A stretch of DNA of 64,000 nucleotides from Paenibacillus swuensis. Lineage in GTDB: Bacteria > Bacillota > Bacilli > Paenibacillales > DY6. The notes below the pieces were generated by a model. The model saw nothing but the letters and a program-made list of their open reading frames with translations, was not told where the DNA came from and ran no database searches. The stretch's first letter is position 1; every line of letters starts with the position of its first letter. The translations under genes were made by a program, and so were the position numbers. Shown here in pieces: positions 1-64,000 of the stretch. Location of the stretch: positions 3,500,501 to 3,564,500 of the forward strand of contig NZ_CP011388.1 of NCBI RefSeq assembly GCF_001644605.1, given 5' to 3'.

Positions 1-1341
1 GGCAATGGGTTTCATGGCCGAACCAGGCTGACGTTTCATCTGTGTCGCATAATTCATGTTCTCCAGGTCGTAATCACGGCCTTCAATCATGCTTAAGATG
101 GCACCGTCATTATTATTAAGCATAATGGCGGCAATCTGTTCAACTCCCTTGGTTTCGGAGTCAGGAGAGAAATTATCGGGATTTCTGGCAATGTCCCGCA
201 TTCCTTTATACAGCGTTTTATCTATGGTTGTGTATACCTTATAACCGCCCCGAAGCAAATGGGCTCGTGCGTCTTCAAGCTCATCCCTGTATTCCGGCAA
301 ACTTAATTCAGGTAACGTCAGATTAGGATTCTGTACAAGCATTAATTGCTTCGCTGCTTGCCGCTCCGCTTCAAACATCAAATATGGGTAAGCCGCGTAA
401 GCCTTCTGCGCGGATGGTGCGATGGATGCCTTAAGATTAAAGGCTAGCGCTTCTTGATATTCGGTCTCTGTGATCTTTCCGTCTTTGCGCATTTCGCTTA
501 GAACAAGCTCCATTCGTTTAACGGCTCTGTCATAACCTTCAGCGTCGAATTCTCCTTTGCCTGTGAAGGCGGAATAAGCGCTGGGCAGTTGAGGAAGACC
601 AACCAGATAGGCGCTTTGCGCCAGATGAAGCTTGCTCAGATCATCAACGTTAAAAATACCTTTGGCGGCTGCTTTAATTCCATACAAGTTGTATCCGCTC
701 GACCCGTTCCCGAAAGGAACTTTGTTGAGATAAGCAACTAGAATATCTTGCTTGCCCATAAACCGTTCCATCCGAAGGGATAGGAGAATCTCTTTCAGCT
801 TCCTGTCTTCGGTCTTGTCCAGACTTAAAAACACCCTGCGTGCCAATTGTTGTGTCAACGTGCTGCCGCCGGTCTGTTCGGCTTCATTAAGCAGCTTCTG
901 CTTTACCGCACGAGTGGTACCTTTAACGCTAATTCCGGGGTGCAAGAAAAAATCCTTATCTTCAATTGAAGTTAACGCATCAATTAAGCGGGGAGGAATG
1001 TCCTTCCATTGGACAAGTCGCCGATCTTCCTCCGTGGTTAATTGACCTACAACCGTATCGTCATTGAAGTAAACAAAGCCTGTGATTGCATTTTCCTGCA
1101 TCTTCGCCATCATTTCTTGTTTACTACGCACAGGATCGTCTTTAACGATGGCCGAAACATAGCCGTAGGCTGCTCCGCCCGCAGCCAAGACGCCGAGCAA
1201 GCCGAGGATGAATAACCACTTCATTGTGAGCAGCATCATAAGCCCCGTTGTGCGCCATCGGCTTCTTTTCTTTGGCGGATCGGATGCTTCGTTGCGGGTT
1301 TCGCTATCTTGGTGTGAACTGGACTCATTCGTAGGTAACAT
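1..1341 (-). CDS. class A penicillin-binding protein (PBP1 type), partial: N-terminal 447 codons
   Basis: Bifunctional peptidoglycan glycosyltransferase/transpeptidase, read on the minus strand from ATG at 1341 and running off the left edge. Seen: a cytoplasmic tail with PPKKRSRWR, one membrane anchor at about residues 41-64, then the GT51 domain with IEDKDFF (catalytic Glu about 127) and TGGSTLTQQLAR (about 157-168). The last visible residues hold GSAMKP, the SxxK motif of the transpeptidase (Ser about 441), so the acylating serine is just inside the window and the rest of that domain is missing. The protein acts outside the membrane, polymerising and crosslinking lipid II. It is transcribed divergently from tyrS. 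The family is certain; the exact PBP1 paralogue is not. Confidence 0.93.
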   Translation of the reverse strand, partial: MLPTNESSSHQDSETRNEASDPPKKRSRWRTTGLMMLLTMKWLFILGLLGVLAAGGAAYGYVSAIVKDDPVRSKQEMMAKMQENAITGFVYFNDDTVVGQLTTEEDRRLVQWKDIPPRLIDALTSIEDKDFFLHPGISVKGTTRAVKQKLLNEAEQTGGSTLTQQLARRVFLSLDKTEDRKLKEILLSLRMERFMGKQDILVAYLNKVPFGNGSSGYNLYGIKAAAKGIFNVDDLSKLHLAQSAYLVGLPQLPSAYSAFTGKGEFDAEGYDRAVKRMELVLSEMRKDGKITETEYQEALAFNLKASIAPSAQKAYAAYPYLMFEAERQAAKQLMLVQNPNLTLPELSLPEYRDELEDARAHLLRGGYKVYTTIDKTLYKGMRDIARNPDNFSPDSETKGVEQIAAIMLNNNDGAILSMIEGRDYDLENMNYATQMKRQPGSAMKPIA

Positions 1342-1489
1342 GGTCTATGGAATCCCCCTCTGTATCAGAAATAGTATATCATAAAGGAAAAAAGTAGCAT
1401 AGAATCACAATCCTTCCTGATGCTGCATTGGTTGACTTGCAGGTTCAAACTATGTTATTTTTAACAAAACTAAACATCAGACTAAAGCT

Positions 1490-1770
1490 GTGATGGACTG
1501 CAGTAGAACAGTTAACCTCGTTGAAGAGAGCCGGTGGTGGGTGTGAACCGGTACAGGCACTGATTTGAATTACCGTCCGGAGCTGATGGGAGGAACAATG
1601 CTTTCATGTCTTTTTTAGTGGACATAGGCAGTCAGTAGTCCCAATCCGGAATTTTCCGTTAACAATAATGAAGCGGAGGCGAGCCTTAGGGCAGCCTCAA
1701 TTAGGGTGGTACCGCGAGCAGAAGCCTTCTCGTCCCTTTGATGGGATGAAAGGTTTTTTTGTTTTTTTTT
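1490..1770 (+). ncRNA. tyrosine T-box riboswitch leader of tyrS
   Basis: The T-box core AGGGTGGTACCGCG is at 1703-1716. It is followed by a CCTTT/AAAGG-type terminator hairpin and two T runs (1754-1760 and 1762-1770). About 130 bases upstream, in the expected stem I position, the sequence GAATTACCG holds a TAC triplet (1571-1573), a Tyr codon and the likely specifier. Known family behaviour: uncharged tRNA-Tyr pairs with specifier and T-box and favours antitermination. The TAC assignment is inferred from position and from the downstream tyrosyl-tRNA synthetase gene. Confidence 0.93.
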
Positions 1771-1815
1771 GAAATAATATGGATATGTAAATGTACAGGT
1801 AACGGAGGAATGGAT

Positions 1816-3069
1816 ATGAAGTGGGAACAACTTACAGATGAGCAAAAGCAAGAAGTGGAGCGTCAGTTGAGTATCATTCGGCGAGGTGTTGTGGAGATTG
1901 TACCTGAAGATGATCTCAAAACCAACGTCATGAAAGCCGTGGTGACAGGGGAGCCGATGAAAATTAAACTAGGTTTGGACCCGTCAGCTCCTGATATTCA
2001 TGTCGGACATACGGTTGTGCTTCATAAGCTTCGCCAATTTCAAGAGCTTGGTCATCAAATTCAACTAATTATCGGCGATTTTACAGGGAGAATCGGTGAC
2101 CCGACTGGAAAGTCCGAAACTCGCAAACAGCTTACCGAAGAAGATGTCATGCGTAATGCCGAAACTTATAAGAAACAGATTTTCAAAATTTTGGATCCGG
2201 AATTGACAAAAGTTTATTATAACTCGGAATGGCTCAGCCCGTTGAATTTTGCCGATGTGGTGGGGTTGAGCGCAAAGGTCACAGTCGCCCGGATGATGGA
2301 ACGCGATGACTTTACGAAGCGGTTTACAACCGGGCAGCCCATTTCCATTCACGAATTCTTCTACCCGTTAATGCAAGGTTATGATTCCGTCGCGTTGAAG
2401 AGCGATGTGGAGTTAGGCGGTACGGATCAAAAGTTTAATTTACTGATGGGTCGTACGCTGCAAAAGGAATATGGGGTAGATCCGCAGGCCGCGATTACGC
2501 TGCCTCTGCTTGAGGGTTTGGACGGCGTGAATAAAATGAGCAAAAGTTTGGGTAATTACATCGGTATAGATGAAGAACCGAATCAAATTTACGGGAAATC
2601 GATGTCCATTCCGGACGAGTTAATGTTGAAGTACTACGAACTCGCGACCGATATTTCGAATGATGAGCTGCTTGCTCTTCGGGAGGGGATGGCGAAGGGC
2701 ACGGCGCATCCAAGGGATCTCAAGATGAGGTTGGCTTATACCTTCGTTCGGATGTATCAGGGGCAAGAGGCAGCGGAACAGGCTGAGCTGCATTTCAAAA
2801 CAGTGTTCCAGCAAAGAGCGTTACCTCAGGATATCGAAGCAGTGGAGCTGTCTTCCAAAGAACTTGAGGAAGGAAGCATAAAACTGGTCAAGTTGCTTGT
2901 TACCTTAGGACTCCAAGCGTCAAACGGAGAAGCAAAGCGCAGTATTACTCAAGGCGCTGTAAAGATTAACGAAGAGAAGAAGGACGATCCTAATGCGGAT
3001 ATCCTGCCCGCCGAAGGAGATGTCATTCAAGTAGGCAAGCGTAAATTTGTAAAAGTAAAGCTTGTGTAG
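1816..3069 (+). CDS. tyrS: tyrosyl-tRNA synthetase (TyrZ-like class)
   Basis: Charges tRNA-Tyr in the cytoplasm. The start is ATG 1816, 7 nt after GGAGG (1804-1808), giving 417 residues. An in-frame TTG at 1759 would lie in the leader terminator T tract and is rejected. Class I signatures: HVGH at residues 62-65 (HIGH motif) and KMSKS at 240-244. Bacillus TyrS has KFGKT at the second site, so this is the KMSKS/TyrZ-type enzyme. The C-terminal 65-70 residues are an S4-like RNA-binding domain. Expression is under the T-box leader directly upstream, and a strong hairpin follows the gene. In B. subtilis the TyrZ type is the secondary enzyme; whether another copy exists here cannot be told from the window. 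Confidence 0.96.
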   Translation: MKWEQLTDEQKQEVERQLSIIRRGVVEIVPEDDLKTNVMKAVVTGEPMKIKLGLDPSAPDIHVGHTVVLHKLRQFQELGHQIQLIIGDFTGRIGDPTGKSETRKQLTEEDVMRNAETYKKQIFKILDPELTKVYYNSEWLSPLNFADVVGLSAKVTVARMMERDDFTKRFTTGQPISIHEFFYPLMQGYDSVALKSDVELGGTDQKFNLLMGRTLQKEYGVDPQAAITLPLLEGLDGVNKMSKSLGNYIGIDEEPNQIYGKSMSIPDELMLKYYELATDISNDELLALREGMAKGTAHPRDLKMRLAYTFVRMYQGQEAAEQAELHFKTVFQQRALPQDIEAVELSSKELEEGSIKLVKLLVTLGLQASNGEAKRSITQGAVKINEEKKDDPNADILPAEGDVIQVGKRKFVKVKLV

Positions 3070-3098
3070 TATAACCTTATTCACGTATAACCTTCACT

Positions 3099-3135
3099 AA
3101 AGAGCCCTTACAAACCCGTGTTTGTGAGGGCTCTT
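3099..3135 (+). terminator. tyrS terminator
   Basis: The inverted repeat AAGAGCCCTTACAAAC / GTTTGTGAGGGCTCTT has a 4-nt loop and lies 30 nt after the tyrS stop codon. The T tract is short, but the stem is long and perfect. Confidence 0.8.
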
Positions 3136-3160
3136 GTATGTTGCGCAATACAAATAAATA

Positions 3161-3189
3161 AAGCCTTCCGGAGAAATCCGGAAGGCTTT
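3161..3189. terminator. bidirectional terminator between tyrS and rpsD
   Basis: Inverted repeat AAGCCTTCCGGA / TCCGGAAGGCTT immediately past the rpsD stop. On the minus strand it is followed by a T-rich stretch (complement of the AAATAAATAAA run), so it mainly serves rpsD. Confidence 0.82.
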
Positions 3190-3202
3190 ATCGAAGTTAA
3201 GA

Positions 3203-3802
3203 TTAACGGCTGTAGAACTCGACGATTTGTTTCTCGTCAATTTCTTGCGGAAGTTCAGCGCGTTCTGGCAAACGAACGTATTTACCTTCAACTGCAGCTT
3301 CATTAAACTCAAGGTAGTTCGGAAGGAAGTTACGGTTAGCAATGGCTTCTTTAACAGAAGAAAGACCTTTGCTTCTTTCGCGAAGGGAAATCATGTCGCC
3401 TGTGGAAACCAGGTAAGAAGCGATATCCACTTTCTTGCCGTTAACCAGGATGTGACCGTGGGAAACCAGTTGACGAGCACCCGCGCGGGAGTTCGCGAAA
3501 CCAAGACGGTAAACCAGGTTGTCCAGGCGGCTTTCCAGCATGATCATGAAGTTCTCGCCGGCGATACCTTGTACTTTTTGAGCTTTCGTGTACAGGTTGC
3601 GGAATTGCTTCTCGTTCAAGCCGTACATGTGACGCAGCTTTTGTTTCTCAGCAAGTTGCAGACCGTAGCCGCTAACTTTCTTGCGTTGTCCAGGACCGTG
3701 TTGGCCCGGAGGGAAAGGACGCTTTAATTCTTTGCCTGTTCCGCTAAGGGAGATGCCGAGGCGACGGCTTAATTTAAATTTAGGACCTGTATAACGTGAC
3801 AT
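3203..3802 (-). CDS. rpsD: 30S ribosomal protein S4
   Basis: Primary 16S rRNA-binding protein that nucleates 30S body assembly; 199 residues, the normal length. It opens [21 protein letters not shown] as S4 proteins do. It is basic throughout and carries the S4 RNA-binding domain at about residues 92-155 ([20 protein letters not shown], then [11 protein letters not shown]). There is no N-terminal zinc CxxC cluster, so it is the Cys-minus form. It stands alone, as in B. subtilis, where S4 represses its own mRNA; a hairpin-rich 5' region fits that (see leader). Confidence 0.97.
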
Positions 3803-3860
3803 GTATAGTTGACTCCTTCATCAATGTGTTGTTTTTGATAAATATGGGTTCCCCGTGCCA

Positions 3861-3932
3861 AGCTTTGTTTGCGCCGCCGATAGGCAGGTCCTGACAAGCA
3901 TGTTCAGCCGCAGTCTTGTCAGCAACAAAGAT
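3861..3932 (-). promoter_or_regulatory. structured 5' leader of rpsD, candidate S4 autoregulatory site
   Basis: Read on the minus strand, the leader holds a nested structure: an outer 7-bp stem CTTTGTT / AACAAAG (plus-strand pieces 3863-3869 and 3924-3930) enclosing a perfect 8-bp hairpin CTGACAAG / CTTGTCAG (3891-3898 and 3915-3922). It lies 60-130 nt before the rpsD start. S4 autogenous control through an mRNA structure is established in Bacillus. That this structure is the S4 target is inference. Confidence 0.6.
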
Positions 3933-4225
3933 TGTGAGGGTAACACATCAGGCGCCCGATACTCTCAACTACAAATTTTATAAGAAAACAAGGTGCTATG
4001 TCAAGTTTTAAGCCTAATCTTTTTTATATAAATGATGGGAACCGCCCTAAGACCTAAGACATGATCTTAAAGTACTATATTTTTTTCGTGAATAAGGATA
4101 AAAATAGTGCATGTCCCTATGAAAAATAGTATGATAGGAGTATATAGTAATTATTGGATGTTATTCGCGAGTTGCCGTTTCGATTACCGTTTTTCATACA
4201 TATTGAACGGATATAAGGGGTTTAT
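3933..4225. other. intergenic region between rpsD leader and the GGDEF gene
   Basis: AT-rich spacer between two divergent genes. It must contain both promoters, but I could not pick a convincing -35/-10 pair for either. The GGDEF gene has an AAGGGG ribosome-binding site at about 4215-4220. No ORF or further clear hairpin is visible. Confidence 0.5.
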
Positions 4226-6244
4226 ATGACTGGAAATCTCCGTGATACGCAGTTTGGTCCGCAACAATATACTAACGAATCCATAAGTAACCAGCGAAGT
4301 CTTGGACGGGATGCGGAGGTTGGAGTTTCCGCTGTATCGGATCATTCTTCAGAGCAAGCCGATCCGCTTTCGCGTGTCGAGGCGCTGAAGGGTGCTTTTT
4401 GGTCATGGACGGACAAGTTTGCTGTTTCGCATTCAGGAGATCAGATTTGGTTTATAACGAATCTCGAAGGTGAAATTCTGTCGGGCAGGTTATTTGGGCA
4501 GGGGTTGTTAACGGAACAATTGAATCCTTTGATTGCACAGGGGTTCTCGTGGAGTACACTAGGCAGATCTGCGGTTACGGATTGTTTAAAGACATACAGA
4601 ACTGCTTCGTTAAATCCGAATGAGCACAGCTCTGACTTGTTGAAGGAATGTGACTCGTTAGCTGTACCTATCTTTAATGAAGACGGTACGCCTGACATTT
4701 TGCTCGGTTGGGTTGGGTTCACTACAGATCAATCAGGGCGTTTAAAGGAATTGACTCAAGCTGCTGCAGGAATCAGCATTACTGCGGATTTACAAACGGA
4801 GCTCGCCAGAAATCGCATATTGCTTAGAGATAAAGAACGACTAGAGCGGGAAGCTGGGCTTCAAGGGCGACTTCTGCAGATATCCAGGAAGATGCATACC
4901 AAGATTGATGTTGACGCCGTGCTGTCGGAATTAATCCTTACAATAGAGAAAGTCTACAATGCTTATATCGATATATTTTTGTCTCAGGATAATGAAAGTC
5001 ATAACAGTCGCGTGAAACCATTGGTGTTTAATACGGAAATGGATATTTGTACCCGTGCATTCATGGAAGGCCAATTAATACACGAAGCCGGCATAGATAA
5101 CCCTTCTCAAGAAATTGTGGCCGCTCCATTAATAGGTAAACAAGGTATATATGGCGTACTACAGCTGCAAGCTTCTCCTGTCCGGTTTGAACGAAGTGAT
5201 CTTGAATTTATTTCTTCGCTTGCAACAACCGCGGGAAATGCGTTTGAGAACGCCAGACTATATGAGCAATCCAACTTGCTGATCAGCGAGCTGCGACTAA
5301 TTAATGAAATCACAAAGCGCCTGAATCAAAGTCTTAAACTGAACGATATTTTTGATTTCGCTACGAAGGAATTAATAGAGATTTTCGCTGCGGAATACTG
5401 CTGTATACTGCAGTTGGACAAAGAGTCGGATCAATTAATCGTACAGGCAAGCAATTTGCCTTCCATTACGAACACTTTTTTTTCAAGAGATTATGGTTAT
5501 TCCGGTGCAATCTTCGCGACACAGGAGCCTGTTATCGTATCTGATTATTACAATTTGCCCGAACAGATTACCTCGCATTTAATGAAGTCAACTTCTTCCC
5601 GTTCATTGATCGGTTCACCAATCATTGTTAACTCGGAAGTAATCGGCACCATTTTGGTTACTCACAGACTGCCGAACTTTTTCTCTTACGAGAATTACAA
5701 GCTGCTTCAAGTGCTTTCCGGTCATATCGGGTTAGCTATGACGAACGCTTCACTTCATGCTGAAGTACGCCGGCGCGTCATTACGGACAGCCTGACAGGT
5801 TTGTATGTCCGACACTATCTGGATGAACAAGTGAACCTGCAACAGAAACAGGACTTTTGCGGCTCATTAATTCTGGTGGATATTGATTTCTTCAAACGGG
5901 TGAATGATACTTTCGGCCATCAGGTCGGAGACGAGATTCTAATTCAGGTCAGCAGCATTATCAAGTCCAGTATTCGTGAAAGCGATATTGCGGCAAGGTG
6001 GGGCGGGGAGGAATTGGCGGTGTATTTGCCGCAAGTGAATATTGAGCAGACGATTCGAATTGCGGAGCGGATCAGATCCAGAGTAGCCAAAGAAACGAAT
6101 CCCCGGGTGACGGTCTCTTGCGGAATTTCAGAGTGGAGCTGGGAAGACGAGAAGATCAGTGTGGAAACCCTTTTCTACAAAGCGGATATGGCTCTTTATG
6201 AGGCTAAGCATCATGGCAAGAATCAATTAAGAATCCGTAAATAG
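4226..6244 (+). CDS. GAF-GAF-GGDEF diguanylate cyclase
   Basis: Predicted cyclic-di-GMP synthase, 672 residues, no membrane segment. Order: a variable N-terminal sensor-like region (about 50-165), coiled linker (about 190-212), GAF1 (about 214-345), GAF2 (about 365-510), GGDEF domain (515-672). The active-site loop reads GGEEL (593-597), an accepted variant. Upstream are DIDFFKRVND (552-561) and FGHQVGDE, the GTP/Mg-binding part. RESD at 584-587 sits five residues before GGEEL, the RxxD product-inhibition site. Both landmarks suggest an active, feedback-inhibited cyclase. It is monocistronic, ending in a strong terminator. The ligands of the GAF domains are not predictable here. Confidence 0.92.
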   Translation: MTGNLRDTQFGPQQYTNESISNQRSLGRDAEVGVSAVSDHSSEQADPLSRVEALKGAFWSWTDKFAVSHSGDQIWFITNLEGEILSGRLFGQGLLTEQLNPLIAQGFSWSTLGRSAVTDCLKTYRTASLNPNEHSSDLLKECDSLAVPIFNEDGTPDILLGWVGFTTDQSGRLKELTQAAAGISITADLQTELARNRILLRDKERLEREAGLQGRLLQISRKMHTKIDVDAVLSELILTIEKVYNAYIDIFLSQDNESHNSRVKPLVFNTEMDICTRAFMEGQLIHEAGIDNPSQEIVAAPLIGKQGIYGVLQLQASPVRFERSDLEFISSLATTAGNAFENARLYEQSNLLISELRLINEITKRLNQSLKLNDIFDFATKELIEIFAAEYCCILQLDKESDQLIVQASNLPSITNTFFSRDYGYSGAIFATQEPVIVSDYYNLPEQITSHLMKSTSSRSLIGSPIIVNSEVIGTILVTHRLPNFFSYENYKLLQVLSGHIGLAMTNASLHAEVRRRVITDSLTGLYVRHYLDEQVNLQQKQDFCGSLILVDIDFFKRVNDTFGHQVGDEILIQVSSIIKSSIRESDIAARWGGEELAVYLPQVNIEQTIRIAERIRSRVAKETNPRVTVSCGISEWSWEDEKISVETLFYKADMALYEAKHHGKNQLRIRK

Positions 6245-6248
6245 GAGA

Positions 6249-6281
6249 AACCACTTGTCCATCATGGATAAGTGGTTTTTT
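6249..6281 (+). terminator. terminator after the GGDEF gene
   Basis: Stem AACCACTTGTCC / GGATAAGTGGTT with an ATCAT loop and a T run, starting 5 nt after the stop codon. Confidence 0.9.
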
Positions 6282-6400
6282 GCGCAAATAATGAACTGTT
6301 CTGCCTTAAGTACGGCGACAGCCGTTTCACCTTGGCGCCCTCGCATGGTATAGAAAACACTCCTTCTTCAAACATTAAGACTGAGAAGGAGCGTGAAGTT

Positions 6401-7249
6401 ATGGGCAGGATACAGCAATTTGCACAAGGGTTAGTTCTTGCGGGTGTTACCGTATTATTAGCTTCATGCGGGAGCGCGAATGAAGACCCGGAGCGATTAT
6501 TAAGCTTGTCTATTTCTGGTTTATCCGGACAGGACAGCTTCACATTTGTGGGGCAATCGACAGTTGAATCCGGGGGGATGGTTATCCAAAGCTCACCGTT
6601 ATACGAAGGGAAGCTGATAAACCATAATCAACTTTATGTGCAGTCAGTAGAAACAGATAACAGTCCAACCTCAGATCAAGGGATGATCACCTTGGGACCT
6701 CAACCTGTACTTTATGCTAAGGATAAGAATAATCGTTGGATTGCTTCAGTAGATGGGAAGAAGACAAACAGATTACCGGCTCAGTGGAATCCTTTGAACA
6801 AATTGGAGCAGCTTTATACTATGAAAAAAGAAGTTCATTCAGGTCAAGGTATTTTTACAAACGGGGTGACGGTGTTAACCATAAGGCCCGATGCTGAGGA
6901 AAATAAAAGACGGATGACACAAGAGCTTACCGAACAATTTCAACAGTATGGGATTGAATCCAGATTTCGGAATGCGAACCAGGCTTCACTATCGCTCAAG
7001 CGGCGTAGACAACTTGAAGCCGAAATTAAAGCTGCATATACAACGGAAGAAATCAGATTGAAAAAAATGCTGCATACGTTGCAAGTGGAGAGCATCTATT
7101 TGCTTGAAATTGATCGACAAACTCACCTTCCGGGTAAACTGCGAATTCGCGATGAATTGACATATATCCAAGACGGGAAATCCAGGTCGGAAACTAACAA
7201 TTCCAGCTACGAATTTAAAGACTATGATAAAGGTTTTCAGGGACTTTAG
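6401..7249 (+). CDS. predicted lipoprotein of unknown function
   Basis: 282 residues from ATG 6401, which follows GAAGGAG (6385-6391) with about 9 nt spacing; a longer in-frame reading upstream begins at the preceding terminator and lacks a ribosome-binding site. The N-terminus is a lipoprotein signal: MGR, hydrophobic stretch QGLVLAGVTVLLASC, lipobox LASC with Cys at about 21. The mature part is hydrophilic, with a charged helical middle (about 165-225) rich in Lys, Arg, Glu and Gln. It reads like a LolA-type or DUF4292-type envelope lipoprotein, but I do not recognise a family. No close operon partner. Confidence 0.7.
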   Translation: MGRIQQFAQGLVLAGVTVLLASCGSANEDPERLLSLSISGLSGQDSFTFVGQSTVESGGMVIQSSPLYEGKLINHNQLYVQSVETDNSPTSDQGMITLGPQPVLYAKDKNNRWIASVDGKKTNRLPAQWNPLNKLEQLYTMKKEVHSGQGIFTNGVTVLTIRPDAEENKRRMTQELTEQFQQYGIESRFRNANQASLSLKRRRQLEAEIKAAYTTEEIRLKKMLHTLQVESIYLLEIDRQTHLPGKLRIRDELTYIQDGKSRSETNNSSYEFKDYDKGFQGL

Positions 7250-7285
7250 ACGGAGATTGGACTCCCGCTTAAAGAGAAGTCATGG

Positions 7286-7314
7286 TACAATAAAAACGTT
7301 AACGAATCGTTAAC
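7286..7314 (+). promoter_or_regulatory. possible -10 element and adjacent 17-bp palindrome upstream of the aminopeptidase gene
   Basis: TACAAT at 7286-7291 is followed by GTTAACGAATCGTTAAC (7298-7314), a perfect palindrome with a 3-nt centre. It can also be read as two TTAAC units exactly 11 bp apart. No good -35 partner was found. The regulator is unknown. Confidence 0.4.
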
Positions 7315-7347
7315 AACCTTGATGTAGTCAGAGGAGGACAATATAGT

Positions 7348-8463
7348 ATGAGAGATCCGAGATTAACGCAATTAGCTAAAAATCTGGTGGGCTATTCCAT
7401 TGATGTGCAACCGGGTGAGAATGTATTAATCGAGATGTACGGAACCGATAAGGAACTTGTCAAATGTTTGGTGGAGGAGGTTTATGCCAAGGGCGGAAAT
7501 CCTTTCGTGGAATGTATCGACCGATCAGTACAGCGGGCTATGCTTATGGGCGCATCCAAAGCATTAATTGAACAGTGGTCGGAACATGATCTTAACCGAA
7601 TGAAGAACATGCAGGGATATATTGGAATACGCGCTTACGATAACGTAAACGATATGTCCGATGTTCCTGAGCCGCAAATGAATATGTATGAATCCCTCTA
7701 TAAGAAACCTGTACATAGTGAACAACGTGTCAAACATACGAAATGGGTGGTGTTGCGTTACCCAAATCATTCTATGGCCCAACTTGCCAATATGAGTACA
7801 GAAGCGTTCGAGGACTTCTACTTCAATGTATGTAATTTGGATTATAGCAAAATGGATCTGGCTCAAGATCCGCTTGCGAATCTGATGAGACGCACGGATA
7901 AAGTTCGTATTGTTTCTCCAGGCACAGATTTAACGTTTTCTATTAAAGACATCGGTGCCGAGAAATGCTCAGGTCAACGCAACATTCCGGATGGGGAAGT
8001 GTTTACCGCGCCGGTTCGCGACTCCGTGAATGGAACGATTGCATATAACTCCCCTTCCGTGTATAACGGCGTTACTTTCGAGAATATCAAATTCCGATTT
8101 GAGAATGGCAAAATTGTGGAAGCGACAAGCAATGATACGAAACGAATAAACGAAATTCTGGATATGGACGAAGGCGCTCGTTATATTGGTGAATTCGCCA
8201 TCGGCTTCAATCCTTTTATCCAAAAACCGATGAATGATATTCTGTTCGACGAAAAAATTGACGGCAGTTTACACTTCACGCCGGGCCAAGCTTACGAAGA
8301 AACGGATAATGGAAACCGCTCCGCTGTGCATTGGGATCTAGTATTAATTCAGCGCCCCGAATATGGCGGCGGTGAAATCTACTTCGACGATGTGCTGATT
8401 CGCAAAGACGGACGATTCGTTATTTCAGAGCTTGAACCGTTGAATCCGGAAAATCTCAAATAA
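7348..8463 (+). CDS. M29 family metalloaminopeptidase (AmpS/aminopeptidase T type)
   Basis: Cytosolic metal-dependent exopeptidase removing N-terminal residues from peptides; 371 residues, normal for family M29. Start ATG 7348 after AGAGGAGGAC. Seen: PGENVLIE near the N-terminus, the GAEKCSGQRNIPDGEVFTAP segment (about 208-227) where M29 enzymes carry a metal-binding Glu, and further conserved acids and His in GSLHFTPGQAYEETD and RSAVHWDLV near the C-terminus. No signal peptide. Monocistronic apart from the HPr-like gene 94 bp downstream. Confidence 0.9.
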   Translation: MRDPRLTQLAKNLVGYSIDVQPGENVLIEMYGTDKELVKCLVEEVYAKGGNPFVECIDRSVQRAMLMGASKALIEQWSEHDLNRMKNMQGYIGIRAYDNVNDMSDVPEPQMNMYESLYKKPVHSEQRVKHTKWVVLRYPNHSMAQLANMSTEAFEDFYFNVCNLDYSKMDLAQDPLANLMRRTDKVRIVSPGTDLTFSIKDIGAEKCSGQRNIPDGEVFTAPVRDSVNGTIAYNSPSVYNGVTFENIKFRFENGKIVEATSNDTKRINEILDMDEGARYIGEFAIGFNPFIQKPMNDILFDEKIDGSLHFTPGQAYEETDNGNRSAVHWDLVLIQRPEYGGGEIYFDDVLIRKDGRFVISELEPLNPENLK

Positions 8464-8557
8464 ACAAGTCAACATGCTCTTGCATAATGATGGGAATTCA
8501 ATGTATCATATACATTGTAATTGGAATGAAACCGAATTCATGAACGGAGGGTTTTCT

Positions 8558-8800
8558 ATGTCTCATAACGCGGCTATCGTGGAACTTTCACAAACAGCAA
8601 GTAAATTTACATCTTCGATTGTATTGCAGTACGAGAACAAGTACATTGACGTGAAAAGCCTTCTTGGCTTGTACACAACCCTGGTCGGCAACCAATCGTA
8701 TGAGTTGCACGTTCATGGTCCAGATGAAGCTGAAGCTCGTCAGGCTATGGCTGATGTTTTTGCCAAACATAATATGAAAGTGACGATCGTAGGCGAATAA
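8558..8800 (+). CDS. HPr-fold (PTS phosphocarrier-like) protein with an altered active site
   Basis: 80 residues from ATG 8558, 8 nt after GGAGG (8545-8549). QTASKF...IDVKSLLGLYTTL aligns without gaps with the helix 1 to Ser46 region of HPr, and the Ser46-equivalent (KSLLGL) is kept. The N-terminal strand before the active-site loop is shorter than in HPr: in this alignment His3 falls on the HPr His15 position, but the rest of the HARPA loop is replaced by HNAAI. It may therefore be a Crh-like regulator or a degenerate phosphocarrier rather than a working PTS HPr. No PTS gene lies nearby. Family likely, role uncertain. Confidence 0.75.
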   Translation: MSHNAAIVELSQTASKFTSSIVLQYENKYIDVKSLLGLYTTLVGNQSYELHVHGPDEAEARQAMADVFAKHNMKVTIVGE

Positions 8801-8820
8801 TTTCTTGCGAACCGTCTATA

Positions 8821-8845
8821 AAGGCCGCCCCCCGGGCGGCCTTTG
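8821..8845 (+). terminator. terminator after the HPr-like gene
   Basis: Stem AAGGCCGCCC / GGGCGGCCTT with a 2-nt spacer and a short T-rich tail, 20 nt after the stop. Confidence 0.85.
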
Positions 8846-8970
8846 TTCATTCCTGTATAGGAGAGGGCAGATTAACAGGCTTTGTCCACCATTTGTCCTT
8901 GTGTATTGATTCGATTTCGTCTAATATAGAAACATATAAGATGGCGGCTTTACTGCAGGGGGGAAGTCAA

Positions 8971-9267
8971 TTGTCTTCATCATCGGAATGGGTTATACAG
9001 TACAGTGACAAGGCTTTAAATCTTCTAATGGAAGATGCATATAAAATTGAGAAATTAATTGAAGTGCAGATGCAGAATCTTACGACACGGCAATGTCCAT
9101 TGTATGAGGAAGTGCTGGATACGCAAATGTACGGATTCTCACGTGAAGTGGATTTCGCGGTCCGGATTGGATTGTTAGGCGAACTGAAGGGTAAGGAAAT
9201 TGTCAGCAAGCTTGAACGTAACCTCGCACAGTTGTATGAGGCGCTTGAGAGCAAGGCGCGTTTATAA
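8971..9267 (+). CDS. ylaN: YlaN family protein (DUF1507)
   Basis: 98 residues from TTG 8971, 5 nt after AGGGGGGAA (8957-8965); longer in-frame starts lack a ribosome-binding site. The core LIEVQMQNLT..QCPLYEEVLDTQM.GFSRE.DFAVR is diagnostic of YlaN, which is 93 residues in B. subtilis. Known of the family: a small cytosolic protein linked to iron homeostasis, reported to act on the Fur repressor and to be needed when iron is low. It is near ftsW here (2 kb), echoing the ylaN-ftsW adjacency of B. subtilis, but the intervening genes differ. Confidence 0.93.
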   Translation: MSSSSEWVIQYSDKALNLLMEDAYKIEKLIEVQMQNLTTRQCPLYEEVLDTQMYGFSREVDFAVRIGLLGELKGKEIVSKLERNLAQLYEALESKARL

Positions 9268-9282
9268 TTTTATAGTTTTGTA

Positions 9283-9324
9283 ACAAAGGAAAAGCGCGGG
9301 TCGCCACCCGCGCTTTTCCTTTGT
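9283..9324. terminator. bidirectional terminator between ylaN and the Ca2+/H+ antiporter gene
   Basis: A long perfect inverted repeat, ACAAAGGAAAAGCGCGGGT paired with its complement around a short GCC loop. It serves two convergent genes. Confidence 0.92.
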
Positions 9325-9335
9325 GCTATTCAGCA

Positions 9336-10403
9336 TTAAATTAAATAGAAAGCTACTCCCAAAATTAAGTAAACAATCAGAAGCAAAGCGCCCTCAAACC
9401 AATTGGTAGACCCGTCTTGCGAAATGGACTTCGCAATAAAGACCGAGACCGCAATAGCAACAAGCTCCACCGGCATAAACACTAAATCCATCGGATTGCC
9501 GCCGAAGAAACTTATAAATACGAGTACAGGGCTGACAAATAAAGCAATTTGCAAAGAACTGCCGACTGCAATTTCAACCGCTGCGCCAATCTTGCCCTTA
9601 TAAGCAAGCATAATCGCCGCACTATGCTCAGCCGCGTTACCGACAATCGCCACGAGGAACGCGCCGACAAACAACTCTGATAATCCGTACTGAGTTGAGA
9701 ACGATTCTAACGTTCCGACCATCCACTCGGATATAAATGCTACCATGACGGTCGAAAGGGCAAGAAACAGAACGGATATCTTAGCGGACCATACAGGGGA
9801 TTCGCCATGATCCGGTTGAGTCTCGACTTGTTCCGATAACTCTTTCTTGTGTGTGATCATGGAGAAGAGCAGCCACAATACATAAGCAATAATTAATAAA
9901 GCGGATACCACTAAGCTTAAAGTTTCCATCTTCGAGCTGTTTTCGCCAAACTCGAACAGGAACATGGCCGGAATAAAAAGCGCAATGACGCCGAGGATCA
10001 TCAGGGAAGCATTATGGGAAGCAAGAAGCGCGTTAAAGCGCTGCTCCTTAAATTTGATTCCCCCCGCGAGGAGACTAAGCCCCAGTACCAGAAGCAAGTT
10101 ACCGATAATCGATCCGGTTAAACTAGCTTTAACCATGTCGAACAAACCTTCTTTAATCAAAAAAATCGCGATAATCAATTCGGCGGCGTTGCCGAAGGTC
10201 GCATTCAGAAATCCACCCATTCGATCTCCGGCATAATGGGCAACGCTCTCCGTAGCTTTACCCATAAATCCGGCCGCAAACAGAATAGCCAAAGCAGACA
10301 ATCCGAACTGTGTGGTGGGTCCGCCTAAATGCATATAATGAGCCAACGCGCTGACGGCAAAGGTCAGAATCAGGCCCGGATAAAAGATTTTCTTCAAACT
10401 CAA
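9336..10403 (-). CDS. Ca2+/H+ antiporter, CaCA superfamily (ChaA/YfkE-like)
   Basis: Membrane exchanger of 355 residues with about 11 hydrophobic segments. The two alpha repeats carry GNAAELIIAIFLIKEG (about 70-85) and GNAAEHSAAIMLAYKG (about 254-269), with the Glu in each that binds Ca2+ in CAX proteins. The start is a TTG at 10403, preceded on the minus strand by AGAGGTGAT. A hydrophilic loop of about 30 residues (190-205, KKELSEQVETQPDHGE) separates the two halves. It probably exports Ca2+ in exchange for protons. It complements the P-type Ca2+ pump at 28.2-30.9 kb. Monocistronic. Confidence 0.93.
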   Translation of the reverse strand: MSLKKIFYPGLILTFAVSALAHYMHLGGPTTQFGLSALAILFAAGFMGKATESVAHYAGDRMGGFLNATFGNAAELIIAIFLIKEGLFDMVKASLTGSIIGNLLLVLGLSLLAGGIKFKEQRFNALLASHNASLMILGVIALFIPAMFLFEFGENSSKMETLSLVVSALLIIAYVLWLLFSMITHKKELSEQVETQPDHGESPVWSAKISVLFLALSTVMVAFISEWMVGTLESFSTQYGLSELFVGAFLVAIVGNAAEHSAAIMLAYKGKIGAAVEIAVGSSLQIALFVSPVLVFISFFGGNPMDLVFMPVELVAIAVSVFIAKSISQDGSTNWFEGALLLIVYLILGVAFYLI

Positions 10404-10521
10404 GTGGGATCACCTCTTCTATATATTGGTTCATACTCAAACAGTCTATTCTAATATAAACAAATCAAGCAGGAGGTTAAACCTAAAGACAAAAGAATGT
10501 TTCCCTTCCGGAATGAGCATA

Positions 10522-10551
10522 TTGATTTTAACAGAGTGTTAGGTTTACAAT
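10522..10551 (+). promoter_or_regulatory. sigma-A-like promoter for the Asp23 gene at 10586
   Basis: -35 TTGATT (10522-10527), 18-bp spacer, -10 TACAAT (10546-10551), leaving a leader of about 28 nt before the start codon. Confidence 0.55.
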
Positions 10552-10585
10552 GAGTGCAGAGGGTATAACAGAGGAGTGAATATGG

Positions 10586-10966
10586 ATGTCCGAGGTCAAT
10601 GATACAGGATTAGTTCGTATTTCAGACGATGTAGTAGCTACCATTGCTGGACTAGCCGCATTAGAAACGCCGGGTGTAGCGGCAATGTCAGGCGGTATGA
10701 GCGAAGGCTTAGCCAAGCGTCTAAGCGGTAAGAATGCCCAGAAGGGTGTTACCGTCGAGGTCGGCCAATTGGAAGCAGCCATCGACCTGCGTGTAATTGT
10801 GCATTATGGCTCCAGAATTCAAGAGGTTTGCAGGGAGTTGCAAGAAAACATTAAAGAAGCGGTTGAAAATATGACGGGGTTGTTAGTCGTAGAGGTTAAT
10901 GTCAAGGTTGAAGGCGTAGCCTTTAAAGAGGATGAGACACCGGATGATACGAATCGCGTGAAGTAG
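10586..10966 (+). CDS. Asp23/Gls24 family envelope stress response protein
   Basis: 126 residues, start ATG 10586, 9 nt after GAGGAG. Asp23 signatures: GLVRISDDVVATIAGLAALETPGV at the N-terminus, DLRVIVHYGSRIQEVCRELQENIKEAVE in the middle, then a beta stretch VVEVNVKVEGVAF. Family members are small abundant proteins that tether to the membrane through AmaP or work in lipid and envelope homeostasis. No AmaP-like gene is next to it. The paralogue at 49574 (YloU type) shares the same layout. The C-terminal tail is acidic. Confidence 0.9.
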   Translation: MSEVNDTGLVRISDDVVATIAGLAALETPGVAAMSGGMSEGLAKRLSGKNAQKGVTVEVGQLEAAIDLRVIVHYGSRIQEVCRELQENIKEAVENMTGLLVVEVNVKVEGVAFKEDETPDDTNRVK

Positions 10967-10979
10967 ACAAGCCATAAAT

Positions 10980-11009
10980 AAGAAGCTGCCGGATACCCGG
11001 CAGCTTCTT
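10980..11009. terminator. bidirectional terminator between asp23 and ftsW
   Basis: Stem AAGAAGCTGCCGG / CCGGCAGCTTCTT with loop ATAC. It touches the ftsW stop codon on the minus strand and ends the Asp23 gene on the plus strand. Confidence 0.9.
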
Positions 11010-12175
11010 TATTTATCGCGTTGTTTAGATACTTGACCTGGAGACAGTGCATCCCGGGAAATGCTCAGCACAATACCCATGCTAAACATCGTAATTAACA
11101 AAGACGATCCCCCATAAGAAATGAACGGAAGGGTAACCCCCGTAATCGGCATACTCCCGGTAACACCTCCGATATTAACGATACCTTGAATGGCGAACAA
11201 GCTCATAATTCCGGTACCTACCAAACTTCCGTATAAATCCGGACAACGCATAGAGACAATTAATCCCCGCCAGATAAAAGTTAGGTAAATGAGTATAAAC
11301 ATGAAGGAACCCAGAAATCCGAATTCCTCGCCAATTGTAGCAAAGATAAAGTCATTATGCGGTTCGGGTAAGTAATGAAGCTTTTGAATGCCGTGACCGA
11401 AGCCTGCGCCAAAAAATCCGCCGTGACCAAAAGCCCGCAGGGAATTAATCAATTGAAACCCTGTGTCTAATTCATCTGCTAAAGGGTCCATAAAGGCGGT
11501 AAAGCGCTCATAACGATAATTACTGACAAAGCCCTCAGGATCGCTGAGATAAGTAATCCCGACAACCAGAATGACGACAGAGGCACCGAGCAGGGTAATG
11601 ACTGTAAGGTGCTTCAAGTTAGCTCCCCCGGCCCATACCATGACCGCTGTGCATGACAACAGAATTAAACATGAACCTAAGTCCGGTTGTAACATAATTA
11701 GACCGGCAACAAGTCCGACAATAATGATAATGGGCAATAAGCCGCGTTTGAAATCCCTGATATTGTCTTTCTTCTTAGCAATCAATGCGCCAAGGTAAAG
11801 GATGATGCTAATTTTGGCGAGCTCAGAAGGTTGTATACCGAAACTGCCGATTCCGAACCAGCTCCGCGCTCCATTTCTGACATCACCAAAAAATAAAACT
11901 AGGATTAAAGCAACTATGGTTATGAAAAATATCGGGAAAATCAGTTTCTTAAAGCTGGCGTAAGGAATATTCATAACTACCAGCATGACGAATATGCCGA
12001 GCCCAATCCAAACGGCTTGCTTCTTCGTAAAATAGAGCGCATCATTATTGAAACGTGCGTCTGTCAGGGCAATAGCAGAACTCGCGCTGAAGACCATAAC
12101 GAGTCCGAAACCGACAAGCAGCAATGTCAGAATCAGCAGCAGAAAGTCGGGAGAACCCTTGCGGCGCGGCTGCAT
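11009..12175 (-). CDS. ftsW: SEDS peptidoglycan glycosyltransferase FtsW (FtsW/RodA/SpoVE family)
   Basis: Polytopic lipid II polymerase of the divisome, 388 residues with about 10 membrane spans. Family signatures: VMVFSASSAIAL in helix 1, GARSWFGIGSFGIQPSELAKI (about 108-128), LQPDLGSCLILL, LPEPHNDFIFATIGEEFGFLG (about 269-289) and PFISYGGSS near the C-terminus. The Asp of QPDLG is the position implicated in SEDS catalysis. It is the second gene of a two-gene minus-strand unit with yugN (11 nt gap). FtsW rather than SpoVE or RodA is preferred because ylaN is near, as in B. subtilis, but paralogues cannot be excluded. Confidence 0.9.
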   Translation of the reverse strand: MQPRRKGSPDFLLLILTLLLVGFGLVMVFSASSAIALTDARFNNDALYFTKKQAVWIGLGIFVMLVVMNIPYASFKKLIFPIFFITIVALILVLFFGDVRNGARSWFGIGSFGIQPSELAKISIILYLGALIAKKKDNIRDFKRGLLPIIIIVGLVAGLIMLQPDLGSCLILLSCTAVMVWAGGANLKHLTVITLLGASVVILVVGITYLSDPEGFVSNYRYERFTAFMDPLADELDTGFQLINSLRAFGHGGFFGAGFGHGIQKLHYLPEPHNDFIFATIGEEFGFLGSFMFILIYLTFIWRGLIVSMRCPDLYGSLVGTGIMSLFAIQGIVNIGGVTGSMPITGVTLPFISYGGSSLLITMFSMGIVLSISRDALSPGQVSKQRDK

Positions 12176-12186
12176 AAATGAAGACC

Positions 12187-12525
12187 CTAAGCCAGTGCTT
12201 GCTTAAGTTCTTCTAGTTTACCCTTAGCCGCCTTCAGGATGTTCTCAGGTACCGGTGATTCATAGTCAAGACCATGCGGGAACGTGGCTCTGCCGATATA
12301 GATATGTTCGATCTTCAATACAGCATCCGGGTTCTCCAATTTGCCTTCAATGGCACGCGTGTTAAATCTAAGGAAGTATTCATCTGTTCCGTTCGTAAAT
12401 TTCAAATCATATGTAGCGCGGGTATATTCCCACTGCCAACGAACGAAACCGATTTTCTCCGATTCTTTGTCCAGATGGCCAAGGTCGCTTGTCATTCCTT
12501 CAAGATTTGAATTTTCAATAAGCAT
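12187..12525 (-). CDS. YugN-like family protein
   Basis: 112 residues from ATG 12525, preceded on the minus strand by GGGAGGAACC; a longer in-frame reading starting near 12609 lacks such a site. Contents match the YugN family of Bacillales: LIENSNLEGM at the start, then W-Q-W-E-YTRATYDLKF and YFLRFNTRAIEGKLE, an all-beta N-terminal part, and a helical C-terminus ending KLEELKQALA. Function unknown. Likely cotranscribed with ftsW, whose start is 11 nt downstream. Confidence 0.8.
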   Translation of the reverse strand: MLIENSNLEGMTSDLGHLDKESEKIGFVRWQWEYTRATYDLKFTNGTDEYFLRFNTRAIEGKLENPDAVLKIEHIYIGRATFPHGLDYESPVPENILKAAKGKLEELKQALA

Positions 12526-12771
12526 GGTTAAGGTTCCTCCCTGTATGTACGTTGTACGTAAGTTAAGATGAAATTTCCAGTGTTGGCTGTAAATATGCTT
12601 AACAGTCACTCTTCATGATAGTATGTTTCCTTTTTCAGTGCAAGCCTTGTCCCTGACCGTAGTTGTGAACAAAGAAAGAATGTTGTCTCTGTGAAATGAA
12701 GCCTTGTTCTGATAATATAAAAGAAACCAAAGGCATGTACACGGATTGAAACGATACCAGGAGGAATTCGG

Positions 12772-13941
12772 ATGAATTACAGGGATATACTTAATGAAAG
12801 TTATGCCGAAGCCGTTGCCTGGCGCAGGCACTTGCACATGCATCCGGAGCTTTCCTTTCATGAAGAGAATACAGCGGACTTCGTTGCAGCCAAGCTCGAA
12901 GAATGGGGCTTGGAAGTGCGAAAGGGCGTAGGCGGCGGCGGGGTTACGGGGTTGCTGAAAGGCCTGAACCCGGGAAAGACCGTAGCTTTAAGAGCCGATA
13001 TGGACGCCTTACCGATTCAAGATGAGAAGGAAAGCGAGTATGCATCCACCGTCCCCGGTGTGATGCACGCCTGCGGACACGATGCTCATACTTCCGCGCT
13101 CTTGATGGTCGCTAAAATTCTAAGCGCACATAGATCTCAGTTTAAGGGTAATGTTAAATTTATTTTTCAACATGCCGAGGAAACAACCCCGGGCGGCGCT
13201 AAATTTATGATTGAAGACGGTGTCCTGCACGACGTCGATTACATCTATGGCGTTCACCTTTGGACACCACTTCAGGCCGGCCACGTATATTCGGTTGCAG
13301 GACCTATGATGGCCGCCGCGGATGAATTTGTTATTCAGCTTCAAGGGAAAGGCGGGCATGGAGGGTTGCCTCATGAAACGATAGACACGGTAATGATTGG
13401 TTCCCAGGTCGTGGTGAACTTGCAGACGATTGTGAGTCGGACGTTGAACCCTTTATATCCCGCCGTAGTTTCCGTCGGTTCTTTCCAAGCGGGAAACACG
13501 TTTAATATCATAGCGGAAAAGTGCACTCTTAAGGGAACGGTCCGAACTTTTGACGAGGAAAGCAGACAGACGGCTAAATCCAAAGTAGAAGATCTGACCA
13601 GACAAACCAGCGAAATGCACGGAGCTCAATCCAATATTCGCTACATCCTGGGATACCCGCCTGTAGTCAACGATCATCTTGAAACCGAACGGTTCTTTGC
13701 CGTTGCCCATTCCTTATACGGCACTGAGCATGTCCACCCGATGCCGTTGTTGATGGCAGGAGAAGATTTCGCATATTATCTGGAGCAGGTTCCCGGATGC
13801 TTCATGATTGTGGGAGCCGGCAACGGCGAGACGCGCACAAGCTATCCGCATCATCATCCGAAGTTCGATCTTGAGGAGCGGGCCATGCTTCAATCGGCCG
13901 AGCTTTTGCTCCATATGGCTGTCAACGCATTATCGGAATAA
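12772..13941 (+). CDS. M20D family amidohydrolase (N-acyl-amino acid hydrolase type)
   Basis: Cytosolic metal-dependent amidase, 389 residues, ATG after AGGAGGAATTCGG. Metal-site motifs in order: RRHLHMHPELSFHEE (19-33), DMDALPIQDE (about 75-84), HACGHDAHTS (about 94-103, first metal His), HAEETTPGGA (about 131-140, catalytic Glu pair), HLWTPL, and a C-terminal MAGEDFAYYLEQVPG. Relatives remove acyl groups from amino acids or amino-acid conjugates (hippurate hydrolase, IAA-amino acid hydrolase, N-acetyl-Cys deacetylase). The substrate cannot be read from the sequence. Monocistronic. Confidence 0.9.
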   Translation: MNYRDILNESYAEAVAWRRHLHMHPELSFHEENTADFVAAKLEEWGLEVRKGVGGGGVTGLLKGLNPGKTVALRADMDALPIQDEKESEYASTVPGVMHACGHDAHTSALLMVAKILSAHRSQFKGNVKFIFQHAEETTPGGAKFMIEDGVLHDVDYIYGVHLWTPLQAGHVYSVAGPMMAAADEFVIQLQGKGGHGGLPHETIDTVMIGSQVVVNLQTIVSRTLNPLYPAVVSVGSFQAGNTFNIIAEKCTLKGTVRTFDEESRQTAKSKVEDLTRQTSEMHGAQSNIRYILGYPPVVNDHLETERFFAVAHSLYGTEHVHPMPLLMAGEDFAYYLEQVPGCFMIVGAGNGETRTSYPHHHPKFDLEERAMLQSAELLLHMAVNALSE

Positions 13942-14022
13942 CTGTCTCGACGATTAACAGTAGCACTGTATGGGTAATAAACCTTCAGGATAACCTATCC
14001 AAATGAAGGAGGCGCATTACAC

Positions 14023-14457
14023 ATGGCAAAAACATTAAAAGATATTATGTCGACGGATATTGTTACGGTAACTTTGGAGGAACATATTTACGGGATCGCC
14101 TTAAAGATGAAGGAGCACGATACGGGTTTCATTCCTGTGGTTGAGGGTCGCAAGCTCATCGGTGTGGTGACGGACCGGGATCTTGTCGTCCGGGGCTACG
14201 CTGAAAAACATTCCGGATCAACGTCGGTTACCGAAGTGATGACGAAGGATATTCAAACCGTTACACCGGATACGACGGTGGATGAAGCGGCCAAGCTTAT
14301 GGCTAAGGATCAAATTCGAAGATTACCTGTTGTGGAAAACGGAGAATTGGTCGGCGTTGTAGCCATCGGTGATTTGGCTGTGCGTTCCAGCTATGAAGAT
14401 GAGGCTGGACAAGCTCTAAGTGAAATTTCTGAGAATCACGCAACTCAAAACCTGTAA
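14023..14457 (+). CDS. tandem CBS-domain protein (YhcV-like)
   Basis: 144 residues made of two CBS domains: residues about 7-60 (MSTDIVTV...GFIPVVEGRKLIGVVTDRDLV) and 72-125 (MTKDIQTVTPDTTVDEAAKLM...RRLPVVENGELVGVVAIGDLAV). Such stand-alone CBS pairs bind adenosyl ligands and act as energy or redox sensors. The C-terminal SSYEDEAGQALSEISE resembles B. subtilis YhcV. Start ATG after GAAGGAGGCG; a terminator follows. No partner protein is evident. Confidence 0.9.
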   Translation: MAKTLKDIMSTDIVTVTLEEHIYGIALKMKEHDTGFIPVVEGRKLIGVVTDRDLVVRGYAEKHSGSTSVTEVMTKDIQTVTPDTTVDEAAKLMAKDQIRRLPVVENGELVGVVAIGDLAVRSSYEDEAGQALSEISENHATQNL

Positions 14458-14473
14458 AAACAGAATTTGAGTG

Positions 14474-14512
14474 AAAGCCTGTCGACCCTTTTGAGGGAAT
14501 GGCAGGCTTTTT
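14474..14512 (+). terminator. terminator after the CBS protein gene
   Basis: AAAGCCTGTC ... GGCAGGCTTT with an inner CCCTT/GAGGG pairing and a T run. Confidence 0.75.
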
Positions 14513-14586
14513 CGTTGTTTAGGAACATGGACTAAGAGATAATAGACAGACAACAAATACATAGTTGAGAAGTGAAGGGGATTTTT

Positions 14587-15333
14587 TTGCACATGAAGAT
14601 TATATTACGCTGGATGGTTCTGTTGCCACTTGCATCCTTGGTGGTGTCGGGTTGCGGTGTCCCTGTTTCGGGGCCTCCGGCAGAAGTAACGGAGATTTTG
14701 GCCGCCTATCCTGAGTTGGAAGGACATGAATATTCCATTGAACAAGTGAAACGGATGGTTGACGGTGACACGTTGGAGACAGATAGCGGACACAAGGTCA
14801 GGCTGATCGGGGTAAACACCCCCGAGACGGTGAAGCCTAACTCTCCCATTGAGACCTATGGTAAAGAAGCGAGCGCATTCAGCAAGAAAAGACTAACGGG
14901 AAAGACAGTTGTCCTGTTTGAAGACACCGGGAATACCGATCGATACGGGCGTTGGTTAAGGTATCTTTTTGTCCAGGGGGATCCCCGGATGTTCAATGAG
15001 GAGCTTGTGCGAGAAGGGTATGCGAATACGATGACGATACCGCCTAATGTTATGTATTCCGCACGTTTCCTTAAAGCGGAAAGGGAAGCGCGAACGAATC
15101 ACAAAGGGCTATGGGCGGAGGCCGGCGCAAATGCCTCAGAAAGCATGAAGGAAGCAAACCAAGCCGAGAGCTCAGCCTGCGGAGGTCCTGTGATCAAAGG
15201 TAACATTAATGCTGAGGGTGAACAAATTTATCATGTAGCGGAGGGCCGTTATTATAAACAAACGAAAGCTGAGCGGTTGTTCTGTACCGAATCCGAAGCT
15301 AAAGCCGCGGGATTCCGTAAATCCAAATCTTGA
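14587..15333 (+). CDS. thermonuclease-family (SNase) lipoprotein with a C-terminal Cys module
   Basis: Extracytoplasmic nuclease, about 248 residues. Start TTG 14587 (6 nt after AAGGGG) or ATG 14593. The signal ends in a lipobox VSGC, so it is membrane-anchored outside. The SNase core holds VDGDTLETDSGHKVRLIGVNTPET (Asp and Arg of the active site), YGKEASAFSKKRL and DRYGRWLRYLF. A separate C-terminal module of about 50 residues follows (CGGPVIKGNI..GEQIYH....YYKQT..ERLFCTESEAKAAGFR), similar to the Ada-like zinc module found at the end of other secreted nucleases. It should degrade extracellular DNA or RNA. Domain assignment of the tail is by eye. Confidence 0.9.
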   Translation: MHMKIILRWMVLLPLASLVVSGCGVPVSGPPAEVTEILAAYPELEGHEYSIEQVKRMVDGDTLETDSGHKVRLIGVNTPETVKPNSPIETYGKEASAFSKKRLTGKTVVLFEDTGNTDRYGRWLRYLFVQGDPRMFNEELVREGYANTMTIPPNVMYSARFLKAEREARTNHKGLWAEAGANASESMKEANQAESSACGGPVIKGNINAEGEQIYHVAEGRYYKQTKAERLFCTESEAKAAGFRKSKS

Positions 15334-15426
15334 TGTGAGCGGCCGGCTGTAAGAGCAGTAAGGTTTATTTTGGCTACTTTGCCTGCATACTGAATGAAAG
15401 AGATATACAAGGCAAGGAGGAAGTCA

Positions 15427-17148
15427 ATGAAATACCGTCCGGAACAACCCTTGATTGTACAGGGGGACTTGACCGTGCTGCTTGAAACGAGAAATACCCG
15501 TGCGGATGAAGCGGCGAAGGTTCTAGGGAGGTTTGCGGACCTCGTAAAGACACCCGAACATATCCACACGTACAGAATGACGCCTTTATCCATATGGAAT
15601 GCGGCAGCATCAGGTATTCACGTTGAAGAAGTTATCCGAACGCTTGAAGATTACAGTAAATTTGATTTGCCGGCTCAAGTGAGAAAAGAGATCGTCAAGT
15701 ATATGGGAAGGTACGGGATGCTTCTCTTGGAATCGGATGGCGAATATCTCCGTCTTCGCTCAAGCAACACCTCAGCCTTAAAGGAGTTAGCTGCGGAATC
15801 TTCATTAGCTGCCTTACTGACTTGGGATGAGGATACAGGTACAGGGAAAGTGGATGCTGAAAACCGCGGTCTGGTCAAACAAGAATTAACCCGTCTGGGT
15901 TTTCCGGTAACGGATCTTGTCGGCTATCACGAAGGGGAGTCACTACAGGTCCAATTGAAGAGCAACCTGGACGAGGGCAACCCCAATCCCTTTTATCTGC
16001 GTGACTATCAGGAGGAAGCGGTCGATTCCTTTTACCAAGAAGGGAGTGTACACGGAGGGAGCGGGGTACTGGTGCTCCCTTGCGGCGCGGGTAAAACCAT
16101 CATTGGCATCGCAGCGATGGCCCGATTGCATTGCGCTACGTTAATCCTTACGAGTAATGTGACCTCAGTCAGGCAATGGACACAGGAAATTGTTGCGAAA
16201 ACGAATATAAAGGAAGAACAAATCGGTGAATACAGCGGGGATCGCAAAGAAGTGCGTCCTATAACGATTGCAACCTATCAAATTCTGACCCATCGCAAAG
16301 ATAAGGCTGCTTCCTTCTCGCATATGACCCTTTTTAATGAACGGGATTGGGGATTGATTATTTATGACGAGGTTCACCTGTTACCCGCCCCCGTATTCCG
16401 GGTGACGGCTGATATTCAGGCCACGCGAAGGCTTGGACTAACGGCGACGCTGATCCGGGAAGATGGCCGGGAGGAAGACGTGTTTTCTCTGGTCGGGCCG
16501 AAGCGGTACGATATGCCATGGAAAGAGCTTGAGCATCAAGGGTGGATCGCCAAAGTGTACTGCAGTGAAATTCGCGTGCCATTGTCCGAAGACACTCGTT
16601 CACAATACGCGGTTGCGGATGCCAAAATGCGATTTAGAATTGCTTGCGAGAACCCGCTGAAGCTGGATATCGTGCGCTATCTGTTACAACTTCACCGCGG
16701 TCGACAAACGTTAATTATCGGTCAATATTTGGATCAATTACATCATGTGGCCGAACAATTGAGCTTGCCTCTCATTACGGGGAGCATGCCGCATCAGGAA
16801 CGAGATGAACTCTATGCCCAGTTTAAGAAAGGGGAAATTGGAGTCCTGATCGTTTCCAAAGTAGCTAATTTCGCGGTGGATTTACCCGATGCCAGCGTAG
16901 CGATCCAAATCTCGGGCAGCTTCGGGTCAAGGCAGGAGGAAGCCCAGCGATTGGGCAGGGTATTAAGGCCGAAGCAAGACGAGAACACCGCTTTCTTCTA
17001 CACCTTGGTATCCAAAGACACAAAGGAGCAAGAGTTTGCGCTAAACAGACAGCTGTTTCTGATCGAAAAAGGGTATCGGTACGCCATCACAGATGCGGCC
17101 GCGTTCACCGGCGGGGAGGATACGCATGGACAGTTTGCAGTTCAGTAG
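15427..17148 (+). CDS. XPB/Ssl2-type superfamily 2 DNA helicase
   Basis: 573 residues from ATG 15427 after GGCAAGGAGG. An N-terminal damage-recognition-like region (1-200) precedes two RecA-like domains. Motif I CGAGKT (219-224), motif II DEVH (314-317), motif III LTATLIRED, then a helicase C domain with HRGRQTLIIGQYLDQL and motif VI SRQEEAQRLGRVLRP. The order and the DEVH box match bacterial homologues of the nucleotide-excision-repair and transcription helicase XPB. The downstream gene overlaps by 23 bp and is its usual partner, so both are probably translated as a unit. Role in repair or transcription-coupled unwinding is inferred from homologues. Confidence 0.93.
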   Translation: MKYRPEQPLIVQGDLTVLLETRNTRADEAAKVLGRFADLVKTPEHIHTYRMTPLSIWNAAASGIHVEEVIRTLEDYSKFDLPAQVRKEIVKYMGRYGMLLLESDGEYLRLRSSNTSALKELAAESSLAALLTWDEDTGTGKVDAENRGLVKQELTRLGFPVTDLVGYHEGESLQVQLKSNLDEGNPNPFYLRDYQEEAVDSFYQEGSVHGGSGVLVLPCGAGKTIIGIAAMARLHCATLILTSNVTSVRQWTQEIVAKTNIKEEQIGEYSGDRKEVRPITIATYQILTHRKDKAASFSHMTLFNERDWGLIIYDEVHLLPAPVFRVTADIQATRRLGLTATLIREDGREEDVFSLVGPKRYDMPWKELEHQGWIAKVYCSEIRVPLSEDTRSQYAVADAKMRFRIACENPLKLDIVRYLLQLHRGRQTLIIGQYLDQLHHVAEQLSLPLITGSMPHQERDELYAQFKKGEIGVLIVSKVANFAVDLPDASVAIQISGSFGSRQEEAQRLGRVLRPKQDENTAFFYTLVSKDTKEQEFALNRQLFLIEKGYRYAITDAAAFTGGEDTHGQFAVQ

Positions 17149-19174
17149 AAGGGTCACTCAAGTTTATTTGAATGCCTTGTCCGGCCCTTTCGGAAAGGCG
17201 GAGAATGCGGATGATTTTCAAGCCCGCGTGATGGATCCGGCGCTAATTAAGAAGGTTTACGACAACATGTCGAAAATGGAAAAAGCGGCGTTATTACGGA
17301 TATTTTTGGCCGCGGGAACGGCGCCCTTTGAGTGGAAAGGATTGTCTCGTTATACCTTAAACCAGAACAGTGAGTCCGAAGGAACGGATGGTCCGGTGCC
17401 CGCTTTGCCCGCTTCGGAGCTTCAGGTGGGGCTGATCTATCTGAGGCAAAAGGGAGTCCTGTTCACGTTTCGTAAAACTTGGGGAGAGCACGTTTATGTC
17501 ATTCCATCCGACACCGCAGCCAATTGGTTTCAGCATATAATCGACGAGTTTGCAGGCGGCACCCGGAACGTACTTGCGGCGGAATCCGCAATTACCACGG
17601 AGCATGAGGCCAAGCGGGGACTGGTATTTGAAGTGTTTCATCTCCTTACGTTTGCGGCCAGACACGAACTGGCGCTGACCCAGAAGGGAACGATGCATAA
17701 ACGGTTTGTGCAAAAGCTTGCGGAAAAGATCCAATTGGATTCCCGTATTTTGAGCGGGCTCGGTTTTCAATATGCGTATCAGGATGCCTATCCGGCATCG
17801 GTTGCTGTGGTCCTGGATACGGCGTTGCGTGCCGGATTGTTGACCCAGTCCCCGGACCGGTTTACACTTCAGACGGAAGAGCTTCACCGTTGGCTGCTTC
17901 GGCCGGTTTCCGAGCATCAGACGGAATTATATCGTCAATTTGCTGATTTATACCGCCCTGCGGAAATTCATTTGCAATTAGCGGCGTTACTTTTGGAGAT
18001 GAGGGCAGCAGGCGAATGGTTTCCTTTGGTGACGGTCATACACATCTTGCAACGCCTGGGAGTTGTTCACGATTCATCCAGTTCTGACACAGAAGAACAT
18101 ATAGATGTGCTAATCAAGTCGTGGATCTTACCTTTAACGGAGTTAGGCTTCGCGCACCTGGGCAAGGATTCGGAGCAAGGGTGGGTATTCCGCTGGGCGA
18201 TACAAACATTGATTCACCCTACTCTTGTTGAGGAGGACATTGAATTCCCTTTAGATCCTCGCACAGAGGGGATTTTTGTGCAGCCGGACTTTGAGGTCAT
18301 CGTGCCTCCGACGGTTCCCTTGAGCATACGCTGGGAATTGGAATGCTTTACAGAGCCGCTGCGCACGGATCAGGTCATGGTGTATAGAATTACGAAAGAC
18401 AGTGTTTTTCAAGCTTTTGAACAAGGCAGAAGCGCTGAGGAATTGGAAGCTTTTTTGAACAAAAACGCATTGTACGGGGTACCTGATCATGTAAGTCTCA
18501 TCCTTGAAGAATGGAAACAGCAATGGGGCCGGGTTTACTTTAGTGAAGTAACCTTATTGCGTTGCAGAGATGAACGAACCGCGTCAGAGCTGGTTGCTCA
18601 AGCCGCTTTATCCAAGTACATCGTAGCTCCGATCGGACCGCGGGATTTCATTGTTCACAAGGATAAGATGCCGGAATTGACTTCCTACCTGGAAAAAGCG
18701 GGTTTACATCCTCGTAAAGGTTTGGTAGACCCTCAAGGGGAGAATACGGAGGGGCTCTATCCTAAATATGATGAACAGGCTGCGCTACGAAACGAGGAAG
18801 CGGATGCGGAGGAACGCAAGCCGAAAGGCATTGTGTACTCAAAAACCTCTGTGCAATACTACGATGTGGAGACAAAGCTTCCCGGGCTCGAGGAGGCGTA
18901 TCCGCAACTTCAGGAAATCCCAGCCCTGTGGCTTCAAGAATTCAGAACCTATCACGGCTCTACAAAAAAAGAGATTTTAGCGCAGGCGGTTTCCTTCAGG
19001 GCCATTGTGAAGTTAAGGGAAGGCGAAGTCGAAGGAACTTTTATTCCGCTCGCCATACAGGATCAGCGCAGCGGGTGGAGCGTTTCGGGATACAGGGCAG
19101 GGTCATTAGTCTCATTAAACGCGGATGAAATTCAGGAGTTAATGCTTATTTTACCGGGGGTTAATGAAAAATAA
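17126..19174 (+). CDS. helicase-associated protein (Helicase_C_3-type), partner of the XPB helicase
   Basis: 682 residues from ATG 17126 after GGGGAGG inside the end of the helicase gene (23-bp overlap). It has no Walker motifs. The central part reads EGIFVQPDFEVIVPPTVPLSIRWELECFTE (about 378-407), typical of the helicase-associated C3-type domain. The rest is alpha-helical with winged-helix-like stretches. The C-terminal third contains a WYL-like segment with VKLREGEVEGTFIPLAIQ. Actinobacteria carry a comparable gene beside XPB (for example the Rv0862c-Rv0861c pair of M. tuberculosis). It may load or regulate the helicase. Start choice is well supported; function is inference. Confidence 0.85.
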   Translation: MDSLQFSRRVTQVYLNALSGPFGKAENADDFQARVMDPALIKKVYDNMSKMEKAALLRIFLAAGTAPFEWKGLSRYTLNQNSESEGTDGPVPALPASELQVGLIYLRQKGVLFTFRKTWGEHVYVIPSDTAANWFQHIIDEFAGGTRNVLAAESAITTEHEAKRGLVFEVFHLLTFAARHELALTQKGTMHKRFVQKLAEKIQLDSRILSGLGFQYAYQDAYPASVAVVLDTALRAGLLTQSPDRFTLQTEELHRWLLRPVSEHQTELYRQFADLYRPAEIHLQLAALLLEMRAAGEWFPLVTVIHILQRLGVVHDSSSSDTEEHIDVLIKSWILPLTELGFAHLGKDSEQGWVFRWAIQTLIHPTLVEEDIEFPLDPRTEGIFVQPDFEVIVPPTVPLSIRWELECFTEPLRTDQVMVYRITKDSVFQAFEQGRSAEELEAFLNKNALYGVPDHVSLILEEWKQQWGRVYFSEVTLLRCRDERTASELVAQAALSKYIVAPIGPRDFIVHKDKMPELTSYLEKAGLHPRKGLVDPQGENTEGLYPKYDEQAALRNEEADAEERKPKGIVYSKTSVQYYDVETKLPGLEEAYPQLQEIPALWLQEFRTYHGSTKKEILAQAVSFRAIVKLREGEVEGTFIPLAIQDQRSGWSVSGYRAGSLVSLNADEIQELMLILPGVNEK

Positions 19175-19197
19175 ATGGGGAACTCTCCCTTGTTTCG

Positions 19198-19206
19198 TGG
19201 TATAAT
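19198..19206 (+). promoter_or_regulatory. extended -10 promoter element of ricF
   Basis: TGG followed by TATAAT (19201-19206) gives an extended TGnTATAAT element 52 nt before the ricF start. No consensus -35 at 17 bp. Confidence 0.6.
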
Positions 19207-19257
19207 AGGAGAGATTTTAAGCATAAACCATTTATAATCAGATAGGGATGGTCAGCC

Positions 19258-19704
19258 ATGAGTATTATGGAACAACAAACGCTGGACATGTCCGCGTTGT
19301 TAATGGAAGCCTATAACATCGGCGACCTTATAAATGCATCACGTGAAGTAACCGAATACCTGGTCTCGAAGCAAGCCATTGAAGCTAGTTCCGGTGTGCA
19401 AGAGGCTGTGAAGCATTTCGAGAAGAAGAAGGTTTTATTTGAGGAATGCGAGCGGTTTGGCCGCTTTCATCCTGATTTCAACCGGGCGATGGATGAGATG
19501 AAAGACGCGCAGGATCGGTTGAATCAATTCGCGGAGGTTGTCAGGTTCAAGCAAGCTGAGAAAGCATTGGATGATCTGCTGCATGAAGTCTCGACGACGA
19601 TCGCTTACGCGGTATCGGAGTCCGTCAAGGTGCCGAGCAACGATCCGCTGCCCAAGGGCGGCGGTTGCTCCACCGGCGGCGGCTGCAGCGGCAAGTGCAG
19701 CTAA
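19258..19704 (+). CDS. ricF: RicF (YlbF), subunit of the RicA-RicF-RicT complex
   Basis: 148 residues, start ATG 19258. YlbF/YmcA fold: helical, with MSALLMEAYNIGDLINAS, the F-HPDFN-A-DE-KDAQ block (about 76-90) and a long helix after it. The tail GGCSTGGGCSGKC supplies Cys residues; in B. subtilis the RicAFT complex binds Fe-S clusters through such cysteines and drives RNase Y-dependent mRNA maturation, biofilm, competence and sporulation. ricA and ricT are not in the window. Normally followed directly by ylbG; here an asparaginase gene is interposed on the opposite strand. Confidence 0.93.
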   Translation: MSIMEQQTLDMSALLMEAYNIGDLINASREVTEYLVSKQAIEASSGVQEAVKHFEKKKVLFEECERFGRFHPDFNRAMDEMKDAQDRLNQFAEVVRFKQAEKALDDLLHEVSTTIAYAVSESVKVPSNDPLPKGGGCSTGGGCSGKCS

Positions 19705-19770
19705 CCCGCGCCTGAACGGCCAAGAACCCGCCTGATGGCGGGTCTTGGCTAGACCATGGCGCGCCGCGCG

Positions 19771-20793
19771 TTACTCGCGCGGCCGCAGCCGGAACACCGG
19801 TTCGATGAAACCGACCGGTGTTCCGGCCCAATTGCGCTGCTCGGGCCGGCGGAACTCGGCCAGCTGCGCAAGCTCGTCCGCGCTCAGCAAGCCCAGCTGG
19901 CTGAGCGCTTCCAGCACGGCGGGGTAGAGGGCGCGCTCGGCGCCGTCCTCTACCTTGACCGCGATGCCCCAGCCGCGGGCGGGCACGCTGAGCAGGAACA
20001 CGCCTTCGGCTCCGTACTTGCCGATCAGGCGGCCTTGCGACACCTCGATCAGTCGGGTGTCGAAGCGGTCCGTTCCGGCGACGTACAGCGGGTTCCCCGC
20101 GATGCTAGCCATAATCCGGCGGCAAGCGGCGGCGCGCGGCTCCGGCAGCCCGTCCGGCTTGCCGAGACGCGCGTAGGCGAGGGCCAGCCGGGACAGCGGC
20201 AGGCCGAACACCGGCACGCCGCAGCCGTCGGTGCCGAGAGCGACATCGGCTACAGCCGTGTCGCACATGTCGGCGACTGCAGCCAGCATGGCGTGCTGTA
20301 CCGGGTGAGCGGGGTCCATGTAGTGAGTGCTGCTTACCCCCAGATGACGCGCAAGGATTAACATCCCGGTATGTTTGCCGGAACAATTATTATGCACGCG
20401 TCCAGGTTTAATGCCCGTTTCCTTCATTCGGTTGGCGATGGCGCGGTTAAACGGATAATGGGGACCGCACTGAAGTTGGTCATCTGTCGCACCCATTTTG
20501 CGTAAGATAGAATGAACGGCGTCCACATGGAAAGGTTCTCCGCTGTGAGAGGCGCACAGAACAGCAATTTCCCGGTCATTCAACTTATAAGCGTTTGCAG
20601 CCCCGGATTCAAGAACGGGAATAGATTGAATCAACTTGGCCGTGGAGCGGGCGTAGGTTACTAGTTCGGGATCTCCAAGAATCTGGAGCACCTTGCCCGT
20701 CGTGTCCACCACAGCAACATGTCCTCTGTGAACGGATTCCACGAGTGGACCCCGTGTAATATGAATTATGATTTCGGACTCGAAAGATGGCAT
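19771..20793 (-). CDS. asparaginase, Rhizobium etli-type (Asparaginase_II family)
   Basis: 340 residues from ATG 20793, preceded on the minus strand by AAGGAGAATGC. Not related to AnsA/AnsB. Motifs of the ReAII-type family: ARSTAKLIQ (SxxK pair), CASHSGEP, NNCSGKHTGML (metal-binding Cys and Lys) and LGTDGCGVP. It hydrolyses asparagine to aspartate and ammonia, probably in the cytoplasm, as there is no signal peptide. The C-terminal 60 percent (19700-20330) is strikingly GC-rich while the first part has normal composition. It separates ricF from ylbG, which are adjacent in B. subtilis, so insertion is likely. Divergent from ylbG. Confidence 0.92.
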   Translation of the reverse strand: MPSFESEIIIHITRGPLVESVHRGHVAVVDTTGKVLQILGDPELVTYARSTAKLIQSIPVLESGAANAYKLNDREIAVLCASHSGEPFHVDAVHSILRKMGATDDQLQCGPHYPFNRAIANRMKETGIKPGRVHNNCSGKHTGMLILARHLGVSSTHYMDPAHPVQHAMLAAVADMCDTAVADVALGTDGCGVPVFGLPLSRLALAYARLGKPDGLPEPRAAACRRIMASIAGNPLYVAGTDRFDTRLIEVSQGRLIGKYGAEGVFLLSVPARGWGIAVKVEDGAERALYPAVLEALSQLGLLSADELAQLAEFRRPEQRNWAGTPVGFIEPVFRLRPRE

Positions 20794-20846
20794 AGTAGCA
20801 TTCTCCTTAACCATATCTATAATAATACAAAGCGAGGGCATACACG

Positions 20847-21110
20847 ATGTTTAAAGAACGCTCGGCATTAATCGTTTGGGTCAGCGACTTGAAACAAGCG
20901 AAGAACCTGGAAAGATACGGCAACATTCATTATATTTCGAAGAAGATGCAGTATGTTGTTATGTATATGAATGCCGCAGGATTAGAGGATACAACAAAAG
21001 CGATGCAAAAGCTATCGTTTGTCAAAAAAATCGAGCCTTCCATGCGCGGCGAAATTAAAACAGAATATAACAGTAATGTTCCAGACAAGACATCATTTTA
21101 CTCTTATTAA
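20847..21110 (+). CDS. ylbG: YlbG family protein (UPF0298)
   Basis: 87 residues, start ATG 20847. Matches YlbG: RSALIVWVSDLKQAKNLERYGNIHYISKKMQYVVMYM..., a small cytosolic alpha/beta protein with a VKKIEPSMRGEIKTEY motif at the end. Function unknown. A TATAAT at 20818-20823, in the 53-bp gap to the divergent asparaginase gene, may be its -10. Confidence 0.92.
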   Translation: MFKERSALIVWVSDLKQAKNLERYGNIHYISKKMQYVVMYMNAAGLEDTTKAMQKLSFVKKIEPSMRGEIKTEYNSNVPDKTSFYSY

Positions 21111-21248
21111 ACCACCCATTTTACATTTTATTCCATTAATGTAACCCCTTAAAATTTATAATTGGAAAATTTCCCAAAATGAAGTACAATTAATGATATT
21201 AAATATACATAGGACAATAGACCCATGTGTAGGAGAGGGGTTGCAGGG

Positions 21249-21686
21249 ATGAAAGACAAAATAATGGGTCGATGGAGCACTTACGAACCATTCTATGTTG
21301 TAGTCGGCGATAAGAAGGTAGCGGATATTGTCATAACGAATCATGCGCGTTCCCGCTGGATTGACCGGGTGGAAACGGAGAAAACCGGATATGAAGATAT
21401 TTGCGATTTTCTTTGGGATAAGTTAAAGAAGGGCTGTGTTGAGCCTTATTACAGGAACGAACAGGATGTCTATTTAATTGACGATGATCTGGTTATGGTG
21501 GCCGAGTTCGCCCTGTTGGAGAATGAAGTCGATATCACCGGCAACCCTTTACACAAGATGATTATTGTCACGTTCCTTGGCCGGATGTCGGAAACCATCG
21601 AACTCCGGGATTTAAAGTCTTATTATTCCTGGCTCCGCCATTCCCGCCGAATGACTCTGATTAAGAACAGCCGGAAACGAAAATAA
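21249..21686 (+). CDS. conserved hypothetical protein
   Basis: 145 residues from ATG 21249, 8 nt after AGGAGAGGGG (21231-21240). No signal or membrane segment. Seen: NHARSRWIDRVETEK (about 29-43), which recalls the H-A-RW-R motif of DUF4258-like small proteins, an acidic DVYLIDDDLVMVAEF strand pair, and a basic C-terminus KNSRKRK. A weak hairpin follows. I do not recognise the function with certainty. Confidence 0.65.
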   Translation: MKDKIMGRWSTYEPFYVVVGDKKVADIVITNHARSRWIDRVETEKTGYEDICDFLWDKLKKGCVEPYYRNEQDVYLIDDDLVMVAEFALLENEVDITGNPLHKMIIVTFLGRMSETIELRDLKSYYSWLRHSRRMTLIKNSRKRK

Positions 21687-21689
21687 GAA

Positions 21690-21730
21690 GAAAAGGCGTG
21701 TAGGTACGAGGGGCTACATGTCTTTTTGTT
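21690..21730 (+). terminator. probable terminator after the hypothetical gene
   Basis: AAAAGGCGTGTAG paired with CTACATGTCTTTTT, allowing G-U pairs, with a T run. Weaker than others here. Confidence 0.6.
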
Positions 21731-21769
21731 TTATTGGAAACCGATTTTCCAGTAGGGAGGGCATCATTC

Positions 21770-22681
21770 TTGGCTATGAATTTTCATCAACTACATATAT
21801 TTTATACCGTTGCGGAGAAAGGGAGCTTCTCCGCCGCAGCGGCTGCCTTGCATATGACTCAGCCTGCTGTGACGATGCAGGTGCAATCGCTTGAAGAGTA
21901 TTTCGGTACGAAGCTGTTTCACCGCTCTACAAAGCGTATCGAGCTTTCCGAGGCGGGAAGAACACTGATTCCCTATGCTTTGAACAGCATAAACCTCATG
22001 AAGGATACGGAAGTAGCCATGTCGAAATTTACTCACATGCTGCAAGGACGCCTGCAACTTGGAGCTTCTCTTACAGTAGGTGAATATATTTTACCAAGAT
22101 TGCTGGGACCTTTCGGTAAGGAGTATCCGAACATTTCCGTGCAGATGAAGGTCATGAATACAGCGCAGATTCTGGAGGAAATTTTAAGACATCAGTTAAA
22201 TTTCGGACTTGTTGAGGCGCCGGTTCAGCATCCCGACGTGAAGATTGAAGCTGTGCTGAACGATGAGTTAAAGTTAATTGTACCCAGCGATCATCCGCTG
22301 GCCGCCTTTGAAAAGGTAAGTGTTCCCCAGATGATGGAGCACAGCTTTGTTCTTCGTGAACAAGGTTCAGGTACAAGGCAGGTCATGGAAGAAGCTCTGC
22401 AGCAACAGGGAATGAACCCCGGCGATATGAAGATCGTAATGGAACTGGGAAGCACCGGCGCCGTTAAATCTGCTGTTGAAGCGGGTTTAGGCATTACGAT
22501 TTTGTCTCAGTCTTCCGTGAAACACGAGTTAGCCCTAGGGCTTTTCAAGGTGATTGAGGTTGAGGACGTCCGGTTTATGCGCAAATTTTATTCCATCTAT
22601 CTAAGCTCCACGATATTACCCATCTCAGCGGTTACCTTCTTAACCTTCTTAAGGGAAAGAGATTTAGGGCAGTGGTTGTAA
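21770..22681 (+). CDS. LysR family transcriptional regulator
   Basis: 303 residues from TTG 21770, 10 nt after AGGGAGG; ATG 21776 is two codons later. The winged HTH reads HIFYTVAEKGSFSAAAAALHMTQPAVTMQVQSLE (about 8-41), then the linker helix and an alpha/beta effector domain from about 92 (GRLQLGASLTVGEYILP). Closest in look to the CysL/YwfK-like group. Its target is unknown. It is upstream of and codirectional with the PHP gene, not divergent from a target. Confidence 0.92.
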   Translation: MAMNFHQLHIFYTVAEKGSFSAAAAALHMTQPAVTMQVQSLEEYFGTKLFHRSTKRIELSEAGRTLIPYALNSINLMKDTEVAMSKFTHMLQGRLQLGASLTVGEYILPRLLGPFGKEYPNISVQMKVMNTAQILEEILRHQLNFGLVEAPVQHPDVKIEAVLNDELKLIVPSDHPLAAFEKVSVPQMMEHSFVLREQGSGTRQVMEEALQQQGMNPGDMKIVMELGSTGAVKSAVEAGLGITILSQSSVKHELALGLFKVIEVEDVRFMRKFYSIYLSSTILPISAVTFLTFLRERDLGQWL

Positions 22682-22717
22682 TTAAAGGAGTTCATCTTAC
22701 GATACGGAAAGGATGAA

Positions 22718-23620
22718 ATGATGGAAGCTTCAGAACTTGTTTTCCACCGAGCAGACGATCAGGGTGCCGATGAAACATTATATGGTTTTGCGGATTTACA
22801 TACGCACTCAACCGCTTCAGACGGCACAAATGCGCCGGCGGACAATGTCCGTCTGGCTAAAGAATCCGGATTGTCAGGTATTTCCGTTACGGATCATGAC
22901 ACGGTTGCGGGTGTAACCGAGGCGCTTGAAGAGGGTATGCGGATCGGCATCACCGTAATACCCGGCGTGGAGATTAGCACCGTTGCCCAAGGACGCGATA
23001 TACATATCCTCGGATACTATATGAACATAGATGACGAGAAATTCCTACAACGTTTATCCGATCTGAGACGCACCCGAAATTTACGTAACGAGTTAATGAT
23101 TGAAAAGTTGAATCAACTTGGCGTAATGATACGTCTGGAGGAAGTCATGGCGCGTTTGACCAAGGCTAAGGCGGATGAAACCGTTGGCCGCCCGCATATT
23201 GCTCAAGTATTGATAGATAAGGGGTATGTTGCCACGATGGAAGAGGCGTTTGATCGGTACCTGGGTTCTCAGGGCCTGGCCTATGCGAACCCGCCTCGTA
23301 TTACTCCGTATGAGGCTATTCAATGGATTCGTGAAGCGGGCGGACGGGCTGTGCTGGCTCACCCGGGACTCTATAATCAGGACGATCTGGTTACAGCGAT
23401 TATAAAGTCAGGTGTGGATGGGTTGGAAGTGTATCATTCCGACCATAGCATCCAGAACGAAGAGAAGTATGCAGAGCTTGCCAAGGCATATCAGCTTATC
23501 GTGACTGGAGGCTCTGATTATCACGGAGAGCGCAATGGAATCGTGTTCCATGGGGCGTTGGGTTCCAAGCGGGTCCCTATGTCGGTTGTGCAGCAGTTAA
23601 AACCACCAGTTTCACCATAA
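22718..23620 (+). CDS. PHP-domain phosphoesterase (TrpH/RNase AM-like)
   Basis: 300 residues; ATG at 22718 or 22721 after GGAAAGGA. PHP metal motifs in order: DLHTHSTASDGTN (about 25-37), TDHDTVAG (about 59-66), GVEIST, a mid-domain insertion, AHPGLYN (about 212-218) and GGSDYHGE (about 265-272). Relatives hydrolyse 3',5'-nucleoside bisphosphate and trim RNA 5' ends. The upstream LysR gene ends 37 bp before it, so the two may share a transcript. Confidence 0.9.
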   Translation: MMEASELVFHRADDQGADETLYGFADLHTHSTASDGTNAPADNVRLAKESGLSGISVTDHDTVAGVTEALEEGMRIGITVIPGVEISTVAQGRDIHILGYYMNIDDEKFLQRLSDLRRTRNLRNELMIEKLNQLGVMIRLEEVMARLTKAKADETVGRPHIAQVLIDKGYVATMEEAFDRYLGSQGLAYANPPRITPYEAIQWIREAGGRAVLAHPGLYNQDDLVTAIIKSGVDGLEVYHSDHSIQNEEKYAELAKAYQLIVTGGSDYHGERNGIVFHGALGSKRVPMSVVQQLKPPVSP

Positions 23621-23644
23621 CATTCAGGGGAGAGGACGTTTTAT

Positions 23645-24535
23645 ATGAAGATTCGCAAAGCTATTATCCCGGCAGCCGGTTTGGGAACCCGGTTTCTGCC
23701 CGCTACAAAGGCTCAACCGAAAGAGATGCTGCCGATCGTGGACAAGCCCGCGATCCAATATATCGTAGAGGAAGCTATCTCATCGGGAATCGAAGATATT
23801 ATCATCGTAACAGGTAAGAACAAGCGTGCCATCGAGGATCACTTCGATAAATCCTTCGAGTTGGAATACATTCTGGAAGAAAAGCGTAATTATGAAATGC
23901 TGGAAATTGTGCGCGGGATCTCAAGTATGGTGGATATTCATTATATCCGCCAGAAAGAGCAGTTGGGATTGGGTCACGCGGTGCTGTGCGCAATGAGCTT
24001 TATCGGGGATGAACCCTTTGCCGTTCTGCTGGGAGATGATATTATCGACTCGGGTACACCATGTCTGAAGCAAATGATGGACGTCTACGACAGTCACCAT
24101 GCTTCCGTTATTGCGGTACAAGAAGTCGCCGCCGAAGAAGTGCATCAATATGGTGTGGTTGCGCCGGATCGACCTCTTACGGGTAAAGGGCAAACATCCT
24201 ATATCAGCGACTTGGTTGAAAAGCCGGAGCGGGGCTCGGCTCCATCCAATTTTGCCGTTATCGGACGTTATGTCATACAACCACAAATCTTTGAAATTCT
24301 GGAAAGACAACAGCCTGGGCGGGGCGGTGAAATTCAATTAACCGATGCTTTGCGCACATTAAATGAGAATCAACCGATTCTGGCGTACAGCTTTGAAGGC
24401 AAACGCTATGATACGGGTAATAAATTCGGCTATATCGAAGCGACAATCGAATTCGCTTTGCAACGGCCGGAGCTTTCTGAACAACTAAGATCTTATTTGC
24501 TTAAACTGACCAAGGATTGGAAAATAGAAGCTTAA
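23645..24535 (+). CDS. galU: UTP-glucose-1-phosphate uridylyltransferase
   Basis: Makes UDP-glucose from UTP and glucose-1-phosphate for glycolipids and wall polymers; 296 residues, the usual length (GtaB in Bacillus). Start ATG 23645. Motifs: AAGLGTRFLPATKAQPKEMLP (nucleotide-binding loop), EQLGLGHAVLCA, LLGDDII (metal Asp), VEKPERG, RGGEIQLTDAL, KRYDTGNKFGY. Follows the PHP gene by 24 nt, so it may be in the same transcript. Confidence 0.95.
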   Translation: MKIRKAIIPAAGLGTRFLPATKAQPKEMLPIVDKPAIQYIVEEAISSGIEDIIIVTGKNKRAIEDHFDKSFELEYILEEKRNYEMLEIVRGISSMVDIHYIRQKEQLGLGHAVLCAMSFIGDEPFAVLLGDDIIDSGTPCLKQMMDVYDSHHASVIAVQEVAAEEVHQYGVVAPDRPLTGKGQTSYISDLVEKPERGSAPSNFAVIGRYVIQPQIFEILERQQPGRGGEIQLTDALRTLNENQPILAYSFEGKRYDTGNKFGYIEATIEFALQRPELSEQLRSYLLKLTKDWKIEA

Positions 24536-24557
24536 ACCCGTAAACTTTTCAAATTCG

Positions 24558-24586
24558 TTGTACAACGTTTGTAAATGGTTTATACT
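24558..24586 (+). promoter_or_regulatory. promoter of the CarH-like gene overlapping three 11-bp-spaced direct repeats
   Basis: -35 TTGTAC (24558-24563), 17-bp spacer, -10 TATACT (24581-24586). Overlaid are three heptamers starting at 24558, 24569 and 24580: TTGTACA, TTGTAAA and TTATACT, exactly 11 bp apart. The first sits in the 12-bp palindrome CGTTGTACAACG (24556-24567). The arrangement matches the known CarH operator design of three TnTACA-type repeats at 11-bp steps. Confidence 0.75.
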
Positions 24587-24617
24587 AATGCCATGACAAC
24601 ATACGGAGTGGGTTAGG

Positions 24618-25595
24618 ATGAACCAGCGCTTATACACAATTAAAGAGGTTTCATTGCGTTCGGGACTTTCCACTCAACTGATTCGGAAGTGGGAAGAACG
24701 TTATCAAGCGGTGAAACCTGAACGCTTTCCCAATGGGTACAGAGGGTATACGCCCCAGCATATTGATACTTTAGTTTGGCTTAAACAACGAGTAGACCAA
24801 GGGGTTCCGATTAATCTGGCGGTCACGGAATGGCAGTTGGAGAATGCGCAGGAAACGGAATCCTATCCCAAGGATCCCGTTGTGGAATCTGGTCTTGCGA
24901 CAACCGTTTCTACCTCCGGGCTAGCTCAGTCCGGCATGAGAGGTGAGGTTGCCGAATACCGGAAAACATTAATCCGTCATTTGGTAAACCTCGATACCGC
25001 TTCAGCGTCCGGTTACTTCGATCGATTGCTGGCTCTGCACTCCATGGAATTTGTATTAATGAACATCCTTCAACCGGTTCTCGTCGAAATCGGGGAGTTA
25101 TGGGAAATGAATGCCATTTCGGAGTATCAGGAGCATTTTGGCAGTCACTTTCTCAGGGAACGTCTATTGGCAATGAAGAATATGTATCAAGCTGAGCCCG
25201 ATGCTCCGTTAATTGTTACGGCTTGCGGTCCCCGGGAGCGTCATGAGCTGGGTATTTTATTCTTTGGCTTCTTCGCCTTGCAGCAAGGGTACCAAGTGGT
25301 GTATCTCGGAGCTTCCCCTTCTGAGAAAGGCATTCTGGACTGCCTGGAGCAGTTTGAACCGGAGGCGTTCACGTTCAGCTTTTCCACGAAAGTGCTTTAT
25401 GATGAAGCAGCACCTTTCCTGAAAAAGATGGACCGTTCCATTACAGAGCTGCAATTAAAGACGAAGGTGTTCATTGGCGGAAGAGTGTTTACTCAAGACG
25501 AAGCCGTTAACGGTACCGATCATGTGTATATCGTGAGCGGAGACGGGAAAGAATCCGTTCGTAAAGTGAAGAGGATGCTTTCCCTGAAAGAATAA
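24618..25595 (+). CDS. MerR-type regulator with cobalamin-binding domain (CarH/LitR-like B12 photoreceptor)
   Basis: 325 residues. MerR-like winged helix at 5-70 (YTIKEVSLRSGLSTQLIRKWEERY), a linker to about 110, a four-helix bundle (112-195) and a Rossmann B12-binding domain (196-325). The bundle holds W162, E172 and H173, the Wx9EH motif of CarH that caps the adenosyl group. The B12 domain holds E207-x-H209-x-x-G212 (axial His), S254/S256 and GG at 287-288. CarH binds DNA as a dark tetramer with adenosylcobalamin and is released by light. The residue after W162 is Glu, where Thermus CarH has the His that traps the cobalt after photolysis, so light response could differ. Preceded by a matching operator; probably autoregulated. 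Confidence 0.9.
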   Translation: MNQRLYTIKEVSLRSGLSTQLIRKWEERYQAVKPERFPNGYRGYTPQHIDTLVWLKQRVDQGVPINLAVTEWQLENAQETESYPKDPVVESGLATTVSTSGLAQSGMRGEVAEYRKTLIRHLVNLDTASASGYFDRLLALHSMEFVLMNILQPVLVEIGELWEMNAISEYQEHFGSHFLRERLLAMKNMYQAEPDAPLIVTACGPRERHELGILFFGFFALQQGYQVVYLGASPSEKGILDCLEQFEPEAFTFSFSTKVLYDEAAPFLKKMDRSITELQLKTKVFIGGRVFTQDEAVNGTDHVYIVSGDGKESVRKVKRMLSLKE

Positions 25596-25634
25596 GCTAT
25601 GCGAGAGTGAATACTCCTTCGCATAGCTTATTTA
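25591..25634. terminator. bidirectional terminator after the CarH-like gene
   Basis: AATAAGCTATGCGA paired with TCGCATAGCTTATT, 14-bp stem, overlapping the stop codon; shared with the convergent YdeI-like gene. Confidence 0.88.
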
Positions 25635-25666
25635 TTATCACGAAATAAAGTTCAGTTATTTTAAAG

Positions 25667-26251
25667 TCAAGAGTAAATGGTTTCACCGTTCTCCAGCATG
25701 GTTACGAATTGTTGAATTTTACGTTCCCGGGTTTCCTGCTTCTTCACATTGTTGATTCGGAACAGGATGGCGTAGCGGTTTGTCGCATTTAGTCCTTCAA
25801 AAAAAGCTTTGGCCTTGGGATTGTTTCCCAGGGCAGCCGCTAAGTCTTCGGGGACCGTTGCTTTGCTTTGGGAAAGATAAGCCTTGTCCCATCGACCGTC
25901 TAATTTGGCTTCTTCAATCGTTTTTAGTCCGGCGGTTCGCATGAGACCTTCTGAGATCAGACGCTCCGCTTTGTCCACATTCACTTTGGACCAGATACTT
26001 TTCTTGCCCCGAGGAGTAAATCGTTGCAGCCAGGTGAACTCATCGCATACTTCTTTCTGACTGTCGATCCATCCGTAGCACAACGCGCTTTCCAATGCTT
26101 CATCATAAGAAACGGTAATTACACCGGATTTCTTCTTGGCGATCTGGAGTCTGACGCCTTGAGATGTGCTGCCATAATGCTCCAACCATTGGTGCCAAGC
26201 CTGCTTGCTTTCACATAACAGAACGGGCAAAGGATCTTTGTGCTTAGTCAT
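25667..26251 (-). CDS. YdeI/OmpD-associated family protein
   Basis: 194 residues, cytosolic. Family markers: LPVLLCESKQAWHQWLEHYG at the start, ALCYGWIDSQ (about 56-65), then FTPRGKKSIWSKVNVDKAERL and an OmdA-like C-terminal half. Proteins of this family are common in soil bacteria and have been linked to resistance to peptides or bacteriocins, but the biochemistry is not known. It lies 14 nt downstream of rqcH on the same strand, so it can be read through from rqcH. Confidence 0.85.
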   Translation of the reverse strand: MTKHKDPLPVLLCESKQAWHQWLEHYGSTSQGVRLQIAKKKSGVITVSYDEALESALCYGWIDSQKEVCDEFTWLQRFTPRGKKSIWSKVNVDKAERLISEGLMRTAGLKTIEEAKLDGRWDKAYLSQSKATVPEDLAAALGNNPKAKAFFEGLNATNRYAILFRINNVKKQETRERKIQQFVTMLENGETIYS

Positions 26252-26265
26252 CGCGCACCGCCTTT

Positions 26266-27990
26266 TTATTTTACGGCAACAGCAAGTTGTTTGATTTTCT
26301 CTTCACTGGCCGTCATGTAGACTGTTTTATTGTTATCAAAAATAACGAAACCCGGTTTAGCGCCGTTCGGTTTGCGAACATGTCGAATCAATGTGTAGTC
26401 CACGGGGACCTGGCTGGACTCTCTGGCCTGACTGTAATATACAGCCAGCATGGCAGCCTCCTCCAATGTGGAATCCCCAAAGCTCACGCTTTTGATGACA
26501 ACATGCGAGCCCGGAATATCCTTCGTGTGGAGCCAAGTGTCGGAAGGTGAAGCCAGCCGATTTGTCAAATATTCGTTCTGTGTATTGTTTTTGCCCACAT
26601 AAATCGGAATGCCTTCACTTGACGTGTAACATAACAATTGCGGCTTGTCATTCTTCTTCTTTTTCTTGCCTTTCTTGTTTCGATCCCGGATATATCCTTG
26701 CTCAATCAATTCTTCACGAATTTCATCAATGTCCGACAAGGAAGCGTTGTCTAGTTGCTGCTGCAGTGCGTTAATATACACATTTTCTTTGCGTGTATTT
26801 TCAATTTGCTCACCGACTACAAGCAGGCTGTTTTTACCTTTGTTGTACTTTTTGAAGTAACGTTGGGCATTGTCGGACGGTGTTAATTGAGGGTCCAATG
26901 CGATGCGGACGCTGCCTTGAGCTTCATCGTAGTAGTTGACGACTTCGATTTCTTTATCCCCGCGTTTAACGGTATGCAGAGAGGCTGTAAGCAGTTCGCC
27001 CAAAATCCGGAACTTATCCGCATCCCTGGCATCTTCCACGGTTTCGCGCAATTTCTCGAGCTTTTTGTCATTCTTGTTCTTTTCATTCTGCAAAAAACGA
27101 ATCAAATCCGATACCCGTTGTTTAACCGTATCCCGTTCCGCCTTATTGCCGTAAAAAGCTTCCAGACAATCGCTGACGGTCTCGAATGTTCTTGTTTCGC
27201 CAGTCACATGAGTCAAACGAACGACGGAAAAAACAGCTTTGCCGCTTGAAGATACTTCAACTAAATTTGGTTCATATCGGTGCTCCCCCATGGACTGCAT
27301 AACGCTTGCGAAGGCTTCGCCTAACGCTTCCGCGCTCTCTGAGCCGCTTCTGAACACGATCTCACGGGCAACCAGAGGGGAAAGGCCGCTAAACCGTTGT
27401 ACAATACCTTGCTCCGGCTTGTCCTCTGCAGCTTCACGCAACGCTTCCGTAACTTCAGCGGAGGAAACATGATAAGGGTTTAACTTGCCCTGTTCCGGAG
27501 GAGAAACATAAGTGCTTCCCGGCATCACGATTCGATAGGAGCTAATCGCAGGGGTTACGTGGTGGATCCCGTCTAAGATCAGTTGGGTGGCCGGGTCCAT
27601 GAGAATGATGTTGCTGTGGCGTCCCATGAGCTCGATCACGACGGTTTTTACACTGAGGTCACCCAGCTCATCCCGCTGCCTGACCCCAATCTTGATAATT
27701 CGCTCCGCCTCTACCTGTTCTACGTATTCAATAATGCCGCTTTCGCAATATTTGCGAAGCAACATGCAGAACATCGGAGCATCCATAGGATTTACATATT
27801 GACCTGTAGTGAAATGTACCCGAGGGTAAGTGGGATTTGCGGACAAGAGCAGTTTCCGGTTGGCTCCCTGAGCTCTGACTTGCCATATGATTTCGTGCGG
27901 GTTAGGTTGATGTATTTTATTAATGCGGCTGCCGACACACATCTGCAATTCATGCACAATGGCGCGCACCACTAGTCCATCCAATGCCAT
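26266..27990 (-). CDS. rqcH: RqcH, ribosome quality control protein (NFACT family)
   Basis: Binds split 50S subunits carrying stalled peptidyl-tRNA and directs C-terminal alanine tailing. 574 residues, as in B. subtilis YloA. NFACT-N at the start (ALDGLVVRAIVHELQ, SRINKIHQP), a long charged coiled-coil middle (about 290-340 and 390-440) and the NFACT-R domain at the end (SDTWLHTKDIPGSHVVIKS, PNGAKPGFVIF). A basic run KKGKKKKKNDK at about 447 separates them. First gene (on the opposite strand) of the yloA-recG syntenic block. Confidence 0.94.
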   Translation of the reverse strand: MALDGLVVRAIVHELQMCVGSRINKIHQPNPHEIIWQVRAQGANRKLLLSANPTYPRVHFTTGQYVNPMDAPMFCMLLRKYCESGIIEYVEQVEAERIIKIGVRQRDELGDLSVKTVVIELMGRHSNIILMDPATQLILDGIHHVTPAISSYRIVMPGSTYVSPPEQGKLNPYHVSSAEVTEALREAAEDKPEQGIVQRFSGLSPLVAREIVFRSGSESAEALGEAFASVMQSMGEHRYEPNLVEVSSSGKAVFSVVRLTHVTGETRTFETVSDCLEAFYGNKAERDTVKQRVSDLIRFLQNEKNKNDKKLEKLRETVEDARDADKFRILGELLTASLHTVKRGDKEIEVVNYYDEAQGSVRIALDPQLTPSDNAQRYFKKYNKGKNSLLVVGEQIENTRKENVYINALQQQLDNASLSDIDEIREELIEQGYIRDRNKKGKKKKKNDKPQLLCYTSSEGIPIYVGKNNTQNEYLTNRLASPSDTWLHTKDIPGSHVVIKSVSFGDSTLEEAAMLAVYYSQARESSQVPVDYTLIRHVRKPNGAKPGFVIFDNNKTVYMTASEEKIKQLAVAVK

Positions 27991-28151
27991 AGCTGCAACT
28001 CCTCTTCCATAAGACTTCCTCTATCATGCCATACTTTCCGCAAAAACTTAAGTGCCCGTCTGTGATAATTCCCGGCTTGTCTGAATAAAGTTAGCTTATG
28101 AAGGACATGTCTGCCGCTTTCGGCGGCAAGGAACGAGGAGGTAGGGCAAGC

Positions 28152-30935
28152 ATGGAGGGAAAGAAGGACTATCAGTTAACTCCGGCAGAGGTGTTGCACG
28201 CGTTCAGCACCGATGCAGAGGGCGGGCTCTCAAGACAAGAGGCGGAGGATCGCCAGAATATCCATGGCTTGAATGAGCTGTCAGAAGGAGAACGTGTTTC
28301 ACCCATCACATTACTTCTGAATCAATTTAAAGATTTCATGGTGCTCGTGTTGATGGGGGCTACCTTAATTTCGGGCTTGCTGGGTGAATATCTGGACGCC
28401 ATCACCATTATCGCGATCATTGTCATTAACGGTATATTGGGATTCGTTCAGGAATTCCGGGCGGAACGCTCTTTACGCGCATTGAAAGAGCTGTCGGCGT
28501 ATACCGCCAAAGTGATGCGTGACGGGCGTGTGGAACAGGTTCCGGCTAATCATCTCGTACCGGGGGACATTGTTCTGCTCGAAAGCGGAGATCGGGTTCC
28601 GGCGGATGTTCGTTTTCTGGAAACCAATTCGCTCTATATTGAGGAATCGGCTTTGACAGGCGAATCGGTTCCGGTTAATAAACACATTCAACCGTTGGCG
28701 GAGGGCGATATTCCACTGGGGGATCAACGGAACTGCGGTTTCATGGGAACGATGATTACCCGAGGGACGGCCAGGGCTGTTGTAGTCCGAACGGGTATGG
28801 GGACGGAAATGGGCAAAATCGCGGACCTTATCCAGAACACGGACGGGATGGAAACGCCGCTTCAGCACAGGCTTGAGCAGTTGGGCAAAATTCTGATCTT
28901 TGTCGCGCTCGGACTTACCGTGATGGTCGTTGTGGCCGGAATTATGCATGGTCAACCGATGTACGGCATGTTCCTTGCCGGTGTTTCGCTCGCGGTAGCC
29001 GCCATTCCGGAAGGGTTGCCGGCGATTGTGACGATCGCACTTGCCTTAGGGGTGCAGCGGATGATTAAACGCAAAGCCATCGTGCGCAAGCTTCCTTCGG
29101 TGGAAACGCTGGGCTGCGCGTCTGTCATATGCTCCGATAAGACCGGAACACTAACCCAGAACAAGATGACCGTAACACATTTGTGGATTGACGGGGAGTT
29201 GGCGGAGGTTACAGGGGAGGGTTACGTGCCCCAGGGTCATGTGCTCAAGCAAGGGAAGAAGGCTGATATTCAGCAGGATCAGACCTTAAGGCGGCTATTA
29301 CAGATTGCTGCGTTATGTAACAATGCCGTGTTATCCGAAGCGGCACCGGATGAATCTAAGAAGAAGCGGAACAAGAACGAAACTGAAGAACCCCGTTGGC
29401 AGGTGAACGGCGATCCGACCGAAGGCGCCTTGATTGTTCTGGCTGCGAAGCAGGGGGTAACGGCCGGAGCCTTGAGCGGTTTGTACAAACGCGTAGCGGA
29501 ATTCCCCTTTGATTCCGAGCGGAAAAGGATGTCCGTCTTGGTTGAACATCAAGGAGGTCGACTTGTTTATACGAAGGGAGCGCCAGATGTGCTGCTTTCC
29601 CAATGCGCCTACGTGCTTTGGGAAGGTAAGATCACACCGCTAACCCCTGCATTGAAACAAAAGGTATTGGCCGCGAACGAGGGTATGGCCCGTTCCGCTT
29701 TACGCGTACTGGGACTTGCGTATCGTGATCTTAAATCTCATGACCGGGTTTCTACGGAAGACGATGTCGAGAACGGCCTGATCTTCGTAGGTCTTACGGG
29801 AATGATTGATCCTCCGCGAAGAGAGGTGAAGGACGCAATCGCGACATGCCGGAGAGCAGGCATCAAGACGGTAATGATTACGGGGGACCACCAAACGACG
29901 GCGGAGGCCATTGCCGGTCAATTAGGCATGATTCCGCGCGGCGGGCTGACGCTAAACGGGCAACAGTTGGCCAACATGAGCGATGAGCAGCTGGATAATA
30001 AAGTGGATGAAATATACGTTTATGCCCGTGTTTCACCCGAGCATAAGCTGCGAATCGTGAAGTCGCTGCAACGAAAAGGCCATGTTGTCGCCATGACGGG
30101 GGACGGCGTGAACGACGCGCCGGCGATCAAGGCGGCGGATATCGGAATTGCGATGGGCATTACAGGAACGGATGTGTCCAAAGAGGCGTCTTCACTCGTT
30201 CTTAATGATGATAATTTTGCAACGATTGTAGCCGCTATTGAAGAAGGCCGCAGCATTTATGAAAATATTCGTAAATTCATCCGGTATTTGCTGGCTTCCA
30301 ATGTAGGCGAGATTTTGACGATGTTCATCGCCATGATGGTCGGGTTGCCGCTGCCGCTTGTACCCATTCAAATTCTATGGGTCAATCTGGTAACGGACGG
30401 CTTACCGGCTATGGCGCTCGGCGTCGATCAGGCTGAGAATGATCTGATGCAGCATAAGCCGCGTTCGGCGAAAGAGAATATTTTTGCCCGGAGACTGGGA
30501 TGGAAAATCATTTCACGCGGTGCCTTGATCGGGGTGTGTACACTGGCCGCATTCTGGCTTGTTCTACGTGAGAATCCGGATGATAAAGCGCAACTCGTGC
30601 TTTCCCAGACGGTCGCGTTCGCCACATTGGTCATGGCACAGCTGATTCACGTATTTGATTGCCGGAGCTCACGTTCCATCTTTCATCGCAATCCGTTCCA
30701 AAATGTGTATCTGGTTATTTCCGTTATTTCCTCCGTGCTTCTCCTGCTGGGCGTGGTGTATATTGAACAATTGCAGCCTATATTCAAAACAACACCGCTC
30801 GATTGGAAGCATTGGGTTCTTGTATTGATATTCGCGGGCATTCCTACATTCCTGATGGGTATCGGCAGTCTTCTGAGCCCTTCCGCCAGAAAGAACAAAG
30901 GGATGAAGATCAACACCAAACCGATGTTTCGGTAA
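28152..30935 (+). CDS. P-type Ca2+-transporting ATPase (SERCA-like, YloB)
   Basis: 927 residues from ATG 28152, 9 nt after GAGGAGGT; an earlier in-frame ATG at 28098 lacks a site. Motifs: TGESVPV in the A domain, PEGLP in M4 (about residues 287-291), CSDKTGTLTQNK with the phosphorylated Asp, KGAPD in the N domain, TGDHQTTAEAIA, GDGVNDAPAI and NLVTDGLPAMALG in M6. The M4 Glu and M6 Asn/Asp are the Ca2+ site ligands. Exports Ca2+ at the cost of ATP; B. subtilis YloB occupies the same chromosomal position next to yloA. A short insertion (DESKKKRNKNETEE) lies in the N domain. Confidence 0.95.
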   Translation: MEGKKDYQLTPAEVLHAFSTDAEGGLSRQEAEDRQNIHGLNELSEGERVSPITLLLNQFKDFMVLVLMGATLISGLLGEYLDAITIIAIIVINGILGFVQEFRAERSLRALKELSAYTAKVMRDGRVEQVPANHLVPGDIVLLESGDRVPADVRFLETNSLYIEESALTGESVPVNKHIQPLAEGDIPLGDQRNCGFMGTMITRGTARAVVVRTGMGTEMGKIADLIQNTDGMETPLQHRLEQLGKILIFVALGLTVMVVVAGIMHGQPMYGMFLAGVSLAVAAIPEGLPAIVTIALALGVQRMIKRKAIVRKLPSVETLGCASVICSDKTGTLTQNKMTVTHLWIDGELAEVTGEGYVPQGHVLKQGKKADIQQDQTLRRLLQIAALCNNAVLSEAAPDESKKKRNKNETEEPRWQVNGDPTEGALIVLAAKQGVTAGALSGLYKRVAEFPFDSERKRMSVLVEHQGGRLVYTKGAPDVLLSQCAYVLWEGKITPLTPALKQKVLAANEGMARSALRVLGLAYRDLKSHDRVSTEDDVENGLIFVGLTGMIDPPRREVKDAIATCRRAGIKTVMITGDHQTTAEAIAGQLGMIPRGGLTLNGQQLANMSDEQLDNKVDEIYVYARVSPEHKLRIVKSLQRKGHVVAMTGDGVNDAPAIKAADIGIAMGITGTDVSKEASSLVLNDDNFATIVAAIEEGRSIYENIRKFIRYLLASNVGEILTMFIAMMVGLPLPLVPIQILWVNLVTDGLPAMALGVDQAENDLMQHKPRSAKENIFARRLGWKIISRGALIGVCTLAAFWLVLRENPDDKAQLVLSQTVAFATLVMAQLIHVFDCRSSRSIFHRNPFQNVYLVISVISSVLLLLGVVYIEQLQPIFKTTPLDWKHWVLVLIFAGIPTFLMGIGSLLSPSARKNKGMKINTKPMFR

Positions 30936-31063
30936 GCCCTTGAACAGGAAACTAGCGTAATAGTACAAACAATGATCTGAATCCTCACTACTCATACAGC
31001 CCCTTTTGCGGTAAAATGTTGCTAGCGTAACATTAAGAACTGCAAAGGGAGCTGTTATTTTTT

Positions 31064-31894
31064 ATGGAATTTACGAAAATGAACGGACTTGGAAACGACT
31101 TTATCGTAGTTTACGGGGAAGAGGAGTTACCTTCGAACGCGGCGGAGCTGGCTGTTCGTCTGTGCGATCGTTTCTTCGGCATCGGCGCGGACGGATTAGT
31201 ATACATTCTGCCTTCGAATAAAGCCGACTTTATGATGCGCATCATGAATTCGGACGGTTCGGAAGCGGAGCAATGCGGTAACGCGATACGTTGTGTGGCC
31301 AAATATGTGTACGATCGCAAGTTGATCGACAAAACCGAAATTACCATTGAAACGCTTGGTGCGGGTGCGCAGCAAGTTCAACTGACCATCCAAGAGGGCG
31401 TTGTGTCGACCGTTCGCGTGAATATGGGTCAGCCCATCCTGAAAGGAACAGAAGTTCCCACAACCGTGGATCAGGAGCAAGTCGTGAACTATCCAATCGA
31501 AGTGAACGGACGTGAATTTCGTTTTACCGCGGTGTCCATGGGGAATCCGCACTGTGTCATTTACGTAGAGGACGCGGTGAACTTTGATTTGGCGGAATGG
31601 GGACCAAAGCTGGAAACCCATCCGATGTTCCCGCGGAAAATCAATGTGGAGTTCGTCACGGTGAATTCCAAGAACCATGCGGATATGCGGGTGTGGGAGC
31701 GGGGAGCGGGTCCGACACTGGCTTGCGGAACAGGCGCATGCGCAACGTTGGTCGCTTCCGTGCTGAACGGTCATACGGATCGTGAAGCTACGATTTCGTT
31801 AAAGGGCGGCGACTTGTTCATCGAATGGAATGAGAGCGATAACTACATTTACATGACAGGTCCTGCCGCTGAAGTATTTACAGGGAATGTATAA
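31064..31894 (+). CDS. dapF: diaminopimelate epimerase
   Basis: Converts LL- to meso-diaminopimelate for lysine and cell wall synthesis; 276 residues. Start ATG 31064. Motifs: MNGLGNDFIVV, then AEQCGNAIRC (first catalytic Cys) and ACGTGACATL (second Cys). The pair forms the two-base active site. Inserted between the Ca2+-ATPase and yicC relative to B. subtilis; own terminator follows. Confidence 0.95.
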   Translation: MEFTKMNGLGNDFIVVYGEEELPSNAAELAVRLCDRFFGIGADGLVYILPSNKADFMMRIMNSDGSEAEQCGNAIRCVAKYVYDRKLIDKTEITIETLGAGAQQVQLTIQEGVVSTVRVNMGQPILKGTEVPTTVDQEQVVNYPIEVNGREFRFTAVSMGNPHCVIYVEDAVNFDLAEWGPKLETHPMFPRKINVEFVTVNSKNHADMRVWERGAGPTLACGTGACATLVASVLNGHTDREATISLKGGDLFIEWNESDNYIYMTGPAAEVFTGNV

Positions 31895-31937
31895 AGAATG
31901 GCGGGAATGAACCGGCGCAGGCTTTCCCGGTTTAAGC

Positions 31938-31984
31938 AGAGCAAGAATCGGCGACGGTTCCTGCTCTTTTTTTTCAACTCAGAG
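31938..31984 (+). terminator. dapF terminator
   Basis: AGAGCAAGAA / TTCCTGCTCT stem with one bulge, followed by eight T residues. Confidence 0.88.
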
Positions 31985-32081
31985 CGATTCCGGGTTCCGG
32001 AGATGTAATGGAATTCCTCTTATGTTTCGGGAGGAACTGTGATAAAGTAGAGGTTACTATTTTTGATGGGTGGGGAATGTT

Positions 32082-33986
32082 ATGAAACCGGATTTACGCC
32101 AGGCCTTGTCTCAACAAATTCTCATCGGCGACGGTGCGATGGGAACGTATCTGTACCACCTCGGTTTTCCTGTCGGCATTTCCTATGAAGAATTAAATTT
32201 AACGAAGCCCGATGTGATTGGGGACGTGCATAAGCGCTATTATGATGCGGGCGCCAGAGTTATTGAAACCAATACGTATTCGGCTAACCGCGATAAGCTT
32301 TCCAAGTTCGGACTCGAGCAAGAAGTGGAAGCGATTAACCGCGCAGGTGTGGATATCGCTCGCAAGGCTGTGGGCGAAGACGCTTACGTAGTCGGGGCCG
32401 TAGGATCCATACGGGGGGGGAGGCGCAACAACGCTCAACTTACCGAAGTAGAGGCCGACCTCCGGGAACAGATCGGGGCTTTAATTTCCGCGGGGGCCGA
32501 CGGCATTCTGCTGGAAACATTCTTCGATGTTGAGGAAATGTTGCTTGCTCTAGGCATCGTCCGCGAGCTCGGCGGGGCGAAGGTTCCGGTTATTTGTCAG
32601 TTTGCGACGGAAGATGTAGGGCGGACTTTGGACGGTTATACGATGGAGGAAGCGTTCAAGGCATGCCGCGAACAAGGAGCCGACGTTGTCGGCTTCAATT
32701 GCCGCACCGGCCCGAACGGGATTTTGCGCGCGCTGGAGGGTGTAGTCGGCCATGTGTCGTCCCCTTTCTCGGTATACCCGAACGCGGGCATTCCGGATTA
32801 CGTTGACGACAAGTACACGTACATGGCGACGCCCGAGTACTTCGCGGACAGCGCGCTCAAGTTCGCCGCCGCCGGCGCCCGCCTGATCGGCGGCTGCTGC
32901 GGCACTACCCCGGAGCACATCCGCGCGATGGCGGATGCGCTCCGGGGCTTTGCGCCGCACAGCCCGCGCACGGCTGCGCGCCCGGCCGCAACGCCGGCCG
33001 CCGCCGCACAGCCCGCGGCGGCCGCGCCGGACTCAGGCGCCCCCGCGGAAGCGTCCGCGGCCGCGCCGAACATCCTCGAGCTGGTGCGGCAACGCCACAC
33101 CGTCATCGTGGAACTGGACCCGCCGCGCGATCTGGATATCGCGCGGTTCATGCAAGGCTCGGCCGCGCTGCAGGAGGCCGGCGCCGACGCGGTGACGATG
33201 GCGGATAACTCGCTCGCCGTCACGCGTATGAGCAATCTGGCACTCGGCGCGCTCGTGCAGCAACAAACCGGCCTGCGGCCGCTCATCCACATCGCCTGCC
33301 GCGATCGAAACCTCATCGGTACACAATCCCATATGATGGGATTGCACGCCCTCGGTATCGATCATGTGCTCGCGGTGACCGGCGACCCTGCAAGCTTCGG
33401 CGATTTGCCGGGGTCGAGCAACGTCTATGACGTGAAATCATTCGAAATCATCCGCATGATTAAACAATTGAACGAAGGTATTGCATTCTCCGGCAAAGAG
33501 CTGAAGCAGAAGGCGAGCTTCGTGGTCGGAGCAGCTTTTAATCCGAATGTGAAACATTTGGATAAAGCGGTGCAACGGCTGGAGCGCAAAGTTGAAGCAG
33601 GAGCGGATTACATTATGACGCAGCCTGTGTATGATATCGGGTTGATTGAGCGAATCTATCAATCTACCAAGCATCTGGATATCCCGATTTTTATCGGGAT
33701 CATGCCGCTTGCCAGCGGACGAAATGCCGAATTTCTTCATAACGAAGTACCCGGCATTCAGCTTTCTCCGGAAATTCGCGAGCGTATGGCCGGATTGGAA
33801 GGCGAAGTCGGACGCAGGGTCGGCGTTGAGATCGGTAAAGAACTGTTGGATGCGGCCATGCAGTATTTTAACGGCATCTATCTGATTACGCCTTTCCTGT
33901 TTTATGGCATGACCGCGGAGCTTACCCGTTATGTTTGGGAGAAAACGAAGCGCCATGATTTTGACTTGTACCCTCTATCGAAATGA
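32082..33986 (+). CDS. bifunctional homocysteine S-methyltransferase / methylenetetrahydrofolate reductase (YitJ-like)
   Basis: 634 residues from ATG 32082; a GTG four codons earlier is less likely. N-terminal homocysteine methyltransferase (about 1-290): GDGAMGTYL and the Zn-binding FNC and GGCCGTTP cysteines. A low-complexity Ala/Pro linker (about 295-330) follows. The C-terminal MTHFR TIM barrel starts at VIVELDPPRDLD and contains LAVTGDP and FVVGAAFNPN. It joins one-carbon reduction to methionine regeneration. In B. subtilis yitJ has an S-box leader; the 97 bases between the dapF terminator and this gene are too short for one. The linker and flanks (about 32800-33330) form a GC-rich island. 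Confidence 0.93.
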   Translation: MKPDLRQALSQQILIGDGAMGTYLYHLGFPVGISYEELNLTKPDVIGDVHKRYYDAGARVIETNTYSANRDKLSKFGLEQEVEAINRAGVDIARKAVGEDAYVVGAVGSIRGGRRNNAQLTEVEADLREQIGALISAGADGILLETFFDVEEMLLALGIVRELGGAKVPVICQFATEDVGRTLDGYTMEEAFKACREQGADVVGFNCRTGPNGILRALEGVVGHVSSPFSVYPNAGIPDYVDDKYTYMATPEYFADSALKFAAAGARLIGGCCGTTPEHIRAMADALRGFAPHSPRTAARPAATPAAAAQPAAAAPDSGAPAEASAAAPNILELVRQRHTVIVELDPPRDLDIARFMQGSAALQEAGADAVTMADNSLAVTRMSNLALGALVQQQTGLRPLIHIACRDRNLIGTQSHMMGLHALGIDHVLAVTGDPASFGDLPGSSNVYDVKSFEIIRMIKQLNEGIAFSGKELKQKASFVVGAAFNPNVKHLDKAVQRLERKVEAGADYIMTQPVYDIGLIERIYQSTKHLDIPIFIGIMPLASGRNAEFLHNEVPGIQLSPEIRERMAGLEGEVGRRVGVEIGKELLDAAMQYFNGIYLITPFLFYGMTAELTRYVWEKTKRHDFDLYPLSK

Positions 33987-34017
33987 ATTAGAATAGGGGA
34001 ATGGATGTGAAGCGAGA

Positions 34018-34902
34018 ATGATTTGCAGCATGACGGGTTACGGTCAGGCGGAGCAACGTTGGAACGAATACAGGCTTACGGCTGAGATCAAGTCTGTGAA
34101 TCACCGCTACGCGGAGGTCATGATTAAACTTCCCCGTGAATATATGAAGTTCGAGGAAGCGGTTAAGAGAACGGTGCTTACCGCCGCCAAGCGCGGCCGA
34201 TTGGATGTATTCATCACCATTGAACGGACAACGGTCACGAGCCGTCAAGCGATCCTTAACTGGGCGCTTCTGGACGGATACAGGCAGGTGGCTCAGGACA
34301 TTCAGCAGCGTTACGCCGTGAAGGGTGAACTCGGATTGCAGGAACTATTGCAATTGCCGGATGCGGTGCTCTGGATGGATGAAGATACGGAATCAGCACT
34401 GCCTGAAGATGTATTAATGCAATGTGTAAGTCTCGCTATGGAACAGTTGCAAGCCATGAGATTAAGGGAAGGTGCCCACCTGTCTCTTGATCTAATAGAA
34501 AGGCTTGAACAGTTTAGCGGGATGTACGCGGAAGTTCTGAAGACTGCTCCCCGGGTTGCTGACGAATATCGGGTTAAGCTTCAAAGCCGGATTCGGGACA
34601 TGCTGTCCATGGGAGAATCGGATGAGCTGGAACAACGTGTATGGACGGAGGCCGCTTTATTCGCGGAGCGCTCGAACGTGGATGAAGAATTGACCAGACT
34701 TGCAAGTCACATGGATCAGTTCAAGCATTTATTGTCCGATTCGAACCCTGTGGGCCGCAAGCTGGACTTTCTATTGCAAGAAATGAACCGGGAAGTAAAC
34801 ACCATCGGTTCCAAAGCCAACCACAGTCATTTAACGAAAATTGTTGTTGATCTGAAAGCCGAGCTTGAAAAAATGCGCGAACAAGTGCAGAATATCGAAT
34901 AA
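34018..34902 (+). CDS. YicC/YloC family endoribonuclease
   Basis: 294 residues starting ICSMTGYGQAE, the family hallmark. C-terminal half holds QEMNREVNTIGSKANH, also conserved. YicC proteins are hexameric RNases that cut small RNAs and mRNAs. B. subtilis YloC is upstream of remA, gmk and rpoZ exactly as here. Start ATG 34018 with a modest GGATG/AAGCGAG site. No membrane segment. Confidence 0.92.
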   Translation: MICSMTGYGQAEQRWNEYRLTAEIKSVNHRYAEVMIKLPREYMKFEEAVKRTVLTAAKRGRLDVFITIERTTVTSRQAILNWALLDGYRQVAQDIQQRYAVKGELGLQELLQLPDAVLWMDEDTESALPEDVLMQCVSLAMEQLQAMRLREGAHLSLDLIERLEQFSGMYAEVLKTAPRVADEYRVKLQSRIRDMLSMGESDELEQRVWTEAALFAERSNVDEELTRLASHMDQFKHLLSDSNPVGRKLDFLLQEMNREVNTIGSKANHSHLTKIVVDLKAELEKMREQVQNIE

Positions 34903-35011
34903 GAACCGATGCTTCAGGCTATGAAAATAGTATGACATCTGCGAGAATCGGCTAAACTAGAGTAAGTCGTTACTGAACTTGAGTTTCAGGGGAACTGTGG
35001 GAGGAACCATA

Positions 35012-35892
<881 letters not shown>

Positions 35893-35924
35893 CAATTAAT
35901 TAAATTAGAATATGAGGTGCACGA

Positions 35925-36122
35925 ATGTTATATCCTTCTATTGATGAAATGGTACGCAAAGTGGACAGCAAATACTCCCTTGTGGTTGCCGCTTCCAGAC
36001 GGGCCAGATTGCTTCGCGACGGCGTTAAGACCGACATTCGCCAACCGAAATCACACAAATTTGTAGGCGTGGCGCTTGAAGAAATCTATAATGATCATAT
36101 TGTATATGAGCGTGTGAAGTAG
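35925..36122 (+). CDS. rpoZ: RNA polymerase omega subunit
   Basis: 65 residues, start ATG 35925 after ATGAGGTGC. Conserved LYPSIDEMVRKVDSKYSLVVAASRRAR and the KPVG-like IRQPKSHKFVGVALEEIYN. Omega stabilises the beta-prime subunit. It lies between gmk and coaBC, the standard context. Confidence 0.96.
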   Translation: MLYPSIDEMVRKVDSKYSLVVAASRRARLLRDGVKTDIRQPKSHKFVGVALEEIYNDHIVYERVK

Positions 36123-36152
36123 TATTAAGGAGCTATGTGTAAGGAGATAAGG

Positions 36153-36203
36153 ATCCCCAAGAACGTAAGGAGCAAGCAATTGCGATCCTCGTTTCTTGGG
36201 GAT
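36153..36203 (+). repeat. long hairpin between rpoZ and coaBC
   Basis: A 10-bp perfect outer stem ATCCCCAAGA / TCTTGGGGAT with further pairing inside (ACG/CGT, AGGA/TCCT) around GCAATTGC. The following bases are T-rich but not a clean T tract, so it may be a weak terminator, processing site or attenuator before coaBC. Confidence 0.65.
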
Positions 36204-36229
36204 TATTTGCTCATTTTTAGGGGAAAGCG

Positions 36230-37453
36230 GTGAGACGGATGCTACACGGTAAGACGATTGTGCTCGGTATTTCAGGCGGTATCGCCGCGTTTAAAGCAGC
36301 TTCTCTGTGCAGTAAGCTCGTGGCTAAAGGGGCCAGCGTCCAAGTCATCATGACGGCTTCTGCGGCCAAATTCATTACCCCTCTGACGTTGCAGACCATA
36401 TCCAGAAATCCGGTTTATATGGACACATTCGATGAGAAGGATCCTTCGGTCGTATCTCATATCAACATTGCCGACAGTGCGGATTTAATCGTAATCGCTC
36501 CGGCTACAGCGAATGTGATCGGCAAGCTTGCCAACGGAATCGCGGATGATATGCTCAGCACAACACTTCTTGCGGCGACAGCCCCGATTCTAATTGCTCC
36601 GGCGATGAATGTACATATGTACGCTCATCCTGCCGTGGAACACAATATGCGGACACTCGCTTCCCGCGGCGTAACTTTCATAGATCCGAACGAAGGACAA
36701 CTGGCTTGCGGTTACGTGGGGAAAGGCCGGTTGGCGGAACCAGACGAAATTGTGGATTTTATGGAAAGGTTTATGTCGGAGGAGCCTTTATTGGCCGGGC
36801 GCAGAGTGTTGATTACAGCAGGCGGCACGATCGAGAGACTGGATCCGGTACGTTATATTACGAATGACTCTTCAGGCAAAATGGGCTTCGCCATCGCGGC
36901 CGCCGCCCGCCGGATGGGAGCAGAGGTGGTATTGGTGGCGGGAAACACTTCCGCCGGCTCCTTTCCCGAAGGCGTTCAACACGTCCAAGCGCTCTCGGCT
37001 CAGGAAATGTATGACGCGGTCCTGCGCCGGCTGGCTGACACGGATATTGTAATTATGGCGGCAGCGGTATCGGATTACAGACCTAAATCGGTGGCTCCGC
37101 AAAAAATGAAGAAAACCGGGGAAAATCTTATCCTTGAGTTGGAGCGTACGCCCGATATTCTGCAAACCGTGGGACAAAGGAAAGGAAAAACCTTTGTCGT
37201 CGGATTTGCTGCGGAAACCGAACATCTAGAGGAATATGCGATGGACAAGCTTCAGCGAAAAAATTGTGATCTTCTCGTGGCCAATGACGTATCTCAGGAG
37301 GGCGCAGGTTTCGGTACGGACACGAACATCGCCCAAATTTATAATAAGGACGGGCTCTTGGAGAACCTGCCGATGATGACCAAGCCGGAAATGGCTTGCC
37401 GTTTGCTTCGTATCATTGCCTCAACACTTGAAGCGGCGGGTGATCGCGTTTGA
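36230..37453 (+). CDS. coaBC: bifunctional phosphopantothenoylcysteine decarboxylase/synthetase
   Basis: Two CoA biosynthesis steps in one 407-residue chain. GTG start 36230, 6 nt after AGGGG. CoaC half (FMN): GISGGIAAFKA, the PAMNVHMYAHPAVEHNM substrate-recognition motif and ACGYVGKGRLAEP with the catalytic Cys. CoaB half from about 187: LITAGGTIERLDPVRYITNDSSGKMG and AAAVSDYRP. priA starts inside its stop codon (TTGA overlap), implying translational coupling. Confidence 0.95.
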   Translation: MRRMLHGKTIVLGISGGIAAFKAASLCSKLVAKGASVQVIMTASAAKFITPLTLQTISRNPVYMDTFDEKDPSVVSHINIADSADLIVIAPATANVIGKLANGIADDMLSTTLLAATAPILIAPAMNVHMYAHPAVEHNMRTLASRGVTFIDPNEGQLACGYVGKGRLAEPDEIVDFMERFMSEEPLLAGRRVLITAGGTIERLDPVRYITNDSSGKMGFAIAAAARRMGAEVVLVAGNTSAGSFPEGVQHVQALSAQEMYDAVLRRLADTDIVIMAAAVSDYRPKSVAPQKMKKTGENLILELERTPDILQTVGQRKGKTFVVGFAAETEHLEEYAMDKLQRKNCDLLVANDVSQEGAGFGTDTNIAQIYNKDGLLENLPMMTKPEMACRLLRIIASTLEAAGDRV

Positions 37454-40014
37454 CTTACGCGAAAGTGATCGTGGATGTCCCCTCCAAGGAGACAAATCGC
37501 CCTTATGATTATGTAATCCCTCCGAAATTGTCCGGATGGGTTGAAATCGGCAGCAGGGTAGGGGTTCCTTTCGGGCCGCGTATTTTACAAGGCTTTGTGG
37601 TGGGTTTGCATCAAGAGGCTGAAGTCGATGCTGCGCGCATCAAACCGATTGCCGAGGTGTCCGATTCGGAACCGCCGCTGACGCCGGAGTTGGTAAAGCT
37701 GTCCCGTTGGATGAGTAAAACCTATTTGTGCCACGACATTACGGCTTTGCAAGCCATGATTCCCGGTGCGCTGAAAGCGAAATATGAGAGATATATACAA
37801 GCGGCGGAGGGCGTCACTTCCCCTCAGTCCGCAGTTGAACATGGCGTGTTCGCGGGCGGAGAAATGACTGGTAACGGCCAAGGCATCTTATTCGAATCCG
37901 AAACGTTGGAGCGGGAAAGCATACTCCGGTATGTCATCGCTAAAGGCCCGGTGAAAACGGAACAGCTTTTGCTTAAATTCGAAGGACAGGCAACCCTCAT
38001 TAAGCAAATGCTGCTATCCGGTCAGCTGACGGAGGCACAGGTCATTAAAGACCGATTGTCCCAGAAAAAAGTTCTCACCGTGTACCCTAATGAAAATAAG
38101 AATGAAATTCGTGCCTATCTGGATAAACTCCCTGCCAACGCCAAACGACAGAAGGATGTATTAGATTATTTGCTCCTTCACCACGAACCCGTGAAATTGG
38201 CAGATTTATTGGCTGAGCTTGATTTGAGCGCGTCCACAGTGAAAAGTTTGGCGGAGAAAGGGATGCTGATCATTCGGGAGGCCGATGAATTCAGGAATCC
38301 CTATGAAGGGCGAGACTTTACACCTACGCTGCCCATGTTGCTAACCCCTCAGCAACAGATCGCGTATGATGCGATCAGGCAGGATCTGGATGATCGAATT
38401 CATCGAACCTATCTCCTTCAAGGGGTAACCGGCAGCGGAAAGACCGAAGTGTACCTGCAGACCATCCAGCGAACGTTGGATGCTGGGCGTGAAGCGATTG
38501 TGCTGGTTCCGGAAATCTCGTTGACTCCGCAAATGGTGGAACGATTTAAAGGTAGATTCGGCGATCAGGTAGCCGTGCTTCACAGCCGATTATCGCAAGG
38601 GGAACGTTACGATGAATGGCGTAAAATCCGCGCAGGTCAGGTAACCGTCGCTATAGGAGCGCGTTCCGCGATATTTGCGCCTTTCACGAAAATTGGACTT
38701 ATTATTATAGATGAAGAGCATGAATCATCCTACAAACAAGAGGAAAGTCCCAAGTATCACGCCAAGCGGGTGGCGATCGAGCGGGCTTGCGCCCATGACG
38801 CGGTGGTTGTATTGGGTTCAGCGACTCCTTCTTTGGAAACCTTTTATCAGACCAAGTCGGATCTTCATGGTGTGCCTGTCCGGTTAAGCGGAGGCGAGCC
38901 GGCCATTCGGTTAATTACGATGAGTGAGCGGGTAGCGGGTCGTCCAATGCCTGAAGTCAAGATTGTGGATTTACGTGAAGAGTTAAAGGCGGGGAACCGG
39001 TCCATGTTCTCGAGGGAACTGTATTCCGCTATAGAAACCCGGCTTCACAAGAAAGAACAAACCGTTCTGCTCTTAAACCGGCGCGGTTATTCCACATTCG
39101 TCATGTGCCGGAGTTGCGGGTTTGTGGCAGGCTGTCCCCATTGTGATATCTCCTTAACCTACCATCAACGCTCTCGCAACCTTCGATGTCACTACTGCGG
39201 ATATGCGGAACGGGAGCCGGAGGTGTGTCCGGATTGCAAGAGTGAGCATATTCGCTTCTTTGGCACAGGCACGCAGAAGGTGGAAGAAGAGCTGGGGAAG
39301 TTGTTTCCCGGCATCCGGGTAATTCGTATGGATGTGGATACCACCACGGAGAAAGGCTCCCATGAGAAATGGCTTACCCAGTTCCGCAACAAAGAAGCCG
39401 ATGTGCTTCTCGGTACTCAGATGGTCGCCAAAGGACTGGATTTTCCCGATGTGACTCTGGTGGGTGTCATTGCCGCGGATACGGTACTGAATCTTCCCGA
39501 TTTTCGGGCGGGAGAGAAGACCTTTCAGCTGCTGACCCAAGTGGCGGGGCGAGCCGGACGTCATCACTTGCCTGGTGAAGTTGTGATCCAGAGCTACTCT
39601 CCGGAGCATTATAGTATTGAACATGCCAGTCGTCATGACTATGATTCTTTTGTTATGCAAGAACTGGGCATGCGCAAAGAGCGGGGCTACCCGCCGTATT
39701 GCCGTCTTATTTTGATTACCATGTCGCATGAACATATTCCTGTCTTGGTCCAAATCGGCGAAGCGCTTGCGAATACTTTAAGAGAGAGGGCGGGCGCCGC
39801 TCGTGAAGGAGAACCCTCCTTTGAGGTTATGGGTCCGGTTGCTTCGCCCATACCAAGGATTAAAGATAGATATCGGTTCCAATGCATGGTAAAATATCGG
39901 GAAGAGTCAGCCGCGATTGAAGCGGTAAAAGCAGTTCTGGCTTCTTTTGAAAGCAGAGTCAAGCCCCATAAAATACAAATCAGCGTGGACGTAGATCCGC
40001 AGATTCTGATGTAG
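37450..40014 (+). CDS. priA: primosomal protein N' (replication restart helicase)
   Basis: Recognises stalled forks and reloads the replisome; 854 residues. TTG start overlaps the coaBC stop as TTGA. N-terminal 3'-binding domain (YDYVIPP...GSRVGVPFG), helicase GVTGSGKTEVYLQ (Walker A), DEEHESSYKQE (DEEH box), then two zinc-binding knuckles C..C...C..C in CRSCGFVAGCPHCD and CHYCGYAEREPEVCPDC, and motif VI QVAGRAGRH. Complete, full-length. Confidence 0.95.
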   Translation: MTYAKVIVDVPSKETNRPYDYVIPPKLSGWVEIGSRVGVPFGPRILQGFVVGLHQEAEVDAARIKPIAEVSDSEPPLTPELVKLSRWMSKTYLCHDITALQAMIPGALKAKYERYIQAAEGVTSPQSAVEHGVFAGGEMTGNGQGILFESETLERESILRYVIAKGPVKTEQLLLKFEGQATLIKQMLLSGQLTEAQVIKDRLSQKKVLTVYPNENKNEIRAYLDKLPANAKRQKDVLDYLLLHHEPVKLADLLAELDLSASTVKSLAEKGMLIIREADEFRNPYEGRDFTPTLPMLLTPQQQIAYDAIRQDLDDRIHRTYLLQGVTGSGKTEVYLQTIQRTLDAGREAIVLVPEISLTPQMVERFKGRFGDQVAVLHSRLSQGERYDEWRKIRAGQVTVAIGARSAIFAPFTKIGLIIIDEEHESSYKQEESPKYHAKRVAIERACAHDAVVVLGSATPSLETFYQTKSDLHGVPVRLSGGEPAIRLITMSERVAGRPMPEVKIVDLREELKAGNRSMFSRELYSAIETRLHKKEQTVLLLNRRGYSTFVMCRSCGFVAGCPHCDISLTYHQRSRNLRCHYCGYAEREPEVCPDCKSEHIRFFGTGTQKVEEELGKLFPGIRVIRMDVDTTTEKGSHEKWLTQFRNKEADVLLGTQMVAKGLDFPDVTLVGVIAADTVLNLPDFRAGEKTFQLLTQVAGRAGRHHLPGEVVIQSYSPEHYSIEHASRHDYDSFVMQELGMRKERGYPPYCRLILITMSHEHIPVLVQIGEALANTLRERAGAAREGEPSFEVMGPVASPIPRIKDRYRFQCMVKYREESAAIEAVKAVLASFESRVKPHKIQISVDVDPQILM

Positions 40015-40056
40015 TCTATACATTTATGTTTTCCAAATCGTAGGAGGTTACCCAGC

Positions 40057-40533
40057 ATGGCTATTCGTATAATTGTGAAAGATCCAGATCCGGTATTGAG
40101 AGAAACGTCCAAACCTGTTCCGAAGATAACGTCTAATATTCAAAAGCTGCTTAGCGATATGGCGGATACGATGTATGATGCCGACGGTGTAGGTCTTGCC
40201 GCGCCGCAAATCGGTATTTTGAAACGGGTTATTGTTGTGGATGTCGGCGATGAACACGGATTAATTGAAATGGTAAACCCGGAGATCGTATCGGGAGAAG
40301 GCGAACAGGTTGGTTCCGAGGGCTGCTTGAGCATTCCCAACTTAAACGGCGAAGTCAAGCGCAAGGAGAAGCTTGTCGTGAAAGGTCTGGATCGGGAAGG
40401 CAATGAAATTACCATAGAAGCCACAGGTCTTCTTTCCCGTTGTTTCCAACATGAAATTGATCACCTGAACGGTGTCTTATTTACGGATCTTGCTACTTCC
40501 CTCTATGACCCAAGAACCCGTCCGGAGGAATAA
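40057..40533 (+). CDS. def: peptide deformylase
   Basis: Removes the formyl group from nascent proteins; 158 residues, type 1-like. Motif 1 [10 protein letters not shown], motif 2 EGCLSIP (metal Cys) and motif 3 QHEIDHLNG (HExxH). Start ATG 40057 after TAGGAGG. Two nt before fmt. Confidence 0.96.
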
Positions 40534-40535
40534 AG

Positions 40536-41480
40536 ATGAGAATCGTATTTATGGGCACGCCGGAGTTTGCTGTACCTTCTCTTCGGGCTTTGCTGGATGA
40601 AGGTTACAATGTAGTCGGCGTCGTGACGCAGCCGGACCGTCCCAAAGGACGTAAACGGGTGCTGACTCCTCCCCCGGTGAAAGAGGAGGCTCTGAAGCAC
40701 GGGCTGCCCGTGCTTCAGCCGCTTAAGATGCGCGATCCTGCGGCCGCGGAAGAGCTCGCTCTGTTAGAGCCGGATCTTGTTGTGACGGCGGCGTACGGAC
40801 AGATTTTGCCTAAAGCGGTGCTGGAGCTGCCTCGTTTGGGCTGCATTAATGTGCATGGCTCCCTCTTGCCGAAGTATCGCGGAGGGGCTCCGATTCAACA
40901 TGCGGTCATGAACGGGGAAACCGTGACAGGCGTAACCGTCATGTATATGGCGGCCGGCTTGGACACGGGAGATATGATCTCGAGAGTGGAGGTCCCCATT
41001 GAGGAAGCGGATACTTCCGGCACCATGTTTGATAAGCTGGCTGTAGCGGGAGCGAATCTTCTGCTCCGGACATTGCCTGAAATTCAGGCAGGAACCATTA
41101 CCGCAATCCCGCAAAACCATGAAGAAGCGACTTATTCCCCCAACATCTCACGCGAGAATGAACTTATCCGTTGGGACCGCGGGTCCCGCGATATCTTTAA
41201 TCAAGTGCGCGGGTTGAATCCCTGGCCGGTAGCGTATACTTTATGGAACGGCGAAGTGTTTAAAATCTGGTCATGCCGGCCGGGCACGGTCATGCGCAAG
41301 CCCGGTGCTGAAACCGTATTGCCGGGTACGGTACTCGGTTTGTCGGATGCAGGAATTGAAGTCGCCACCGCGGACGGCTCGGTGCTGTTGACCGAGGTGC
41401 AGCCTGCAGGGAAGAAAGCGATGGATGCCGGTGTATTCAGCCGAGGAAGTAAACTTGCGCCGGGCACAGTACTTGGCTAA
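40536..41480 (+). CDS. fmt: methionyl-tRNA formyltransferase
   Basis: Formylates initiator Met-tRNA using 10-formyl-THF; 314 residues. MRIVFMGTPEFAVPSL start, the catalytic NVHGSLLPKYRGGAPI (Asn, His) with HAVMNGETVTGVTVMYM and DTGDMI. A C-terminal beta-barrel tRNA-binding domain follows from about residue 205. Two nt after def. Confidence 0.96.
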   Translation: MRIVFMGTPEFAVPSLRALLDEGYNVVGVVTQPDRPKGRKRVLTPPPVKEEALKHGLPVLQPLKMRDPAAAEELALLEPDLVVTAAYGQILPKAVLELPRLGCINVHGSLLPKYRGGAPIQHAVMNGETVTGVTVMYMAAGLDTGDMISRVEVPIEEADTSGTMFDKLAVAGANLLLRTLPEIQAGTITAIPQNHEEATYSPNISRENELIRWDRGSRDIFNQVRGLNPWPVAYTLWNGEVFKIWSCRPGTVMRKPGAETVLPGTVLGLSDAGIEVATADGSVLLTEVQPAGKKAMDAGVFSRGSKLAPGTVLG

Positions 41481-41519
41481 TAAGAGCCCTGCCTGAAGGC
41501 GGAGGGAAAGGTAATTCAA

Positions 41520-42980
41520 TTGACTGATCAACGAAAAAGTAAACATATTAAGGATTCTAAGGGCGGGCAGGCTCGTTCTAATGGCAGCGGAGGACAACCT
41601 GTTGCGCAGGGTCGCCACTCCTCGCGAAAACCGTCTGCGCGTGAGTTGGCGCTGGATGTGCTCACCCGTGTGGACACCGAGAAAGCTTACAGCAACCTCT
41701 TGCTGAATCAATCTCTGCAGAAGCATGCGCTGGAGCGTCAGGATGCGGGTCTCGCTACAGAGCTTGTGTACGGGACCATTCAACGTCTGAACACGATCGA
41801 TTACTATTTAAGCCGGTTTGTGGCCAAAGGGCTGAACAAGCTGGAACCCTGGGTACGAAATCTGCTCAGACTAAGCTTCTACCAGCTGTACTATCTCGAC
41901 CGCATTCCGGTGCACGCGGCGGTGAACGAGGCGGTGAACTTGGCGAAGCGCCGCGGTCACCAAGGCATCTCCGGCATGGTCAACGGGGTGCTGCGGAATG
42001 TAATCCGCAGCAAGGCCGAGTTGACGCTGCCGGCGGAGCTTCCCGCCGTAACGCGCATCGCCCTCGAGCATTCCCATCCCGAATGGATGGTCGCTCGCTG
42101 GGTGGCGCATTACGGCGAAGCCGAGGCGGCGCAGCTCGCCGCCTCGAACAACGCGGCGCCGCACGTGAGTGTGCGGGCGAACGCGCTGGGGGGCTCCCGC
42201 GAAGCGCTCCTTGAGCGGCTTCAGCGGGAAGGGGTTGCCGCGCACGCGTCCCCGGTGGCGCCGGCTGGCGTCGTTGTGGAAAGCGCCGGGAATATGGCGC
42301 ATGCCACAGGGTTCCGCGAGGGCGTGTTCACGATCCAGGACGAAAGCTCCATGCTGGTGGCCGAGGTCGTGGACCCGAAGCCGGGCATGGATGTCCTGGA
42401 TTGCTGCGCCGCCCCTGGCGGCAAGACGACGCACTTGGCGGAGAAGATGGGCGATCGCGGTACGGTAATCGCGAACGATGTGCATCCGCACAAGGAAGCG
42501 TTGGTGCGCGAGCAGGCCGATCGTCTCGGCCTGAAGAGCATTCGCACGGCGGTAGGGGATGCGAAGGAACTTGCCGGGCGGTACGCTCCGGCTTCGTTCG
42601 ACCGCATTCTGCTGGATGCGCCGTGCTCGGGGCTTGGCGTCATTCGGCGGAAGCCGGATGCCAAGTGGGCCAAGCGGGAACAGGAGATCGCCGAGATCTC
42701 AGCGTTGCAGCATGATTTGCTGGCTTCGGTGGCAGGCTTGTTGCGTAAGGACGGTATTCTGGTTTACAGCACATGTACGATTGAGCCGGAGGAAAACGAG
42801 CGTCAAGTAACGCGCTTTTTGAAGGAACATCCCGATTATGTGTTAGATGCCGGGTTGATCGATTATGTACCGCAAGCGGTGCGCGAGAAGGCCATTGTCC
42901 GAGAAGGCATGGTGCAAATTTTACCCCATCATTTCCATACAGACGGCTTCTTTATAGCACGTTTGCGGCGCGTGAAGTAA
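41520..42980 (+). CDS. rsmB: 16S rRNA (cytosine-967-C5)-methyltransferase
   Basis: 486 residues. TTG start at 41520, about 11 nt after GGCGGAGGG. N-terminal extension of about 37 basic/Gly/Ser residues, NusB-like RNA-binding domain (about 38-170), then the methyltransferase: DCCAAPGGKTTHLAE (SAM site), LDAPCSGLGVIRRKPDAKW and YSTCTIEPEENE with the catalytic Cys. The middle (about 41880-42690) is sharply GC-rich compared with both ends and with the neighbouring genes. Position after fmt is conserved. Confidence 0.94.
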   Translation: MTDQRKSKHIKDSKGGQARSNGSGGQPVAQGRHSSRKPSARELALDVLTRVDTEKAYSNLLLNQSLQKHALERQDAGLATELVYGTIQRLNTIDYYLSRFVAKGLNKLEPWVRNLLRLSFYQLYYLDRIPVHAAVNEAVNLAKRRGHQGISGMVNGVLRNVIRSKAELTLPAELPAVTRIALEHSHPEWMVARWVAHYGEAEAAQLAASNNAAPHVSVRANALGGSREALLERLQREGVAAHASPVAPAGVVVESAGNMAHATGFREGVFTIQDESSMLVAEVVDPKPGMDVLDCCAAPGGKTTHLAEKMGDRGTVIANDVHPHKEALVREQADRLGLKSIRTAVGDAKELAGRYAPASFDRILLDAPCSGLGVIRRKPDAKWAKREQEIAEISALQHDLLASVAGLLRKDGILVYSTCTIEPEENERQVTRFLKEHPDYVLDAGLIDYVPQAVREKAIVREGMVQILPHHFHTDGFFIARLRRVK

Positions 42981-43068
42981 AACTGTCCTTTAGCCCTTAC
43001 CCCCTTTATGATAAAATAAAGCGGATGAGATACACTAAACGAAACAAAAACTAATAGGTTGTGATCAT

Positions 43069-44115
43069 TTGAAACCATTTATTTACGATTTTACACTGGA
43101 GCAGCTTCAAGAGTGGGCCAAGGATAACAGCGAGCCTGCATTCCGCGCGGGTCAGATTTTTGACTGGATTTATGTGAAGCGTGTGAACAGCTTTGAAGAC
43201 ATGACGAACTTACCTAAGAGCCTCCGAGAGAAACTCGAGGCTCAATTTCAATTTGTAACGCTGAACGAGATCACAAGATTTGAATCCAAGGACGGAACGG
43301 TAAAGTTTCTGTTCGGCTTGCAGGATGATCATTCCATTGAGACGGTAATCATGAAGCATAGCTATGGTAACAGCATCTGTGTGACGACCCAGGTGGGATG
43401 CCGCGTTGGCTGCACGTTCTGCGCTTCAACCTTAGGCGGGTTGAAGCGGAGCTTAACGGCAGGTGAAATCGTGGCTCAAGTGGTGCAGGCGCAGAAAATT
43501 CTGGACGCAACCAAAGAGCGTGTCAGTTCGATCGTTATTATGGGAATCGGCGAACCGTTCGAAAACTATGACAACACGATGAATTTCTTGCGAATCATGA
43601 TTCACGAGAAGGGCTTGAATATCGGACAACGTCATATTACGGTTTCCACTTCAGGTATTGTGCCGAGCATGTACAAGTTCGCGGAAGAAAACACACAAAT
43701 TAACCTTGCGATTTCCATTCATGCCCCTAATGATGCCTTACGCTCGAAGCTGATGCCGGTCAACCGGCGCTTTCCGTTCGTGGATGTCATGGAGGCTTGC
43801 CGCTATTATATCGCCAAGACCGGAAGAAGAATTACGTTTGAATATGCCCTGATCGGGGGCGTTAATGACCGTCCCGAGCATGCGGAGGAACTGGCGGATG
43901 TCCTGAAAGATATGCTGTGTCATGTCAATCTCATTCCCGTCAATTACGTGCCGGAACGCAATTATGAACGTACCCCGCGGGATGATATCTTCGCCTTCCA
44001 GCGCATTCTGGAACGCAAGAAGATTAACGCAACCATTCGCAGGGAGCAAGGACATGATATCGCCGCCGCTTGCGGTCAATTGAGGGCGAAACACATGGAA
44101 TCCAGTTCGAGGTGA
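43069..44115 (+). CDS. rlmN: dual-specificity rRNA/tRNA adenine-C2 methyltransferase RlmN
   Basis: Radical SAM enzyme methylating A2503 of 23S rRNA and A37 of tRNAs; 348 residues. TTG start at 43069 after an AGGTTGTGAT site. The CRVGCTFC cluster (CxxxCxxC) binds the 4Fe-4S; the conserved C-terminal AACGQL Cys and GIGEP motif are present. Ends 8 nt before the prpC start. Confidence 0.95.
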
Positions 44116-44123
44116 TCGTCGAA

Positions 44124-44879
44124 ATGAAATCAGCTTACCTCACAGATATCGGTCGCATCCGCCCGGTAAACGAAGACCGTGTTCAGGTAGAATCGCTGCA
44201 AAGCGGATTCTATCTGGCGGTTGTTGCCGATGGTATGGGCGGACACCAGGCTGGCGAGACGGCCAGCCAAACCGCAGTGGAGCAAATCATCGCTTCCCTG
44301 CAGTCTGTACATAAAGAGATGTCCATAGGACAGCTTGAGCAATCTGTAAAGGATGCTATTCTTAAGGCCAACCATGAGATCTATACGATTGCCTCGAGTC
44401 AGGATCAATTAAGAGGAATGGGGACGACGGTGGATGTGGTGTTGGCCGCCGACCACTTTATTATTGTCGGACATATCGGAGACAGCAGAGTATACAAGCT
44501 GAGTGAAGGAAATCTTCGCCAGCTTACGGAAGACCACTCCTTTGTGAATGAACTGGTGAAATCCGGGCAAATTTCTTCCGAAGAAGCCATTCATCATCCG
44601 CGCCGCAATGTGGTGACCCGAGCGTTGGGCACGGAGCCCCACGTGGAGCCGGTCATTCAACATTTGTATTGGAACGAGGAAGATATTCTGCTCCTATGCA
44701 GCGACGGACTCAGCAATATGGTGGAATCGGAGGATCTTCTGCGTATTTTGGCAGGAGAAAACAACTTAGAGGGTAAAGCCCGGGAATTGGTAAGGCTGGC
44801 GCTGGAAGAGGGCGGAGACGACAACATCTCGGCGGCTCTGTTATGGAATGTGCCGGGAGACCAAGAAGGAAAGGGGTGA
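44124..44879 (+). CDS. prpC: PP2C-type serine/threonine phosphatase
   Basis: 251 residues from ATG 44124, whose GAGGTGAT site overlaps the rlmN stop. PP2C motifs: TDIGRIRPVNEDR, ADGMGGHQAGE (metal Asp), GTTVDVVLA, GHIGDSRVYKL, LLLCSDGLSN, GGDDNISAALL. It dephosphorylates PrkC targets; prkC starts 5 nt after its stop. Confidence 0.95.
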   Translation: MKSAYLTDIGRIRPVNEDRVQVESLQSGFYLAVVADGMGGHQAGETASQTAVEQIIASLQSVHKEMSIGQLEQSVKDAILKANHEIYTIASSQDQLRGMGTTVDVVLAADHFIIVGHIGDSRVYKLSEGNLRQLTEDHSFVNELVKSGQISSEEAIHHPRRNVVTRALGTEPHVEPVIQHLYWNEEDILLLCSDGLSNMVESEDLLRILAGENNLEGKARELVRLALEEGGDDNISAALLWNVPGDQEGKG

Positions 44880-44884
44880 GATGA

Positions 44885-47056
44885 ATGATCGGATTAGAAT
44901 TAGGCGGACGTTATGAGATTATTTCCAGAATCGGCGGCGGCGGCATGGCATTGGTGTACAAGGGGCATGATATTCTGCTCAATCGCAAAGTCGCCGTCAA
45001 AGTATTAAGACAACAGTTCGTACACGACGAGGAGTTCATCCGCCGTTTCCGCAGGGAAGCCCAGTCCGCAGCGTCTTTATCCCATCCCAATGTTGTAAGC
45101 ATCTACGATGTCGGGCAGGAAGATGAAATTCATTATATTGTTATGGAATATATTGACGGTCATAATCTTAATGAAATTATACAGGAACGCGCACCGCTTC
45201 AAGCCGAAGAATCCGTTCGAGTTGCTTCGCAAATTTGCGACGCCTTGGAGCATGCCCATCAGAACCATATTATTCATAGAGATATTAAGCCCCACAACAT
45301 TCTCATTGGCAAAAACGGCCGTGTGAAGGTAACGGATTTCGGAATCGCGCGCGCCGTGACCTCGTCAACAATTACACAGACCGGTTCTGTTATCGGTTCC
45401 GTTCATTATTTCTCACCTGAACATGCTAAAGGTGTGGTTACGGGAGAGAAATCAGACCTATACTCGTTGGGCATCGTGTTGTATCAAATGTTGACCGCGC
45501 GTCTGCCGTTTCTTGGGGAAAGCCCGATTAGCGTGGCGCTTAAGCATCTGCAGGAACAGTTGGAGGAGCCTCGCAGAGTCAATCCTTCCATACCGCAGAG
45601 TGTGGAGAATGTCATCTTGAAAGCCATGCGTAAAAATCCGGAGGAACGTTATCAATCCGCCACAGAGATGCTTAAGGATTTGGAGACCTGTCTTCGTCCG
45701 GAACGGGTCAGTGAACCGAAGATCGCCTTCGCGACCTTTGATGACGGCGAACAAACTCGTGTAATGACCGCCATTAAGCCCGAGCAATTAGCAGCGTATA
45801 AAGCGGCTAACGGAAATACGAGTCCAGGTGCGGTAGCGGCATCCTCTAAAGGATCAACCTCCGGTTCGCCTCCTCCCAAGAAGAAAACTTGGGTGAAGCC
45901 CTTTTCATGGATCTTTGGAACCATTCTGCTCTTGTTATTGATGTGGTTTGGCGTTCAATGGGTGCAAAGTATTCTGCGTGTACCTGAGGTTGCGGTTCCG
46001 AACTTAACAGGGATGACGTTAGATGAAGCTCGCGCTGAACTGATCAAATCCGGTCTTGGGGTTGACGAACCGCCGTTGTACAAGATCGACGAAGAGGTGC
46101 CTAAGGACGTTGTGTTATCATATGACAAGCAGGGTATGCTGGTAAGGAAAGGCGACACGATTAAACTTACGGTCAGCAAAGGAATTCCGTTGATTTTACT
46201 GTCCGATTATGAAGGACAACAGTATAAAGATGTGAAAGCCAGCCTGATCGCTCAAGGTGTTCAGGAGGAACTTATTTCGGATGATCAAGTCTTTTCCGAT
46301 GAAGAGGCCGGAACGATTGTGGGTCAGTCCATCCCTGCCAATCAAGAGATGAACCCGAAGAAAGACGCTCTTGAATTTACCGTAAGCAAGGGCAGAGAGA
46401 CCTTCAAAATGCCTAACTTAATTGGATTCAGCGAGGCTGAAGCCAAAGCGATCGCGATTCAGAACAATCTTCGAATATCGGATGCGAACGTGAAATCGGA
46501 GCCTAGTTATTCTCCGAAAGGAGTTGTCTTCCGGCAATGGCCATATGAGCCGAATCAGCCGGTAGCTGAAAATTCCGAAGTGACGATTTATGTTTCGTCC
46601 GGCTACCCAAGCGACGCCCTGTTCTATACATTCAATGTGACGGTTTCACCTGCGATTCTTGGTCAGGAGAGCACCGTTAAGATCGTATACAGCGATGCCA
46701 GAGGCGACAATATGGAGTGGGGAACGAAGAAGCTTAAGGATGTTCAGACCTATCCGGTTGAACTTGTGCTCTCACCGACGAAAGACGGGGTTATCAGCAT
46801 TTATCGGGATGGGAAATTGGCGGATTCGGCAACGGTAAGTTATGACGGCGCTGTTAACGGCGATCAGCCGACCATGACGATTCCTGGCGCCGAAGCCGAA
46901 CCTGTGCAAGGTGCCGAAACCCCTTCAGAAGAAGTAAAACCTCCTGCTGAAGGAACAACGGAGCCACCGGCAGCACAAGATAACGGCAAGGGCAAGGGTA
47001 AGGACAAGAACAAAGACAAGAAAAATAATGACTCAAATGATAATGAGGACGACTAA
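44885..47056 (+). CDS. prkC: PASTA-domain Ser/Thr kinase PrkC
   Basis: 723 residues. Cytosolic Hanks kinase (1-270): GGGGMALV loop, Lys39, HRD 131-133, DFG 151-153, activation-loop TSSTITQTGS. Juxtamembrane region, one membrane span (about 341-360), then three extracellular PASTA repeats (from about 367) that bind muropeptides, an immunoglobulin-like C-terminal domain and a Lys/Asn/Asp tail with GKGKGKDKNKDKK. In B. subtilis PrkC signals spore germination and wall stress and phosphorylates RsgA, encoded next. Confidence 0.95.
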   Translation: MIGLELGGRYEIISRIGGGGMALVYKGHDILLNRKVAVKVLRQQFVHDEEFIRRFRREAQSAASLSHPNVVSIYDVGQEDEIHYIVMEYIDGHNLNEIIQERAPLQAEESVRVASQICDALEHAHQNHIIHRDIKPHNILIGKNGRVKVTDFGIARAVTSSTITQTGSVIGSVHYFSPEHAKGVVTGEKSDLYSLGIVLYQMLTARLPFLGESPISVALKHLQEQLEEPRRVNPSIPQSVENVILKAMRKNPEERYQSATEMLKDLETCLRPERVSEPKIAFATFDDGEQTRVMTAIKPEQLAAYKAANGNTSPGAVAASSKGSTSGSPPPKKKTWVKPFSWIFGTILLLLLMWFGVQWVQSILRVPEVAVPNLTGMTLDEARAELIKSGLGVDEPPLYKIDEEVPKDVVLSYDKQGMLVRKGDTIKLTVSKGIPLILLSDYEGQQYKDVKASLIAQGVQEELISDDQVFSDEEAGTIVGQSIPANQEMNPKKDALEFTVSKGRETFKMPNLIGFSEAEAKAIAIQNNLRISDANVKSEPSYSPKGVVFRQWPYEPNQPVAENSEVTIYVSSGYPSDALFYTFNVTVSPAILGQESTVKIVYSDARGDNMEWGTKKLKDVQTYPVELVLSPTKDGVISIYRDGKLADSATVSYDGAVNGDQPTMTIPGAEAEPVQGAETPSEEVKPPAEGTTEPPAAQDNGKGKGKDKNKDKKNNDSNDNEDD

Positions 47057-47965
47057 ATGCCTGAAGGTTTAATTGTTAAGGCTTTGAGCGGTTACTATTA
47101 CGTGCTGCCCGACGAGGGCGGCGTTACGATTCAATGCCGAGCCAGGGGGATTTTCAAAAACCGCGGTGAAAGTCCGTTGGTAGGGGATCGAGTACTGTAC
47201 GATTTGACTGAGAACGGGGAAGGTATGGTTCAGGAGCTGTATCCTCGTTCCACTGAGTTGATCCGACCGCCGATCGCTAACGTCAAGCAAGCGATTCTTG
47301 TATTTTCACTGGCTGAGCCTGCTTTAAATTTGCAGTTACTGGACAAATTTCTTGTTCATACGGAATACGCCGGCTTAACCAACGTTATTTGTATGACGAA
47401 ACTGGATCTGCTGGATGACTCCGATGCCAAAATTCGGGAAGAAGGCCGTAAAGCTGCGAAAGCCATTGAATTGTACAAACAGATCGGATATCAGGTTATT
47501 ACCACCAGCTCCCGTCAGGATGTGGGGATTGTGGAAGTGCGGGATGCCCTGGCGAACACAATCAGTGTGTTCTCTGGACAGTCCGGTGTCGGGAAGTCGA
47601 CCATGATCAACCGCATTGTGCCCGGACTTAAATTGGAAACGAACGAAATCAGTATGAAACTGGGCCGAGGCAAGCATACAACCCGTCACGTGGAATTAAT
47701 TCATCTGGAGAATGGCGGCGTTGTCGCGGATACCCCCGGATTTTCACAGTTGGACTTTCTAAACATGGAGCCGGAGGAATTAGGCTCTTGTTTCATAGAA
47801 TTTACCAAGTATGCTCCGCAATGTAAATTTAGAGGTTGTCTGCACCAGAACGAACCTAAGTGCGCCGTGATACAAGCCACAGAGAAGGGTGAGATCGCTC
47901 AATCCCGTCATGAGCATTACTTACAGTTCCTTGTTGAGATGAAAGATAGAAAAAGGAGGTACTAG
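47057..47965 (+). CDS. rsgA: ribosome small-subunit GTPase RsgA
   Basis: 302 residues, starting directly at the prkC stop. OB-fold N-terminal part, circularly permuted GTPase with CMTKLDL (G4) before GQSGVGKST (G1) and DTPGFS (G3), and a C-terminal zinc knuckle with Cys and His in [14 protein letters not shown]. Matures 30S subunits. Known PrkC substrate in B. subtilis. Confidence 0.95.
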
Positions 47966-47966
47966 T

Positions 47967-48617
47967 ATGGTTTATGTTGCACCATCCATTTTGTCGGCCG
48001 ACTTTGCGAAGCTGGGCGAAGAAGTACGGAATGCGGAGCAAAGCGGAGGCGACTGGATTCATATTGATGTGATGGACGGGCATTTTGTTCCCAACATTAC
48101 CCTGGGGCCTCTTGTGGTTCAGGCGATTCGCCCTTACAGCAAGCTTCCGTTTGACGTGCACCTTATGGTTGAGCATCCAGAACATTATGTCGCAGCTTTC
48201 GCCGAGGCGGGGGCGGATTATATTTCAGTACACGTTGAAACATGCCCGCATTTGCACAGGGTACTCGGACTTATTCGGGAGAGCGGGGCTAAGCCAGGCG
48301 TTGTACTCAATCCCGCGACGCCTCTTTCCTTCATCGAACCGATTCTAAATGAAGTGGAACTGGTGTTGATTATGACTGTGAATCCTGGGTTTGGCGGCCA
48401 ACAGTTCATTCCTTCTACATTAGATAAGATCAGGAAGCTTAGAGCAATGCTGAATGAGAAGGGGCTATCCGAGGTTCATATTGAGGTGGATGGCGGTATT
48501 AATCCTGACACAGCACCGCTGGTCATTGAGGCCGGTGCCAATGTGCTTGTCGCAGGCAATGCGGTATTTGGACAAGCGGATCGAGCGGCCGCAATCAAAG
48601 CAATCAGAGGGATTTAA
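47967..48617 (+). CDS. rpe: ribulose-phosphate 3-epimerase
   Basis: 216-residue TIM barrel interconverting ribulose-5-P and xylulose-5-[22 protein letters not shown] (metal Asp), [15 protein letters not shown] and EVDGGIN are all present. ATG after AAAGGAGG, one nt after the rsgA stop. Ends the rlmN-rpe run. Confidence 0.96.
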
Positions 48618-48660
48618 TCTTTGCTGTTTGCCTAAGACAGGCATAGCGGCGCGGTTTTTC

Positions 48661-48757
48661 GCATAGATATGGTTACATGAGAGCAGGTTGGCAGCGGGTA
48701 TAAAGGGCTGCATGGTTTGCTAAGGCAAAGCTCATGTGGCCATATCTTTTTTTGTAC
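48661..48757 (+). ncRNA. candidate structured RNA with intrinsic terminator upstream of spoVM
   Basis: A 15-bp outer helix AGATATGG+ACATGAG / CTCATGT+CCATATCT (48665-48681 with 48731-48747, one 2x2 internal loop) encloses two hairpins: GCAGC/GCTGC (48691-48695 with 48707-48711) and TTTGC-TAAG-GCAAA (48716-48729). It ends in seven T residues. The three-way layout with a built-in terminator looks like a small RNA or attenuator. I match it to no named RNA family. It sits where B. subtilis has thiN. Confidence 0.55.
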
Positions 48758-48829
48758 GCCGTTTATCACCGCCATCGCACAGTCCACATAGGATGACACA
48801 TCTTAAGACAACGCTAAGGAGGGGTAGAT

Positions 48830-48910
48830 ATGAAATTCTACACGTTCAAACTGCCGAAATTTCTAGGTGGCTTTGTAAAAGCCGTGCTTAACTCTTTTCA
48901 GAAAAATTAA
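48830..48910 (+). CDS. spoVM: stage V sporulation protein M
   Basis: A 26-residue amphipathic peptide beginning MKFYTFKLPKFLGG, the same length as in B. subtilis and with nearly the same sequence. It embeds in the convex forespore membrane and recruits the SpoIVA coat scaffold in the mother cell. The start ATG 48830 follows AAGGAGGGG. The gene is short enough to be missed by length cut-offs. It confirms an endospore former. Confidence 0.96.
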   Translation: MKFYTFKLPKFLGGFVKAVLNSFQKN

Positions 48911-48966
48911 GGTTGCGAGAGAAGTCCGGCTGTCGCCATTTGCGGCGCAACGGGATTTATGAAATG

Positions 48967-49027
48967 CTCCATCTCTTTCGGTATTCTGATGTGTAATAAT
49001 CGGGATAACCGAAAGCGGGGAGTTTTT
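48967..49027 (+). terminator. spoVM terminator
   Basis: CTCC plus CTTTCGGT (48975-48982) pair with ACCGAAAG (49008-49015) and GGAG, followed by TTTTT. The loop is about 25 nt. Confidence 0.65.
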
Positions 49028-49089
49028 GCGGCGGAAAGAGGAGTCTGGTCGGAGTCTTGTGGTAATCTTTCCATACAACAGCGGAAACG

Positions 49090-49116
49090 AAAAAAAGCAC
49101 CCTAGGGTGCTTTTTT
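49090..49116. terminator. bidirectional terminator spoVM/rpmB
   Basis: AAAAAAAGCACC-CTAG-GGTGCTTTTTT, convergent, 22 nt after the rpmB stop. Confidence 0.92.
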
Positions 49117-49138
49117 AGTGCTAATCGTCGTTTAACAA

Positions 49139-49327
49139 TTAAACGCGTTGTACTTTGCCGGATTTAAGAGCACGAGTGCTAACCCATACGCGCTTAGGCT
49201 TACCGTCCACTAGGATACGAACCTTCTGAACGTTGACGCCCCAAGTGCGTCTTGTTTTATTATTAGCATGGGAAACGTTGTTTCCTGTGCCAGGAGCTTT
49301 GCCTGTAACATAGCATTTGCGAGACAT
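49139..49327 (-). CDS. rpmB: 50S ribosomal protein L28
   Basis: 62 residues, basic. Starts [20 protein letters not shown] and has [14 protein letters not shown]. One Cys only, so it is the zinc-free type. Start at 49327, GGAGG upstream on the minus strand. On the strand opposite to its neighbours, as in B. subtilis. Confidence 0.96.
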
Positions 49328-49504
49328 CTACTACACCTCCCTCATCAAAGAAACCGTAACATAAAAACACTTAAACATAATATCATTGTTATTGGGCAAC
49401 TGTCAATGATTTGTGCTTATGAGTTTTTACGGGGAGAGGGTCTGTCAGCTACAGGGACTAAGGGCATACAAGCTTGGCAAAACTTGTGTGAGGTGATGTA
49501 ATAC

Positions 49505-49533
49505 TTACCTTTTTGTGCACATTATAGTACAAT
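49505..49533 (+). promoter_or_regulatory. possible promoter of the yloU-fakA-degV-recG unit
   Basis: TTACCT (49505-49510), 17-bp spacer, TACAAT (49528-49533). The -35 is weak. Upstream between rpmB and here (49328-49500) I see no ORF or clear hairpin. Confidence 0.4.
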
Positions 49534-49573
49534 GGGATTTAGTCCATAATATCTGAAAAGGAGTTGGTATAGC

Positions 49574-49933
49574 ATGCCGATTCAACTAGACAACGAATTA
49601 GGTAAAGTTCATATCTCTGACGAAGTAATTGCCGGTTTAGCTGGCTCTGCTGCACTCGAGAATTATGGGCTGGTCGGAATGGCTTCACGCAAATCATTGA
49701 AGGACGGGATCGCTGAACTATTGGGACGTGAGAACCTTGGCCGTGGGGTAGAAATCCGCAGGGAACAAGAAGGGCTACATATTGACTTATATGTCATTGT
49801 CAGTTATGGTACTAAAATATCAGAAGTGGCCCATAACATTCAAAACAAAGTGAAATATATACTGAATGATGTCGTCGGACTTCACGTGGATTTCGTAAAT
49901 ATCTTTGTGCAAGGCGTTCGCGTATCTCGTTAG
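49574..49933 (+). CDS. Asp23/Gls24 family protein (YloU-like)
   Basis: 119 residues, ATG 49574 after AAGGAG. Same architecture as the Asp23 protein at 10586: GKVHISDEVIAGLAGSAALENYG, DLYVIVSYGTKISEVAHNIQNKVKYIL, VDFVNIFVQGV. Precedes fakA by 16 nt, as yloU precedes yloV in B. subtilis; possibly tied to membrane lipid state. Confidence 0.93.
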   Translation: MPIQLDNELGKVHISDEVIAGLAGSAALENYGLVGMASRKSLKDGIAELLGRENLGRGVEIRREQEGLHIDLYVIVSYGTKISEVAHNIQNKVKYILNDVVGLHVDFVNIFVQGVRVSR

Positions 49934-49949
49934 GAAGGGGAATTTCAGC

Positions 49950-51686
49950 TTGAGTAAGCGCTTTATTAATGGAACGGATTTTACAACTATGGTGGTCACG
50001 GGGGCCAGGAATCTGGATATCCACGCGGCGGATGTGAATGCACTCAATGTGTTTCCGGTGCCGGATGGAGATACAGGAACCAATATGAATCTGACAATTA
50101 CCTCGGCGGTTGAGGATTTGAAAGCGAAAACTTCACCGCATTTGGGGAAGTCCGCGGAAATTCTGTCCAAGGGTTTGCTTATGGGCGCTCGCGGAAACTC
50201 CGGGGTTATTTTGTCACAGCTGTTTCGAGGATTCGCTAAATCGGTAGCCGGTATGGATCAAGCAGGTCCGGCGGAGTTTGCCGCGGCATTGCAGTCCGGT
50301 GTGGACATGGCTTATAAAGCTGTAGTTAAACCGGTTGAGGGCACTATCTTAACGGTTGCTAAGGAAGCGGCCAAGCATGGCGTCTGGTACGCAAGACGCG
50401 CGACCGATATGCTTGATCTGATGGAAGCCGTATTGAATAAAGCGAATGAAGCTTTGGCCAACACGCCGAATTTGTTGCCGGTACTGAAGCAAGTAGGTGT
50501 AGTGGATTCCGGCGGTCAAGGTCTAGTTTATATCTATGAGGGATTTGTCAGAGCCTTGAAAGAAGGCGGATCGACAACTACTGTCACAGATTATACGTTG
50601 GATGCCAGTTACACGAATTCGCAAGCGAACACAGCACCAGTCAAGACGGTTCTTCCTTCCCCCGCGCAGGCAACGAAAAGCGCGCAAGCACAACTCGATA
50701 CGGATGCGATTGAATTTTTCTACGACATGGAATTTTTTATTAATCGTTCTACAGGAGCGTTTGATCATATTGCCTTTGACGAGGAAGCTTATCGCAAAGC
50801 GTTGGGACAGGACGGCGATTCCATTATCGTCATCGACAGCGGCGATTATATTAAGGTCCACGTTCATTCCCGCAAGCCAGGGGATGTATTTAATGTATCC
50901 TTGAAATACGGCGAATTGACACGGATGAACATATTGAACATGCGTGATCAGCACAGAGATCTGCTTGCGGATGAATTCGATACGGCTGATTTCTATGAAG
51001 AACAGGAAAGCCAGCCCGCGGCGATTCAGCCTTACGGTATGATTGCCGTATCCATGGGCGAAGGCATCTCGGAAATTTTTAGTTCGCTCGGTGTGGATAT
51101 CATCCTATCCGGCGGTCAGACGATGAATCCAAGCACGGAAGATTTCGTAACAGCCGCTTCGGAGATTGATGCAGCTACAATTTACATTTATCCTAACAAT
51201 TCCAATATTATTCTTGCTGCTCAGCAAGCGAAGGACCTGGTGGAGGATAAAGAGATAATTGTTATCCCGACCAAGACGATTCCGCAAGGAATTGCCGCGG
51301 CGCTGGCATTTAACCCGGATGATTCAACAGAGAACAATACATCGGGGATGACGGAAGCGTTGAACCGGATCACATCCGGACAGATTACCTTTGCTGTCCG
51401 CGATACTCAAATCGACGATCTTGAAATTAAATCGGGTGATTATCTTGGTTTGAAGAATAACAAGATTGCCGTGAATCACCCGGATTTACTTGAAACCGCC
51501 AAAGCTTTGCTTCAAGAGATGATTGTGAACGGGGACGAAATCGTAACTATTCTTACGGGCGAAGATGCTAACGAAGAACAGACGAACGAGATTAAGTCAT
51601 TTCTGGCGGTGTCTTATCCGAATGCGGAACTTGAGCTTCATGCAGGCGGTCAACCTTTATATTATTATATTTTCTCAGTTGAATAA
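49950..51686 (+). CDS. fakA: fatty acid kinase catalytic subunit (DAK-type, YloV)
   Basis: 578 residues from TTG 49950 after GGAAGGGG; an ATG at 49905 inside yloU is rejected. N-terminal Dak2/DhaL domain with NVFPVPDGDTGTNM (metal-binding Asp) and GARGNSGVILSQLFRG. A middle domain and a C-terminal DegV-like half follow. It phosphorylates fatty acids presented by a FakB (DegV) carrier. The next gene encodes such a carrier. Confidence 0.93.
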   Translation: MSKRFINGTDFTTMVVTGARNLDIHAADVNALNVFPVPDGDTGTNMNLTITSAVEDLKAKTSPHLGKSAEILSKGLLMGARGNSGVILSQLFRGFAKSVAGMDQAGPAEFAAALQSGVDMAYKAVVKPVEGTILTVAKEAAKHGVWYARRATDMLDLMEAVLNKANEALANTPNLLPVLKQVGVVDSGGQGLVYIYEGFVRALKEGGSTTTVTDYTLDASYTNSQANTAPVKTVLPSPAQATKSAQAQLDTDAIEFFYDMEFFINRSTGAFDHIAFDEEAYRKALGQDGDSIIVIDSGDYIKVHVHSRKPGDVFNVSLKYGELTRMNILNMRDQHRDLLADEFDTADFYEEQESQPAAIQPYGMIAVSMGEGISEIFSSLGVDIILSGGQTMNPSTEDFVTAASEIDAATIYIYPNNSNIILAAQQAKDLVEDKEIIVIPTKTIPQGIAAALAFNPDDSTENNTSGMTEALNRITSGQITFAVRDTQIDDLEIKSGDYLGLKNNKIAVNHPDLLETAKALLQEMIVNGDEIVTILTGEDANEEQTNEIKSFLAVSYPNAELELHAGGQPLYYYIFSVE

Positions 51687-51719
51687 GAGCGGACGTATTC
51701 TCTAAATGAGGTGAGCGGA

Positions 51720-52574
51720 ATGTCTACCATCCGGATCGTAACGGACAGCACGGCCGATATTCCTGAAACTGTGCGTACAGAATTAGGAATTGAGATGGTT
51801 CCCCTGAAAATCAATATCGACGGGACTACCTATCTGGATAATGTAACTTTACATCCGGATCAATTTTACCAAATGTTACCCAGGGCCTCCGCCACCCCGC
51901 AAACATCGCAGCCATCGCCGGCAGAGTTTCTGGAAGTGTACACCCGTATCCTTTCGGAAACGCCGGATGTACATATTATTTCTATTCATGTTTCCTCCCG
52001 TTTCAGCGGAACTTATCAATCGGCGACAATCGCGCGGTCGATGTTAGAGGATGAATCGAGGGTAACCGTTGTCGATTCTCTTTCGGCTACGTATGGAATC
52101 GGTGTACTGGTAACGGCTGCGGTCAGGGCTGCCCAAGAAGGCAAAAGCGTAGAAGAAATTGTGGCCTTGTCGGCACATTTGCGCAAGAACACGAAGGTAT
52201 ACTTTCTTGTGGACACGCTTGAATATTTACAAAAAGGCGGCAGAATCGGCAAAGCGGCAGCTCTGTTCGGTTCACTCCTGAATATTAAACCGATCTTGTC
52301 CATAGATAACGACGGTGAAGTCTTCTCGCTTGATAAAGTAAGAGGGCAGAAGAAAGCCATGTCGCGCATCGTTGACATTATTAAACAGGATTTCGGGGAT
52401 GACCCCATCACCATTGCGGTTGAGTATACGACCTCACAGCTTCCTGCGGATGAGATGGCAAGCTTGATTCACGCGAGCGCCAATGTGCTTTCCACGCAAT
52501 ATACTTGGATCGGCCCAGTAATCGGAACTCATGCCGGCCCGGGTACGGTCGGCGTCATTGTGACGAGGGTGTAG
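51720..52574 (+). CDS. DegV family fatty-acid-binding protein (FakB-like)
   Basis: 284 residues, ATG 51720 after GAGGTGAG. DegV signatures: IRIVTDSTADIP at the N-terminus, ISIHVSSRFSGTYQSA (Ser/Thr that hold the carboxylate), LVDTLEYLQKGGRIGK and IGPVIGTHAGPGTVG. Binds fatty acids and hands them to FakA. Lies between fakA and recG, replacing sdaAB-sdaAA of B. subtilis. Adjacent to its probable kinase. Confidence 0.93.
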   Translation: MSTIRIVTDSTADIPETVRTELGIEMVPLKINIDGTTYLDNVTLHPDQFYQMLPRASATPQTSQPSPAEFLEVYTRILSETPDVHIISIHVSSRFSGTYQSATIARSMLEDESRVTVVDSLSATYGIGVLVTAAVRAAQEGKSVEEIVALSAHLRKNTKVYFLVDTLEYLQKGGRIGKAAALFGSLLNIKPILSIDNDGEVFSLDKVRGQKKAMSRIVDIIKQDFGDDPITIAVEYTTSQLPADEMASLIHASANVLSTQYTWIGPVIGTHAGPGTVGVIVTRV

Positions 52575-52576
52575 CG

Positions 52577-54628
52577 ATGGTGAAACTTGCTACGGTCCCT
52601 GTCAGTCAAGTCGCCGGTATTGGCGCGCAGAAAGTGAAGGAGCTAGAGTCTTTCGGGATCCGGTCGGTATTGGATTTGTTGGAGTACTTCCCGTTTCGGT
52701 ATGAAGACTATAGGCTGCGTGAACTCTCGGAAGTGAAAGACGGGGAGAAAGTGACCGTAGCCGGGACTATTTATTCGGAAGCTGTATACCAGCGTTATGG
52801 AAAGAAGTCCCGAACTTCCTGCAGAGTTATGATTGACTCAACGTTGGTTACCGCAGTGTGGTTCAATCGCCCTTATCTTAAAGATAAGTTAACCCCAGGC
52901 ATTGAAATACAGCTAACAGGCAAATGGGATATGAAAAGGCTGCAAGTGACGGTTTCGGAATCGGAATTCCCCGGCAACGGGGGACCGGCCCAATCCGGAA
53001 CCGTGCAGCCTGTTTATTCTGTGGGAGGTACCCTTACGCAGAAGTGGATGCGGAAGTCCATCACCCAGGCGTTAAAGCAGTTCGGTGAAATCATTGAAGA
53101 AGTCATACCTGAGTTCATCATGAAGAGCAATCATTTCATGCCGCGTAAAGAGGCCATTCGCATTATTCATACACCTGCCGACACGGCGGAGGGAAAGCAA
53201 GCGCGAAGAAGGCTGGTTTATGAGGAACTGTTCCTGTTCCAGCTGAAGCTGCAGGCTTTTCGAACGCTAAACCGGAGCCGCGCGGATGGTTTGGTCCACG
53301 GCTATGACAATGAAGAGTTGCGCGCTTTTATTCAATCCCTCCCTTTTGAACTAACGGAAGCTCAAAAGAAGGTGATTGCCGAAATTATACGTGATCTTCG
53401 TCAGCCATACTGCATGAACCGGCTTCTTCAAGGGGATGTGGGGGCTGGGAAAACGATTGTCGCGGCCGTGGCTCTATTCGCAGCCGTTAAATCCGGCTAC
53501 CAAGGCGCGCTCATGGTACCTACGGAAATTCTGGCTGAGCAACATTCGCGTTCGTTGCAGAAGCTTTTTGAACCCTTCGGTGTACAGGTAGGCTTACTGA
53601 CCGGTTCCGTGACCGCGGCGCGGCGTCGGGATACATTGGCGTCACTGCAGATGGGCCTGATTGACATCATTATAGGTACTCATGCCTTGATTCAAGAAGA
53701 TGTGTATTACCGCAATCTAGGTTTGGTTGTAACCGATGAGCAACACCGGTTCGGTGTAAATCAACGGAGCATTTTGCGCCGTAAAGGGATGAATCCCGAT
53801 GTTCTCACCATGACGGCAACGCCGATTCCCCGCACATTGGCCATCAGCGCGTTTGGGGATATGGATGTGTCCACCATTCGAGAATTGCCCAAAGGTCGCA
53901 AACCCATCGAAACTTACTGGGTCAAGCATGACAAGCTGGAGCGGGTATTAACCTTTATCCGTAAGGAAGTATCGCAGGGACGGCAAGCTTACGTCATTTG
54001 CCCGCTTATAGAAGAATCGGATAAGCTTGAATACCAGAATACTTTGGATGTCCATGCGCAAATGCAACATGCCTTTCCGGATCTGAAAGTGGGACTGCTC
54101 CACGGCCGGATGCCCTCTGGGGAAAAGGATGAGACGATGCGCTTGTTCAGTACGGGCGAGACGCATTTGCTTGTGTCCACTACGGTAATTGAAGTAGGTG
54201 TGGATGTACCCAATGCGACGTTGATGGTCATTTATGACGCGGAACGGTTTGGCTTATCCCAACTTCACCAACTAAGAGGACGAGTTGGACGGGGAGCCCA
54301 TCAGTCGTACTGTATTCTGATGGCGGACCCCAAATCCGAAGTAGGCAAAGAGCGGATGAAGGTCATGACCGAGACGAACGACGGCTTCGAAATTGCGCGG
54401 CGCGATTTAGAACTGCGCGGCCCCGGTGATTTCTTTGGCACAAAACAAAGCGGCATTCCCGATTTCCGGTTGGCTGATCTTTCCGTAGACTTTGAAGTGC
54501 TGGAACAAGCCCGGGACGACACGGCGGAGCTGGTGGCGCAAGAGGATTTCTGGACGGCCGCCCCTTACGTTGCCCTGAGGCATTATTTACAACGGGAGCA
54601 AATTTTTCAAGGGGAGTTAATGGATTAA
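52577..54628 (+). CDS. recG: ATP-dependent DNA helicase RecG
   Basis: 683 residues, ATG 52577 two nt after the degV stop. Wedge/OB domain first (VAGTIYSEAVYQRYGKKSRT), then GDVGAGKT (Walker A), DEQHRFGV (DExH), TMTATPIPRT and QLRGRVGRG. It remodels stalled forks and Holliday junctions. Confidence 0.96.
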   Translation: MVKLATVPVSQVAGIGAQKVKELESFGIRSVLDLLEYFPFRYEDYRLRELSEVKDGEKVTVAGTIYSEAVYQRYGKKSRTSCRVMIDSTLVTAVWFNRPYLKDKLTPGIEIQLTGKWDMKRLQVTVSESEFPGNGGPAQSGTVQPVYSVGGTLTQKWMRKSITQALKQFGEIIEEVIPEFIMKSNHFMPRKEAIRIIHTPADTAEGKQARRRLVYEELFLFQLKLQAFRTLNRSRADGLVHGYDNEELRAFIQSLPFELTEAQKKVIAEIIRDLRQPYCMNRLLQGDVGAGKTIVAAVALFAAVKSGYQGALMVPTEILAEQHSRSLQKLFEPFGVQVGLLTGSVTAARRRDTLASLQMGLIDIIIGTHALIQEDVYYRNLGLVVTDEQHRFGVNQRSILRRKGMNPDVLTMTATPIPRTLAISAFGDMDVSTIRELPKGRKPIETYWVKHDKLERVLTFIRKEVSQGRQAYVICPLIEESDKLEYQNTLDVHAQMQHAFPDLKVGLLHGRMPSGEKDETMRLFSTGETHLLVSTTVIEVGVDVPNATLMVIYDAERFGLSQLHQLRGRVGRGAHQSYCILMADPKSEVGKERMKVMTETNDGFEIARRDLELRGPGDFFGTKQSGIPDFRLADLSVDFEVLEQARDDTAELVAQEDFWTAAPYVALRHYLQREQIFQGELMD

Positions 54629-54690
54629 GGACTGAAGCATCAACTGACAAGCTGTCTTTGCATAGGATGTAAAGATGGAGGGATGCGACA

Positions 54691-54978
54691 ATGAGTTACA
54701 TTAAATACGGAATCTCACCTGATTTCGTGGAACGTGTAAAGTTGAAAATGAAAAATCCGCTCGTCAAAGATCGTGTAGGTGCCGTGTTGGACGGTGTGAC
54801 CAAATCAGACCTGCAAGACCGCGTGAAAGTAAAACGTTTACTTGGAAAAGTGGCTGCGGTTCTCGGAGAGAAATTGACTTCGCAACAAGAAGAGAATTTA
54901 ATTCAGTTTGTGCTTGCGCAGAAAATAGATCCGAAGAACACATTTCATCTGCTAAAGCTATGGGGTATGTTCCGTTAA
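54691..54978 (+). CDS. stage VI sporulation protein F-like (SpoVIF family)
   Basis: 95 residues, ATG 54691 after TGGAGG. Helical and basic, with DLQDRVKVKRLLGKVAAVLGEKLTSQQEENLIQFV, which matches the SpoVIF (YjcC) domain layout. SpoVIF in B. subtilis is needed for spore coat assembly late in sporulation. The N-terminus differs. Assigned by pattern only. Confidence 0.72.
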   Translation: MSYIKYGISPDFVERVKLKMKNPLVKDRVGAVLDGVTKSDLQDRVKVKRLLGKVAAVLGEKLTSQQEENLIQFVLAQKIDPKNTFHLLKLWGMFR

Positions 54979-54997
54979 GGAACGCGGGTATATTGAA

Positions 54998-55034
54998 ATC
55001 ACTAAGGATGAAAGTTGTCCTTAGTGATTTTTTT
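54998..55034 (+). terminator. terminator after the SpoVIF-like gene
   Basis: ATCACTAAGGA / TCCTTAGTGAT with a 9-nt loop and a T run. Confidence 0.9.
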
Positions 55035-55088
55035 GATATAGGTGTATGTTATAATCATGCTAATACAAGACGTGAAGGAGACAACAGC

Positions 55089-55202
55089 ATGGGATGGATA
55101 TGGTTTTTTGCGTTTTTAATCGTTGCATCCATTACGTGGGTAACTCTCTGGGTGACGAATAAGGCCTACTCTAGGAAATGGGAAGATCCGGATAACGATT
55201 AG
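55089..55202 (+). CDS. small single-span membrane protein, 37 residues
   Basis: ATG 55089 after GAAGGAGAC. Opens MGWIWFFAFLIVASITWVTL, a hydrophobic helix of about 20 residues, and ends with a charged tail KAYSRKWEDPDND. The orientation predicted by charge is C-terminus in. A TATAAT at about 55050-55055 may be its -10. No family recognised; good ribosome-binding site and clean start favour a real gene. Confidence 0.65.
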   Translation: MGWIWFFAFLIVASITWVTLWVTNKAYSRKWEDPDND

Positions 55203-55292
55203 TTTCGGTCGTTTCACTGAAATGGCGTCGATATAAGTTTTCTCGATTGGGTTACATTAGAAGAGTATGTGATTACGGTTTGGGAGGACGAA

Positions 55293-56726
55293 ATGTTGCG
55301 TAAAACAAAGATTGTTTGCACCATCGGACCATCGGTTGAAGATCCGGCAATGTTAAAGCGCATGCTGGCTGCCGGTATGGATGTAGCACGGTTGAATATG
55401 GCTCACGGCTCTCATGAGGAACATGGCAAAAGGGTGCGTGACATTCGTCAAGTCTGTGAAGAAACAGGAGACGCTATCCCGATTATGATGGATATTAAAG
55501 GTCCTGAGGTTCGGGTCGGCGTCATGAAAGAGGGCTCTGTTCTGCTTATCGAGGGAACCCGTGTGGTGTTGACAACCGAGAGGGTGGAAGGCGACTCAGA
55601 ACGTATCCCCGTGACCTATTCCAATTTGGCTAAAGATGTACATGCGGGGGCCACCATTCTGATTGATGACGGACTTCTCGAGCTTCGGGTTGAGCGGACG
55701 ACGGAGACGGAAATGCACTGTCTCGTGGTTGCCGGGGGAGTGCTGAAGAGCAAGAAAAATTTGAATGTTCCCGGAGTTCAAGTTCGCTTGCCGAATGTCA
55801 CGGAGCAAGATGTGGCTCATGTGAAATTCGGAGTTGAAGCAGGGATTGATATGATTGCCGCATCCTTCGTCCGAAGCGCGCAGGCGGTGCTGGAGATACG
55901 TGAATTGCTGGAGAGGCATGGCGCGCCACATATCCAGATTATCTCCAAGATCGAAAACCATGAGGGTGTTGAACGCATTCAGGAAATCATTGCCGCTTCC
56001 GACGGCGTAATGGTAGCGCGCGGTGATCTCGGTGTGCAATTGCCATCGGAGGAAATTCCTATTGTTCAGAAGGAAATTATCCGACTTTGTAATGAGGCGG
56101 GCAAGCCTGTTATTACCGCGACGCAAATGCTGGATTCCATGCAATGGAATCCACGGCCTACGCGAGCGGAAGCCAGCGATGTGGCGAATGCGATCTTGGA
56201 CGGTACGGATGCGGTCATGCTGTCAGGCGAATCCGCAGCGGGTAAGTATCCGTTGGAAGCGGTCGGCACCATGGTGCGCATTGCCCTCGAAATGGAGGGA
56301 GCGTCCGACATTGCCCAATCAGCGGCAGCGCCTGTGCATGGAACCATGGCTGACAGCGTGACGGAAGCCGTGGGGGAATCGGTTGCGCGCATTGCGGATG
56401 CGTTAGGGGCGAAGGCCATTCTGACACATTCATTCAGCGGCTTTGCCGCCCGCATGACGGCGCGACAAAGACCTAATGCGCCGATTGTGGCGGTTACCCC
56501 GTCCGAGCATGTTCGCCGTTGTCTTCGCCTGGTACGCGGGGTCATTCCTGTGCTGGGTGAATCCGTTACTTCTACGGATAATTTGTTCCGCGTGTCTATT
56601 GAAAGCGGGAGCAGGCTGAGCTTTATCCGTGAAGGTGACACCGTTGTCATCACGGCTGGAATACCGACGGGAAGCTCGGGTTCGACCAACTTGATTAAAG
56701 TGCACCGTGTAGGAGAAGATGTTTAA
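55293..56726 (+). CDS. pyk: pyruvate kinase
   Basis: 477 residues from ATG 55293 after GGGAGGAC. TKIVCTIGPSV, MDVARLNMAHGSHEEH, MDIKGPEVRVG, ISKIENHEGV (catalytic Lys) and MVARGDLGVQ (metal-binding Asp) are present. It lacks the extra C-terminal PEP-utiliser-like domain found in B. subtilis and Geobacillus pyruvate kinases, ending after the regulatory C domain. NMAHG replaces the usual NFSHG. It may be a second isoform; pfkA is not adjacent. Confidence 0.93.
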   Translation: MLRKTKIVCTIGPSVEDPAMLKRMLAAGMDVARLNMAHGSHEEHGKRVRDIRQVCEETGDAIPIMMDIKGPEVRVGVMKEGSVLLIEGTRVVLTTERVEGDSERIPVTYSNLAKDVHAGATILIDDGLLELRVERTTETEMHCLVVAGGVLKSKKNLNVPGVQVRLPNVTEQDVAHVKFGVEAGIDMIAASFVRSAQAVLEIRELLERHGAPHIQIISKIENHEGVERIQEIIAASDGVMVARGDLGVQLPSEEIPIVQKEIIRLCNEAGKPVITATQMLDSMQWNPRPTRAEASDVANAILDGTDAVMLSGESAAGKYPLEAVGTMVRIALEMEGASDIAQSAAAPVHGTMADSVTEAVGESVARIADALGAKAILTHSFSGFAARMTARQRPNAPIVAVTPSEHVRRCLRLVRGVIPVLGESVTSTDNLFRVSIESGSRLSFIREGDTVVITAGIPTGSSGSTNLIKVHRVGEDV

Positions 56727-56829
56727 CGAGCTTTCATAACATTGGTCCTAGGTACAACCTCATATGCGTCGTTTTCCCTGTTATAGTATAATAGTGGAAA
56801 TAGCTGAACGCGAAACATGGGGGTACGGG

Positions 56830-57861
56830 ATGCTTAAATTATTTCTTAGCTCAACGATCCGTGATCTGTATTACGTTCGGTCCGTGTTGGCCAACGCTGT
56901 AGAGAACGAGCTCGGACATCAAGTGGCCATATCGGAATCGTACGATTTTGATATGACGAATGAAGGAATTATTGAAAGCTGTCTCAGGGAAATTGACGGT
57001 TCCGATGTTTATATTCTGATTCTGGGAAAAGAAGCGGGCAGTATCATCACGGAGCGCGGCATTTCAATTACACGGGCTGAATACAGGCATGCGCTCGCTG
57101 CCAGCAAACCGGTATTCGTACTAATCCAGCAAGAGGCCTGGACGCTGCACCGGGATCAGTCATCCAGTCTGACCGCCGCACAACATGACTTCATCCGGGA
57201 AGTCTCCGATTCCTTCAAGCATAACGTTCACCCCTTTGTCAGGCCGGATGAAGCGTATCGGTATATTCGCGCCCAATTGTCCGTATTGTTGAAGAATTAT
57301 TTGAAGATTGGTTTATCGGTGCCCCGTTTACATGATATAATAAAGAAATATAAAGAGTTCAGCTCCATGAACTACTTGTTTCAATCCATGATCCAGTACA
57401 GCTGGCATTTCGACGGGGATTTCGAACGGTTACTGTCGGTGTTCTCCGGCGAAATTGTTACGGGCACCCTGCGGGACCATCTGCACTTCGCAGAGCTGTC
57501 ACCTATTTCGGGAGCTACCTTATACGTGTTGGATGAGGAAGAGAATGAGCTGATTAAAGTAGGCTCTTGCGGCAATGTGGGCGGACGCCATTCGTTCCGG
57601 CTGGATGACCGGGAAAGCTACGTGTCAGGTACGTATTTAAGCGCGCAGGTGAAATTGTTTCAACGCAAGGATCTGGGCCGTACGGAATGTATGATGTGTA
57701 TGCCCCTGGCTGCGAATTTCGTGCTTACCTTGCATTTCTTCATTATCGGGGGAAGTGCCGATGCTGTGCCTGACGGGTTTATTCTGGATAAAATATTGGA
57801 TAATAATAAGATGAGGTTTGATTATCTTAATTTATACTTGGAAAGGACGGATAGCGTATGA
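56830..57861 (+). CDS. DUF4062 plus GAF-like domain protein
   Basis: 343 residues from ATG 56830. N-terminal DUF4062 (about 1-145): LKLFLSSTIRDLYYVRSVL, ESYDFDMTNEG, SDVYILILGKEAGS and SITRAEYRHALAASKPVFVLI, a TIR-like alpha/beta layout. A helical linker follows, then a GAF-like C-terminal domain (about 185-343) with Cys247 and C287-x-x-C290. A TATAGTATAAT block at 56782-56792 may contain the -10. The DUF4062 domain occurs in signalling and conflict-type proteins; the function here is unknown. ATGA overlap with the next ORF. Confidence 0.75.
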   Translation: MLKLFLSSTIRDLYYVRSVLANAVENELGHQVAISESYDFDMTNEGIIESCLREIDGSDVYILILGKEAGSIITERGISITRAEYRHALAASKPVFVLIQQEAWTLHRDQSSSLTAAQHDFIREVSDSFKHNVHPFVRPDEAYRYIRAQLSVLLKNYLKIGLSVPRLHDIIKKYKEFSSMNYLFQSMIQYSWHFDGDFERLLSVFSGEIVTGTLRDHLHFAELSPISGATLYVLDEEENELIKVGSCGNVGGRHSFRLDDRESYVSGTYLSAQVKLFQRKDLGRTECMMCMPLAANFVLTLHFFIIGGSADAVPDGFILDKILDNNKMRFDYLNLYLERTDSV

Positions 57862-58085
57862 ATATGAAGCCGCATGGTCTTCGGCTGGTGAAAGCTCAAG
57901 GCATGAAGCTGCCGTTTCGGACGATTCGCAGCGGGCTGTCGAGAAGGCGGATGTCTTCTTCCGAAGCGAGACGGAAGACGTTCACAGCGGGTCCGTCCGT
58001 TCTCAAGTCTGAGGCGGTCATCCGTGAAGTGGCCAGTAAAGAGCATGTCTTCGGCACGCCGGACGGCATTATATTTAAAGTGTAG
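57858..58085 (+). CDS. small basic protein, translationally coupled to the DUF4062 gene
   Basis: 75 residues, ATG 57858 within an ATGA overlap of the preceding stop. It is rich in Arg and Lys (RTIRSGLSRRRMSSSEARRK). No membrane segment or recognised domain. It ends at a strong terminator, which supports a genuine short gene. Function unknown. Confidence 0.55.
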   Translation: MNMKPHGLRLVKAQGMKLPFRTIRSGLSRRRMSSSEARRKTFTAGPSVLKSEAVIREVASKEHVFGTPDGIIFKV

Positions 58086-58115
58086 AAGAGAAGCGGATGC
58101 TTCTCTTCTTTTTTT
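58084..58115 (+). terminator. terminator after the small basic gene
   Basis: AGAAGAGAAGC / GCTTCTCTTCT stem with a GGAT loop and T run; overlaps the stop codon. Confidence 0.92.
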
Positions 58116-58141
58116 ATGTGGCGTTTGTGCCCCTTCAAGGT

Positions 58142-58495
58142 TCAAGGAGCAAGCGTAATATCGAGCACTTCCTCCAGCGCGACTACAATCTTTGTTTCGC
58201 CATGGCGCAGATGAAGCTCGCGGGCCAGCGGATCAATTTTCACTACGCTCCCCTGAACGATTCGAGATTCAAGCGGATCGTACAGCGTCACCGCGATGGG
58301 CAACGCGTGCATGACGGCATCCGCAATGGCTTGCGACAACTCTTGCAGTCGTTGCTCATCAAGCGCTGGCCGGATCTTATCTTCGAGCTTGCTGCGGTGC
58401 CGCAGAATCTGCTCCTTATGCTCAGGCAACATCATCCGGCTGGATTCCCACAGCAGGTTACGACCTGTTGTCAGCTTGTTTATCTTCGGTTTCAT
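58142..58495 (-). CDS. YolD-like family protein
   Basis: 117 residues, cytosolic. KLTTGRNLLWESSRMMLPEHKEQIL is the YolD signature, followed by an SH3-like strand-rich part (VQGSVVKIDPLARELHLRH). YolD proteins are encoded beside UvrX/YqjW-type Y-family polymerases in Bacillales, as here (44 nt after the polymerase). They are thought to aid the polymerase, as UmuD aids UmuC. SOS-controlled by context. Confidence 0.88.
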   Translation of the reverse strand: MKPKINKLTTGRNLLWESSRMMLPEHKEQILRHRSKLEDKIRPALDEQRLQELSQAIADAVMHALPIAVTLYDPLESRIVQGSVVKIDPLARELHLRHGETKIVVALEEVLDITLAP

Positions 58496-58539
58496 ACGCG
58501 AAAGTCACCTCCTCCCAAAGCTGCATATGCAGTTTGCGT

Positions 58540-59772
58540 CTACTTGTAGTGCCCGCCGATCTTGACGGCGCGCTCGAACACCTGCCCCGCCTCCGTCAGC
58601 GAAGCCGCCTTGAAGATCGAGGCGGTGCCGTACTTGCTCTTGATTGAATCAATCGCGCAATCCAGCTTTCGTTCCCGCTCCAAATCGCGGAACAAATCCA
58701 ACTGAAACGCCTCCGCACCGGTGAGCTGCGACAAGTTCACGTGGACACTGCGGACCGGCTCGCCGTCCCAGTGCTCCTCGAACAGCTTGCACGCGCTCTC
58801 GTACACGTCCTTGGCGCTGCAGGTGGGCTGCGCCTGTTTCATCTGACGGTGGAATCCCGTCGGATGATCGTAGTCCGCCCCGCGGCAGCCGGCGGACACG
58901 GTCGCGCCCATGAGCCCCTTGCTGCGCGCGCGGCGGCACACCTCCTCGCTGAGCTCCAGCAACACGACACGAATGTCCTTCATCGTGGCGTAATCGCGCG
59001 GGAGCGTCATCTGGTGGCCGACGGCTTTCTGCTGCTCATGGGTGCGGGGCGTAACGGGCGACGAATCCTGCCCGTTCGCCGTAAGCCACAGCACGTGGCC
59101 GTTAATGCCCCACAGCTGCTGCAACCGCGGCAGCGGATAGGCGGCGAGATCGCCGACCGTGTGAATGCCCATGCGCTCGAAGTGCCGCCGCATTCGGCTG
59201 CCGACACCGAAGAGACCCCCGATGGGCAGCTTCCACATGTCGGTTGCTACGCGCTCCCTCGTCAGCCAGAAGATGCCGCCCTCCCGCTTCTTGGCGAAGT
59301 TGTCGCACGCCGTCTTGGCGAGAATCTTATTGGGTCCGATCCCGACACGGGCAATGACGCCGGTTTCCTCGAGGATCGCGTCCTGAATTCGCGCGGCCAG
59401 CACCTCCGGCTCCCCGAACAACGCAAGGCTGCCGGTTACGTCCATAAACTGCTCATCGATGGAGAAAGGCTCGACGAGATCGGTGAACCGCTCCATAATT
59501 CGCGTGATCTTAAGTGAAACGTTAATATACTCCTGCATCCGCGGTCGGACAACGACGAGATCGGGGCAGGAACGAACGGCTTCCCCCAACCGCTGCGCCG
59601 TGCTTGCACCCAGCTTCTTCGCCAGCGGGCAGGCGGCAAGAACAATACCGGAGCGCCGCGCCGGATCCCCGGAAACGACCAAGGGGCGATCACGATATTC
59701 AGGGCGGGCCGCTTTCTCCACACTCGCGTAAAAGCTCTGCATGTCTACAAGGAAAATAACACGATCCTTCAC
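58540..59772 (-). CDS. Y-family DNA polymerase (UvrX/YqjW-like)
   Basis: Translesion polymerase, 410 residues, GTG start at 59772 behind AAGGAGGG. Catalytic segments: FLVDMQSFYASVEKA (metal Asp) and FSIDEQFMDVTG (Asp-Glu pair), with HhH GVGSRMRRHFERMGIHTVGDLA and the little-finger domain at about 240-350. Closer to UvrX/YqjW than DinB, and it travels with YolD. The region 58540-59480 is GC-rich. A LexA-type box lies about 63-76 bp upstream. Confidence 0.92.
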   Translation of the reverse strand: MKDRVIFLVDMQSFYASVEKAARPEYRDRPLVVSGDPARRSGIVLAACPLAKKLGASTAQRLGEAVRSCPDLVVVRPRMQEYINVSLKITRIMERFTDLVEPFSIDEQFMDVTGSLALFGEPEVLAARIQDAILEETGVIARVGIGPNKILAKTACDNFAKKREGGIFWLTRERVATDMWKLPIGGLFGVGSRMRRHFERMGIHTVGDLAAYPLPRLQQLWGINGHVLWLTANGQDSSPVTPRTHEQQKAVGHQMTLPRDYATMKDIRVVLLELSEEVCRRARSKGLMGATVSAGCRGADYDHPTGFHRQMKQAQPTCSAKDVYESACKLFEEHWDGEPVRSVHVNLSQLTGAEAFQLDLFRDLERERKLDCAIDSIKSKYGTASIFKAASLTEAGQVFERAVKIGGHYK

Positions 59773-59834
59773 GAAAACCCTCCTTTCTGGAAATATAAGA
59801 ACACCTGTTTGCTATAGTATATGTATTATAAGAC

Positions 59835-59848
59835 CGAATATGTGTTCG
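59835..59848 (-). promoter_or_regulatory. LexA/DinR (SOS) box upstream of the polymerase gene
   Basis: On the minus strand CGAACACATATTCG, one mismatch from the Gram-positive consensus CGAACRNRYGTTCG. It lies in the divergent region and could also affect the hydrolase gene. I could not fix a -35/-10 pair. Confidence 0.78.
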
Positions 59849-60013
59849 TGTATAGTGGAAAAAGTTGTTCGTATGTCTAAATCGTTTGGGATCCCTTATG
59901 CGATGAAGATTTTGTAAATAGTGGGATGGAGGTGTATGGAAAGGAAGGAAACGTAATACATATCGGGAATGTTAATTTGTAAAAATGTGAACCAAAGAAA
60001 GGAGGGCTACAAG

Positions 60014-61579
60014 ATGCGCACTGGGGAATGGATGATCCTCATCTTGTGCTGGGGCTTGATCATCCAGTCATGGAGGGGAGCTTGGCCGGCGGGATTCGGA
60101 GGCGCGGCGGGTAAAGCGGCTGTTATTGGTATTATAAGCACAGGGATTGTTCTTCACGCCGTCACGGAAGGGTTGCGCTGGCAGATGGTGCCGCTCTATA
60201 TCATTCTGCTGGGCTTCGCCTCACGGGACGTCATCCGTCTTGTACGGGTAAAGCCGCTCCAGCGAAAAGGCGGCTCGCTTGAAGCGTCTCACGGAAACGC
60301 GTTTCACGCTCGTCCGCAATCCAGGAGCCGCATATGGACAGGAATACAAGCGGGTACAGTAACCGTCGGGTTGCTGCTGGCATCCGCGTTGCCGGTCCTG
60401 TTGCCCGTGCCCCGACTACCGGAGCCCGACGGGCCCTATGCGATAGGGACGTTGACGTACCATTGGGTCGACCGTGACCGACAGGAAACGTTGGCTCCCC
60501 GGAGCGTAACGGCCGGTCCCCGGGAATTGATGGCGCAGATCTGGTATCCGGCACAGTTAAATGGCAAAGAGACGCGTCAGGATTACGCGCCCTATGTGCC
60601 TGATTTATCCCGTTGGTCGAGAGCGGTTGCGGGAGAATACCCTGTGCCGGCATTTCTCCTGTCTCATCTGTCGCTGGTAAAGACACATGCAGTAAACGGG
60701 GCGGAGGTTAGCGAAGAACGGGAGCGTTACCCGGTTATCTTGTTCTCGCACGGCTTCCCGGGAACGCGCTTCACGAATGGAGCACAATTGGAGGAGTGGG
60801 CAAGCCAAGGGTTTATTGTCGTTAGCATCGAACACGCGTACAGCGCGCTGGCGACCGTCTTTCCGGACGGCCGAACGGCGATGTTATCCCAGGGTGTGCC
60901 TGAATTTACAGACAATGAAGGGTGGGACGAATTCATTACCGAGGTGTGGACGGAAGATGTCCGTACGGTGCTCAAAGAGCTAAAGCAGGTGAATCGTCAA
61001 GACCCGCACGGGATGTTGACGGATAAGCTGGATCTGGAGCGGATCGGCATGGCGGGGCATTCCTTCGGCGGAGCGACCGCAGTACAGGCGTTGATGGCGG
61101 AGCCCGACATGAAGGCGGCCCTGAACATGGATGGTTCCTTGTTTGGCGGAGTGGCCCCGGCAGGCGGAATCGGCAAACCGTTGCTGATCATGACCGCACG
61201 GGGAAGAGGTACGCAACCTGGAGAGAATGCAGAAGAGCCAACCGACGCTCAATTGAAGGAACAAGGAATTAACCGCGAAACGTATCAATTTATAGTGAAG
61301 GAAATGCCTAAACGAAAAGCGAGAGCTCTGCGTGGCGGAGGGTTGGAGCTTACGATAACGCCCGCATCCCATATGAGTTTCTCCGACTATCATCTGCTGT
61401 CCCCGTTGTTAGCCTGGATGGACGGTGTGGAACCGATGAAAACAAATCAAACGATCAATAACTATGCCACCGCCTTCTTCAAAGCCCATCTATATGGAAC
61501 GGCTGAGGCGCTATTGAAACCGGGAAAAACTGCAGGAACAACGCCGGCAGGGGAATCGGAAGTGCTCATCAAGTATTAA
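60014..61579 (+). CDS. membrane-anchored alpha/beta hydrolase (PAF-acetylhydrolase-like)
   Basis: 521 residues from ATG 60014 after AAAGGAGGG. About four hydrophobic segments in residues 1-125, then a soluble alpha/beta hydrolase: FSHGFPGTRFTNGAQLEEWASQ (oxyanion loop), nucleophile elbow GMAGHSFGGAT with Ser, and a late HM (ASHMSF) supplying a His. The domain resembles plasma PAF acetylhydrolase and the dienelactone-type lipases; likely an extracytoplasmic esterase. The stop overlaps the convergent LysR gene by 4 nt. Substrate unknown. Confidence 0.85.
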   Translation: MRTGEWMILILCWGLIIQSWRGAWPAGFGGAAGKAAVIGIISTGIVLHAVTEGLRWQMVPLYIILLGFASRDVIRLVRVKPLQRKGGSLEASHGNAFHARPQSRSRIWTGIQAGTVTVGLLLASALPVLLPVPRLPEPDGPYAIGTLTYHWVDRDRQETLAPRSVTAGPRELMAQIWYPAQLNGKETRQDYAPYVPDLSRWSRAVAGEYPVPAFLLSHLSLVKTHAVNGAEVSEERERYPVILFSHGFPGTRFTNGAQLEEWASQGFIVVSIEHAYSALATVFPDGRTAMLSQGVPEFTDNEGWDEFITEVWTEDVRTVLKELKQVNRQDPHGMLTDKLDLERIGMAGHSFGGATAVQALMAEPDMKAALNMDGSLFGGVAPAGGIGKPLLIMTARGRGTQPGENAEEPTDAQLKEQGINRETYQFIVKEMPKRKARALRGGGLELTITPASHMSFSDYHLLSPLLAWMDGVEPMKTNQTINNYATAFFKAHLYGTAEALLKPGKTAGTTPAGESEVLIKY

Positions 61580-62448
61580 CTGAACAACTCAAGCAAGTGT
61601 TTTAACGGCGGGGAAAGCCATTTGCGGCGGTGATAAATCACCTGGGTGTAAATCCTGATGTCGGGATGATTAAAGGGCAGAACCGCCAGCTTTCCCTCAG
61701 CCGTCTCCGCTTCAACCGCAATTCGAGGCACAAGCGCGATGCCAAGCCCGTAGCTGACGCATTGCTTGATCGCTTCCAAGGAACTGAGCTCGAATGAGGA
61801 ACGGAAATGAACGCCCTCCTTCCGGAACGTTTTCTCAAGAAGAGATCGGTAGGTGCAGCCGAGCTCCGTGACGATAAACGTTTCGTGCTCAAGATCCTGT
61901 ATGGTGATAGGGGGAAATGAGACGAAGGGATGGTCCGCCTTGGCGATCAGTACAAGCTCTTCCTGACGCAGAATGACGGTATGTAGATCGGGATCAGTAT
62001 AAGGTTGGTCCAAGATAATGCCAATATCGTTTCTTCCGTCCAGCACGCTCTCAATGATCGTTGATTCGACGCCGGGGTGAAGACCGATTTTTACCTGAGG
62101 GTAATGCTGCCCGAAAGCTTGAAGCATAGGAGGTAAATAGAAGGCGGCCAGCGATTCGATTGTGGCGATCGTTACCACGCCCCCGCCGTAAGACGATTGA
62201 GAGATAACATCTTTGGATTCCGAAAGCAATGTGAGAATGTGATCCGCGTATTTTAACAACTCCGTTCCCGCTAAAGTCAGCTTCATCTTTCGGCCGATCC
62301 GGTCGAACAGAGGGGTTCCATATTCTTTCTCCAGTTTCTGAATTTGAGCGGTGACACTGGATTGAGCATATCCCAAAGATTCGGCGGCGCGGGTAAAGCT
62401 CTGAAACTTGGCGACTTCACGAAAGGTTTCCAAATAAGCGGTTTCCAA
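61576..62448 (-). CDS. LysR family transcriptional regulator
   Basis: 290 residues, TTG start at 62448 behind AAAGGA. HTH FREVAKFQSFTRAAESLGYAQSSVTAQIQKLE, then effector domain from about 90. It is divergent from the YfiT-like gene, the classical LysR arrangement, and convergent with the hydrolase. Target probably the divergent gene. Confidence 0.93.
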   Translation of the reverse strand: METAYLETFREVAKFQSFTRAAESLGYAQSSVTAQIQKLEKEYGTPLFDRIGRKMKLTLAGTELLKYADHILTLLSESKDVISQSSYGGGVVTIATIESLAAFYLPPMLQAFGQHYPQVKIGLHPGVESTIIESVLDGRNDIGIILDQPYTDPDLHTVILRQEELVLIAKADHPFVSFPPITIQDLEHETFIVTELGCTYRSLLEKTFRKEGVHFRSSFELSSLEAIKQCVSYGLGIALVPRIAVEAETAEGKLAVLPFNHPDIRIYTQVIYHRRKWLSPPLKHLLELFS

Positions 62449-62506
62449 CTCAGCCAGTCCTTTCCAAAAATCCTTAATCGGAAACTTCGATTACAATCAT
62501 CGAATA

Positions 62507-62544
62507 TTATAGATAACGTCGATAACATCTTCTATGATAATCTA
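62507..62544. promoter_or_regulatory. dyad in the lysR/yfiT divergent region
   Basis: ATTATAGAT ... ATCTTCTATGATAAT, an imperfect dyad about 36 bp long, plus a GATAACGTCGATAAC repeat in its centre. Candidate LysR operator. Confidence 0.45.
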
Positions 62545-62575
62545 AAAATATTAAGATGCATAGGAGGTTTTTCAG

Positions 62576-63112
62576 GTGAAAACAGAAACGGATTTAAGAT
62601 ACCCCATCGGCAAGTTTGTCTACTCCGGTCCGGCAACAGCGGAGCAATGTTCGATCTGGATTCATGAGATCGCTGCCCTTCCGACGCTGCTTGCGGAGGT
62701 TCTGGAAGGTTTGACGCAGGAGCAGTTGGACACACCCTACCGCGAAGGGGGCTGGACACCTCGTCAAGTAACGCATCACTTGGCGGACAGTCATATCAAC
62801 TCTTACGTGAGGTTTAAATTGGCGCTGACGGAAGAGATGCCTGTCATTAAACCTTATGAGGAGCAACTATGGGCTGAACTTCCCGATTCGAGCCTGCCTG
62901 TGGAAGTTTCGCTGCGCTTGCTCATGAGCTTGCACAAGCGTTGGACGGTGCTGCTTCGTTCCTTGGGAGAACAGGACCTTGCGCGGACGCTGCTTCATCC
63001 CGAGTCCGGGGAGCATACGGTTGAAAGTCTGATTGGGTTGTACGCCTGGCACGGCTTGCATCACGTCGCGCACATCGCGGATCTTCGGGAACGCGAAGGC
63101 TGGAACAAATAA
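62576..63112 (+). CDS. YfiT/BstA-like DinB-superfamily protein
   Basis: 178 residues, GTG start at 62576 after AGGAGG. YPIGKF near the start, [27 protein letters not shown] and [13 protein letters not shown] give the three metal His of the four-helix DinB fold. B. subtilis YfiT is nearly collinear and is linked to bacillithiol S-transfer. A terminator follows. Confidence 0.93.
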
Positions 63113-63131
63113 TAATACGGATGTGTTAAAT

Positions 63132-63168
63132 GATGTACTCCCGGTCACGGCCGGGAGTACATCATTTT
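63132..63168 (+). terminator. hairpin after the YfiT-like gene
   Basis: GATGTACTCCCGG / CCGGGAGTACATC, 13-bp perfect stem with a 6-nt loop; T tract short (ATTTTGG). Confidence 0.8.
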
Positions 63169-63195
63169 GGCGAAGGAAGCGATTTAGGGTATAAT
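63167..63195 (+). promoter_or_regulatory. sigma-A-like promoter for the GNAT gene
   Basis: TTGGCG (63167-63172), 17-bp spacer, TATAAT (63190-63195). Confidence 0.65.
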
Positions 63196-63228
63196 GACTA
63201 ACAAAACGTAAGGAAAGTGAGTGTATGC

Positions 63229-63657
63229 ATGTTATTTAATGTTAAACCGCGCATGGATGAACCTGAAGTTCAAGAGGTGCTGGCTTGCGCCGTATTCCCC
63301 GATCCCGAAGAGATTCAAGCCGTCATGGAGACTTATAGAAGGAACGAGAGTCATTCCCTGTTCGGCTATGCCTCAGAGGGGGATCTTGTGGCCGTTGCCG
63401 GCTTTCGTGCGGAGCCGCAACGCAAACTGGTTATTCAACATATGGCGGTACACCCGCATTCCAGAGGCGCGGGGTTCGGCAGGGGCATTCTGCTTGAAAT
63501 GCTGGAAGCGTTCAAACCGAAGCAGATCATTGTCGAAACGGATGAAGTAACCGTTGATTTTTTCCGTAACGTAGGTTTCCGAGTGGAAAGCTTGGGAATT
63601 TCAGCCTCCGGCATAGAGCGCTTTCAGTGTATTTACGATGCGGAAGCGGAAGAATAG
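63229..63657 (+). CDS. GNAT family N-acetyltransferase
   Basis: About 142 residues from ATG 63229 (a GTG at 63217 is an alternative; neither is ideally spaced from AAGGA). The acetyl-CoA site is HMAVHPHSRGAGFGRGILLEML (R/Q-x-x-G-x-A/G type), preceded by VAVAGFRAEPQRKLVI. The substrate is unknown. Confidence 0.88.
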   Translation: MLFNVKPRMDEPEVQEVLACAVFPDPEEIQAVMETYRRNESHSLFGYASEGDLVAVAGFRAEPQRKLVIQHMAVHPHSRGAGFGRGILLEMLEAFKPKQIIVETDEVTVDFFRNVGFRVESLGISASGIERFQCIYDAEAEE

Positions 63658-63691
63658 ATTAGAAATAAATAACAGAGCAGGAGCCTGCATC

Positions 63692-64000
63692 ATGAATAAG
63701 TGTACGATAGCGATCGTTGTGGCCCATCCGGATGACGAGGCCTTCACGGCGGCCGTGGCGCTGCATGAAGCCGTGCGCCGGGGACATAAAGCGGTCGCGC
63801 AGTATGCCACATACGGAGAAGCCGGTAAAACAGGCAGAATGGGTAAGATGTCCAGGGACCAATTAATAGAGCAACGCAAGAAAGAATTGAATCAGGCAGC
63901 GGATATCATCGGGATTGAGGAAATTCAATACTTGGGATATCCTGACGGAAAACTGGACGAAGTGAACCGTGAAGTGCTGACGCAAGCCGTAGTCGATTTT
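63692..64000 (+). CDS. PIG-L/LmbE family deacetylase, partial (5' end)
   Basis: ATG 63692 after CAGGAG; 103 codons visible, then the window ends. VVAHPDDEAF is the zinc-binding AHPDDE motif of GlcNAc deacetylases, followed by YATYGEAG. Candidates include BshB-type bacillithiol enzymes, which would fit the nearby YfiT-like gene, but the end is missing. Confidence 0.88.
   Translation, partial: MNKCTIAIVVAHPDDEAFTAAVALHEAVRRGHKAVAQYATYGEAGKTGRMGKMSRDQLIEQRKKELNQAADIIGIEEIQYLGYPDGKLDEVNREVLTQAVVDF

Follow-up and report, generated by a model that had tools for sequence, protein, structure and literature searches.

The gene at positions 24618 to 25595 of the window (the whole 64-kb stretch of Paenibacillus swuensis DNA that was analysed) probably encodes a photoreceptor repressor of the CarH/LitR type, with a predicted regulon made up of carH itself, a carotenoid (crt) operon and a gene for a methyl-accepting chemotaxis protein (MCP). 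The protein is a new member of the known CarH/LitR family, class I, and its membership of the CarH family is practically certain. In an endospore-forming lineage other than Bacillus megaterium, the system would constitute a blue/green-light switch that is open to testing and has a concrete predicted regulon. A light switch of known kind would thereby be found in a new lineage, and its reach may include movement.

The CarH-type protein

24618-25595, forward strand: carH-type gene, 325 aa, encoding a MerR head, a B12 bundle and a Rossmann domain
Residues 6-65 of the protein: MerR head
Four-helix B12 bundle: carries W162-x9-E172-H173
Rossmann B12 domain: carries E207-x-H209-x-x-G212 and GG287-288

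The MerR_1, B12-binding_2 and B12-binding domains each scored over the Pfam cut-off, and the winged-helix DNA-binding head expected of the class is represented by MerR_1 at 40 bits against a cut-off of 21.6. The W-x9-E-H motif of CarH (class I LitR) is complete (W162, E172, H173), and the D/ExHx2G motif occurs as E207-R-H209-E-L-G212, in which H209 aligns with His177, the lower axial His of Thermus thermophilus CarH (TtCarH). All of the motifs named in an earlier sequence-only reading are present, including the GG pair, which is at residues 287-288. In the remainder of the published B12 motif (x41-SxT/V-x22-27-GG), the Ser is correctly spaced, SFS stands in place of SxT/V, and 30 residues rather than 22-27 lead to GG. 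In many orthologues SxT/V is replaced by GSS or similar.

The B12 fold is intact in the AlphaFold model (pLDDT 81), and the closest solved structures are those of Thermus CarH/LitR. Foldseek matched the model to TtCarH 5c8e with an E value of 5e-19, and the superposition gave Z 22.6 and 2.4 A across 199 residues of the B12 domain. With TtCarH as the best fold match and both Wx9EH and ExHxxG in place, the identity assigned to the protein in the earlier reading is supported. The best NCBIfam family is NF052513 (CarH) with 122 bits, which does not reach the curated cut-off of 400, and the protein is therefore a homologue of the NF052513 equivalog and not that equivalog itself. It is the one CarH-family protein in the whole P. 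swuensis genome, in which a cobalamin adenosyltransferase gene also occurs.

Predicted self-operator and its conservation

24558-24586, forward strand: predicted self-operator, three heptamers 11 bp apart, absent from shuffles and conserved in orthologues
24558, 24569 and 24580, forward strand: heptamers TTGTACA, TTGTAAA and TTATACT, respectively
24558-24563, forward strand: -35 element TTGTAC, within repeat 1, followed by a 17-bp spacer
24581-24586, forward strand: -10 element TATACT, within repeat 3, TATAAT in most orthologues
24547-24553, forward strand: possible fourth repeat, degenerate (TTTCAAA), in the same 11-bp register, lacking in most orthologues
23645-24535, forward strand: galU (UTP-glucose-1-phosphate uridylyltransferase), conserved upstream neighbour, outside the switch

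The three heptamers are found exactly where the sequence-only reading had placed them, 11 bp apart, and the promoter that it described (TTGTAC, 17 bp, TATACT) coincides with the repeats, though as a modest sigma-A match. The region contains 8 promoter-like sites, as compared with 3.8 expected by chance, and hence the promoter proves nothing by itself. The three-repeat array upstream of carH is more than chance. The combined pattern of three heptamers, allowing up to three mismatches, has one match in the 64-kb window and none in 100 dinucleotide shuffles, and the self-operator is the sole place in the window with an 11-bp-spaced TTGTANA triplet scoring at least 15/18.

The published CarH repeat is nAnnTnnACAn, occurring three times in Thermus and four times in B. 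megaterium, and overlaps the -35 or the -10 element (PMC9304148, PMC8156234). The tandem 11-bp direct-repeat operator over the promoter that is typical of the class is found here, with the TnnACA core exact in repeat 1 only. As a small correction to the earlier reading, the other two heptamers are degenerate repeats.

As judged by a threshold of E < 1e-60, the protein is carried by 19 of the 249 genomes of the order, the window genome included, and the 18 order-wide orthologues are 45-60% identical to it. Wx9EH is kept in 17 of these, all of which have a TTGTAYAA..TTTGTAAATGGTTTATAAT-like sequence at the equivalent place upstream, weaker in L012 and L014. The orthologue L017, from a genome without crtI (G034), has lost the Trp and the EH of Wx9EH and also the upstream array, and appears to be a decaying or CarA-like copy. 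The presence of an in-register array in 17/18 orthologues and its loss together with Wx9EH bear out the self-operator reading, and the CarH-type protein is predicted, with high confidence, to bind its own promoter. The PHP-galU-carH gene order with convergent rqcH is conserved as far as the compared flanks extend. The carH gene of Paenibacillus daejeonensis (L002) lies directly after the PHP gene, with neither galU nor the array in between.

Predicted targets in P. swuensis and its relatives

A genome-wide scan for the triplet, suggested by the sequence-only reading, was performed with the pattern TTGTAYA-N5-TGTANA-N5-TGTANA. Exactly two perfect matches were identified in the 5.01-Mb genome, for which word frequencies taken over 130 kb of its sequence predict about 0.0014. 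One match is at a carotenoid operon and the other at an MCP gene.

Genome 3255547-3255575, plus strand: site A, crt operator candidate, TTGTACAATACTTGTAGAATGTTTGTATA
Downstream of site A: carotenoid operon, in the order crtI1, crtI2, crtB, CruF-like, acyltransferase, CruG/HpnB-like glycosyltransferase, crtI3, type-2 IPP isomerase (fni)
Genome 958752-958712, minus strand: site B, MCP operator candidate, four 11-bp repeats, TTGTATAATGTATGTATAAGGGATGTATAAGGAATGTGTA
Genome 957155-958666, minus strand (L077:1456-2967): methyl-accepting chemotaxis protein gene, 503 aa

Site A is 76 bp upstream of the first gene of the carotenoid operon, over its likely promoter, and site B ends about 46 bp upstream of the ATG of the MCP gene (start codon 958666). 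The earlier remark that no carotenoid or photolyase gene adjoins carH is locally true, but a carotenoid operon with an array better than the carH self-operator lies 270 kb away. At the level of sequence, the two perfect triplets agree with the accompanying guess that there may be further targets. The crt operon is a highly probable target of the CarH-type protein, as predicted from its array, and the MCP gene a reasonably likely one. The membrane-spanning N-terminal part of this MCP matches no Pfam family.

Several other candidates were rejected or set aside. No array scoring at least 14/18 was found at the photolyase genes of 10 genomes, that of P. swuensis among them (1.6 kb searched, including the upstream region), and none was found at a separate crtI-like gene at G000:3726247. 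The site at G000:1065721, with one mismatch, was set aside, since it has a weak third repeat and overlaps the start of a gene that is read from the other strand.

PhoP likewise uses 11-bp direct repeats (Pho boxes), and two sites look Pho-like and were discarded as CarH targets for being likely Pho boxes: G000:4671252, which adjoins pstS, and G041:C8:49581, which adjoins a phosphatase gene. That the other arrays belong to PhoP or a similar 11-bp direct-repeat regulator is nevertheless most improbable, as the Pho-like sites read TTGTAAA, with an A where repeat 1 of carH and the arrays at crt and MCP carry C, G or T (the C/T position). In addition, the carH, crt and MCP promoters are not accompanied by phosphate genes, and L017 lost its array and Wx9EH together. 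A strong sigma-A promoter alone, with the 11-bp periodicity incidental, would account for the coincidence of repeats 1 and 3 with the -35 and -10 elements, and TTGTAT-17-TATAAT, as the consensus reads, makes a good promoter. However, this explanation of the upstream conservation is very unlikely, given that the middle repeat, located in the spacer, is among the most conserved columns upstream of the orthologues, and that TGTA pairs upstream of the gene are spaced by 11 bp in 7 of 11 sequences, with almost no other spacings. Furthermore, the crt triplet is differently placed relative to the -10 element, and promoters far outnumber perfect triplets.

A sister clade of MerR-B12 regulators (L018-L034), about 30% identical to the CarH-type protein and on a separate branch, has its gene 0.2-0.3 kb upstream of crtI in other genomes of the order, with one 11-bp array at the promoter of the regulator gene and another ahead of crtI. 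TGTA pairs are spaced by 11 bp in 16/18 and by 22 bp in 13/18 of the sister-clade sequences, which are closely related, non-independent rows. As predicted from the sites, P. swuensis has the same two-operator plan, but with its two parts 270 kb apart. Five tandem 11-bp repeats precede crtI on the 3' side of the sister-clade gene in L020, more than the three and four of Thermus and B. megaterium.

Among the orthologue-bearing genomes, carotenoid divergons with 11-bp arrays occur in G083 (L200) and G023/G059 (L150/L149), and an array is found at a crtI-like gene in G030 (L151). About half of these genomes lack crtI, and the protein and self-operator are kept nonetheless. Of these, G020 has an array at a gene for a SpoIIAA-like protein instead, and no convincing second target was found in G051, G053 and G024. 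In three genera, an array lies upstream of a short MCP-like gene, after which come a gene with a DICT domain and one for an EamA transporter, DICT and EamA being identified by Pfam in G036:

L070:3207-5151 (G030): MCP-DICT-EamA locus with upstream array
L152:3099-4891 (G036): the same
L197:1927-3709 (G083): the same

In G161 (L199), an array is located at a membrane receptor gene of a second kind, a putative MCP as judged from its sequence. G036 and G083 also encode a second CarH-like paralogue, and array sites there are therefore not assignable to one protein. At L071:3039 and L201:1965 (G036, G063), array-like sites separate a TetR gene from the gene that diverges from it, which in G036 encodes an MMPL transporter, and the sites in TetR/MMPL divergons (G036, G200, G063) may be the operator of TetR itself. 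Arrays also precede a gene for a SpoIIAA-like protein in two families (L068:3503 and L072:3326; G030 and G020). This protein has homologues in G029 and G044 and none in the P. swuensis genome.

Proposed light response and comparison with known systems

Repression in the dark and release in the light are a likely mode of action of the CarH-type protein, by analogy with TtCarH. In the dark, AdoCbl-bound oligomers, presumably tetramers, would occupy the 11-bp repeat arrays that cover the -35 and -10 elements of the targets. In the light, the Co-C bond would be cleaved, the oligomer would loosen, and transcription would begin at carH itself, at the crt operon 270 kb away and at the MCP gene on the minus strand. 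The domain architecture, the motifs, the operator conservation and the rarity and position of the sites are read directly from the sequences, and the fold is a predicted one. That the protein binds AdoCbl, forms such oligomers, represses in the dark and lets go in the light is inferred from homology to TtCarH.

Glu163 of the CarH-type protein occupies the position of His132, the light-state ligand of TtCarH. Glu is found there in every orthologue that keeps Wx9EH, and all of the orthologues are without His, which makes light-induced disassembly uncertain. An AdoCbl sensor that represses from the same operators, stays assembled in the light and mainly reports the AdoCbl level or oxygen would fit this replacement and the observation that TtCarH H132A remains mostly tetrameric after illumination (PMC10442372). 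Glu163 and the off-consensus B12 motif (SFS, 30 residues to GG) leave some room for such a sensor, which is nonetheless rather unlikely. An earlier study, as cited in PMC10442372, observed disassembly of H132A, and the His132 position is taken by Arg, Gln or Tyr in other cobalamin photoreceptors (PMC11796333). Moreover, there is full conservation of Wx9EH, the motif that caps the adenosyl group, and a photoprotective carotenoid operon is among the predicted targets.

As every orthologue found has another residue at this position, nature has provided in this lineage a way to test if the light response of CarH requires His132 and bis-His ligation. What is added by this system is the predicted regulon, the lineage-wide lack of the His132 ligand and a possible link to chemotaxis, whereby chemoreceptors may be under CarH control. 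More tentatively, light may couple photoprotective carotenoids and chemotaxis through an unlinked regulon, with MCP genes (those of P. swuensis and G161 and the MCP-DICT-EamA operons of G030, G036 and G083) derepressed by light via an endospore-former CarH lineage lacking His132. If so, non-pigment targets of the MCP type would be the main role of CarH in genomes without crtI. No paper on CarH control of MCP genes was found in the titles and abstracts of the open-licence literature searched.

T. thermophilus CarH/LitR (5c8d, 5c8e, 5c8f) shares with the P. swuensis protein the domain order, the fold (Z about 22), Wx9EH and the lower His ligand, and its promoter is likewise covered by three direct repeats spaced 11 bp apart. 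Identity is only about 25%, however, and the P. swuensis protein has Glu163 instead of His132 and SFS-x30-GG. Its repeats are mostly TTGTAYA/TTGTAAA/TTATAAT, and its predicted sites comprise a self-operator and an unlinked crt operon.

B. megaterium, also a Gram-positive endospore former, has a CarH/LitR that acts as an AdoCbl photoreceptor over carotenoids, with 11-bp direct repeats over the -35 or -10 element (PMC9304148). The two systems are compared here by published description. The operators of B. megaterium have four repeats, whereas the P. swuensis self-operator has three, and a chemoreceptor target of the B. megaterium protein is not reported in the open-licence literature searched.

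The sister clade shares Wx9EH, a W followed by Glu, and 11-bp arrays on its own and crt promoters, but it is linked to crt and has the recognition helix VTLRAWENRY, as compared with QLIRKWEERY in the P. swuensis clade. CtMerR of Chloracidobacterium thermophilum (8jbs, 8jbt; Z about 20) is likewise a MerR-B12 photoreceptor that lacks the His132 ligand (PMC11796333), although it is 16-17% identical to the P. swuensis protein and has Arg, not Glu, at that position.
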